Shown: positions 1 to 36,830 of the stretch, one piece after another
Layout: every line of letters begins with the position of its first letter
Numbering within the stretch: position 1 is the first letter of the stretch
NCBI GenBank assembly: GCA_028714955.1
Contig: JAQTLK010000005.1
Location: 8,997-45,826 of the forward strand
Length of the DNA stretch: 36,830 nucleotides
Reading direction: 5' to 3'
Source: Sulfuricella sp.
GTDB taxonomy: Bacteria; Pseudomonadota; Gammaproteobacteria; Burkholderiales; Sulfuricellaceae
Made by a program: the position numbers and the translations under genes
Notes under the pieces: generated by a model
Told to the model about the DNA's origin: nothing
The model's input: the letters and a program-made list of their open reading frames with translations, nothing else
Databases searched by the model: none

Positions 1-1131
1 ATGAACGAAAGGGTCGCCGACATGAAAAAAAACATTCCTTCAACCTGGCTCGCCGCAGGCCTGGTCCTGCTGCTCGTGCTGGCGGCCGCGGCCTGGTGGT
101 TGTGGCTGCGCACCCCGCCGCTGCCCGAAGGACTCATCCAGGCGAACGGCCGCATCGAGGGGGATCATTTCGTCGTTGCTGGCAAGCTGCCGGGCAAGGT
201 GGCCGAGCTCCTCGCCCGCGAGGGCGATAGCGTCGCGCGCGGCAAGGTATTGTTGCGGCTGGACGATGCCCAGGTGCGTGCCAAAGTGGATCAGGCGCGC
301 CAGGCGGTGGCCGCGCTGCAGGCCCAGTTACAGGCGGCACAAACCGGGCTTGCAGTGGCGCGCAAGGACCTGCCGCTGGCCATCCAGACCGCCGAGGCCA
401 ACCTCGCCCACGTCCGTGCGCAACGGGCTTCGGCCCGTTCCAGCGCCGAGCAGGCGGCGCGCGATGCCGAGCGCTTCCGCCGCCTGGCCGAAACGGGCAC
501 GGTGGATCGCCACCGCTACGAGCAGATGGCGCTGGCGAGCGAAGTCGCGGCCAATCAGGCGCGTTCGGCGGAAGAAGCGGTGCGGGTGGCGGAGCGGCAG
601 CTCGCCCAGGCCCGCCTGGGCGACGAGCGGCTGCGCGCCAAGGCGGACGAGGTCAAGGCCCTGGCCGCCCAGCTCGACCAGGCGCGGGCGGGACTGGCGG
701 AAGCCGAAAGCGTGCGCGCCGATCTCACCATCGCCGCGCCGTCCTCCGGCATCATCACCCAACGCCTGGTCAACGTCGGCGAAGTGGCGGCAGCCGGCGC
801 GCCGCTGTTCGACATCGTCGATCTCGACCGGCTCTATCTTCAGGTCTACGTGCCGGAAAAAGACATCGGCAAGGTGCGCCTGGGGCTGCCGGCCCGCATC
901 TACACCGATGCCCTGCCGAACGAGCCGCTGGCGGCCACGGTGCGCTACATCGCCGCGCAGGCCCAGTTCACGCCCAAGGAGGTGCAGACGCCGGACGAGC
1001 GTGTGAAGCTGGTGTACGAGGTGCGCCTCTATCTCGATGCCAACCCGCAGCATCGCGCCACGCCGGGCCTGCCCGCCGACGCGGTGATCCGCTGGCAACA
1101 GGATGCGCCGTGGGCCAGGCCGCAGTGGTGA
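1..1131 (+). CDS. HlyD/YbhG-type membrane-fusion protein of an ABC exporter
   Basis: Periplasmic adaptor that would link the inner-membrane ABC exporter encoded downstream to an outer-membrane channel. The 376-aa frame has one N-terminal membrane anchor (about residues 16-36, rich in L, V, A and W), then a biotinyl-lipoyl-like segment starting near GRIEGDHFVVAGKLPGKV, a long Ala/Gln/Arg-rich coiled coil (about 85-235), the second lipoyl half (about 240-270, with APSSGIITQRLVNVGE) and a C-terminal beta-barrel region. The open frame begins at base 1, so sequence upstream cannot be checked. An internal ATG at 22 has an AAAGGG ribosome-binding site about 8 bases upstream and gives MKKNIPSTW, which looks like the more natural start. 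The 3' end overlaps the ATPase gene by 22 bases, so translation is probably coupled. Family assignment is firm; the exported substrate is unknown. Confidence 0.9.
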   Translation: MNERVADMKKNIPSTWLAAGLVLLLVLAAAAWWLWLRTPPLPEGLIQANGRIEGDHFVVAGKLPGKVAELLAREGDSVARGKVLLRLDDAQVRAKVDQARQAVAALQAQLQAAQTGLAVARKDLPLAIQTAEANLAHVRAQRASARSSAEQAARDAERFRRLAETGTVDRHRYEQMALASEVAANQARSAEEAVRVAERQLAQARLGDERLRAKADEVKALAAQLDQARAGLAEAESVRADLTIAAPSSGIITQRLVNVGEVAAAGAPLFDIVDLDRLYLQVYVPEKDIGKVRLGLPARIYTDALPNEPLAATVRYIAAQAQFTPKEVQTPDERVKLVYEVRLYLDANPQHRATPGLPADAVIRWQQDAPWARPQW

Positions 1132-3074
1132 CTGACGATGCGCCCGTGGTGCGGGTGCAGGACTTCGTCAAGCGCTACCGCAAGCGCACAGCGGTGGAGG
1201 GCGTCAGCCTCGCCATCCGCCGCGGTGACATCTACGGCCTGATCGGCCCCGACGGCGCGGGCAAGAGCAGCCTGATGAAAGCCATCGCCGGCGTGCTCGC
1301 CTTCGAGGGCGGCCGCGTCGAGGTGTTCGGCCAGGTCATCGACTCCGAGGCGGCGGCGGAAAAGGTCAAGGGCCGCCTCGGCTTCATGCCGCAGGGGCTG
1401 GGGCTCAACCTCTACCCGGAATTGTCGGTGGAGGAAAACATCGACTTCTTCGCCGAATTGCGCGAGGTGCCGAAGGCCGAGCTTCAGGCGCGCAAGCTCA
1501 GGCTGCTGGCCATGACGCGCCTGGACAAGTTCCGCGACCGGCCGATGAAGCAGCTCTCCGGCGGCATGAAGCAAAAGCTGGGCCTGGTGTGCACCCTGAT
1601 CCACGAGCCGGAGCTCATCATCCTCGACGAGCCGACCACCGGCGTCGATCCGGTCTCGCGCCGCGACTTCTGGGCCATCCTGACCCAGCTTTTGCGCGAG
1701 CGCGGCGTGACCGCGCTGGTCTCCACCGCCTATCTCGACGAAGCCGAGCGCTTCGCGCGCATGGCGCTGCTGCACGGCGGCCGCGTGCTGGCGGAAGGCA
1801 CGCCGGAAGCGATCCTGGACGAGGCGCCGGGCAGCCTGGTAGAACTCGTCGCCGCCCCGCAGATGGAGGCGCTCGCCCGCCTCAGGGCGCGCTTTGCCAA
1901 CGTCGAAGCGGTGGGCGGACGGATTCGCGTCTTCGTCCCGGACGGGCAAGCGCAGGCGGCCCTGGCCGAAGTCCGCGCCCAGCTTGACGGTCTGGCTGTC
2001 GAACTGGCGACCGCATCCATTCCGGGCCTGGAAGATGCCTTTATCGCCCTGTTGCAGCGCCAGCGGGGTGAGGATGAGGAAGCTCCGATGGTGGCGGGGC
2101 TCAAGGAAGACCCGCCGGCGGGCGATGGCGTGGCCATCGAGGCGCGGGGACTGGTGCGCGACTTCAATCATTTCCGCGCCGTGGATCAGGTCAGCTTCAC
2201 CGTGCGGCAGGGGGAAATCTTCGGCCTGCTGGGTGCCAACGGCGCGGGGAAAACCACCGTGATCAAAATGCTCACCGGCATCCTGCCGCCCACCGGCGGG
2301 GCGGGCGCGGTGGCCGGGGCGGACATGCGCCATGCCGGGCAGGCGATCAAGGAGCGCATCGGCTATGTGTCGCAGGCCTTTTCGCTCTACCAGGACATGA
2401 CCGTGCGCGAAAACCTGCGCCTGTTCGCCCGCATCTACGGCGTGTCGCGCCAGAATCTTGACGCACGCATCGGCCGCGTCGTCGAGCTGGCCGGGCTCGG
2501 CAAGGTCTGCAACGAGATCGTCGGCCGCCTGCCGATGGGCATCCGCCAGCGCCTGGCGCTTGCCTGCGCCCTGGTGCATGGGCCGCGCGTATTGTTCCTT
2601 GATGAGCCGACCTCCGGCGTGGACCCCGTCGGCCGGCGCCGCTTCTGGGAGATTCTGGTGCATCTGGCGCGCGTCGAGCAGGTGGCCATCCTGCTGACCA
2701 CCCACTACATGAGCGAGGCCGAGCACTGCGACCACCTGGCGCTGATGCACGCCGGCAAAGTCATCGCTGACGACACGCCGCAGGCGCTGAAAGACGCGCT
2801 TGTGCGCGAGGCGGGCCAGGTGCTGGACATCGGTGCCGCGCCGGTGCTGCCGGCATTGGAGGCGCTCGAGCAGGCCGGCCTTGCGGACGCCGCGCTGTTC
2901 GGTCGCCGCATCCATGTGCTGGCACACGACGTGGCGGCCGCCACGGAGCGCATCCGCGGCATCCTCGAGGGAAAGGGCATCCGGGTCGAGGACATCGCAC
3001 CGCGCGCGCCGACGCTGGAGGATGTGTTCGTCTGGCGCATTCTTGAGCGCGAACGCGCAGAGGTGGCCCGATGA
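1110..3074 (+). CDS. tandem-domain ABC exporter ATPase (YbhF-like)
   Basis: Cytoplasmic ATPase with two ABC domains fused in one 654-aa chain, powering the two permeases encoded downstream. Domain 1 (about residues 10-235) has Walker A GPDGAGKSS, signature LSGGMKQ, Walker B LIILDEPTTG and an H-loop reading STAYLDEAE, where the usual His is Ala. Domain 2 (about 335-560) has Walker A GANGAGKTT, signature reading LPMGIRQ instead of LSGG, Walker B LFLDEPTSG and a normal H-loop TTHYMSEAE. The two deviations fall in the same composite ATP site of a head-to-tail sandwich, leaving one canonical site. The start chosen is GTG at 1110, overlapping the adaptor gene; GTG codons at 1125 and 1128 are alternatives. 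It ends in an ATGA overlap with the next gene. Confidence 0.93.
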   Translation: MGQAAVVTDDAPVVRVQDFVKRYRKRTAVEGVSLAIRRGDIYGLIGPDGAGKSSLMKAIAGVLAFEGGRVEVFGQVIDSEAAAEKVKGRLGFMPQGLGLNLYPELSVEENIDFFAELREVPKAELQARKLRLLAMTRLDKFRDRPMKQLSGGMKQKLGLVCTLIHEPELIILDEPTTGVDPVSRRDFWAILTQLLRERGVTALVSTAYLDEAERFARMALLHGGRVLAEGTPEAILDEAPGSLVELVAAPQMEALARLRARFANVEAVGGRIRVFVPDGQAQAALAEVRAQLDGLAVELATASIPGLEDAFIALLQRQRGEDEEAPMVAGLKEDPPAGDGVAIEARGLVRDFNHFRAVDQVSFTVRQGEIFGLLGANGAGKTTVIKMLTGILPPTGGAGAVAGADMRHAGQAIKERIGYVSQAFSLYQDMTVRENLRLFARIYGVSRQNLDARIGRVVELAGLGKVCNEIVGRLPMGIRQRLALACALVHGPRVLFLDEPTSGVDPVGRRRFWEILVHLARVEQVAILLTTHYMSEAEHCDHLALMHAGKVIADDTPQALKDALVREAGQVLDIGAAPVLPALEALEQAGLADAALFGRRIHVLAHDVAAATERIRGILEGKGIRVEDIAPRAPTLEDVFVWRILERERAEVAR

Positions 3075-4225
3075 ACCTGCGCCGCATCTTCGCCGTGAGC
3101 TACAAGGAATGGCGCGAGATCGTGCGCGACCGGCTGTTTTTGACCCTGGCCTTCGTCGTGCCCACCGCCCTGATGCTGATCTTCGGCTTTGGTCTGACGC
3201 TGGACGTGGAGCACATCCCCTTCGCCGTGCTCGATCACGACAAGAGCGCCGCCAGCCGTGATTACCTGCACCGCTACATCGACTCGCGCTATTTCGATTA
3301 CCGCGGCGATGTGGCGAGCGAGCGCGACATCGGCCCGCTGCTCGCCGACAGCCGCATCCGGCTGGCCATCGTCATCCCGCCGCGCTTCGGCGAGCGCCTT
3401 GCGCAGGGGCGCGCCGTGGCGGTGCAGACCCTGATCGACGGCACCTTCCCGTTCCGCACTTCGAGCAGCAAGGGCTATGTGGTGGCCATTAACGCCGCCT
3501 ACAACGGCGAGCTGCTGGCGCGTTATATCTCCGCCCGCCTGGGCGTGCCGCCGGCCACTGCCCAGGCCATGGCGCAGCCGGTCAAGGTGGAAATGCGCTA
3601 CATGTTCAACCAGGAGATCCGCAGCACCTGGTCGATCGCCTCGGTGCTGGTGATGTTCGTGCTGATGGTCACCCCGCCGTTCCTGACCGCGCTGGGCGTG
3701 GTGCGCGAGAAGGAAAACGGCTCGATCTACAACATCTACGCATCGACCGTGACGCGCGGCGAGTTTCTCATCGGCAAGCTCGCGCCCTATGTCGGCATCT
3801 CGCTGCTCAACTTTTTCATCCTGTGGCTGCTCGCGACGCAGCTTTTCGGCGCGCCGTTCAAGGGCGACCCGCTGTTCTTCGCACTCGCCTCGATCATTTT
3901 CGTCAGCTGCACCACCGGCATCGGCCTCTTGGTGTCGCTGTTCGTGCGCACCCAGGTGGCGGCGATGATGCTCACCGTGGTCGTCACCATCGTCCCCTCG
4001 GTGCTCTATTCGGGGCTTTTGGTGCCCATCGCCTCGATGGACCCGATGGGGCAGTTCGAGGCCCACCTGTTCCCCGCCATGTATTACGCCGACATCGTGC
4101 TCGGCAGCTTCCTCAAGGGGGTCGGGCTCGATGTGCTGTGGGGCAAGGCGCTGGCGCTCGCCCTCTACGCCGCCGTGCTGTGGACGGCGAGCTTCCTGCT
4201 TTTCCACAAGAGGCCGAAGGCATGA
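3071..4225 (+). CDS. ABC-2 type exporter permease (YbhS/YbhR-like), first of pair
   Basis: Inner-membrane subunit of the exporter, 384 aa. One membrane segment near residues 17-40 (LFLTLAFVVPTALMLIFGFGL) is followed by a large extracytoplasmic domain of about 150 residues. Five further hydrophobic segments fill the C-terminal half, beginning near SIASVLVMFVLMVTPPF, with the conserved VVREKENGSIYNIYAS cytoplasmic coupling motif of ABC-2 permeases. ATG 3071 overlaps the ATPase stop codon (ATGA), and its own stop overlaps the next permease in the same way. With the second permease it would form the heterodimeric membrane domain. Substrates of related YbhFSR systems include drugs and cations, but nothing here fixes the substrate. 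Confidence 0.92.
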   Translation: MNLRRIFAVSYKEWREIVRDRLFLTLAFVVPTALMLIFGFGLTLDVEHIPFAVLDHDKSAASRDYLHRYIDSRYFDYRGDVASERDIGPLLADSRIRLAIVIPPRFGERLAQGRAVAVQTLIDGTFPFRTSSSKGYVVAINAAYNGELLARYISARLGVPPATAQAMAQPVKVEMRYMFNQEIRSTWSIASVLVMFVLMVTPPFLTALGVVREKENGSIYNIYASTVTRGEFLIGKLAPYVGISLLNFFILWLLATQLFGAPFKGDPLFFALASIIFVSCTTGIGLLVSLFVRTQVAAMMLTVVVTIVPSVLYSGLLVPIASMDPMGQFEAHLFPAMYYADIVLGSFLKGVGLDVLWGKALALALYAAVLWTASFLLFHKRPKA

Positions 4226-5391
4226 AATTCCTCGATGATGACTTGCGCGGCAGGGTCGGCCTCTGGCTGTGGCGGTTCTGGGCGATGATGCTGAAGGAGC
4301 TGATCCAGTTTGGACGCGACGGCCTGCTGGTGTTCGCCATCACCTACCTGTTCCTGTTTGACACCTACATGGCGGGCAATGTCGGCATGAACCTGAAGAA
4401 CGCCGTGGTGGCAGTCCACGACGCCGACCACAGCGCCGCCTCGCGCGAGCTGATCTACCGTTTCCGGCCGCCCTACTTCAAGCTCGGCGGCGAGGTGGCG
4501 GATGGGCGCGCGGGGCAGCGGCTGCTCGACACGGGCGGGGCGCTGGTCGTGCTCGACATCCCGCCACGCTTCGAGCACGACATCCAAAGCGGCAAGCCGG
4601 CCGCGGTACAGGTGCAGGTCGATGCCGCCAACACCGTGCTCGGCTTCCTGGCTGCGAGCTACAGCGCGCAGATCATTGGCCAGTACGGCTTCGACCAGGC
4701 GCTCGCAAGGCTAGGCGTGAGCGCCAGCGCCCTGGAAAACGTGCCCATGATCCGCGACGAGCATCGCGTCTGGTACAACCCGAACCAGAAGGACGCCTGG
4801 TTCATGCCGCTTTCCGAACTGCTGGTGGTCATCACCATCATGGCCATCATGCTGCCGGCGGCGGCTGCGGTGCGCGAGAAGGAGCGCGGCACCATCGAGC
4901 AGTTGCTGGTCACGCCGCTCTCGCCCATCCAGATCCTGCTGCCCAAGGTCGTCGCCATGACCCTGGTGATCCTGCTCGGCACGGCGGCCAGCCTGCTGTT
5001 CGTGCTGCACGGTGCGTTCGACTTTCCCATGAAGGGCAGCCTCGCGCTCTTCTTTACCGTCACCGCGCTCTACACCTTCACCACGGCGGGGCTGGGCCTC
5101 TACATCTCCACCATTGCGCGCAATCTCGCCCAGGCGGCGCTGCTCGCCATCCTCGTGCTGCTGCCGATGATCTTCCTCTCCGGCGCGTGGACCCCGCCCG
5201 AGGCGATGCCGACGGGGCTGCGCGAAGCCATGGTTCTGTCGCCCCTGTATTACTTCATCGAGATGGGCTACGGCATCCTGCTCAAGGGCGCGGGACTGGA
5301 CATCCTGTGGGATTCGCTGCTCGGCCTGGCGCTGCTCGGCATGACGATCTTCGGGCTGGGCGTGTGGCGTTTCCGGCGACAGTTTGGCTAG
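4222..5391 (+). CDS. ABC-2 type exporter permease, second of pair
   Basis: Second membrane subunit, 389 aa, with the same architecture as its neighbour: a membrane segment near residues 30-50 (LLVFAITYLFLFDTYMAG), a long extracytoplasmic domain, then hydrophobic segments from LLVVITIMAIMLPAAA onward and the coupling motif AVREKERGTIEQLLVTPL. The start is ATG 4222, in an ATGA overlap with the preceding gene; the frame is open further upstream but only inside that gene. The TAG stop at 5389-5391 lies inside the CTAG target duplication of the MITE-like element that follows, so the last codons may have been altered by insertion. It is the last gene of the exporter operon. Confidence 0.92.
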   Translation: MKFLDDDLRGRVGLWLWRFWAMMLKELIQFGRDGLLVFAITYLFLFDTYMAGNVGMNLKNAVVAVHDADHSAASRELIYRFRPPYFKLGGEVADGRAGQRLLDTGGALVVLDIPPRFEHDIQSGKPAAVQVQVDAANTVLGFLAASYSAQIIGQYGFDQALARLGVSASALENVPMIRDEHRVWYNPNQKDAWFMPLSELLVVITIMAIMLPAAAAVREKERGTIEQLLVTPLSPIQILLPKVVAMTLVILLGTAASLLFVLHGAFDFPMKGSLALFFTVTALYTFTTAGLGLYISTIARNLAQAALLAILVLLPMIFLSGAWTPPEAMPTGLREAMVLSPLYYFIEMGYGILLKGAGLDILWDSLLGLALLGMTIFGLGVWRFRRQFG

Positions 5392-5552
5392 GAGCCTGTC
5401 GGACTTATGGGGATCGAAGCGAGAATTCGGCTGGGCGAGGACAGATTTTGCCGGTTTTGCAGGTCAATAGTCATTCTATTGACCAAAAAAGCGGTGAAAT
5501 ATGGACCGCCCAGGCGGATTCGCAGCCGATTCATCATAAGTCCGACAGGCTC
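5392..5552. mobile_element. 161-bp MITE-like element with 18-bp terminal inverted repeats and CTAG duplications
   Basis: The left end GAGCCTGTCGGACTTATG (5392-5409) is the exact reverse complement of the right end (5535-5552). CTAG occurs directly outside both ends (5388-5391 and 5553-5556), as expected for a 4-bp target-site duplication. The interior encodes no protein and contains a small hairpin, GGTCAATAG-TCATT-CTATTGACC, at about 5462-5484. A 4-bp YTAR-type duplication is typical of some IS5-family transposases, so the element may be a non-autonomous derivative of one; that link is inference. It lies between two convergent operons and supplies bases used as the stop codon of the exporter permease. 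Confidence 0.75.
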
Positions 5553-5556
5553 CTAG

Positions 5557-5572
5557 GAGCCTGTCGGACTTA
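5557..5572 (+). repeat. third copy of the MITE terminal repeat
   Basis: GAGCCTGTCGGACTTA follows directly after the right-hand CTAG, matching the first 16 bases of the element end in the same orientation as the left end. Its last three bases, TTA, are the stop codon (TAA) of the minus-strand histidine kinase gene. This is either the remnant of a second element or an older end into which the present copy inserted. Confidence 0.7.
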
Positions 5573-6982
5573 GCCATCCAGTAACTGCAGGCAAGGAAAC
5601 TTCACCTTCACTTCGGTTCCCTTTCCCGTCGCGGGCGTTGCTATTTCCACCTGTGCGCCATGCAGGTGGACGATTTCCTGCACGATCGCCAACCCCAAAC
5701 CGCTGCCTTCCTCTTCGCTCCCCAGCACGCGGTAAAAGCGCTGGAATACTTTGTCCCGTTCTTCGGGCGGGATGCCTGGCCCGCTGTCTTCCACCGCCAG
5801 TACCGCGGCGCCCGCTTCCGTGCCGGCCTTCACCGTCACGCTGCTGCCGCCGGGGCAGTAGCGCAGGGCGTTGTCGATCAGGTTGTCGAGCAGCATTCCG
5901 AGGCGCAGCGCGTCGCCCCTGATCGATACCGGGCTTGGCGGACCTTCGTAGCCGAGGTCGACCTCCTTTTTCAGGGCCTGGGGTACCCATTCCATGGCGG
6001 TCTCCCGCGCCAGGGCGTCCAGGTCGAGCTCCCGCAGTTCCAGCGACTTGTCCGCGCCCGGCTCCACCCGGGCCAGGGCGAGCATCTGGCTGATGAGGCG
6101 CACCGTGCGCCCAGTGCTGGCGGAGAGCTGTTCCAGGGCGCGACGCTGCTGTTTCGGGTCGGTCTGCCGCAGGGCCAGGTCGGTCTGCGCCTTGAGGCCG
6201 GCCAGCGGGGTGCGCAGCTGGTGGGCGGCGTCGGCGATGAAGCGCTGCTGCGCCCCGAGCGCCTGATCGAGGCGTCCCATCAATTCGTTGATGGCGTGGA
6301 TCAGCGTTTGCACCTCCTCGGGCGCATCTGACTTGGCCAAAGGGCTGAGGTCGCGGTGAGAGCGGCTGGCGATTTCGCGCTGCACCTTCCGCAGCGGAAC
6401 CAGGCCCCTGCCCACGCCGAACCACACGATCAGCAACGCGAGCACGATCAGCGCCAACTGGGGCGCCAGCATGCCGGTCAGGATTTCTTCCGCCAGAATG
6501 TGGCGCTTGTTGAGCGTTTCCGCTACCTGCACCAGCACCGTTTTGTCGTTCGCTCCGTCGAGCGGTATCACGTAAAGAGAAGCGATGCGCAGTTTTTCCC
6601 CGCGCAAATTGCCGTCGCGCAAGATCGGTCTGCCGATCTGGTCGCCTGCCGCAGGCCGCGGCAATTCGGCTTCGCCGGAAACGAGCTGCCCGTCCCAGCC
6701 CACTACCTGGTAATAGACCCTGTCCGACTCATCGGAAAGCAGCAGGCGCACCACGTTGCCAGGCAGTTGCAGAACAGTGCGCCCATTCACCACCCTGACC
6801 TGTTCCGCCAGCGACCGGGCGGAATCGAACAGCGCGCGGTCATAAGCCACGCTGGTGAAATTGATCGCCATGAAATAAGCCACCACCGCGCCCAGCAGCC
6901 ATAAGGACAGAAGCGGCAGCAGCAGCCATACCAGCAGCTTGCTGCGCAGGGAGTTGGCGCGGGTGGGTAAAAGAACTGACAC
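5570..6982 (-). CDS. TctE-like sensor histidine kinase
   Basis: Inner-membrane sensor kinase, 470 aa. Order: N-terminal membrane segment (about residues 14-36), an extracytoplasmic domain of the 2CSK_N type, a second membrane segment (about 175-195, LALIVLALLIVWFGVGRGL), HAMP-like linker, HisKA with phospho-accepting His254 in FIADAAHQLRTPL, then the ATPase domain with N box DNLIDNALRYC, G1 DSGPGIPPEE and G2 GSGLGLAIV. It starts with GTG at 6982, whose first base is also the last base of the regulator's TAG stop, so translation is coupled. The N-terminal domain resembles TctE/QseC-type sensors of small ligands, but no transporter for a tricarboxylate is nearby, so the signal is unknown. Its stop codon lies in a MITE end repeat. 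Confidence 0.93.
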   Translation of the reverse strand: MSVLLPTRANSLRSKLLVWLLLPLLSLWLLGAVVAYFMAINFTSVAYDRALFDSARSLAEQVRVVNGRTVLQLPGNVVRLLLSDESDRVYYQVVGWDGQLVSGEAELPRPAAGDQIGRPILRDGNLRGEKLRIASLYVIPLDGANDKTVLVQVAETLNKRHILAEEILTGMLAPQLALIVLALLIVWFGVGRGLVPLRKVQREIASRSHRDLSPLAKSDAPEEVQTLIHAINELMGRLDQALGAQQRFIADAAHQLRTPLAGLKAQTDLALRQTDPKQQRRALEQLSASTGRTVRLISQMLALARVEPGADKSLELRELDLDALARETAMEWVPQALKKEVDLGYEGPPSPVSIRGDALRLGMLLDNLIDNALRYCPGGSSVTVKAGTEAGAAVLAVEDSGPGIPPEERDKVFQRFYRVLGSEEEGSGLGLAIVQEIVHLHGAQVEIATPATGKGTEVKVKFPCLQLLDG

Positions 6983-7650
6983 TACTTTGCCGTATCCAGC
7001 AGGTATCCCAGCCCGCGCACGGTGGCGATATTGACGCCGCAGCCTTCGAGTTTCTTGCGCAGGCGGTGGATATAAACCTCGATCGCGTTATCGCTGGTCT
7101 CTCCTTCCCAGCCATAAAGAGATTCCAGCAACTGCTCCTTGCTCACCACCTTGCCGGAACGCATCAGCAGCAGTTCGAAAATGCCCATCTCGCGAGCAGA
7201 CAGATCAAGGGCGCGTTCAGCGCAATACACCCTGCGTCCGGAAGCATCGAAGGACAATCCGCCGAAGCGGATCAGCTCGCTGCCCCCCCAGTTGGAGCGG
7301 CGCAGCAAGGCGCGGATGCGGGCCTCCAGTTCCGGCAATTCGAACGGCTTGGTCATGTAATCGTCCGCTCCCAGGTCGAGGCCCTTGACCCGGTCCTCCA
7401 GCGCATCCCTGGCGGTCAGGATCAATACCGGGGCCAGCGGTTTGCGCTCGCGCAGGCGCTTCAGCAGCTGGAAACCGTCCATCCTCGGCAGCCCGATGTC
7501 CAGCACCGTCAGGTCGTAATCCTGCCGGGACAGGATATAGTCGGCTTCCTCGCCATTCTTGGCGCTATCCACGCCATAGCCGGCCTGCTGCAGGGAGGTT
7601 ACCAGGCTGTCGGCAAGCAACGCATCGTCCTCGACTATAAAAATTCGCAC
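6982..7650 (-). CDS. OmpR-family response regulator (TctD/QseB-like)
   Basis: DNA-binding response regulator partnered with the overlapping kinase gene, 222 aa. The receiver domain has the acidic pair E7/D8/D9 (FIVEDD), phospho-acceptor Asp51 (VLDIGLPRMDG), a Thr in LILTARD and Lys in DDYMTKPF. A winged-helix domain follows (about 125-220), ending RKKLEGCGVNIATVRGLGYLL. The start taken is GTG 7650, giving VRIFIVEDD, because receiver domains begin there and AAGGGAA lies about 8 bases upstream. A longer frame to 7698 would add 16 residues that match nothing expected. Genes and start overlap tightly with the kinase; the spacer to divergent ilvE holds the probable promoter. Confidence 0.93.
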   Translation of the reverse strand: MRIFIVEDDALLADSLVTSLQQAGYGVDSAKNGEEADYILSRQDYDLTVLDIGLPRMDGFQLLKRLRERKPLAPVLILTARDALEDRVKGLDLGADDYMTKPFELPELEARIRALLRRSNWGGSELIRFGGLSFDASGRRVYCAERALDLSAREMGIFELLLMRSGKVVSKEQLLESLYGWEGETSDNAIEVYIHRLRKKLEGCGVNIATVRGLGYLLDTAK

Positions 7651-7705
7651 GAAAGATTTCCCTTGAAAGAAATTGAAAGCAGGCTGCCATCCTAACATTC
7701 TCCCT

Positions 7706-7762
7706 GACGGTCATGGCGCAGCGCCGCTCCAAATCATGAAACAGTGCCGCGCCATGACCGTC
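7706..7762. repeat. 14-bp inverted repeat with 29-base loop
   Basis: GACGGTCATGGCGC at 7706-7719 is matched exactly by GCGCCATGACCGTC at 7749-7762. It lies in the divergent promoter region upstream of the response regulator and ilvE and abuts a dispersed GC-rich palindrome. It could be a large hairpin or a mobile-repeat end; no T-run follows it. Confidence 0.6.
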
Positions 7763-7785
7763 CCCTTCTCCCGGCGGGAGAGGGG
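7762..7785. repeat. dispersed palindrome (TCTCCCG-G-CGGGAGA type), copy 1
   Basis: CCCC, TCTCCCG, a central G, CGGGAGA and GGGG form a near-perfect palindrome. Related palindromes recur at 8816-8836 and 19447-19467, with a decayed one near 31557-31610. This pattern belongs to a type of intergenic repeat common in proteobacterial genomes. Confidence 0.65.
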
Positions 7786-7861
7786 GATGGGATCGTTCCT
7801 CAAGCGGGCAATTTTGAGCTACAATTTCCAACTTTACGCAGCTTTCTTCCGGAGAATTACG

Positions 7862-8782
7862 ATGTCTATGTCCGACCGTGACGGCCTGATCTGGTACGAC
7901 GGCAAGATGGTGAACTGGCGCGACGCCACCACCCACGTCCTGACCCACACCCTGCATTACGGCATGGGCGTATTCGAGGGCGTTCGCGCCTACAAGACCG
8001 ACAAGGGCACCGCGATCTTTCGGCTCAGGGAACATACCGAGCGGTTGTTCCGCTCCGCGCATATCCTCGGCATGAAGATGCCCTACGATAAGGAAACCCT
8101 TTCCCGGGCGCAGCTTGCCGCCATGCGCGACAACAAGCTGGAAGCCGGCTATATCCGTCCGATGGCGTTCTACGGCGCGGAAGCCATGGGGATTTCGGCC
8201 CGCACGCTCTCTACCCATGTGATCGTCGCTGCCTGGCCGTGGGGCGCTTACCTGGGTAGCGAGGCGCTGGAACATGGCATTCGCGTCAAGACCTCGTCCT
8301 TTTCCCGCCATCACGTCAACGTCACCATGTGCAAGGCCAAGGCCAACGGCAATTACATGAATTCCATCATGGCTCACCGCGAGGCGGAGCATGACGGCTA
8401 TCAGGAAGCTTTGCTGCTGGACGTGGACGGCTTCGTGGCGGAAGGTTCGGGCGAGAATATTTTCATCGTGCGCAACGGCAAGCTCTATACCCCGGACCCG
8501 ACCGCCGCGCTGGAAGGCATCACGCGCGACACCATCATTCAACTGGCGGCGGAAATTGGCTTGCCGGTGATCGAGAAACGCATCACGCGCGATGAAGTCT
8601 ATACTGCCGACGAGGCCTTCTTCACCGGCACGGCGGCGGAAGTGACGCCGATCCGCGAGCTCGATAATCGCGCCATCGGCAATGGCGACCGCGGCCCCGT
8701 CACCGCGCAACTGCAAAGCATGTATTTCGACTGCGTGACCGGGAAATCGGCCAGGCACGAGGACTGGCTTTCACTCATATAA
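7862..8782 (+). CDS. ilvE: branched-chain amino acid aminotransferase
   Basis: PLP-dependent class IV aminotransferase catalysing the last step of valine, leucine and isoleucine synthesis (transfer from glutamate to the 2-keto acid), cytoplasmic, 306 aa. The PLP lysine is Lys160 in KAKANGNYMNS, at the same position as in E. coli IlvE. Other family motifs are HYGMGVFEGVRAY near the N terminus, LDVDGFVAEGSGENIF and TGTAAEVTPI. The start at ATG 7862 has GGAG about 8 bases upstream; the frame is open further upstream but that stretch includes the palindromic repeats. It is followed by a repeat-bearing 83-base spacer and the zinc-finger gene. Length is normal for the family. Confidence 0.96.
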   Translation: MSMSDRDGLIWYDGKMVNWRDATTHVLTHTLHYGMGVFEGVRAYKTDKGTAIFRLREHTERLFRSAHILGMKMPYDKETLSRAQLAAMRDNKLEAGYIRPMAFYGAEAMGISARTLSTHVIVAAWPWGAYLGSEALEHGIRVKTSSFSRHHVNVTMCKAKANGNYMNSIMAHREAEHDGYQEALLLDVDGFVAEGSGENIFIVRNGKLYTPDPTAALEGITRDTIIQLAAEIGLPVIEKRITRDEVYTADEAFFTGTAAEVTPIRELDNRAIGNGDRGPVTAQLQSMYFDCVTGKSARHEDWLSLI

Positions 8783-8793
8783 ATAAACAGGAA

Positions 8794-8836
8794 GTCGCAA
8801 AGCGACACTTCGTCCCCCTCTCCCGCCGGGAGAGGG
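8794..8836. repeat. hairpin plus dispersed palindrome, copy 2, after ilvE
   Basis: A small hairpin GTCGC-AAA-GCGAC (8794-8806) is followed by CCCTCTCCCG (8816-8825), one base, and CGGGAGAGGG (8827-8836), a perfect 10-bp-arm palindrome. It sits between ilvE and the zinc-finger gene. There is no T-run, so it is not an obvious intrinsic terminator, though it may protect or trim the transcript 3' end. Confidence 0.6.
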
Positions 8837-8865
8837 CGGGGGTGAGGGAAAAAGAAGGAGAATCC

Positions 8866-9072
8866 ATGCAAGATAATCTGGCGGACAACACCAGGCGCTA
8901 CATCGAAGTGACCGCCGAGGATTTGCCCCTGCATTGTCCTACCCCGGCCATGTCGCTGTGGAACAGTCATCCGCGCGTATATCTGCCGCTGGAGGAGAAG
9001 GGCGAGGCGCTGTGCCCCTATTGCGGCACGCTGTATAAACTCAAGGGCGGCCCCGCGCGCAAGCACCATTAG
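8866..9072 (+). CDS. zf-CHCC zinc-finger small protein
   Basis: A 68-aa protein of the zf-CHCC type, related to the zinc-binding part of mitochondrial complex I subunit NDUFS6. Candidate metal ligands are the Cys in LHCPTPAM, the His in NSHPRVYLPL and the pair in CPYCGTLYKL. The start is ATG 8866, with AGGAG ending about 6 bases upstream; an upstream in-frame ATG at 8842 lies in the repeat and is rejected. In many betaproteobacteria a gene of this family lies beside ilvE. Its cellular role is not established. Only two bases separate it from the next gene. Confidence 0.85.
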   Translation: MQDNLADNTRRYIEVTAEDLPLHCPTPAMSLWNSHPRVYLPLEEKGEALCPYCGTLYKLKGGPARKHH

Positions 9073-9074
9073 AA

Positions 9075-9995
9075 ATGGTGCAATTGGCGCTCAAGATCGA
9101 TGTTGATACCTATCGCGGCACGCGGGAAGGAGTGCCGCGCCTGGTCGATATTTTGCGAAAACATGAAGCCCAGGCGACCTTTCTCTTCAGCCTTGGCCCC
9201 GATCATACCGGCCGCGCCATCAAGCGCGTGTTCCGTCCCGGCTTCATGAAAAAGGTGTCGCGCACTTCGGTGCGCGAGCATTATGGCCTCAAGACACTGA
9301 TGTACGGCACCCTGTTGCCTGGCCCCGATATCGGCAAGCGCTGCGGCGACATCATGCGCCAGGTGCGCGACGCGGGCTTCGAGGTGGGGATCCATTGCTG
9401 GGACCACGTTTATTGGCAAGACAACGTGGCAAGGCAGGATGCGGCCTGGACAGCACGGGAAATGCAACGCGCCTGTGCACGTTTCGAGGATATTTTCGGC
9501 ACGCCCGCCAAAGTTCACGGCGCGGCGGGCTGGCAGATGAATTTGCACGCCTTGCGCCAGGAGCAGCGGCTGGGCTTCGACTATTGCTCGGATACGCGCG
9601 GCAACAGCCCCTTCATGCCGATCTGTCGCGCCGAGATCATCCATTGCCCGCAATTGCCGACGACGCTGCCAACCCTGGATGAATTGATCGGCGTGGATGG
9701 CATGACGGTCGAAAACCTTGCCCGCCATTTGTTGGAATTGACTGAAACGCCGCCATCAACCGGCCATGTCTATACCCTGCACGCCGAAATGGAAGGCATG
9801 AAGCTGGCCGGCGTGTTCGAGGAACTGCTCGCGGGCTGGCGCAAGCAAGGCTATCAACTGGTCTCGCTGGCGCAATATTTTGCCGGGGTGGACGTGAGCA
9901 GCTTGCCGCGCCATGAGATTGTCTTCGGAGAGGTTCCGGGGCGCGCCGGCGAACTCGCCTTGCAGGGGCCGCGATTTCTTCCTTTGGCGGAGTGA
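9075..9995 (+). CDS. arnD: ArnD-like polysaccharide deacetylase (deformylase)
   Basis: Member of carbohydrate esterase family 4, 306 aa, closest in pattern to ArnD, which removes the formyl group from undecaprenyl-phosphate 4-deoxy-4-formamido-L-arabinose in lipid A modification. The N-terminal LKIDVDTYRGTREGVPRL carries the catalytic/metal Asp pair and the ArnD-specific TRGTREGVPRL-like stretch. VGIHCWDHVYWQD carries the metal-binding histidines, and HGAAGWQMN and HVYTLHAEMEG the later motifs. ArnA, B, C, E, F and T are not in the window, so the pathway may be encoded elsewhere or the enzyme may act on another formamido- or acetamido-sugar lipid. There is no signal peptide; ArnD acts on the cytoplasmic membrane face. 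It is coupled to the zinc-finger gene (2-base gap) and lies 7 bases before bcp. Confidence 0.85.
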   Translation: MVQLALKIDVDTYRGTREGVPRLVDILRKHEAQATFLFSLGPDHTGRAIKRVFRPGFMKKVSRTSVREHYGLKTLMYGTLLPGPDIGKRCGDIMRQVRDAGFEVGIHCWDHVYWQDNVARQDAAWTAREMQRACARFEDIFGTPAKVHGAAGWQMNLHALRQEQRLGFDYCSDTRGNSPFMPICRAEIIHCPQLPTTLPTLDELIGVDGMTVENLARHLLELTETPPSTGHVYTLHAEMEGMKLAGVFEELLAGWRKQGYQLVSLAQYFAGVDVSSLPRHEIVFGEVPGRAGELALQGPRFLPLAE

Positions 9996-10002
9996 ATGAA
10001 CC

Positions 10003-10455
10003 ATGAACCAGCCGATTCCTGATTTTGAGCTGCCCGCCACGGGCGACAAGCCGTTTCGACTTTCCGCCCTGCAAGGCAGGAAAGTCGTGCTGTATTTCTA
10101 CCCCAGGGATTCCACGCCGGGATGCACGACCGAGGCGCAGCAGTTTCGTGACTTATACCCGCAGTTCCAGGCGGCGGGCTGCGAGGTTTACGGCATTTCC
10201 CGCGACAGCCTGAAATCGCACGAGAACTTCAAGGCCAGGCAGGCATTGCCGTTCGAGTTGCTGAGCGATGGCGAGGAAAAGGCTTGCGGGCTGTTCGATG
10301 TGATCAAAATGAAGAACATGTATGGCAAGCAGGTACGCGGCATCGAGCGCAGCACTTTTGTGTTCGACGCCGCCGGTGCGTTGCGCCGCGCGTGGCGCGG
10401 CGTAAAGGTGCCGGGCCACGCGGAGGAAGTGCTGGCGTTCGTGAAAGGGCTTTAA
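10003..10455 (+). CDS. bcp: thioredoxin-dependent peroxiredoxin, Bcp/PrxQ family
   Basis: Cytoplasmic peroxidase reducing H2O2 and organic hydroperoxides with thioredoxin, 150 aa. The peroxidatic Cys lies in FYPRDSTPGCTTEA and the resolving Cys five residues further in the atypical 2-Cys pattern would be expected nearby; the Cys actually seen is in QAAGCEVYG, so an intra- or intermolecular disulfide is possible. The catalytic Thr of the PxxxT/SxxC motif and the Arg in GIERSTFVFD are present. It starts at ATG 10003, 7 bases after arnD. A strong hairpin terminator follows. Length is typical. Confidence 0.93.
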   Translation: MNQPIPDFELPATGDKPFRLSALQGRKVVLYFYPRDSTPGCTTEAQQFRDLYPQFQAAGCEVYGISRDSLKSHENFKARQALPFELLSDGEEKACGLFDVIKMKNMYGKQVRGIERSTFVFDAAGALRRAWRGVKVPGHAEEVLAFVKGL

Positions 10456-10461
10456 AAGCTG

Positions 10462-10522
10462 TTAACCACGGGGAACACGGGGAAAACCGGGAATTCGCAT
10501 CGAATATCCTCCCCGTGGTTAA
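10462..10522. terminator. bidirectional hairpin terminator between bcp and cbbY
   Basis: TTAACCACGGGGA (10462-10474) pairs perfectly with TCCCCGTGGTTAA (10510-10522). On the + strand it is followed by a TTTTTT run, suiting termination of bcp; on the minus strand the stem is followed by AGCTTTTAAA, which could serve cbbY. The loop is unusually long (35 bases) and repeats CACGGGGA inside, so the structure may also be a dispersed repeat. Confidence 0.65.
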
Positions 10523-10535
10523 ATCGTTTTTTAAA

Positions 10536-11297
10536 TCATGCGCTTTCGTGCCACTGCCGCAGCAGTGCCACGTCGACATAAGCCTTGCCGTTCAGGCCGC
10601 CGCTGAATACCTGGCAGGCCTGACCCGGTTCGCCCAGGTCGCTCAGCACCGCCAGGGCACCCGGGAAGGCATGGTCGGCGGTGTAGTCGTTGACCGTGAC
10701 CAGCGTCTTGATGCCTGCGCCCAGACTCGATTTCAGCCCGTTTTCCGAATCCTCGAAAGCCAGGCACTCGGCCGGGTCGAGGTTCATCCGCTCCAGCGCC
10801 CAGAAATAAATGTCCGGCGCGGGTTTCTTGGCCGGCACGATGTCGCCGGCGGCGATGACCTCGAACCAGCTTTCCGCATCCGGCGCCAGGCTGTATCTGA
10901 GCAGGGCGGTGACGTTTTCCGCAGTCGTGGTGGTGGCGATGGCCAGGCGCAGGCCGGCTGCGCGCGCCTCTTCGAGCAGGCGCCGGATGCCGGGCCGCAC
11001 CGGGATGCGTCCACCGCCCAGCAGTTCGGTGTAATGCCGGGTCTTGGTCTTGTGCAGGTCGGCGACCAGCCTGTCGAAATCGGCTGGCTTGGCATAGCCG
11101 GTATTGAATTTTTCCACATAATAGCGGATGCGCTCCTTGCCGCCCGTGACGGCCAGCAGTTTTCCGTAGAGCTCGACATCCCAGTTCCAGTCCAGCCCGG
11201 ATTCGCGGAAGGCGCGGTTAAAAGCAATGCGGTGGCCGTCGCGCTCGGTGTCTGCCAGGGTGCCGTCCACGTCGAAAATTAAAGCCTGTAAAGCCAA
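10536..11297 (-). CDS. cbbY: CbbY-type HAD phosphatase (xylulose-1,5-bisphosphate phosphatase)
   Basis: HAD-superfamily sugar phosphatase, 253 aa. In autotrophs CbbY removes xylulose-1,5-bisphosphate, a misfire product that inhibits RuBisCO. The nucleophile motif is IFDVDGTLADTE (Asp9, Asp11), followed by the CbbY-like cap segment GLDWNWDVELYGKLLAVTGGKERI, motif II IATTTT, motif III Lys in PAKKPAPDIY and motif IV AFEDSENGL. The best start is TTG 11297, because GGAG lies 8 bases upstream and the HAD core begins at residue 4; there is no nearby ATG. It stands alone, without cbbL/S, cbbP or cbbX in the window. It converges on bcp and diverges from dksA. The close match to the CbbY pattern suggests a Calvin-cycle organism; this is inference. 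Confidence 0.85.
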   Translation of the reverse strand: MALQALIFDVDGTLADTERDGHRIAFNRAFRESGLDWNWDVELYGKLLAVTGGKERIRYYVEKFNTGYAKPADFDRLVADLHKTKTRHYTELLGGGRIPVRPGIRRLLEEARAAGLRLAIATTTTAENVTALLRYSLAPDAESWFEVIAAGDIVPAKKPAPDIYFWALERMNLDPAECLAFEDSENGLKSSLGAGIKTLVTVNDYTADHAFPGALAVLSDLGEPGQACQVFSGGLNGKAYVDVALLRQWHESA

Positions 11298-11328
11298 TTG
11301 CTTGTCTCCCTCATGGCATCGTTCAAAC

Positions 11329-11357
11329 TTGCGGTAAGTAAAATTATCTGCTATTAA
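11329..11357 (+). promoter_or_regulatory. sigma70-type promoter for dksA
   Basis: TTGCGG (11329-11334) and TATTAA (11352-11357) are separated by 17 bases and lie 36 bases upstream of the dksA ATG. Placement in the divergent cbbY-dksA spacer supports the call. Confidence 0.55.
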
Positions 11358-11392
11358 AGCGCTTTTGCGTAAATCCGAAGAGAAGAAAGTAC

Positions 11393-11815
11393 ATGGCCGC
11401 TGAAATAAACAAGCAGTTCACCCCTTATGAACCGAAAGAGGGGGAGGAATATATGAACCCGCAACAACAGGCGCATTTTCGCAAAATTCTTGAGGACTGG
11501 AAAGCCGAGCTGAGCCAGGATATTGACCGCACCGTGCACACCATGCAGGACGAGGCGACCCTGTTCGCCGACCCCAACGACCGCGCCAGCCAGGAATCGG
11601 ACATGGCGCTGGAACTGCGCAATCGCGATCGCGAGCGCAAGCTGATCAAAAAAATTGATGAAACCCTCGCCAACATAGAATCCGGCGACTACGGCTACTG
11701 CGAGAGCTGTGGCGTGGAAATCGGCCTGAAGCGCCTGGAGGCGCGTCCAACCGCCACGCTGTGCATCGACTGCAAAACACTCGACGAGCTGAGAGAAAAA
11801 CAAGTAGCCAAGTAA
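11393..11815 (+). CDS. dksA: RNA polymerase-binding transcription factor DksA
   Basis: Global regulator that binds the RNA polymerase secondary channel and, with ppGpp, represses rRNA promoters and activates amino-acid synthesis promoters. The 140-aa protein has an N-terminal extension, the coiled coil (about residues 30-100) with the tip acidic pair in [15 protein letters not shown], and a C-terminal zinc finger CESCG...CIDC in [20 protein letters not shown]. All four Cys are present, so it is the zinc-containing type. ATG 11393 is preceded by AAGAGAAGAAAG as a purine-rich ribosome-binding region; an internal ATG (MNPQQQ) is less likely because it would cut the extension. It is monocistronic, ahead of the rnf promoter. 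Confidence 0.95.
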
Positions 11816-11869
11816 CGTTCAGGATTCATGCGCGACGGCCAGGGAAGAATGCCCGTGCTGGCCTAATGG

Positions 11870-11898
11870 TTGCATCATTCAATGGCGGGGATGATAAT
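11870..11898 (+). promoter_or_regulatory. sigma70-type promoter for the rnf operon
   Basis: TTGCAT (11870-11875) and GATAAT (11893-11898) with exactly 17 bases between them. Transcription would start near 11905, giving a leader of about 29 bases before the rnfA ATG. Confidence 0.6.
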
Positions 11899-11915
11899 CC
11901 AGCCGTTACCAGCCA

Positions 11916-11928
11916 GTGTATTGTACAC
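11916..11928 (+). promoter_or_regulatory. palindrome in the rnfA leader
   Basis: GTGTA-TTG-TACAC forms a perfect 5-bp inverted repeat directly before rnfA, in the place where a Shine-Dalgarno sequence would be expected; none is seen. It could be an operator or an RNA hairpin affecting initiation. Confidence 0.4.
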
Positions 11929-11933
11929 ACCCC

Positions 11934-12509
11934 ATGGAAAACTATTTTCTTATCCTGATCGGCACGGTGTTCGTCAACAACATCGTGCTTGCCAAAATTC
12001 TTGGCCTGTGTCCCTTCATGGGTGTTTCCAAGAAGCTTGAAGCGGCCATCGGAATGGGCATGGCCACCACTTTCGTGCTTACCCTGGCTTCCGGTGCCAG
12101 CTATCTCGTCAACCATTACCTGCTGGGTTCCGAGCTTGCCTATCTGCGCACGCTGTCGTTCATCATCGTGATCGCCAGCATCGTGCAGTTCACCGAAATG
12201 TTCATCCACAAGACCAGCCCGGTGCTGTACCAGGTGCTCGGCATCTACCTCCCGCTCATTACCACCAACTGCGCGGTGCTGGGGATTCCGCTCCTCAACG
12301 TGCAGGAAAATCATGATTTCATCCAGTCCCTGTTCTTCGGTTTTGGCGGCGCGGTCGGCTTTGCCCTGGTGTTGACCACGTTCGCCGCCATGCGCGAGCG
12401 CCTGGAGGGCGCGGACGTGCCTTTGCCGTTCAAGGGTTCGGCCATCGCCATGGTGACCGCCGGGCTGATGAGCATCGCCTCCATGGGCTTTTCCGGACTG
12501 GTCAAATAA
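11934..12509 (+). CDS. rnfA: Rnf electron-transport complex subunit A
   Basis: Integral membrane subunit of the Rnf (Rsx) complex, which couples electron transfer between ferredoxin and NAD(H) to ion movement; in many proteobacteria it runs in the direction that makes reduced ferredoxin. 191 aa, six hydrophobic segments, with the conserved Cys motifs [19 protein letters not shown] in the first helix pair and [14 protein letters not shown] in the second half, which hold the membrane iron-sulfur site. The start at ATG 11934 gives [10 protein letters not shown], the family N terminus; an in-frame ATG six codons upstream is rejected. It is the first gene of the operon. Confidence 0.96.
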
Positions 12510-12517
12510 CGCTCCCT

Positions 12518-13093
12518 ATGCTTAACGCGCTTCTGGTGATGATCGGTCTGGCCGTGGCATTGGGCGCGGTGCTCGGTTTTGCTTCTCTCAAGTTCAAGGT
12601 GGAAGGCAACCCCCTGGTGGAGAAAGTCGATGCCATCCTGCCCCAGATCCAGTGCGGGCAGTGCGGCTTTCCCGGATGCAAACCCTATGCCGAGGCGATC
12701 GCCAGCGGCAAGGCGGCGATCAATTTGTGCGCGCCCGGCGGCGAGGCAGTCATGAAGCGCCTGGCCGACCTGCTGGGCGTCGAGCCGCAACCGCTCGCCG
12801 CCGAGGCGGCACGGCCCAAGCCCAAGCAGGTGGCACTGATCGACGAGCAGATTTGCATCGGCTGCACCTTGTGTTTCCAGGCCTGCCCGGTGGATGCCAT
12901 TGTCGGCGCGGCGAAGCAGGTGCATACCGTCCTCGATTCGGAATGTACCGGTTGCGAACTGTGTTTGCCGCCCTGTCCGGTGGACTGCATCACCATGGTG
13001 CCGGTGGAAGAGGGGCTGAACGGCTGGAAATGGAATTACCCGGTGTATCCGATCAGCGATGATGCCAGGAAGGATGTCGAGGTGACGTCATGA
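12518..13093 (+). CDS. rnfB: Rnf complex ferredoxin subunit B
   Basis: Electron-entry subunit, 191 aa, anchored by an N-terminal hydrophobic segment (about residues 2-25). The Fe-S domain follows with [15 protein letters not shown] and a fourth Cys in [10 protein letters not shown]. Two 4Fe-4S ferredoxin motifs come next: [16 protein letters not shown] and [16 protein letters not shown]. Starts 8 bases after rnfA and overlaps rnfC by ATGA. Length fits the short proteobacterial RnfB with two ferredoxin clusters rather than the longer clostridial form. Confidence 0.95.
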
Positions 13094-14742
13094 GAACGCT
13101 GCACCCCTTCCATGGCGGCATCCATCCGCCCGAGCACAAAAGCCAGTCCACGCGACAGGGAATCGCCGCCGCGCCATTGCCGGCGCGCCTCGTCGTGCCG
13201 CTGCGCCAGCATAACGGCAACCCCGCCAGGCCGGTGGTGGCGGTGGGCGACCACGTACTCAAGGGGCAAATGATTGGCGCCCCCGAGGGCTTCATTTCGG
13301 CGGCTGTGCATGCGCCCGCCTCGGGCCGTGTCATGGCCATCGAAATGCAGCCGATCCCCCATCCCTCGGGCCTGCCGGACGTGAGTGTGGTGCTTGAGCC
13401 AGATGGCGAGGAGCGCTGGATCGAGCGCCAGGCCATCGATTATCGCGCCATCGACCCCGCCGACCTGCGCAATCGCCTGCGTGACGCCGGCGTCGTGGGC
13501 CTCGGCGGGGCGGTGTTTCCCAGCCATATAAAACTGGATGCCAGCGGCCTCGAAACGCTGGTGATCAATGCCGCCGAATGCGAGCCATACATCACCTGCG
13601 ACGACATGCTGATGCGCGAACGCGCGGCGGAAGTGGTGCAGGGCATTGCCATCATGCAGCATGTCATGGCGGCCAGGGAAGTGCTGATCGGCATCGAGGA
13701 CAACAAGCCGGAGGCCATATCAGCGATGCAGGCGGCCTGCCAGGGAAGCGGATTCGAGGTGGTGACGGTGCCGACGCTTTATCCCAGCGGCAGCGCCAAG
13801 CAATTGATCAAGCTGCTTACCGGCAAGGAAGTGCCGAGTGGCGCGCTGGCGCCGCAGGTCGGCGTGCAATGCTTCAACGTCGCCACGGCCTATACCATCC
13901 ATCGCGCGGTAAACCACGGCGAACCGGTCATATCGCGCATCGTGACGCTGACCGGCAACATGGAGGAACCGCGCAACTATGAAGTGCTGATCGGCACGCC
14001 GGTCGGCGAACTGGTCAAAGTGGCCAAGCCTCGCGCGGATACCAGCGGCTACCTCATGGGGGGGCCGATGATGGGGTTGCCCCTGACGGACCCGGGCGTG
14101 CCGGTGGTGAAGGCGACCAACTGCATCATTGCCACTTCGGCAGAGCTTTTTCCGCCGCCGCCGCGCGCCATGCCCTGCATCCGCTGCACCCGTTGCGCGC
14201 AGGCCTGTCCCGCGGACTTGCAACCGCAGGAACTGTTCTGGTTCGCCAAGGCGAAAAATTTCGCCAAGGCCCAGGAATACCAGCTGTTTGATTGCATCGA
14301 ATGCGGCTGCTGCAACTACGTATGTCCCAGCCATATCCCGCTGGTGCAGTTCTATCGCTTTGCCAAGAGCGAAATCCATGCTCAGGAGCGTGACAGGAAA
14401 GCCTCCGAACGGGCGCGCGAACGCCACGAGTTCAGGGAGTTTCGCCTGGAGCGCGAGAAACAGGAAAAAGCCGCCAAGCACGCGGCCAAGGCGGCGCAAG
14501 CCGCTGCGAGTCCGGATGGAGGGAGCGGCGATGAAGCGGCGGCCAAAAAGGCAGCCATTCAGGCCGCGATCGATCGCGCCAAAGCCAAAAAGGCCGCCGT
14601 GACGCCGCAGAACGTGGACGACCTGCCGCCGGAAGCGCAGGCTAAAATAGACGAAATCGAGGAAAGGCGAACCCACGCCAGGGAAAGCGCCGGGCAGGCC
14701 GCAGCGGTGCAGAAATCCGATGAAGGGCAGGGCGCATCGTGA
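13090..14742 (+). CDS. rnfC: Rnf complex NADH/ferredoxin-binding subunit C
   Basis: Peripheral cytoplasmic subunit that binds NAD(H) and FMN and carries two 4Fe-4S clusters, 550 aa. Order: N-terminal barrel-sandwich domain ([14 protein letters not shown] near the start), the NADH-dehydrogenase 51-kDa-like FMN/NADH domain with [13 protein letters not shown] and [13 protein letters not shown], the SLBB region, then cluster motifs [15 protein letters not shown] and [16 protein letters not shown] Lys/Ala/Glu-rich tail occupies about residues 430-550, typical of gammaproteobacterial and betaproteobacterial RnfC. ATG 13090 overlaps the rnfB stop. Confidence 0.95.
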
Positions 14743-14773
14743 ACCGGCCTCCGATGTTTATCCCTATGGTCAT

Positions 14774-14795
14774 TGCGAGCAAAGACAGGCTCGCA
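14774..14795 (+). repeat. hairpin in the rnfC-rnfD spacer
   Basis: TGCGAGC (14774-14780), 8-base loop, GCTCGCA (14789-14795), just upstream of the AGGAAC ribosome-binding site of rnfD. The surrounding CATTGCGAGC resembles a common dispersed intergenic repeat. It is the only sizeable gap (64 bases) in an otherwise tightly packed operon. Confidence 0.5.
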
Positions 14796-14806
14796 TCAGG
14801 AACGGC

Positions 14807-15847
14807 ATGAACTCACCTCTAGTGGCGGAAAAAACCGCCGTCAACTTCATCATGCTCAAGGTGCTGGCCGCTTTGCTGCCGGCAATTGCCGCATACGTGT
14901 ACTTTTTCGGGCCGGCGATCCTGGTCAGCATCGCCCTGGCAAGCGTTACGGCGCTGGCCAGCGAAGCGGCGGTGCTGCATTTGCGCCATTACCCGTTGCG
15001 GGTTTACCTCACCGACGGCAGCGCGCTGGTGACGGCCTGGCTGCTGGCGCTTTCCATCCCGCCTTTGGCGCCGTGGTGGCTGATCGTGGTTGGCACGCTG
15101 TTCGCCATCCTGGTCGCCAAGCACCTCTACGGCGGGCTGGGCAACAATCTCTTCAATCCCGCCATGGTCGGATTCGCCGCGCTGATGATTTCCTTCCCCT
15201 CGCATATGACGCACTGGACGGCGCCCGACGTGCTGGCGCACAGCCACTGGAGCTTTGCCCAGCAGATGGATTTCATGTTCGGCGGCATCTCTCCGGCGGA
15301 TAGCAAGCTCGATGCGGTCACCATGGCGACGCCGCTGGATACCCTGAAAACCCAGCTTCACCTCGAACGCACCGTGGCCGAAATCCAGTCTTCGCCGATT
15401 TTCAGCACGCTCAGCGGCAAGGGAACGGAAATCATCGCCCTGCTTTACCTGCTGGGCGGCCTCTTTTTGTGGCAGCAGCGCATCATCAGCTGGCACATCC
15501 CGGCATCTTTCCTCGCGGCCATGTTCGGCCTGGCCGGCCTGTTTTACCTGTACGATCCCGTGCATTATGCTTCGCCGCTGTTCCATCTTTTCGCTGGCGG
15601 CACCATGCTGGGGGCTTTCTTCATTGCCACCGACTATGTCACCAGCCCCACCACGCCGCTGGGCAAGCTGATTTTCGGCGCGGGAATAGGCGTGTGCGCC
15701 TATGTCATCCGCGTGCTGGGCGGCTATCCCGACGGCATCGCCTTTGCCGTGTTGTTCCTCAATTCCGCCGTGCCGCTGATCGATGCCTATACCCAGCCGC
15801 GCGTGTTCGGCCACGCTGGCAAGTGGTTCAATGGGAGGAAGGAATGA
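14807..15847 (+). CDS. rnfD: Rnf complex membrane subunit D
   Basis: Integral membrane subunit with covalently bound FMN, 346 aa, about nine or ten hydrophobic segments. The flavin-attachment region is LDAVTMATPLDTLK (Thr in the S/D-x-x-T-x-A-T pattern), and GGLGNNLFNPAMVGFA and ATDYVTSPTTPLGK are further family motifs. The start is ATG 14807 (MNSPLVAEK), with AGGAA about 6 bases upstream; the frame stays open back into rnfC but that part has no family match. It ends in an ATGA overlap with rnfG. Confidence 0.95.
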   Translation: MNSPLVAEKTAVNFIMLKVLAALLPAIAAYVYFFGPAILVSIALASVTALASEAAVLHLRHYPLRVYLTDGSALVTAWLLALSIPPLAPWWLIVVGTLFAILVAKHLYGGLGNNLFNPAMVGFAALMISFPSHMTHWTAPDVLAHSHWSFAQQMDFMFGGISPADSKLDAVTMATPLDTLKTQLHLERTVAEIQSSPIFSTLSGKGTEIIALLYLLGGLFLWQQRIISWHIPASFLAAMFGLAGLFYLYDPVHYASPLFHLFAGGTMLGAFFIATDYVTSPTTPLGKLIFGAGIGVCAYVIRVLGGYPDGIAFAVLFLNSAVPLIDAYTQPRVFGHAGKWFNGRKE

Positions 15848-16488
15848 GTTCCGGCTATTTCCGCCATTCCGTCAAGCTGGCGCTGGTGCTTGCGGCCTTT
15901 GCGCTGGTCGGAACATCGTTGCTGGCGCTGACTTACGACGCCACCAAGGGCATCATTGCCGCCAGTGAAAAGCGGGCCAAGCTGGCACTGATCGCCCAGA
16001 TCCTGCCACCCGAACTGTACGATAACGACATCATCAGCGATGCGGTCAGTTTGCCGCCGCAAGCCGAGCTCGGCACCTCTGAGGCCACGCTGACCTACCG
16101 CGCGCTCAAGGACGGCAAGCCATCGGGCGCGGTGCTGGAGGCGGTGGCGCCCGACGGTTACGCGGGCAAGATCAAGATGCTCATCGCCATCAGGGCGAAT
16201 GGGGAGATTTCCGGCGTGCGCGTGGTGTCGCACAAGGAAACTCCGGGGCTGGGCGACTACATCGACATCGCCAAAAGCAACTGGATAAAAATTTTCGATG
16301 GCACTTCACTGGAAAAATATCCTTCCAATGAGTGGAAGGTGAAAAAAGACGGCGGACGATTCGATTCCGTCGCCGGTGCGACGATCACGCCGCGAGCCAT
16401 GGTCAAGGCCGTGCACAAGGCGCTGATCTATTTTTCTGCCAACCGGGAGAAGATCTTTTCTCTCCAGGCAAAGGAGCAAGCGAAATGA
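15844..16488 (+). CDS. rnfG: Rnf complex flavoprotein subunit G
   Basis: Membrane-anchored periplasmic flavoprotein of the complex, 214 aa. One N-terminal membrane segment (about residues 10-30, LALVLAAFALVGTSLLAL) is followed by the FMN-binding domain. The covalent FMN motif is SVAGATITP, with the acceptor Thr at about residue 182, and HKETPGLGDYI is a conserved upstream motif. ATG 15844 overlaps the rnfD stop, and its stop overlaps the rnfE start (ATGA). Confidence 0.95.
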   Translation: MSSGYFRHSVKLALVLAAFALVGTSLLALTYDATKGIIAASEKRAKLALIAQILPPELYDNDIISDAVSLPPQAELGTSEATLTYRALKDGKPSGAVLEAVAPDGYAGKIKMLIAIRANGEISGVRVVSHKETPGLGDYIDIAKSNWIKIFDGTSLEKYPSNEWKVKKDGGRFDSVAGATITPRAMVKAVHKALIYFSANREKIFSLQAKEQAK

Positions 16489-17174
16489 GTACCGTGAACT
16501 ACAAGGAAATCGTCTGGAACGGACTGTGGAAAAACAACGCCGGCATCGTGGCCCTGCTCGGGCTGTGCCCATTGCTCGCCGTGAGTACGAGCGTGGTCAA
16601 CGGCGTTGGGCTGGGAATTGCCACCATCATGGTGATGACCTGCAGCAACGCCATCGTCTCCCTGGTGCGCCAGTGGGTGCCGGGCGAGATTCGCATCCCG
16701 GTCTATATCCTCATCATCGCCGTGCTGGTAACCGTCATCGACCTCGCCATGAACGCCTATGTGCAGGCTTTGTACCTGGTGCTGGGGATTTTCGTGCCGC
16801 TCATCGTGGTGAACTGCAACGTGCTTGGCCGCGCCGAAGCTTTTGCCTCGAAGAATCCGGTGTTCCCTGCCATGGTGGATGGCTTCATGGTCGGCCTGGG
16901 TTTGACCCTGATCCTGGCCGTGCTGGGCGGCATGCGCGAGATTCTCGGCAAGGGCACCTTGCTGTCCGGCATCGATCTTGCGTTCGGCGCATCCGCCAAG
17001 GCCTGGGTGATTACGGTGATCCCGGATTACCACGGCTTTCTGCTCGCCATCTTGCCGCCCGGCGCCTTTATCGGGCTGGGCCTGCTGATCGCGGGGAAAA
17101 ACTGGCTCGACCAGCGCCAGAGGGCCAAACCCCAACCGCTTCACGTGCCTGAAGCTTCAGCCATGACCGCATAG
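16485..17174 (+). CDS. rnfE: Rnf complex membrane subunit E
   Basis: Integral membrane subunit, homologous to RnfA in inverted topology, 229 aa. NNAGIVALLGLCPLLAVSTSV and VPLIVVNCNVLGRAEAFA carry the Cys that pair with those of RnfA at the membrane iron-sulfur centre. Six hydrophobic segments are visible. The C-terminal tail is polar. Start ATG 16485 overlaps rnfG. Last rnf gene; nth begins 11 bases later, an association seen in many proteobacteria. Confidence 0.95.
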   Translation: MSTVNYKEIVWNGLWKNNAGIVALLGLCPLLAVSTSVVNGVGLGIATIMVMTCSNAIVSLVRQWVPGEIRIPVYILIIAVLVTVIDLAMNAYVQALYLVLGIFVPLIVVNCNVLGRAEAFASKNPVFPAMVDGFMVGLGLTLILAVLGGMREILGKGTLLSGIDLAFGASAKAWVITVIPDYHGFLLAILPPGAFIGLGLLIAGKNWLDQRQRAKPQPLHVPEASAMTA

Positions 17175-17185
17175 CCGGGTTTTTC

Positions 17186-17821
17186 ATGAACGCTGCCAAG
17201 CGCCGGGAAATATTCACCCGTTTCCAGCATGCGAATCCCCACCCCACCACCGAACTGGCGTACCACACGCCATTTGAGCTGCTGGTGGCCGTGATATTGT
17301 CGGCACAGGCGACCGACAAGGGCGTGAATCTTGCCACGGCCAAACTGTTCCCCGTCGCCAATACGCCGCAGGCCATGCTCGAACTGGGGCTGGACGGGCT
17401 GAAGGAATACATCAACACCATCGGGCTTTACAACAGCAAGGCCAAGCACCTGATCGAAACCTGCCGCATCCTGGTCGAGCAGCATGGCGGCGAGGTGCCG
17501 GCCAGCCGCGAAGCGCTGGAGAAACTCCCCGGCGTGGGGCGCAAGACGGCCAACGTCATATTGAACACCGCGTTCGGCCAGCCCACCATCGCCGTGGACA
17601 CGCATATCTTCCGCGTCGCCAATCGTACCGGGCTTGCGCCAGGCAAGACCGTGCTCGAGGTGGAAAGAAAGCTGTTGCAAGTCATCGAGCCGCAATTCCT
17701 GCACGATGCCCATCATTGGCTGCTTCTGCACGGGCGCTACGTGTGCAAGGCGCGCAAGCCGCTGTGCGGCAAATGCCTGATTCGCGACTTGTGCGAATAT
17801 AAAGACAAGACTCCGGCTTGA
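17186..17821 (+). CDS. nth: endonuclease III
   Basis: Bifunctional DNA glycosylase/AP lyase removing oxidised pyrimidines in base-excision repair, 211 aa. The helix-hairpin-helix LPGVGRKTANVI supplies catalytic Lys120, and Asp138 lies in VDTHIFRVANR; both sit at the same numbers as in E. coli Nth. The C-terminal 4Fe-4S cluster ligands are Cys187-x6-Cys194-x2-Cys197-x5-Cys203. ATG 17186 follows rnfE by 11 bases, so it is probably co-transcribed with rnf. Confidence 0.97.
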   Translation: MNAAKRREIFTRFQHANPHPTTELAYHTPFELLVAVILSAQATDKGVNLATAKLFPVANTPQAMLELGLDGLKEYINTIGLYNSKAKHLIETCRILVEQHGGEVPASREALEKLPGVGRKTANVILNTAFGQPTIAVDTHIFRVANRTGLAPGKTVLEVERKLLQVIEPQFLHDAHHWLLLHGRYVCKARKPLCGKCLIRDLCEYKDKTPA

Positions 17822-17823
17822 CC

Positions 17824-18915
17824 ATGGCCATTGCCACCGGCATTGCCACCCATTCCGTCGCCAGCGAAAGCCTGGCGTATCAGGCTGTCTCCAGTGCCAT
17901 GCAAAAGGCCGGGCTGAGCATAGCCAGCAGCGTGCTGCTGTTCCTGACGCCCGAGTTCGCCCGCGATCCGCTGCCCGCGCTGCATGCCGCGGCCAGGGCC
18001 GCGAGTTGCACGCAGATCGTCGGCTGCAGTGCCGCCGGCATTCTTACCGAGGCGGACTGGGTGCTGGATGCCCCGGCAGCCGCCGCGATGGTGTTCGGCC
18101 CTGGCGTGAGCCTGGAAGCGATGCGCGAGGCGCCAGGCAATGAACTGCTGCTTACCCTGGCGGCGCCCAATGCCATTCATACCGAGTGGCTGGACCAGCC
18201 CGGACGGCGCTTCGGCGGGGTTTCCGGCGATGCCACCGGGCAGGGGCCGTTTGGCGTGTGGCAGGGCGGCAGGGTAGCGCAAATCGGGCGTTGCGAAGTG
18301 GCCATGCGCGGGGCTGAAGGCGTGGTCGGCGTGTCGCGCGGCGTTCGCCCACTGAGTCAGAGGCCCTTTGCCGTGACGCAGTCCGCGGGTCTCGATGTCC
18401 AGAGGCTGGCAGGACAGCCGGCGCTCAACGTGCTGAAGCGCGAACTGCCGCTGGAGCTGTGCACGGACGATCCCTTTCCGCTTCACCTCATCATGGCAGG
18501 CATTGCTGACGGCGACCCTGCCACGGCGATTGCCGAAGGCCGTTACCGTTTGGCCCCGGTCATTTCAGTCAACTCGCGGGATGGCTCGGTTACCCTTTCC
18601 GTCCGCCCGTCCTCGGGAGAGCAGTTGTTCTGGGGCATGCGCCAGCCGCTGGCTGCCGAGAACGACATGCGCCTCATGCTCGAACGCCTGCACCAAAAAC
18701 TGGGCGGAACCCCGGATTTCGGCCTGTGTTTCCCCTGCATGGGGCGTGGCCCCTACTTCTACGGCGGGGTGGACCGGGATTTGCGGCTCATCCAGCAGCG
18801 TTTCCCCGGCATGCCGTTGATCGGTTTTTACGGCAACGGTGAAATTGCGCCGTTTAACGGCAGCAACCAGTTGTTCCAATATGCCGCCGTGGTGGGCTTG
18901 TTTCGCCATGTTTAA
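17824..18915 (+). CDS. stand-alone FIST-domain protein
   Basis: Contains the FIST_N (about residues 35-220) and FIST_C (about 225-350) sensory domains, which are predicted to bind small ligands such as amino acids. 363 aa with no kinase, cyclase or methyl-accepting output domain attached. Recognisable segments are IVGCSAAGILTE, GGVSGDA, and near the end CFPCMGRGPYFYGG and PLIGFYGNGEIAP, which are characteristic of FIST_C. The start chosen is ATG 17824, two bases after the nth stop; a TTG at 17818 overlapping nth is possible. It overlaps the DUF1841 gene by 8 bases, so the three genes form one transcription unit. Confidence 0.88.
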   Translation: MAIATGIATHSVASESLAYQAVSSAMQKAGLSIASSVLLFLTPEFARDPLPALHAAARAASCTQIVGCSAAGILTEADWVLDAPAAAAMVFGPGVSLEAMREAPGNELLLTLAAPNAIHTEWLDQPGRRFGGVSGDATGQGPFGVWQGGRVAQIGRCEVAMRGAEGVVGVSRGVRPLSQRPFAVTQSAGLDVQRLAGQPALNVLKRELPLELCTDDPFPLHLIMAGIADGDPATAIAEGRYRLAPVISVNSRDGSVTLSVRPSSGEQLFWGMRQPLAAENDMRLMLERLHQKLGGTPDFGLCFPCMGRGPYFYGGVDRDLRLIQQRFPGMPLIGFYGNGEIAPFNGSNQLFQYAAVVGLFRHV

Positions 18916-19342
18916 CCCCAGCCGCGATCAGGCGCGCCAGTTTTTTTTCGATACCTGGCTCAAATATGGCCAGCACCAGCCGCTTTCCCAGCTCGAAGCC
19001 ATGGCGCTGGAAATCCTGCTGCGGCACCCGGAGTACCATGCCCTGCTGAATGCCCCGGAACGTTACCTGGAGCGCGATTACCAGCCAGAGCAGGGCGAGA
19101 GCAACCCCTTCCTGCACCTCAGCCTGCACCTCGCGGTCGCCGAGCAGCTCTCAATCGACCAGCCCGCCGGCATCAAGGGCCGTTATCAGAAACTGCTGGA
19201 ACAAGGTAGCGACCCGCACCACGCACAGCACCAGCTCATGGAATGCCTCGGCGAGATGATCTGGCAGTCGCAGCGCAACCGCAGCGCGCCCGATGCCATG
19301 GTTTATTTCACCTGCCTTGCCCATCGTGAAATATCGGGTTGA
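18908..19342 (+). CDS. DUF1841 family protein
   Basis: A 144-aa soluble, acidic-helical protein matching the DUF1841 family: MFNPSRDQARQFFFDTW at the start, PLSQLEAMALEILLRHPEYH, and a NPFLHLSLHLAVAEQLSID core with a His cluster, ending HQLMECLGEMIWQ. No function is known. The His-rich core could bind metal but that is only a visual impression. Genes of this family often lie beside nth in betaproteobacteria. It overlaps the FIST gene by 8 bases and ends the operon. Confidence 0.88.
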   Translation: MFNPSRDQARQFFFDTWLKYGQHQPLSQLEAMALEILLRHPEYHALLNAPERYLERDYQPEQGESNPFLHLSLHLAVAEQLSIDQPAGIKGRYQKLLEQGSDPHHAQHQLMECLGEMIWQSQRNRSAPDAMVYFTCLAHREISG

Positions 19343-19446
19343 CGCATGATTCGGCGAACCTAACGAATCATGGCGATTCGCCATGATCGTTTCCCTCACC
19401 CCCGCCATCCCTCACCCCTGGCCCCGGAGGGAGAGGAACGCTCGCC

Positions 19447-19467
19447 CCTTCTCCCTCCGGGAGAAGG
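19447..19467. repeat. dispersed palindrome, copy 3
   Basis: CCTTCTCCC (19447-19455), TCC, GGGAGAAGG (19459-19467). It is flanked by CCCTCACCCC-like and GGGATGAGGGAGGG tracts that resemble the arms around copy 2, so it belongs to the same dispersed family. Confidence 0.65.
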
Positions 19468-19501
19468 TTGGGATGAGGGAGGGCGCGCCCGTAAGGGGTT
19501 G

Positions 19502-19550
19502 TCCCCGCCGGGATTGGCGGCAAGGCCGCTCAATCCGGCGAGAAGGGGGA
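19502..19550. repeat. multi-arm GC-rich hairpin
   Basis: Nested arms: TCCCC with GGGGA outside, CGCCGGGATTG with CAATCCGGCG in the middle (one G bulged) and GCGGC-AAG-GCCGC at the tip. It may be an REP-like repeat or a transcript-end structure of the DUF1841 operon. Confidence 0.55.
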
Positions 19551-19645
19551 TAAGGAAACGCTTCGCGTTGTTTCGTTAAAACGAGCGGAAACAAAGGTAT
19601 TTGATGTTTGAAAAGCATCACAAAAAAACAGGTAGCATATTATTT

Positions 19646-20134
19646 ATGAAAACTTTCTCAATCTTGTTCGTTTGCATGGGCAATATCTGCCGTTCTCCCA
19701 CGGCGGAGGGGGTGTTTCGTCGTCTGGTCCGGGATGCCGGGCTGGAGCGCGAGATTTTCATCGATTCCGCCGGTACCCATGCCTACCACATCGGTTCGGC
19801 GCCGGACAAGCGCGCCTGCGCGGCTGCCGAAAAACGGGGCTATGACCTCTCCGCCCTGCGCGGGCGGCAGGTGAGTCTTCAGGATTTTTATGCGTTCGAC
19901 TACATTCTGGCCATGGACTGCGACAACCTTGTCAATCTGCAGCGTATCTGTCCGCCCGATCGGGTTTGCAAGCTATCCCTGTTCATGGAATTCAGCCCCG
20001 GCTTCAGGGAGCGCGAAGTGCCGGACCCCTATTACGGCGGGGCGCAGGGTTTCGAGCGTGTGCTGGATATGGTGGAAGATGCCGCGCGCGGCCTGCTGCA
20101 AACGCTGGCGCGGGAACGCGAGCCGCGCGCTTGA
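19646..20134 (+). CDS. low-molecular-weight protein-tyrosine phosphatase
   Basis: Cytoplasmic phosphatase, 162 aa. The P-loop is VCMGNICRSPTAEG, with nucleophile Cys10 and Arg16 in the C-x5-R-S pattern; the general acid is Asp127 in DPYYGG. In bacteria this family includes Wzb/Etp-type enzymes acting on tyrosine kinases of capsule export, and stand-alone members with unknown targets; no kinase or capsule genes are near. ATG 19646 gives the standard short N terminus; a frame extending to 19601 adds 15 residues not typical of the family. Its stop is only two bases from the stop of the convergent regulator gene. Confidence 0.93.
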   Translation: MKTFSILFVCMGNICRSPTAEGVFRRLVRDAGLEREIFIDSAGTHAYHIGSAPDKRACAAAEKRGYDLSALRGRQVSLQDFYAFDYILAMDCDNLVNLQRICPPDRVCKLSLFMEFSPGFREREVPDPYYGGAQGFERVLDMVEDAARGLLQTLAREREPRA

Positions 20135-20136
20135 AC

Positions 20137-22266
20137 TTATGCCAGGCGGGCTGCCCGTCCCGTTGGCGTATCCGATGGCAGCACGCCATTGTCATTGAGG
20201 AGCTGCTTCAGGGTATCGAAAGGCACGGGCCGGCTGAAGTAATATCCCTGCGCCATGTCGCAGCCGAGTTCCGTCAGGATGGCTGCCTGCTCGGCGGTTT
20301 CCACGCCTTCCGCGATCACCTTGAGTCCAAGCGCGTGGGCCATGCTGATCACGGCGGCGGCGATCTGCCGGTCGTTCGGGTCGGTGGCGAGGTCGCACAC
20401 GAAGGATTGGTCTATTTTCAGCTTGTGGACCGGCAGGAGTTTCAGGTTCGCCAGATTGGAACAGCCCGTGCCGAAGTCGTCCACCGAGACCTCCACGCCG
20501 GCTTCGCCCAATGTCATCAGAAATTTCAGCATGCCGTCACGCCCGGTGGACAGCGCGGTTTCCGTCAGCTCGACTTCCAGGCGCCGCGGATCGAAACTGC
20601 TCTCGGCCAGGATGTCGAGAATGGCCTGGTGCATACTGGGCTTCACTTGCAGCGGAGAGAAGTTGACCGCCAGGCGGAAATTGCTGCAGGCGTGGCAGGT
20701 CAGTTCCATGCCATGCCGGCACAGGCTTCGAATCGCCCATTCGCCGATGGCGCCGATCAATCCGGTTTCCTCGGCAATGGGGATGAATACCGACGGAGGT
20801 ATTGGCGTGCCGCCGGGGTCTTCCCAGCGCGCCAGGACTTCCGCCCCGATGATGCGCCCGTCCGGAAGGCTGACCTGGGGCTGCCAGGCGAGCCACAACT
20901 GGTCCGCGGCCAGTGCGTGGTGCAGGGCATTGCTGATTTCCAGGCGCCTGTTGAGCTGGCTGTTCATGGCGGCGGAATAGAAGTGAAAGACCCCGCGCCC
21001 GCTTTCCTTGGCGCGGTACATCGCCGCGTCGGCGTTCATGAGCAGGCTCTCGCCGTCCGCGCCATCGCCGGGATAGCGGCTCACGCCGATGCTGGCGGCG
21101 ATGAACAGGGTCTTTCCTTCCAGCGCCAGCGGCGCGGAAAGGGCGGCAAGGATCTTTTCCGCGGTTTCCGCGATGTCCTCGGGCCGGGAAGTGTCCGGAA
21201 GCAGCACCGTGAATTCGTCTCCCCCCAGGCGCGCTACCGTGTCGCTCTCGCGCACCACGTTTTTCAGGCGTTTTGCCGCATGGACGAGAATCTGGTCGCC
21301 GAAGCGGTGGCCGAGCGTGTCGTTGATGTCCTTGAAGCGGTCCAGGTCGATGAACAGGAGCGAAAATTCACTCCCGCTCCGGCGTGCGTGGGCGATGGCC
21401 TGTTCCAGGCGATCCATGAACAACTGGCGGTTGGGCAGGTCGGTCAGGACATCGTAATACGCGAGGTGGAGCAGCTTGGCGCGCAGTTCCTGGTGCTGCG
21501 TGATGTCCGAAAACACGCCGGCGTAATAGCGCACCTTGCCAGACTCGTCGGGTATCACATTGATGTGCAGCCATTCGGGGTAGATGTCGCCGCTCTTGCG
21601 GCGGTTCCAGATCTCGCCTTCCCAGGCGCCCTTTTCCTCCAGCGCGCGCCGCATCGCCTGGTAAAACTCATGGCCATGCCGGCCGGACTTGAGCAGTTCC
21701 GGGGTTTTTCCGATGGCTTCCTGTTCGCTGAATCCGGTGGTCCGGGTGAAGGCCCGGTTCACCAGCAGGATGTGGTTGTTGGTGTCGGTCACCATGATGC
21801 CCTCGCTGGTGGCATCGAACACGCTGGCCGCCACCTGGCGGTTTTCCAGTTCGCATTGCAGTTGCGTGATCAATTTCTCGCGTTCCTCGCGCAAGGCCTG
21901 CTCGCGCATGCCGAGCGTGGTAAACACGCTGAGCATGGACACCGCGCCGATGAATCGCCCGTCTTCATCGATCACGGGCAGAGAGTCGACGCGCTCCTCG
22001 CCCAGGCGTTGCAGGATGGTCTCCAGGTCCGCATCGGGCGGCAACGGTGCCGGCTGGCGGCGTATCAGGAGGTCGGCGAAAATCCGGCCGGGGAAAAGCG
22101 CGGCCTGCCGTTCCTCCACCAGACCCATGAAAACGCCGTCCTCGGAGAACACGGCAAACACCTTGGCAGAGTCGGTGCCGTCTCCGGCAATATCGCGGTA
22201 GCGCTGAAAGGCATCCACCCGCGTGTAGCGCACGCACAGACAATCTTTCGCCCTCAGGTCTGACAT
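20137..22266 (-). CDS. CBS-PAS-GGDEF-EAL cyclic-di-GMP regulator
   Basis: Cytoplasmic c-di-GMP synthase/phosphodiesterase candidate, 709 aa with no membrane segment. Order: a CBS-pair-like region (about residues 1-120; the second half reads RVDSLPVIDEDGRFIGAVS), a coil, PAS/PAC (about 145-265), GGDEF (about 275-435) with intact RLGGDEF and FIDLDRFKDIND, then EAL (about 455-700). The EAL signature reads GAEVLARW, so Ala is Val, but the Glu and other catalytic motifs (DDFGTGCSNL, LKIDQSFV, EGVET, GYYFSRP) are kept. Both activities look possible. ATG 22266 shares a base with the stop of the upstream small gene (TAATG), so the pair is translationally coupled. Confidence 0.93.
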   Translation of the reverse strand: MSDLRAKDCLCVRYTRVDAFQRYRDIAGDGTDSAKVFAVFSEDGVFMGLVEERQAALFPGRIFADLLIRRQPAPLPPDADLETILQRLGEERVDSLPVIDEDGRFIGAVSMLSVFTTLGMREQALREEREKLITQLQCELENRQVAASVFDATSEGIMVTDTNNHILLVNRAFTRTTGFSEQEAIGKTPELLKSGRHGHEFYQAMRRALEEKGAWEGEIWNRRKSGDIYPEWLHINVIPDESGKVRYYAGVFSDITQHQELRAKLLHLAYYDVLTDLPNRQLFMDRLEQAIAHARRSGSEFSLLFIDLDRFKDINDTLGHRFGDQILVHAAKRLKNVVRESDTVARLGGDEFTVLLPDTSRPEDIAETAEKILAALSAPLALEGKTLFIAASIGVSRYPGDGADGESLLMNADAAMYRAKESGRGVFHFYSAAMNSQLNRRLEISNALHHALAADQLWLAWQPQVSLPDGRIIGAEVLARWEDPGGTPIPPSVFIPIAEETGLIGAIGEWAIRSLCRHGMELTCHACSNFRLAVNFSPLQVKPSMHQAILDILAESSFDPRRLEVELTETALSTGRDGMLKFLMTLGEAGVEVSVDDFGTGCSNLANLKLLPVHKLKIDQSFVCDLATDPNDRQIAAAVISMAHALGLKVIAEGVETAEQAAILTELGCDMAQGYYFSRPVPFDTLKQLLNDNGVLPSDTPTGRAARLA

Positions 22267-22604
22267 TATCGCGGTTCCTGGTCTATTTCGATCTCGATTT
22301 TCAGGTTGAGGTGAATGATCTCTTCCGGCCCCATCAGCGGCTTGATTTCCTCCAGCACGAAGCGCCGGAGCTGCTCCGGGCTGATCTTGCGCAGGATGGC
22401 GCTGCGCACCAGGACATCTCCGATCACGTCATCCTCCACCAGCACATGCTCGAACTGCGTGGTGGTCAGCAGGCTCAATGCCTTGCCCACCGCGATGTGG
22501 CCGATCGGCGACTGCCTGCCGAGCACCAGGCCGTCGTCGATCGGCGGCAGGATGAATTCCGTCAGGCGGGCATGGAAGGTGTGGCGCCGGTTCTTTTTGT
22601 TCAT
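22266..22604 (-). CDS. small protein of unknown function coupled to the c-di-GMP regulator
   Basis: A 112-aa protein I do not recognise. The N terminus is basic (MNKKNRRHTFHARLTEF), followed by PPIDDGLVLGRQSPIGHIAVGKAL and a helical C-terminal half ending in the acidic strand NLKIEIEIDQEP. No signal peptide, membrane segment, Cys or zinc motif. The start at ATG 22604 has AAAGG about 9 bases upstream; an in-frame ATG at 22619 lacks one. The stop overlaps the start of the GGDEF-EAL gene by one base, which argues that it is real and works with that regulator. It could be a partner or sensor protein, but that is inference. Confidence 0.7.
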   Translation of the reverse strand: MNKKNRRHTFHARLTEFILPPIDDGLVLGRQSPIGHIAVGKALSLLTTTQFEHVLVEDDVIGDVLVRSAILRKISPEQLRRFVLEEIKPLMGPEEIIHLNLKIEIEIDQEPR

Positions 22605-22702
22605 GTCTTGGCCTTTCATGGCAGGTGGTTCATCGGTTTTGTGGACGTCGTGAGCCTGAATGCGAATTAAAACATAGGGATGTCCATAAGTCGAATGGGG
22701 TT

Positions 22703-23341
22703 TTACGTGGCCTGGCCGTAAGTTTTGAACTTTCCCAGCACCACGTCCATTTCCGCATCGGGAAGCAGGTTCGGCGTGCCAATCTGCAGCGCCAGGCAAT
22801 ACTGTTCGCACAGGCTTTCCACTTCGATTGCCAGTGCCAGGGCGCGATCCAGGCTGGATTCCGCTACCAGCAGGCCGTGGTTGGCGAGCAGGCAGGCCTT
22901 GCGTCCTTCCATGGCGGCAAGGGCGTGGTCGGACAGCGCCTGCGTGCCGAAAGTCGCGTAGGGCGCGCAGCGGATGGTTTTGCCGCCGGCTGCCGCGATC
23001 ATGTAGTGGAAAGGGGGAATGTCGCGGCCCAGGCAGGCGAGGGTGGTGGCGAAGGTGGCATGGGCGTGCAGCACGGCGCCAAATTCCGGCCGCGCGACGT
23101 AAAGGTCGCGATGAAAGCGCCATTCGCTCGAAGGCTTGCGCGTGCCCCGGACGTTGCCGCCCATATCCATCCACACCACATCGTCCGCGCGCTGCTCAGT
23201 GGCGGACATGCCCGATGGCGTCACCAGGAATCCGTCGCCGCAGCGCACGCTGAGGTTGCCCGAAGCGCCCCGGTTCAATTTTTCGCGTTGTGCCGCAAGG
23301 GCGGTGTCAATCAGCGCGCGGCGCAGTTCTGCTTCCTTCAT
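22703..23341 (-). CDS. class II aldolase (FucA/Ald2-like), probable methylthioribulose-1-phosphate aldolase
   Basis: Zinc-dependent class II aldolase, 212 aa. GNLSVR and TPSGM form the phosphate-binding region, [11 protein letters not shown] carries the catalytic Glu, [13 protein letters not shown] gives the first two zinc His and LLANHGLLV the third. The pattern is that of fuculose-phosphate aldolase rather than MtnB dehydratase. Because its ATG at 23341 overlaps the mtnA stop (ATGA), the likely substrate is 5-methylthioribulose-1-phosphate (or 5-deoxyribulose-1-phosphate), cleaved to DHAP and an aldehyde as in the DHAP shunt described for Rhodospirillum rubrum and some E. coli. Family is certain; substrate is inferred from the neighbour. 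Confidence 0.88.
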
Positions 23342-24429
23342 CGCTTGCGCTCCGGGTACAGTCCCAGCAGCCCTTCCCGCGATGCCAGGCAGACGCCGCG
23401 TTCGGTGATCAGGCCGGTGACCAGACGCGCCGGGGTGACGTCGAAGGCGTAATTGGCTGCCGGGCTGCCGTGGGGCGTGAGCGTGACCGTCGCCAGTTCG
23501 CCTTCCGCGGTGCGGCCGCGGATTTGTGTGACTTCCTGCGCATCGCGCTGCTCGATGGGGATGTCGCGCACGCCGTTTTCCAGCGTCCAGTCGATGGTGG
23601 GGCCGGGCAGGGCGACGTAAAAAGGGATCTGGTTGTCGCGGGCGGCCAGCGCTTTCAGGTAGGTGCCGATCTTGTTGCACACGTCGCCGCAGGCGGTGGT
23701 GCGGTCGGTGCCGACGATCACCATGTCCACCATGCCGTGCTGCATCAGGTGGCCGCCGGTATTGTCGGCAATCACGGTATGCGGGACGCCGTGCTGCAGG
23801 AGTTCCCAGGCCGTAAGGCTGGCGCCCTGGTTGCGCGGGCGGGTTTCGTCCACCCATACGTGGACCGGGATGCCGGCGTCGAAGGCGGCGTAAATGGGCG
23901 CCAGCGCGGTCCCCCAGTCCACCGTGGCGAGCCAGCCGGCGTTGCAGTGGGTGAGGATGTTGACCGGTTCGCCCTTGGCCTCCAGCATGGCTCGGATCAG
24001 TTGCAGGCCGTGTTCGCCGATGGCGCGGTTGATTTTCACGTCCTCGTCGCAGAGCGCGGCGGCGGCCCGCCATGCGTCCCGGGGGCGATTGCCGGGCGGC
24101 AGCGGCAGAAGCAGGGCGCGCATGCGCGCCAGCGCCCAGCCCAGGTTGATGGCGGTGGGCCGGGTCGCGGCGAGGGTGGCGCAGGCTTCTTCCAGCGCCG
24201 CATCGGAGGTTTTGTCGCTCATGGCCAGCGCCACGCCATAGGCCGCCGTCGCGCCGATCAGCGGGGCGCCGCGCACCAGCATGTTCTTGATGGCAATGGC
24301 GGCGTCGTGAAGGTTTTCGAGGCGCAGCGTGACAAACTCGTGCGGCAGCCGCGTCTGGTCGATGATTTCAACCGCCACTCCATCCTCGGCGGGCCAGATG
24401 GTGCGGTAGGGAATGCCTTCAATGTTCAC
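23338..24429 (-). CDS. mtnA: S-methyl-5-thioribose-1-phosphate isomerase
   Basis: Isomerase converting methylthioribose-1-phosphate to methylthioribulose-1-phosphate in 5'-methylthioadenosine recycling, 363 aa, related to eIF2B subunits. Family motifs: [19 protein letters not shown] near the N terminus, [23 protein letters not shown] with the catalytic Cys, [20 protein letters not shown] and [20 protein letters not shown] with the catalytic Asp. It starts at ATG 24429 after a repeat-bearing spacer. It precedes the aldolase gene with a 4-base overlap. None of the other universal methionine-salvage genes (mtnB, C, D, K) is in the window. Confidence 0.95.
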
Positions 24430-24606
24430 GGGTGAAAAGCCGGTTCTGAAAACAATACGTTAATATTTGCAGGTTCCGGTGGCAAACGCAAAGCAATCGC
24501 AGCCCGGATGAAATGAAACGGAATCCGGGATTTCTCTGTTCGCGCCCTCCCGGATTGCGCTGCATCCGGGCTACGGTGGGCTGCGGCGGGGATGACGGCT
24601 TATCCA
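24430..24606. repeat. spacer with REP-like nested palindrome (24501-24572)
   Basis: Outer arms AGCCCGGATG (24501-24510) and CATCCGGGCT (24563-24572) enclose inner arms AATCCGGGA (24522-24530) and TCCCGGATT (24548-24556). The right side, CCCGGATTGCGCTGCATCC, matches a repeat frequently seen between proteobacterial genes. On the minus strand it follows the synthetase/GNAT gene and precedes mtnA, so it may end or stabilise the first transcript. No gene is seen. Confidence 0.65.
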
Positions 24607-27300
24607 TCACAGCATCTTGCTGACATTCTTGATGCTTTCGTCTTCCGGACTGGTTTCGATGTTGAAGCCCAGGCGCGTCATCAGCTTCAGCATGTTGCGG
24701 TTGTTGCCGAGCACTTCGCCTTCCATGACTTTCAGCCCCTTGGAGCGGGCGGCGTCCATCAGCGCGGTCATCAGTTTCTGGCCGAGCCCCTTGCCGCGCA
24801 TGGCATCCGCGACGACCAGGGCGAATTCGCAGCTTTCCCCGTCCGGGTTGATGGAGAAGCGCGTCACGCCCAGTTCCATTTCCTTGCCATGTTCCTGGGT
24901 CACGGCGATCAGGGCCATTTCGCGGCTGTAGTCGATTTGCGTGAAGCGCGACAGCATGTCCGGGGTGAGCTCCTGCACGCTGCGCATGAAGCGGAAATAG
25001 CGCGATTCCTCGGACAGGTCGTGCACGAATGCCTGTTCGAGCTCGGCATCTTCCGGGCGGATGGGGCGGATGGTGATGTCGGTGCCGTCCGCCAGTTGCC
25101 ACTTGCTGACCAGGTGCGTCGGGTAGGGATAAATCGCCATGTGGGCGTAGCGGTCCGGGTTGGGCTGGCGGTATTCCACCACCACGCGCGCATCGGCGGC
25201 CAGCACGCCGTTTTCGTCCACGATCAGCGGGTTGATGTCCATTTCCATCAGCAGCGGCAGCTCGCACACCATTTCCGACACGCGCAGCAGCACGCTTTCG
25301 AGCGCCGCCATGTCGGCCGGCGGCATGTGGCGGAAGGCGCCCAGCATCCTGGAGACGTGGGTGCCGTGGATGAGATCCTTGACCAGGAAATGGTTGAGCG
25401 GCGGCAGGGTGACGGCGCGGTCGCCCATGATTTCCACCGTGGTGCCGCCGGCGCCGAAGGTGATGACCGGGCCGAACACCGGGTCGCTGGTCACGCCGAC
25501 CATCAGTTCGCGGCCATTGGGCTTGACGATCATGGGCTCGATCGAAATGCCGTCCATGCGCGCGCCGGGACGGTTGCGCTGCACATTTTCCATGATCTCG
25601 TGGTACGCGGCGCGCACCGCCTGGGCATTGCCGAGATTGAGCCGCACGCCGCCGGCATCGGTCTTGTGGCTGATGTCGGGCGAATTGACCTTCATCGCCA
25701 CCGGGAAGCCCAGTTGCTCGGCAATCAGCAGCGCCTCGTTGGGCGTGCGGGCCACCATGGTTTTCGCCACAGGGATGTGGAAGGCCGACAGCAGCGCCTT
25801 GGATTCCATCTCGTTGAGCACCTTGCGGCGCTCCAGCAGGGCGCCTTCGATCACCATGCGCGCGCCCGCCACGTCGGGCTCGACCTGGTCGGAGAGCGGG
25901 CCGGGCATCTGCATCAGCAATTTCTGGTTGCGGTAATAGTCCGAGAGATAGGAAAACACTTCCACCGCCGGTTCCGGCGTGCGGAAACTGGGTTTTCTGG
26001 CCTTGGTGAAGGCGAGGCGCGCTTCGGCCACCTGGGATTCGCCCATCCAGCAGGCCAGCAGGGGCTTGCTGTATTGGCCGGCGAGCTCGATCACCGTGTT
26101 GGCCGCTTCCAGCGGCCGGGTCATGGCCTGGGGAGTGAGAATGGCGAGCACGCCGTCCACGTTCGGATCTTCCAGGCAGGCCTTGACCGCATGGTGGTAA
26201 CGCTCGGCCTGCGCGTCGCCGATGATGTCCACCGGGTTACTGTGCGGCCAGTTGGGCGGCAGGACGTGGTTGAGCCGTTCGATGGTGCTGTCCGAAAGCG
26301 TGGCAATTTCCAGCCCCAGGTCCACGGCGCGGTCGGTGGCCATCACGCCCGGACCGCCGCCATTGGTGACGATGGCAAGACGGTTGCCGACCGGACGGAA
26401 GCCGGACGAAAGCGCCTTGGCGGCGGCGAACAGCTGGGTGATGGTCTGCACCCGCACCACGCCGGCGCGGCGCACGGCGGCGTCGAACACGTCGTCCGAG
26501 CCCACCAGCGAGGCGGTGTGCGACATGGCCGCCTTGGATCCGGCGGCGTGACGCCCCACCTTGACCAGAATCACCGGCTTGATGCGCGCGGCGGCGCGGA
26601 TAGAGCTCATGAAGCTGCGCGCGTTGCGGATGCCTTCGATGTACAGCAGGATGTTCTGGGTCTTGTTGTCCGAGACCAGGTAGTCGAGGATTTCTCCGAA
26701 GTCCACGTCGGCGGAGGAGCCCATCGATACCACGCTGGAGAAGCCGACATCGTTGCTCTGCGCCCAGTCCAGAATGGCGGTGCAGAGCGCGCCGGATTGC
26801 GACACGAAAGCGAGATTGCCGCTATTCGCGCCGCCCTTGTTGAAAGTGGCGTTGAGACCGATGGAAGGGCGCATTACGCCGAGGCAATTGGGGCCGATCA
26901 GGCGGATGCCGTGGCGGCTGGCATTCTCCAGCACGGCACGCTCCAGCGCCTGGCCTTTGGGACCGGTTTCGCCAAAACCGGCGGTGATGATGACCGCCGC
27001 CTTGACGCCATGCTTGCCGCAATCCTCGATGATGTCGGGCACGGTCTGGGGCGGCGTGGCGATGACCACCAGTTCAACCGCCTCGCCGATTTCGGCGATC
27101 GTGGGGTAGGCTTTCCTGCCCTGAATTTCCGCGCTCTTCGGATTGATGGGGTAAAGGCCGCCCTGGTAGCCGCTTTCCAGCATGTTCTGAAAGACGATCT
27201 GGCCGATCGAGTCGATGCGGTCGCTGGCGCCAAACACCGCGACGGACTTGGGCGCGAAAAGGGGACTGAGGTAATGTTGACCCATGATTTTGCGATCCAA
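24607..27300 (-). CDS. acyl-CoA synthetase (NDP-forming)-like/GNAT fusion, Pat-like protein acetyltransferase
   Basis: A large fusion of up to 897 aa. Order: CoA-binding domain (about residues 10-140, SVAVFGASDR), succinyl-CoA-ligase-like domains (about 145-460), ATP-grasp (about 490-710, with LLIAEQLGFPVAMKVNSPDISHKTDAGGV), then a C-terminal GNAT domain (about 735-890) with acetyl-CoA loop RGKGLGQKLM. Salmonella Pat (YfiQ) has this layout and acetylates the active-site lysine of acetyl-CoA synthetase. The segment AMSHTASLVGSDD keeps a His where NDP-forming synthetases carry the phospho-His, so residual ligase activity cannot be excluded. The start is either TTG 27300 or, more likely, ATG 27285 (MGQHYLSP). 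It diverges from an HDAC-like gene. Confidence 0.92.
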   Translation of the reverse strand: MDRKIMGQHYLSPLFAPKSVAVFGASDRIDSIGQIVFQNMLESGYQGGLYPINPKSAEIQGRKAYPTIAEIGEAVELVVIATPPQTVPDIIEDCGKHGVKAAVIITAGFGETGPKGQALERAVLENASRHGIRLIGPNCLGVMRPSIGLNATFNKGGANSGNLAFVSQSGALCTAILDWAQSNDVGFSSVVSMGSSADVDFGEILDYLVSDNKTQNILLYIEGIRNARSFMSSIRAAARIKPVILVKVGRHAAGSKAAMSHTASLVGSDDVFDAAVRRAGVVRVQTITQLFAAAKALSSGFRPVGNRLAIVTNGGGPGVMATDRAVDLGLEIATLSDSTIERLNHVLPPNWPHSNPVDIIGDAQAERYHHAVKACLEDPNVDGVLAILTPQAMTRPLEAANTVIELAGQYSKPLLACWMGESQVAEARLAFTKARKPSFRTPEPAVEVFSYLSDYYRNQKLLMQMPGPLSDQVEPDVAGARMVIEGALLERRKVLNEMESKALLSAFHIPVAKTMVARTPNEALLIAEQLGFPVAMKVNSPDISHKTDAGGVRLNLGNAQAVRAAYHEIMENVQRNRPGARMDGISIEPMIVKPNGRELMVGVTSDPVFGPVITFGAGGTTVEIMGDRAVTLPPLNHFLVKDLIHGTHVSRMLGAFRHMPPADMAALESVLLRVSEMVCELPLLMEMDINPLIVDENGVLAADARVVVEYRQPNPDRYAHMAIYPYPTHLVSKWQLADGTDITIRPIRPEDAELEQAFVHDLSEESRYFRFMRSVQELTPDMLSRFTQIDYSREMALIAVTQEHGKEMELGVTRFSINPDGESCEFALVVADAMRGKGLGQKLMTALMDAARSKGLKVMEGEVLGNNRNMLKLMTRLGFNIETSPEDESIKNVSKML

Positions 27301-27314
27301 ATGAAAGAGGGGGT

Positions 27315-27320
27315 ATTATA
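27315..27320 (-). promoter_or_regulatory. TATAAT -10 element for the synthetase/GNAT gene
   Basis: A perfect TATAAT on the minus strand, about 30 bases upstream of ATG 27285. No good -35 hexamer lies 16-18 bases further; an activator-type promoter is possible, with the palindrome at 27338-27348 nearby. Confidence 0.45.
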
Positions 27321-27337
27321 AGAACCGATTGTGACCA

Positions 27338-27376
27338 TTGTGCCACAAAATATGACCCCCCAGTCTTGTACAAGAC
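27338..27376. promoter_or_regulatory. two palindromes in the acetyltransferase-deacetylase divergent spacer
   Basis: TTGTG-C-CACAA (27338-27348) and the perfect 14-bp palindrome GTCTTGTACAAGAC (27363-27376) lie in an 84-base spacer. The second ends 8 bases before the deacetylase ATG, over the expected ribosome-binding region. Both look like dimeric-regulator sites; the regulators are unknown. Confidence 0.5.
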
Positions 27377-27384
27377 CGTTAACG

Positions 27385-28308
27385 ATGCATACTGCTTACA
27401 TCACCCATCCCGCCTGCCTCAAGCACGACATGGGCGCCGATCATCCGGAGAGTCCGGCGCGCATCACGGCAATCGAAGACCAGTTGATCGCGTCCGGCCT
27501 GTTGCCGTTTCTCGATCACCATGAAGCGCCGCGCGCCAGCGATGAACAACTGGCGCGCGTGCATGAACGCGGCTATATCCGCATGGTGTTCGATCAGGCG
27601 CCGAGCGCGGGCCTGGTTTACCTTGACGGCGACACGGCGATGAACCCCCATAGTCTCGAAGCCGCGCTGCGTGCCGCCGGGGCGGCGGTGCTCGGGGTGG
27701 AGCTGAGCATGTCGGGCCGGGCGGAGAACGCCTTTTGCAATATCCGCCCGCCCGGCCATCATGCCGGGCGCAGCAGCAGCGGCGGCTTCTGCATTTTCAA
27801 CAACGTGGCGGTGGCCGCGGCGCATGCGCTTGAACAGCATGGCCTGCAGCGCGTGGCTATCGCCGATTTCGACGTGCATCACGGTAACGGGACGGAGGAC
27901 ATCTTTCACGACGACCCGCGCGTGATGCTGTGTTCCACTTTCCGCCATCCCTATTACCCTTATTGCGGCGCCGACAGCGGCAACGAGCACATCATCAACG
28001 TGCCGCTTCCCGCCGGCACGGCGGGGGAGAGTTTCCGCGCGGCGGTGATGGAGCAGTGGTTCCCGGCCCTGGAGCGCTTCAGGCCAGAAATGTTGCTGGT
28101 TTCAGCCGGGTTCGACGCGCACCGCGAGGATGACATGGGCGGGTTCGCGCTGAGGGAGGCCGATTACATCTGGATAACCGAAAGACTCAAGGATATCGCC
28201 GCCCGCCATGCCGCCGGCCGCATCGTTTCGGTGCTGGAGGGCGGCTACGCCCTGCATGCGCTGGGACGCAGCGCGGTGGCGCATATCAGGGTGCTGAGCG
28301 GATTGTGA
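27385..28308 (+). CDS. histone-deacetylase-family amidohydrolase (HDAC/HDAH-like)
   Basis: Zinc-dependent deacetylase fold, 307 aa, of the arginase/deacetylase superfamily, closest in pattern to bacterial class II HDAC homologues (HDAH, acetylpolyamine hydrolase, AcuC). Motifs: RPPGHHAG with the catalytic His pair, IADFDVHHGNGT with zinc Asp and His, SAGFDAHRED with the second zinc Asp, and VLEGGYAL with the Tyr that polarises the substrate carbonyl. The catalytic set is complete. The start taken is ATG 27385 (MHTAYITHPACLKHD), matching the family N terminus; the open frame to 27331 lies across promoter-like palindromes. It heads an operon with archease (GTGA overlap). The substrate may be acetyl-lysine proteins, acetylpolyamines or another amide. 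Confidence 0.92.
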   Translation: MHTAYITHPACLKHDMGADHPESPARITAIEDQLIASGLLPFLDHHEAPRASDEQLARVHERGYIRMVFDQAPSAGLVYLDGDTAMNPHSLEAALRAAGAAVLGVELSMSGRAENAFCNIRPPGHHAGRSSSGGFCIFNNVAVAAAHALEQHGLQRVAIADFDVHHGNGTEDIFHDDPRVMLCSTFRHPYYPYCGADSGNEHIINVPLPAGTAGESFRAAVMEQWFPALERFRPEMLLVSAGFDAHREDDMGGFALREADYIWITERLKDIAARHAAGRIVSVLEGGYALHALGRSAVAHIRVLSGL

Positions 28309-28712
28309 GCTTCGACTATTTCGAGCACGATGCCGACATCGGCGTCATCGGCCGTGGCGCGACGCTGGAGGAGGCGTTCGAAGGCGCTGCCGAGGGTATG
28401 TTTGCAATCATGGCGGATGCCGCCCAGGTCAGGCCGCTGGTGCAGTTCGCGTTTGCCTTTGCCGAAGACGATGTGGAACTGGCCCTGGTGACCTGGCTCA
28501 ATCGCCTGCTGGCGGAGGCGCGGCAGCGGGGCCTGGCGCTGGCGCGCTTCAGGCTGAAGCGCGTTGATGGCCAGTGGCAGGGGGAAGCCTGGGGCGCGCC
28601 GTGGGGTGCGAACATGGAGCGCGGTACCGAGGTCAAGGGTGCGACCCTGACCATGCTGCGTGTCGGGCAGAGCGAGGGGGCCTGGGAAGCCCGCTGCGTG
28701 GTGGATGTATGA
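28305..28712 (+). CDS. archease
   Basis: Small activator protein, 135 aa, that promotes guanylylation and multiple turnover of the RNA ligase RtcB. The N-terminal metal-site motif YFEHDADIGV and the C-terminal acidic residue in ARCVVDV are present, along with the EDDVELALVTWLNRLLAEA helix typical of the family. It starts with GTG 28305 overlapping the deacetylase stop. Location directly upstream of rtcB (55-base gap) supports the identity strongly. Confidence 0.92.
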   Translation: MSFDYFEHDADIGVIGRGATLEEAFEGAAEGMFAIMADAAQVRPLVQFAFAFAEDDVELALVTWLNRLLAEARQRGLALARFRLKRVDGQWQGEAWGAPWGANMERGTEVKGATLTMLRVGQSEGAWEARCVVDV

Positions 28713-28767
28713 GTTCAGCCCTCAGCTATCAGCCGTCAGTAAAACCATTAAAAACCGGGAACTGAGC

Positions 28768-30201
28768 ATGGATATATCCCGCCTGCAAAAAATTGATGCC
28801 TGTAGCTGGATCGTGCCCCTGCGCGCCGGGGAAAAACGCGCCCCGGCGATTCTCTACGGCAGCGAATCCCTGCTGGCCGGCATGGACGACAAGGTGCTGG
28901 AGCAGATCACCAACGTGGCTTGCCTGCCGGGCCTGGTGGGCAGCGCCATGACCATGCCCGACGCGCACTGGGGTTATGGCTTCCCGATCGGCGGCGTGGC
29001 GGCGTTCGACCCCGAGCTGGGCGGCATCATTTCGGCGGGCGGCGTGGGCTTCGATATCTCCTGCGGCATTCGCTGCCTGCGCAGCAACCTCGATCTCCAG
29101 CACATCGCGCCGCACCTGGAAAAACTGGCGGATGCCTTGTTCCGCGCCATTCCGGCAGGGGTGGGCGAGGAGGGCAGGCTGAGACTGACGCCTGCCCAGT
29201 TGAATGAGGTGCTGACGGGTGGCGCGCAATGGGCGGTGCAGCATGGTTATGGCCACGCGGATGAGCTGGAATATATCGAGGAGCACGGCCGCATGGCAGG
29301 CGCCGTGCCGGGCAACGTGTCCGAGCTTGCCAAGAAGCGCCAGCGCGGCGAGATGGGCACGCTCGGATCGGGCAATCATTACCTGGAACTCCAGGTGGTG
29401 GAGAAAATTTTTGATCCTGCAACCGCCCAGGCTTTTGGCCTGCACCAGGGACAGCTCCTGATTTCCATCCATTGCGGCTCGCGCGGGCTGGGGCATCAGG
29501 TCGGCACCGACTATCTGCTTTCCCTCGCCAAGGCAGCGGGCCGTCTGGGCATTCGCCTCCCAGACCGCGAACTGGCCTGCGCACCGATCAACTCGCCGGA
29601 AGGCCAGGAGTATCTCGGCGCCATGAACGCCGCGATCAACGTGGCGCTGGCCAACCGCCAGATACTTGCCCACCTGACGCGCGAGGTGTTCGACGAAATC
29701 CTGCCGCAGGCGAGACTGGAAACGCTGTTCGATGTTTCACACAACACCTGCAAGCCGGAAAAGCACCAGGTGGACGGCAAGGAGCGCCTGCTCTACGTCC
29801 ACCGCAAGGGCGCCACGCGCGCCTTCGGCCCCGGCCATCCCGCCTTGCCGGCGCGCTACCGGGCGGCTGGGCAGCCGGTCATCATCGGCGGCAGCATGGG
29901 GACGGGCTCCTACGTGCTGGCCGGCACGAACGAGAGCGAGAGACGCGCCTTTTCCTCGGCCAGCCATGGCGCCGGGCGCGCCATGAGCCGCACCCAGGCG
30001 CTGAAGCGCTGGCAGGGAAAGGAGTTGATTCGCGATCTGGCCAGCAGGGGAATCCTGATCCGCACGCTATCCCTGCGCGGGGCGGCGGAAGAAGCGCCGG
30101 GTGCCTACAAGGACGTGGACGAAGTGGCGGCGGCGACGGAGCAGGCGGGGTTGGCGAGGCGCGTTGCCTTTTTGCGGCCCAAAGTATGCATCAAGGGATA
30201 A
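28768..30201 (+). CDS. rtcB: RNA-splicing ligase RtcB
   Basis: GTP- and Mn-dependent ligase joining 2',3'-cyclic phosphate (or 3'-phosphate) ends to 5'-OH ends, used in RNA repair, 477 aa. Mn ligand Cys99 lies in GVGFDISCGIR; further ligands are in GSGNHYLELQ, ISIHCGSRGLGHQ and FDVSHNTCK. The guanylate-accepting His400 is in SASHGAGRAMSR. The start at ATG 28768 (MDISRLQKID) is preceded by GGGA about 7 bases upstream. There is no RtcA cyclase and no RtcR regulator in the window, unlike the E. coli operon. It is followed 14 bases later by the phosphoribosyltransferase gene. Confidence 0.96.
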   Translation: MDISRLQKIDACSWIVPLRAGEKRAPAILYGSESLLAGMDDKVLEQITNVACLPGLVGSAMTMPDAHWGYGFPIGGVAAFDPELGGIISAGGVGFDISCGIRCLRSNLDLQHIAPHLEKLADALFRAIPAGVGEEGRLRLTPAQLNEVLTGGAQWAVQHGYGHADELEYIEEHGRMAGAVPGNVSELAKKRQRGEMGTLGSGNHYLELQVVEKIFDPATAQAFGLHQGQLLISIHCGSRGLGHQVGTDYLLSLAKAAGRLGIRLPDRELACAPINSPEGQEYLGAMNAAINVALANRQILAHLTREVFDEILPQARLETLFDVSHNTCKPEKHQVDGKERLLYVHRKGATRAFGPGHPALPARYRAAGQPVIIGGSMGTGSYVLAGTNESERRAFSSASHGAGRAMSRTQALKRWQGKELIRDLASRGILIRTLSLRGAAEEAPGAYKDVDEVAAATEQAGLARRVAFLRPKVCIKG

Positions 30202-30215
30202 AGGGAAGATAAATC

Positions 30216-30764
30216 ATGCTGGCCTCGGAAAAAGCCTGGGAAATTCTTCAAACGGCGGACCTTGTCCACTCTGCCCGGACTGTGTCCGACACCGTGCGGC
30301 GGCTGGCCGGGGAGATTTCTGCGCAAATGTCGGAGCAGCAGCCGCTGGTGCTTTGCGTGATGAGCGGAGCGACGGTGTTCGCCGGCCAGTTGCTGCCGCT
30401 GCTGGCGTTCCCCCTGGATTTCGATTACGTGCAGGTGTCGCGCTATGGCGATGCTATCCGCGGCGGACAAATGGTGTGGAAAGTACCGCCGCCCGTGAGT
30501 GTCAAAGGGCGGGTGGTGCTGTTGCTGGATGATATTCTGGACGAGGGGATCACCCTGGCGGAAATTCACGCCAGCGTGCTGGAACTGGGGGCAACTGAAT
30601 GTTACAGCGCTGTTTTCGCCGACAAGGACAGCGTCCACACCAAGCCGATTCGTGCCGATTTCGTCGGCTTGCGCGTGCCTGACCGTTATGTGTTCGGTTT
30701 CGGCATGGATGTGCACGGCGCGTGGCGCAATCTCCCCGCGATTTATGCCTTGAAGGAAAACTAA
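30216..30764 (+). CDS. purine (hypoxanthine/guanine) phosphoribosyltransferase
   Basis: Cytoplasmic salvage enzyme converting hypoxanthine or guanine plus PRPP to IMP or GMP, 182 aa. The PRPP loop is VVLLLDDILDEGITLAE (about residues 103-119), LVLCVMSGATVFAGQLL corresponds to the pyrophosphate loop, and DFVGLRVPDRYVFGFGMD is the base-binding and flexible-loop end of HPRT-type enzymes. ATG 30216 has AAGGGAAG about 7 bases upstream. One base separates it from the phosphorylase gene, so the two are coupled. Together they could release hypoxanthine from methylthioinosine and recapture it as IMP. Confidence 0.93.
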   Translation: MLASEKAWEILQTADLVHSARTVSDTVRRLAGEISAQMSEQQPLVLCVMSGATVFAGQLLPLLAFPLDFDYVQVSRYGDAIRGGQMVWKVPPPVSVKGRVVLLLDDILDEGITLAEIHASVLELGATECYSAVFADKDSVHTKPIRADFVGLRVPDRYVFGFGMDVHGAWRNLPAIYALKEN

Positions 30765-30765
30765 T

Positions 30766-31527
30766 ATGCTTGGAATTATCGGCGGCAGCGGCCTGACGCA
30801 GATGCCGGATCTTCAGGACGTTCGCCGCAAAGTGGTGCGCACGCCGTTTGGCGATCCATCGGGCCCCCTGACATTCGGCCGGGTCAACGGGCATGAGGTG
30901 GTGTTCCTGGCGCGTCACGGCTATGGCCATACCATTCCTCCCCATGCCGTGAATTACCGCGCCAACCTCTGGGCGCTGCATGCCCAGGGCGTGAAGGAGG
31001 TGCTCTCCATCGCCACGGTAGGCGGTATTCATGCCGACCTGGTGCCGGGCACGATCGTATTTCCCGACCAGATCATCGATTACACCTGGGGGCGCAGTTC
31101 GAGCTACCAGGATTGCCAGGAAACGTATGGCGCCAAACCGGTCGTGCACCTTGATTTTACCTGGCCCTACTGCGAGGAAATGCGTCAGATCGGCATGAAT
31201 GCCTGCCGGCTGGCGGGAGAAAAGTATGTCGATGGCGGCGTCTATGCCGCGGTGCAGGGTCCGCGCCTCGAAACGGTGGCGGAAATCAATCGCCTGGAAC
31301 GCGACGGCGCCACCATGGTGGGCATGACCGGCATGCCGGAAGCCATTCTGGCCAGGGAGGTCGGCCTGTGTTATGCGGCGCTCGCGGTTTCGGCCAATCA
31401 TGCCGCCGGGCGCGGTTCCAGCAAGGAGGCCATCCCCTACGAAGAGGTCGAGGCGGTGTTGGCGCGGGCGATGCAGCGCGTGCGCGGCGTGCTCGGGCAT
31501 CTGGTGGCACTGCATAACAATGAGTAG
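30766..31527 (+). CDS. mtnP: S-methyl-5'-thioinosine (or thioadenosine) phosphorylase
   Basis: Purine-nucleoside phosphorylase family, 253 aa, producing methylthioribose-1-phosphate and a free purine. The N-terminal IIGGSGLTQM, FLARHGYGHTIPPHAVNYRAN phosphate-binding region and GPRLETVAEINRLERDGATMVGMTGMPEA are family motifs. At the base-recognition site it reads SANHAAG (Asn211, Ala213), where adenine-specific MTA phosphorylases have Asp residues; the Pseudomonas aeruginosa methylthioinosine phosphorylase also has Asn there. That and the coupled HPRT gene favour methylthioinosine as substrate, with hypoxanthine released. Its product feeds MtnA, encoded 6 kb away. ATG 30766 is certain by spacing. 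Confidence 0.9.
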   Translation: MLGIIGGSGLTQMPDLQDVRRKVVRTPFGDPSGPLTFGRVNGHEVVFLARHGYGHTIPPHAVNYRANLWALHAQGVKEVLSIATVGGIHADLVPGTIVFPDQIIDYTWGRSSSYQDCQETYGAKPVVHLDFTWPYCEEMRQIGMNACRLAGEKYVDGGVYAAVQGPRLETVAEINRLERDGATMVGMTGMPEAILAREVGLCYAALAVSANHAAGRGSSKEAIPYEEVEAVLARAMQRVRGVLGHLVALHNNE

Positions 31528-31745
31528 AAACAGCGTGAAGCGTTTCCTCGCTCCTCTCGCCCTCCCTCATCCCAAGCTTCTCACAGCGGGGGTAGGGGCG
31601 AGGGAACCCGCGTGGTTACTGGTGTTGCAGCAGATTTCGTCAACCCGGCTGCCTTTCCCAGGATGAATCCGACAAAATTCTTGCTGAATGATCGTTGCAC
31701 CCGCCGGGTGACACAGCCTCGTCCCACTGAGGTTTCCAGGTTAAA
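31528..31745. other. spacer with decayed dispersed repeat
   Basis: No gene is seen. A weak inverted pair TCTCGCCCT (near 31557) and AGGGGCGAG (near 31602), with CCTCATCCC and GGGGGTAGGGG tracts, resembles a degraded copy of the GC-rich palindrome family found at 7762, 8816 and 19447. Confidence 0.5.
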
Positions 31746-32279
31746 TTGCGCAAGATCAGAATAAATATCGAGAAACAAATGCTGGTGCTCCTGGAGGACG
31801 ATTCTCCACTGAGGACCTACCCGGTTTCCACCGCCAAATATGGCGTGGGAGAGCGGTCCGGCAGTCTTTGTACCCCGCGTGGCAAGCACCTGATCCGCGC
31901 CAAGATCGGCGCGGGTCAACCCGTTAACGCGGTCTTTGCGGGACGACGCCCCACGGGCGAAATTTATACGCCCGAACTCGGGTTGCGCTTTCCCGAACGG
32001 GACTGGATACTCAGCCGCATCCTCTGGCTCTCCGGTTGCGAGCCCGGCTCCAACCGGCTTGGCGAAGTGGATACCATGCGCCGCTATATATACATCCACG
32101 GCACGGCCGATGAAGGCGCAATCGGCCGCCCGGTTTCTCACGGGTGCGTGCGCATGCGCAACCAGGACATTATGGAATTGTTCGACCTGGTGCCCGCCGG
32201 GACGCCAGTGGAAATCGTGGCCGGCGATGACGTTCGGGAAAAGGGGGGTGGCGAGCCCGACCCCCGGCACTTGCAATAA
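31746..32279 (+). CDS. L,D-transpeptidase (YkuD-domain) without signal peptide
   Basis: YkuD-fold protein, 177 aa. The catalytic motif runs YIHGTADEGAIGRPVSHGCVRM, with the nucleophile Cys in SHGCVRM and the upstream His in YIHGT. In known members the Cys attacks peptidoglycan stem peptides to make 3-3 crosslinks or attach proteins. No signal peptide or membrane segment precedes the domain: the first strand begins at RKIRINIEKQML. The start is TTG 31746 with AGG five bases upstream; the next ATG (31779) would remove that strand, and an in-frame TGA lies at 31728. Export by another route, or a cytoplasmic role, is open. The last roughly ten codons are antisense to the 3' arm of the SRP RNA gene. 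Confidence 0.88.
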   Translation: MRKIRINIEKQMLVLLEDDSPLRTYPVSTAKYGVGERSGSLCTPRGKHLIRAKIGAGQPVNAVFAGRRPTGEIYTPELGLRFPERDWILSRILWLSGCEPGSNRLGEVDTMRRYIYIHGTADEGAIGRPVSHGCVRMRNQDIMELFDLVPAGTPVEIVAGDDVREKGGGEPDPRHLQ

Positions 32280-32345
32280 ATAGCTGTGGCTGCTGGCTTC
32301 CGCCCCTGACCAGGTTCACTACCTTGCAATGCGGGGAGGCCCGCC
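32250..32345 (-). ncRNA. ffs: signal recognition particle 4.5S RNA
   Basis: Short bacterial SRP RNA that binds Ffh to target nascent membrane proteins. On the minus strand the conserved apical region reads GTGAACCTGGTCAGG, GGCGGAAGCC (GGAA tetraloop) and AGCAGCCACAG, the Ffh-binding symmetric and asymmetric loops. The terminal stem pairs GGCGGGCC...CCCCGCATTGCAA at the 5' side with TTGCAAGTGCCGGGGG...GGCTCGCC at the 3' side. Ends are set from this pairing and are approximate by a few bases; CCCCCC then TTTT follows on the 3' side. It overlaps the end of the convergent L,D-transpeptidase frame by about 30 bases. I see no clear promoter, and 5' processing from a longer transcript is possible. 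Confidence 0.88.
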
Positions 32346-32397
32346 ATAAAACTGTGATGCTGAAATCAGCCGGCGGCACATGGATTGCGCGCGGCTC

Positions 32398-32428
32398 AAA
32401 AACAAAGGGCTCGGAATGCTCCAAGCCC
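32398..32428 (-). terminator. intrinsic terminator after tRNA-Glu
   Basis: On the minus strand GGGCTTGGA, a GCAT loop and TCCGAGCCC form a 9-bp stem (one G-U), followed by TTTGTTTTT. It lies 11 bases past the tRNA 3' end and upstream of the SRP RNA gene. Confidence 0.85.
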
Positions 32429-32439
32429 CTCTTTTTATC

Positions 32440-32515
32440 TGGCGTCCCCAACGAGATTCGAACTCGTGTTACCGCCGTGAAAGGGCGGTGTCCTAGGCCT
32501 CTAGACGATAGGGAC
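32440..32515 (-). tRNA. tRNA-Glu (anticodon UUC)
   Basis: 76 bases including an encoded CCA. The acceptor stem pairs GTCCCTA-like 5' bases with TGGGGAC at the 3' end; the anticodon loop reads CCCTTTCACGG with UUC; the T arm contains GTTCGAATC. It matches the E. coli tRNA-Glu sequence closely (ATCGTCTAGAGGCCTAGGA in the D arm). It lies eight bases after the stop of a small membrane-protein gene on the same strand and is followed by an intrinsic terminator. Confidence 0.97.
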
Positions 32516-32523
32516 TGAAACTT

Positions 32524-32709
32524 TTACTTCTTTGTAAGCTGGGTCGTCGCCAGTCCGACCAGTAACAAAACAAATCCGGCGGGAACAAAACTCAACCAAA
32601 AACCAATTTTTTCGCCATCCCCCGTGGGCAGGCTATAAAAACCCGCCACCAGGCCGATAACCGTAAAAAAGAAACCAACGTACGATGAGACTACACCCAG
32701 CCGGTTCAT
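32524..32709 (-). CDS. small two-helix membrane protein
   Basis: A 61-aa protein with two strongly hydrophobic segments, about residues 6-27 (VVSSYVGFFFTVIGLVAGFY) and 37-55 (FWLSFVPAGFVLLLVGLA), joined by a short polar turn LPTGDGEK and ending in the basic tail TQLTKK. I do not recognise a family. The start is ATG 32709, but no good ribosome-binding site is seen (CCAAAAA precedes it), which lowers confidence. It ends eight bases before tRNA-Glu on the same strand, so it and the tRNA may share a transcript. Confidence 0.6.
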   Translation of the reverse strand: MNRLGVVSSYVGFFFTVIGLVAGFYSLPTGDGEKIGFWLSFVPAGFVLLLVGLATTQLTKK

Positions 32710-32812
32710 TTTTTGGTTTCGTCGTGCAAAAAACTGGGCGAATTATAGGTGTCCATGGAACAGACGTCAAGCACATACTGGGGCTGGTGCTATCTTTCCC
32801 GTTTGCGTCCGG

Positions 32813-35356
32813 TCACGATGGAAGCGCTTCCACGTGTCGCGCCACGGCATCGAGGCCTGTTTCCATGCGCTGCAAGCCGAGCTCGATGCTCTCCCAGTCG
32901 CCTTCTTGTGCGGCGCGCTCCACCTTGCGGGCATATGCGGCCATGCCGGTTGCTGCAATGTAGGTGGAGGCGCCCTTGATTTCGTGGGCCGCGCGCTGAC
33001 AGGCGGCGGAGTCCCTGGCGGCAAGCGCCGCGGCTATTTGTCCCAGCAGCGGGCGGGTCGTGGTCAGGTAAAGCACGAGCATTTCTCTTTGAAATGTCTG
33101 GTCCTTGCCCAGCTTTGAATTCAGGCTCGCCATGTCAATCGCGGCCTGCACCGATGATGGCGGCGCGAAGCGCAGCAGGATAGCTTCCAGGGATTCCGTG
33201 TCAAGCGGTTTCACCAGATAATCATCCATGCCGCCTGCGAGGCAGCGTTCGCGGTCGCCAGGCATGGCATTGGCGGTCATGGCGACAATAGGCTGACGAG
33301 AGAGGTGGGGTTGCTCGTTGCGGCGAATTTCCGCTGTTGCCTCAAAACCATCGAGCCCCGGCATTTGGCAGTCCATCAGAATCAGGTCGTAGCGGGAACG
33401 GCTTGCCGCCTGTACCGCCTCCTGCCCGTCGGCAGCCATTTCGGGCTCGATGCCGAAGCGCGCCAGCATGTGCTGGATGACTTTCTGATTGACGCCGTTG
33501 TCTTCCGCAACCAGCACGCGCATGGACCGGGGAATGGCCACGCCTTCCTCATGTCTGGCGGCTTCCGCGTCCCGGCCTGCTCCAGCCGCCTTTGCCAGGC
33601 GCGCGGTGAACCAGAAACGGCTGCCTTCCCCCGCTGCGCTTTCCATGCCGATTTCCCCGCCCATGAGTTCAGCCAGTTGCTTTGAAATGGCCAGACCCAG
33701 CCCCGTGCCGCCATATTTGCGCGTGGTGGAACCGTCGGCCTGCGAGAAGGATTGAAACAATCGGGATGCGGCCTGCGGCGCAATGCCGATGCCGGTGTCG
33801 CGCACTTCGAAATGCACGACGAAGTCGCTGGCTGTTTCTTCCTGCAGGCGGACATCGATGACGATTTCACCCTGGTCGGTGAATTTGATCGCATTGTCGG
33901 TCAGGTTGGCAAGAATCTGCCGCAGCCGGCCTGGGTCTCCATGCAGCAGGGAAGGCAGCGCCGCTTCGATGTGGCATGCCAGATGCAGCCCCTTGCGCTG
34001 GATGCGCGGGGCGAATAATTTCCTGATTCCTTCGACGGTTTCGCGGAGGTCGAAGTCGATGAGGTCGAGTTCGAGCTTGCCGGCCTCGATTTTCGAGAAA
34101 TCGAGGATGTCGTTGATGATGGTCAGCAGCGCTGCCGCGGACTGGCTGATGGTTTCGGCGTAATCGCGTTGCCGGGGAGACAGCGGCGTGTCGAGCAGGA
34201 GGCTGACCATGCCGGTGATGCCATTCATCGGCGTGCGGATTTCGTGGCTGACGTTGGCGACGAATTCCGATTTCAGTTTCGAGGCTTCAAGCGCGGTGTC
34301 ATAGGCCTTTTTAAGGGCTTCTTCCGCCAGCTTGCGTTCGGTGATGTCGCGGATAATCGCCTGGGTAATGACCTGGTTGTCCAGGGTCATGGAGTGCAAG
34401 GCGATTTCAGCCGGGAAGATGGTTCCATCCGCTCTTTTCCCTTGCCACTCGAAATAGCAGTGGCCTTCCGCCATTGCCTGACGGATATGCGCCATGGCAT
34501 AGGAGGGGGTGTCCGTGCCATCGGCCTGCCGCGGCGGGCCGAGGTCCGCAGGAACCATTTGCGTGAATTGGCGGGGCGAAGCGACCTGGAACATGAGCAA
34601 TGCAGCGGGGTTGCAGTCGACGAAATGCTCCTCGCTCATCAACACGATCCCGTCCGAGTTGGTGTCGAACAGCGTCTTGAATTTCAGTCGCCCCTTTTCA
34701 ATTTCCAGCGCCTGCTGGGCCGCGCGCCGGATGACCAGGATGGCGATGACGATGCCCAGAATGGCGGCTGATATGCCGAGCAGAATCATGAGCAGTTTGG
34801 TCTGGCGATACGATTGCGCGGCTTCTTCCGCAGCCTTGTGGCTTGCGTCGCGCTGCAGCTTGAGCAACTCGTCCAGTTCATGCAGCAGCTTTTTCTGGAC
34901 CGGGATCGCCTGCGTGGTCAGTATCTCCAGTGCCGAGGCGCTGTCGTGGTCGGTGGCGCGTTCGATGGCCCGGATAACGATGGGCTGGGTAATTGAGGTC
35001 AGGTTGTCGATGTTTGCCAGCACGGCGGCTTCTGCCTTGCTGGAAATCATGGCGTGCAGTTTCTGCCGCGCCTTGGTGAAGGCGATGCCATAGGCGTAGA
35101 AGCGTTGCGTTTCATCGTCCTGCGCAAACGGATCCTGCAACACCACGATGGTGTGCATGCTGATGGCACGTTCGCGCAGGGCATCGCGCATGCTGGTGGC
35201 GAGTTCGACCTTGACGTTGTTTTTTTCGACGATCCCCCTCATGCGGCTGTTTATGGCATCCATCTGCTTCAGGCCAATCACCGTGAGCGCGACCATCAGT
35301 GCCAGCACCAGCGCAAAGCCGGCACCAACGTCTAACTTCATGCTACGTGCAAACAT
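32813..35356 (-). CDS. hybrid sensor histidine kinase with PAS, receiver and HPt domains
   Basis: Membrane sensor kinase, 847 aa. Order: membrane segment (about residues 9-29), an extracytoplasmic four-helix-bundle (4HB-MCP-like) domain, second membrane segment (about 185-207, [21 protein letters not shown]), PAS (about 220-345), HisKA with [11 protein letters not shown], ATPase with NAIKF, DTGIGI and [10 protein letters not shown], receiver with phospho-Asp in [13 protein letters not shown], and a C-terminal HPt domain with His in [12 protein letters not shown]. It thus holds every phosphorelay element except the output regulator, which is not adjacent. The start is ATG 35356; ATG 35341 (MKLDVG) is an alternative. 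It diverges from a CBS-domain gene. Confidence 0.93.
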
Positions 35357-35381
35357 TATTATGCAAGATATTGATGTTTAA

Positions 35382-35398
35382 TGATAAAACAATTATCA
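35382..35398. promoter_or_regulatory. inverted repeat in the hybrid kinase/CBS divergent spacer
   Basis: TGATAA-AACAA-TTATCA, just upstream of the kinase start on the minus strand in an AT-rich region. It is operator-like; no regulator can be named. Confidence 0.4.
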
Positions 35399-35507
35399 CA
35401 CAGACTACTGGAGAATTTTTACCCGGTGCCGGCAGTCCAATCGAGTCAAAATGATCGCATAATTGGCCCGTGTAGTTTCCATTAAACTGCAAAAGGAGTT
35501 GATGACC

Positions 35508-35957
35508 ATGTTGCTGCGCGATGTCCTGACTGTAAAAGGCGGGAGCATTTTCAGTGTTGCTCCGGAGGTTCTGGTGACGGAGGCGATTGACAGGATGGTG
35601 AGCCATGATATCGGTTCCCTGGTGGTGCTCGATGCGACGGGGAAGGTGGCCGGCATCATCACCGAGCGCGACATATTGCGCGCGGCTCACAAGCATGCCT
35701 GCGACCTGGCCCGGCTCAGGGTCAAGGACTTGATGACCACGCGGCTCTTCCAGGCCGGTCCGCAAGACACCATCGACCAGGCACGAGCCATCATGACGGA
35801 AAACCGGATTCGCCATCTGCCCGTCATGCTGGGAGACGAATTGCTCGGCGTGCTTACTTTTCACGATGTTGCAAGAGCCGTCCTGGAGCAGGCCAGATTC
35901 GAAAATCAGCTCTTGAAGAAATACATCAAGGACTGGCCGGAAGAAACAGGCACCTGA
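35508..35957 (+). CDS. tandem CBS-domain protein
   Basis: A 149-aa protein made of a CBS pair. CBS 1 (about residues 5-60) ends LVVLDATGKVAGIITERDIL and CBS 2 (about 75-130) ends RHLPVMLGDELLGVLTFHDV; both carry the nucleotide-binding G-h-h-T/S-x-x-D motif (GIITERD, GVLTFHD). Such stand-alone pairs bind adenosine nucleotides and modulate partner proteins. AAAAGGAG is 9 bases before ATG 35508, which decides this start; ATG 35502 would leave only three bases. It is divergent from the hybrid kinase, which may be coincidental, and convergent with the DUF302 gene. Confidence 0.88.
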   Translation: MLLRDVLTVKGGSIFSVAPEVLVTEAIDRMVSHDIGSLVVLDATGKVAGIITERDILRAAHKHACDLARLRVKDLMTTRLFQAGPQDTIDQARAIMTENRIRHLPVMLGDELLGVLTFHDVARAVLEQARFENQLLKKYIKDWPEETGT

Positions 35958-36009
35958 CTATTGCTTTCCTCCGTGCCAGTTGGGCGAGGGAAGAGGGGAC
36001 GCTCAGGCT

Positions 36010-36399
36010 TCACGCATGGAGCGCATCCCTTACCCGCTCCAGCCGAGCGCGAACTTCGCTTGCCAGTTGCCCGATGCCGGGCTTGTCCACCAGCTTCAGC
36101 ACGGCTACGGGATCCATGAAGGCGACCGTGACCGTGCCGTCGGCCTCCTCGCGCACCACCACGTTGCACGGCAGCAGCAACCCGATATCCGGGTCGGCCT
36201 CGATGGCGCGATGCGCCAGCGGCGGATTGCAGGCGCCGAGTATGCGGTAGGGCCGGCTGTCGATGTTGAGCTTGGCTTTCATGGTGGCTTTGACATCGAT
36301 GTCTGCCAGTACGCCGAAGCCTTCTGTTTTCAGAGCGTTGACCGTTTTTTCGACGGCCGCGTCGAAGGGGATGCCGAGTTGCGTGCTGAATCCGTACAT
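36010..36399 (-). CDS. DUF302 family protein
   Basis: A 129-aa single-domain DUF302 protein. Recognisable are the start [27 protein letters not shown]-type strand-helix (written here only in part: [16 protein letters not shown]), [18 protein letters not shown] with the conserved Cys, [12 protein letters not shown] and [10 protein letters not shown]. Related proteins are small, often near redox or sulfur genes, and of uncertain role. No signal peptide in this copy. The start at ATG 36399 has GGAG ten bases upstream; a frame open further upstream is not family-like. It converges on the CBS gene. Confidence 0.88.
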
Positions 36400-36476
36400 A
36401 GCCTGTTTCTCCGTTGAAATTGATGAGATGGAAATTATAACGGGCTGGCGCGGCTCCCGAGTCCACTGAGCTGAAT

Positions 36477-36830
36477 TTATCGAGCTTCGCGCACCGCCCA
36501 TACGCTGAAATGGCGTCCCCGCTTCTGGCCGACACCCACCGCGCCCTGTTCCAGATAGAGCGCCCAGGCCCAATCGGGCTCGAAGGCGCTGGTGGTGGCC
36601 GACCAGTAGGCCGCTTGCACCGCTTCGAAAGGATGGCCGGATGGCAGGGCGGGGCTGTGCCGCGCGCAATCCACCAGGGATTCGAGTTCATTGATGTTTG
36701 GCAGCCGCCATGGCCCCTGCTTGCCAGTGCCGGCCTGGTTCAGTCTGGCGACGGCGGCCAGCGCCTCGTCCCAGCTTGCAGGCTGGCGGGCGATGTCAGC
36801 ATCGCGTCGCCAGCAAAGCCCGGTCAGGCG
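36477..36830 (-). CDS. DUF1566 (Lcl C-terminal-like) protein, C-terminal part
   Basis: The minus-strand frame is open from the window edge to the TAA at 36477-36479, giving the last 117 residues. The motifs [23 protein letters not shown] and [16 protein letters not shown]...FSVWAVR are those of DUF1566 domains, found in exported or surface proteins of many proteobacteria. The N terminus and any signal peptide lie outside the window. Function unknown. Confidence 0.85.

Follow-up and report, generated by a model that had tools for sequence, protein, structure and literature searches.

Reversible acetylation in Proteobacteria is mostly described as the work of Pat and the NAD-dependent sirtuin CobB. 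The window (the whole 36,830-nucleotide stretch of Sulfuricella sp. DNA analyzed here) contains a divergent gene pair that encodes a Pat-like acetyltransferase and an HDAC-like zinc deacetylase. A preliminary description had read the pair as an acetylation writer and eraser, and our analysis partly supports this interpretation. With moderate confidence, we favor the explanation that the pair forms a sirtuin-independent reversible lysine-acetylation switch that is putatively coupled to the TCA cycle, based on the domain layout and catalytic residues of the two proteins, the conserved proximity of their genes, the recurrence of an operator sequence, and the lack of SIR2 matches in the family genomes sampled. 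The features of the locus are as follows.

24607..27285, minus strand: Pat-like acetyltransferase, 892 aa (Pfam, PDB, residue alignment)
27286..27384, no strand: divergent spacer, 99 bp (start-codon comparison, conserved blocks)
27315..27320, minus strand: TATAAT, candidate -10 of the acetyltransferase (sequence match)
27329..27348, no strand: block TTGTGACCATTGTGCCACAA with the inverted repeat TTGTG-N10-CACAA, upstream of the acetyltransferase -10
27363..27376, no strand: perfect palindrome GTCTTGTACAAGAC, 14 bp (7+7), candidate operator of an SdhR-like GntR/UTRA regulator
27385..28308, plus strand: class-II/HdaH-type zinc deacetylase, 307 aa (Pfam, PDB sequence and fold, alignment)

The zinc deacetylase and its neighbors

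The deacetylase is encoded by the one Hist_deacetyl gene (Pfam, E = 1.4e-85) that the genome assembly was seen to contain, and its HH dyad (H125/H126), D163/H165/D244, and Y288 were invariant in 23 orthologues, which bears out the earlier view that it is catalytically complete. The protein has the arginase/deacetylase fold, with 5ji5 as its closest solved relative (TM 0.97, 54% identity). Its PDB scores fell from 371 bits for 5ji5 to 181 for PA HDAH, 147 for HDAC6 CD1, and 120 for 9gkz, and no entry named class I was present among the best 60 of 125 PDB matches. By these comparisons, the deacetylase is nearer to HdaH/HDAC6 than to AcuC/class I or the acetylpolyamine hydrolases.

This placement bears on an alternative that we consider unlikely and that the preliminary description had named as grounds for refutation, namely that the substrate of the deacetylase is an acetylpolyamine or some other small acetylamide. 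In that case, its location among methylthioadenosine salvage genes would reflect polyamine metabolism, and its GNAT neighbor would acetylate the same molecule. The pair is flanked in Sulfurimicrobium by mtnA/mtnB-like genes on one side and by the gene of an MtnP-like phosphorylase on the other, and polyamine synthesis yields methylthioadenosine as a by-product. However, outside the genus Pat stays beside the deacetylase and the salvage genes do not, since the archease, RtcB, PRTase, MtnP-like, MtnA, and MtnB-like genes were beside the pair in 0 of 24 linked regions. Furthermore, the nearest solved relatives are of the HdaH/HDAC6 type rather than acetylpolyamine amidohydrolases such as 9gkz, and type I Pats are described in the literature as acetylating proteins. 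The gatekeeper residue may also speak against polyamines, in that M251 is hydrophobic and Met or Leu occupies this position in 23/23 orthologues, whereas polyamine-selective HDAC10 carries a Glu there; some bacterial polyamine deacetylases nevertheless likewise lack the Glu gatekeeper.

In the window, the HDAC stop codon overlaps the start of the archease gene. Archease and RtcB were rejected as functional partners because their genes are absent beside the pair in three genomes (G003, G006, and G007) and outside the genus.

The Pat-like acetyltransferase and the divergent spacer

The acetyltransferase carries CoA_binding, Succ_CoA_lig, Ligase_CoA_2, and ATP-grasp_5 domains followed by a C-terminal GNAT domain (Pfam), in agreement with the synthetase-GNAT fusion of Pat layout described previously. 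Its PDB relatives 9it0 and 9isq are both entitled "Protein acetyltransferase" (578 bits, with an alignment over 882 residues), and its E820 aligns with the GNAT catalytic Glu of E. coli PatZ, E809. A review calls the synthetase-like domain of type I and type II enzymes inactive, its catalytic His being missing. In contrast with such degenerate type I domains, both catalytic histidines of NDP-forming acyl-CoA synthetases, H256 and H540, are present here, and we therefore call the protein Pat-like rather than a PatZ orthologue.

These histidines would fit a second alternative, in which the large protein works mainly as an active NDP-forming acyl-CoA synthetase, GNAT being no more than its tail, and the two genes form an acyl-group salvage route: the deacetylase would free acetate from acetylated molecules, and the synthetase domain would turn it back into acetyl-CoA. 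The top NCBIfam match, acetate--CoA ligase alpha subunit, points in the same direction, although it fell slightly below the cut-off. We nonetheless regard this alternative as improbable, given the presence of the GNAT catalytic Glu and the near full-length alignment with protein acetyltransferases. Moreover, histidine retention is independent of HDAC linkage: both histidines were found in 44/47 HDAC-linked and 17/22 unlinked relatives (three short linked Pats, G206, G062, and G106, being left out of the count), a difference that is not significant (p = 0.10) and that led us to reject retention as a marker of linkage.

The spacer had been described as 84 bases long, with the acetyltransferase starting at a TTG at 27300. 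The two genes are indeed divergent, but this TTG is replaced by CGG in G001 and CAG in G003 and is thus missing in two of the six sister genomes. The acetyltransferase therefore most likely starts at the ATG at 27285, which gives a spacer of 99 rather than 84 bp. Both spacer palindromes reported earlier were located, inside blocks conserved across 7 Sulfurimicrobium genomes, as was the TATAAT (27320-27315, minus strand). Read on the plus strand, the same stretch gives TATTAT, which together with a TTGCGA 18 nt upstream scores 9/12 and could be the -10 of the deacetylase. The CRP consensus is TGTGA-N6-TCACA, and we rejected a CRP-like reading of TTGTG-N10-CACAA because its spacing is 2 bp over; on the Pat strand, TGGCAC-N5-TCACA was likewise rejected as a sigma-54 site, its -12 element being poor against the consensus.

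Conservation of the pair and the distribution of sirtuins

The preliminary description had asked whether the genes are unlinked in close relatives. They are not: the divergent pair was present in 22/22 Sulfuricellaceae genomes sampled, which argues that the pairing is above chance. In the order sample (from which HDAC matches with <44% identity were excluded, as were synthetase matches that did not cover GNAT), the genes were within 2.5 kb of each other in 38 of the 74 genomes having both and apart in 36, including one undecidable case, G065, where both genes are at contig ends. In the class sample (Gammaproteobacteria, excluding 5/79 Pat genomes without the GNAT part in their matches and the 7/93 weakest HDAC genomes), they were within 500 bp in 30/61 genomes having both, representing 25/44 families, and apart in 31/61. 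Across the 321 class genomes, 61 had both genes, 13 Pat only, 25 HDAC only, and 222 neither.

Among 80 named loci, 64 contained the pair, either divergent (39) or with Pat followed by HDAC at gaps of 2-158 bp (25); the others were HDAC-less despite at least 1 kb on each side (13) or cut by contig ends (3). HDAC-less Pats in 10 named loci had no common partner among their neighbors. All four gene orders were found, namely divergent, Pat>HDAC, HDAC>Pat (G078), and convergent (G206 and G329), so proximity outlasts rearrangement. In G053 and G097, a decayed Pat lies beside an intact HDAC orthologue, indicating that the eraser was retained without its writer.

Inheritance alone, without functional coupling, would account for much of the linked set being one clade on the Pat tree and for the genes being apart in many genomes, but we consider it very unlikely in light of the four gene orders, the minimum of 15 changes that this tree requires between five states (unlinked and each of the orders), co-directional gaps as small as 2 bp, the two separate divergent pairs within one genome (G167), and the loss of the other neighbors. 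The lasting adjacency in four orders across many Proteobacteria families is suggestive of an on/off switch linked with central metabolism.

SIR2 gave zero matches in the 22 family genomes, and in Sulfuricellaceae the zinc deacetylase seems to take the place of the sirtuin CobB. Beyond the family, full-length SIR2 was found in 2/38 linked versus 18/36 unlinked genomes of the order sample (the linked count rising to 6/38 if four genomes with only partial matches are included). At the family level in the class sample, SIR2 was found in 5/25 linked versus 11/19 unlinked families (p = 0.013). Although linkage and SIR2 were anticorrelated in both samples, the pairs test on the Pat tree, which held only 4 independent pairs, was not significant, and linkage was rejected as a sirtuin substitute on this basis. 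A sirtuin coexists with the linked pair in 8/30 class genomes, and SIR2 was commoner in class genomes with Pat (28/74) than in those without it (37/247), which argues against simple sirtuin replacement.

A literature search returned no title or abstract opening describing this Pat/HDAC pair (sources cited: PMC11532494 (Graf 2024), PMC4494728, and PMC8556138). Tentatively, the pair could be viewed as a widespread and seemingly unrecognized Proteobacterial module. Its writer would be bifunctional, joining a still functional acyl-CoA synthetase to a lysine acetyltransferase, and would have an HDAC6-like eraser as its permanent partner; the module could operate without sirtuins and, in sulfur-oxidizing betaproteobacteria, would be wired to the TCA-cycle regulator SdhR. 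We hold this broader proposal to be possible rather than probable.

A candidate SdhR-like operator and comparison with known systems

The palindrome GTCTTGTACAAGAC ends 8 nt ahead of the deacetylase ATG, and six sister genomes carry GTCTTATATAAGAC at the same position, a core identical to the published SdhR motif. SdhR is a GntR regulator of the HutC subfamily (HutC passage: PMC4494728). The pattern GTCTT(N4)AAGAC occurred at 2-3 sites per genome in 7/7 Sulfurimicrobium genomes, compared to 0 for the reversed-pattern control. In all seven, one site lies in the spacer and another precedes the gene of a GntR/UTRA regulator, which has malic enzyme and sdh genes nearby, such that the operator core is common to the pair and the gene of the cognate regulator (whose GntR and UTRA domains were examined in one copy). 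Weaker look-alikes were present in five other family genomes, with 1 mismatch in G011, 3 in G009, G010, and G018, and 4 in G012; the operator was not recognizable in other families, and its full form is confined to Sulfurimicrobium. An operator upstream of acs was rejected, the best match having 4 mismatches in 10 arm bases. Joint control of both genes, as proposed earlier, is plausible from this arrangement, but the candidate operator may govern the deacetylase gene alone, which is conceivable because of its position 8 nt before that start.

For the acetylation switch that we favor, the synthetase-like domains of the Pat-like enzyme would sense acyl-CoA/nucleotide state, its GNAT domain would acetylate target lysines, and the zinc deacetylase would strip acetyl groups from them. 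The deacetylase promoter in Sulfurimicrobium would carry the operator of an SdhR-like GntR regulator, which would also act at the site before its own gene, beside malic enzyme and succinate dehydrogenase, so that eraser supply would follow the state of the TCA cycle. AMP-forming acetyl-CoA synthetase is plausibly the likeliest single target, with other central-metabolism enzymes possible. This genome has one acs above the TIGR02188 cut-off, and its location on another contig agrees with the earlier statement that the pair has no target synthetase gene next to it; in G008, G013, G015, G017, and G018, acs lies 10.5-15.2 kb from the pair. The Acs of this genome retains an intact C-terminal PKTRSGKIMR, which PMC11532494 identifies as the motif in which B. 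subtilis AcsA is acetylated. Speaking against the proposed switch, the same paper reports that cluster 1b HdaH enzymes failed to deacetylate acetylated AcsA (Graf 2024).

If the switch operates as proposed, many sirtuin-poor lineages would rely on a zinc deacetylase that is blind to NAD. Since such an enzyme does not sense NAD, the logic of the switch would differ, with control exerted via acetyl-CoA sensing and eraser transcription. Bacterial HDAC-like enzymes lacking known substrates would also gain natural partners.

With regard to regulation, the likeness to SdhR lies in the core GTCTTATATAAGAC of the sister genomes and in the presence, close to sdh, of a GntR+UTRA gene preceded by a site of its own. 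However, the window's copy has GTAC at its center in place of the ATAT of the SdhR-motif core, the outer arms reported for the motif are missing at the spacer site, and the SdhR passage excerpted makes no mention of a Pat/HDAC pair under SdhR control. The acuABC-acsA locus of B. subtilis, as described in the literature, similarly encodes a GNAT acetyltransferase together with a classical zinc deacetylase. AcuA is a small GNAT, though, whereas the acetyltransferase here is a large protein of type I layout; AcuC belongs to class I/cluster 2, whereas the deacetylase here is class II-like; and acsA adjoins acuABC, whereas acs is located elsewhere here.

The deacetylase shares its fold, zinc ligands, and RPPGHH and EGGY motifs with the HdaH/HDAC6-type class II enzyme 5ji5 of Burkholderia phymatum. 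At 307 aa, it is shorter than the HDAH chains of P. aeruginosa and Bordetella/Alcaligenes (369-380 aa) and, unlike the HdaH/HDAC6-type relatives compared, it is encoded with a Pat. The acetyltransferase has its domains in the same order as S. enterica Pat and E. coli PatZ and aligns over its whole length, with 36% identity to the E. coli protein, but E. coli PatZ has no counterpart of H256, and while patZ lies between tapT and pssL/pssA in E. coli K-12, the Pat-like gene here adjoins that of a zinc deacetylase.

Conservation of the Pat/HDAC pair

The pair and its flanking genes are laid out as follows.

24607-27285, minus strand: Pat-like acetyltransferase gene (ATG 27285, stop 24607; 892 aa; Pfam)
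27385-28308, plus strand: zinc deacetylase (HDAC) gene (307 aa; Hist_deacetyl protein, Pfam)
Between the two: Pat/HDAC spacer, 99 bp between ATG starts
22703-24429, minus strand, and 30216-31527, plus strand: salvage-type genes (mtnA and class II aldolase mtnB-like; PRTase and MtnP-like phosphorylase)

The preliminary description was right in observing a divergent pair, and its proposed writer/eraser pairing is strengthened far past the window: the genes diverge in 22/22 Sulfuricellaceae genomes, with spacers of 96-219 bp (1,625 bp in G007), and are linked in 25 of the 44 class-sample families that have both. In the order sample (120 genomes, including the window's own), HDAC matches were found in 111 genomes and Pat matches in 109. 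Both genes were parsed in 74, and the 38 with the pair no more than 2.5 kb apart comprised 37 divergent and one HDAC>Pat arrangement. Both genes occurred in 61 of 321 class-sample genomes, at most 500 bp apart in 30, and linked pairs sorted by order as 25 divergent, 4 Pat>HDAC and 2 convergent. Among 80 named loci fetched via Pat (three interrupted by contig ends), 39 were divergent and 25 Pat>HDAC, while HDAC was absent from 13 with at least 1 kb of sequence on each side. The window falls near Sulfurimicrobium and Sulfuricellaceae, and its relatives include Gallionella, Sideroxydans, Methylotenera and others. One genome (G167) carries two different divergent pairs (L212, L213); the L213 Pat is a distant one without either synthetase histidine.

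A FastTree phylogeny of Pat (113 rows, long branches flagged) required at least 15 changes among five states (four orders plus unlinked) and at least 11 between linked and unlinked. In G053 and G097, a decayed Pat remnant adjoins an intact HDAC orthologue (L072:5585-5788, L073:6929-7652), indicating that linkage was formerly present and that the eraser outlasted this writer. Pats 77-78% identical to the window's were found in MAGs titled Desulfobulbaceae/Desulfocapsaceae and in Methyloglobulus morosus (L150, L157, L159, L161, L132), with no HDAC in the available surrounding sequence; this hints at horizontal transfer or MAG misassignment.

Methionine-salvage-type genes lie on both sides of the pair in Sulfurimicrobium. 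Archease and RtcB RNA ligase genes with overlapping ends follow HDAC (28305-30201, plus strand); of the sister genomes, G002, G004 and G005 have them too, and in G003, G006 and G007 they do not adjoin the pair. Archease, RtcB, PRTase, MtnP-like, MtnA and MtnB-like genes adjoined the pair in 0/24 linked regions outside the genus. Elsewhere in the window (13090-18915), Rnf-type genes, among them RnfC-like and RnfD-family ones, lie upstream of a gene for a FIST-domain sensor.

The spacer and a candidate operator

The 84-bp spacer reported previously most likely needs correction to the ATG-to-ATG length, as it rests on a TTG at 27300 that is replaced by CGG in G001 and by CAG in G003. Alignment of the window with six sister genomes revealed three conserved blocks: a TATAAT/TATTAT stretch, altered in G003; TGACCATTGTGCCACA, with a single mismatch in one genome; and GTCTT-N4-AAGAC, perfect in 7/7 genomes, with GTAC at its centre in the window and ATAT in the sisters, two symmetric changes that preserve the palindrome. 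A TTGTG/CACAA inverted repeat lies within a 20-bp block (27329-27348) that is nearly constant in the seven genomes and, to our knowledge, fits no known regulator.

The GTCTTRTAYAAGAC pattern occurred 2-3 times in each of seven Sulfurimicrobium genomes, and its reversed control 0 times in the same genomes. In all seven, one site lies within the Pat/HDAC spacer and one upstream of a regulator gene, GntR+UTRA by domains in the copy examined, near malic enzyme and sdh genes (and phosphoenolpyruvate carboxylase in G003). The window genome's two non-spacer sites stand on either side of an N stretch, as if a single site had been assembled in duplicate. A third site, GTCTTATATAAGAC, adjoins a small gene in G006 (L172:6301) and G001 (L177:261) that had no NCBIfam match in either genome and no Pfam match in the G006 copy; this gene is a possible further regulon member. 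Look-alikes occupy the same spacer position in G011 (one mismatch) and G009 (three); G010, G018 and G012 have weaker ones, and none was recognisable in other families. A 2015 survey of GntR motifs (PMC4494728) gives the SdhR palindrome as TCTTATGTCTTATATAAGACATAAGA, the core of which is identical to the spacer site of six Sulfurimicrobium sisters. We infer that the GntR+UTRA regulator is SdhR and binds the spacer site. The spacer palindrome is 8 nt upstream of the HDAC ATG, a position that would suit control by a repressor.

Enzymes, sirtuins and a candidate target

The HDAC gene is the single Hist_deacetyl match in the window's genome, a 2.49-Mb assembly of 127 contigs with 91.2% completeness. 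Its predicted structure (pLDDT 94.5) best matched 5ji5 from Burkholderia phymatum (TM 0.97, 54% identity), followed by HdaH and HDAC6-type enzymes. The HH, Asp-His-Asp and Tyr residues were invariant across 23 orthologues, which carry Met or Leu where HDAC10 has Glu. Both RPPGHH and EGGY, motifs tied to robust deacetylation by Graf et al. 2024 (PMC11532494), are present.

By Pfam, the Pat-like protein comprises CoA-binding, succinyl-CoA-ligase-like, ligase-CoA, ATP-grasp_5 and GNAT domains, in that order. Its best matches among solved structures are 9it0/9isq, full-length chains named 'Protein acetyltransferase' (578 bits across residues 1-882), and NDP-forming acyl-CoA ligases. A 2021 review (PMC8556138) attributes the inactivity of the synthetase-like domain in type I enzymes to a missing catalytic histidine. 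Because the window's protein retains H256 (in SHTASLVG) and H540 (in SPDISHK), its synthetase domain may still be an enzyme, and we therefore call it Pat-like rather than a PatZ orthologue; E. coli PatZ, in contrast, lacks the first histidine. Both histidines are present in 44/47 HDAC-linked and 17/22 unlinked relatives.

SIR2 matched 0/22 Sulfuricellaceae genomes and 34/120 order-sample genomes. Full-length SIR2 occurred in 2/38 linked versus 18/36 unlinked genomes of the order sample, and SIR2 in 8/30 versus 17/31 of the class sample (by family, 5/25 versus 11/19). Related genomes are non-independent, and the Pat tree offered just four independent pairs, putting significance out of reach. 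Pat and SIR2 were positively associated across the class sample. Thus, replacement of CobB by HDAC is a fair reading for Sulfuricellaceae and unproven as a general rule.

As described previously, no target synthetase gene is adjacent to the window's pair: acs is not beside it. Five sister-genus genomes have acs 10.5-15.2 kb from the pair, probably reflecting one ancestral event. The genome's Acs carries a C-terminal PKTRSGKIMR, the core of which is the acetylation motif of B. subtilis AcsA (RSGKIMR). Counting against an Acs target, some HdaH enzymes (cluster 1b) did not act on acetylated AcsA according to Graf et al. 2024 (PMC11532494). The acuABC system likewise links an acetyltransferase to a classical deacetylase, but the window's pair is made of different subfamilies.
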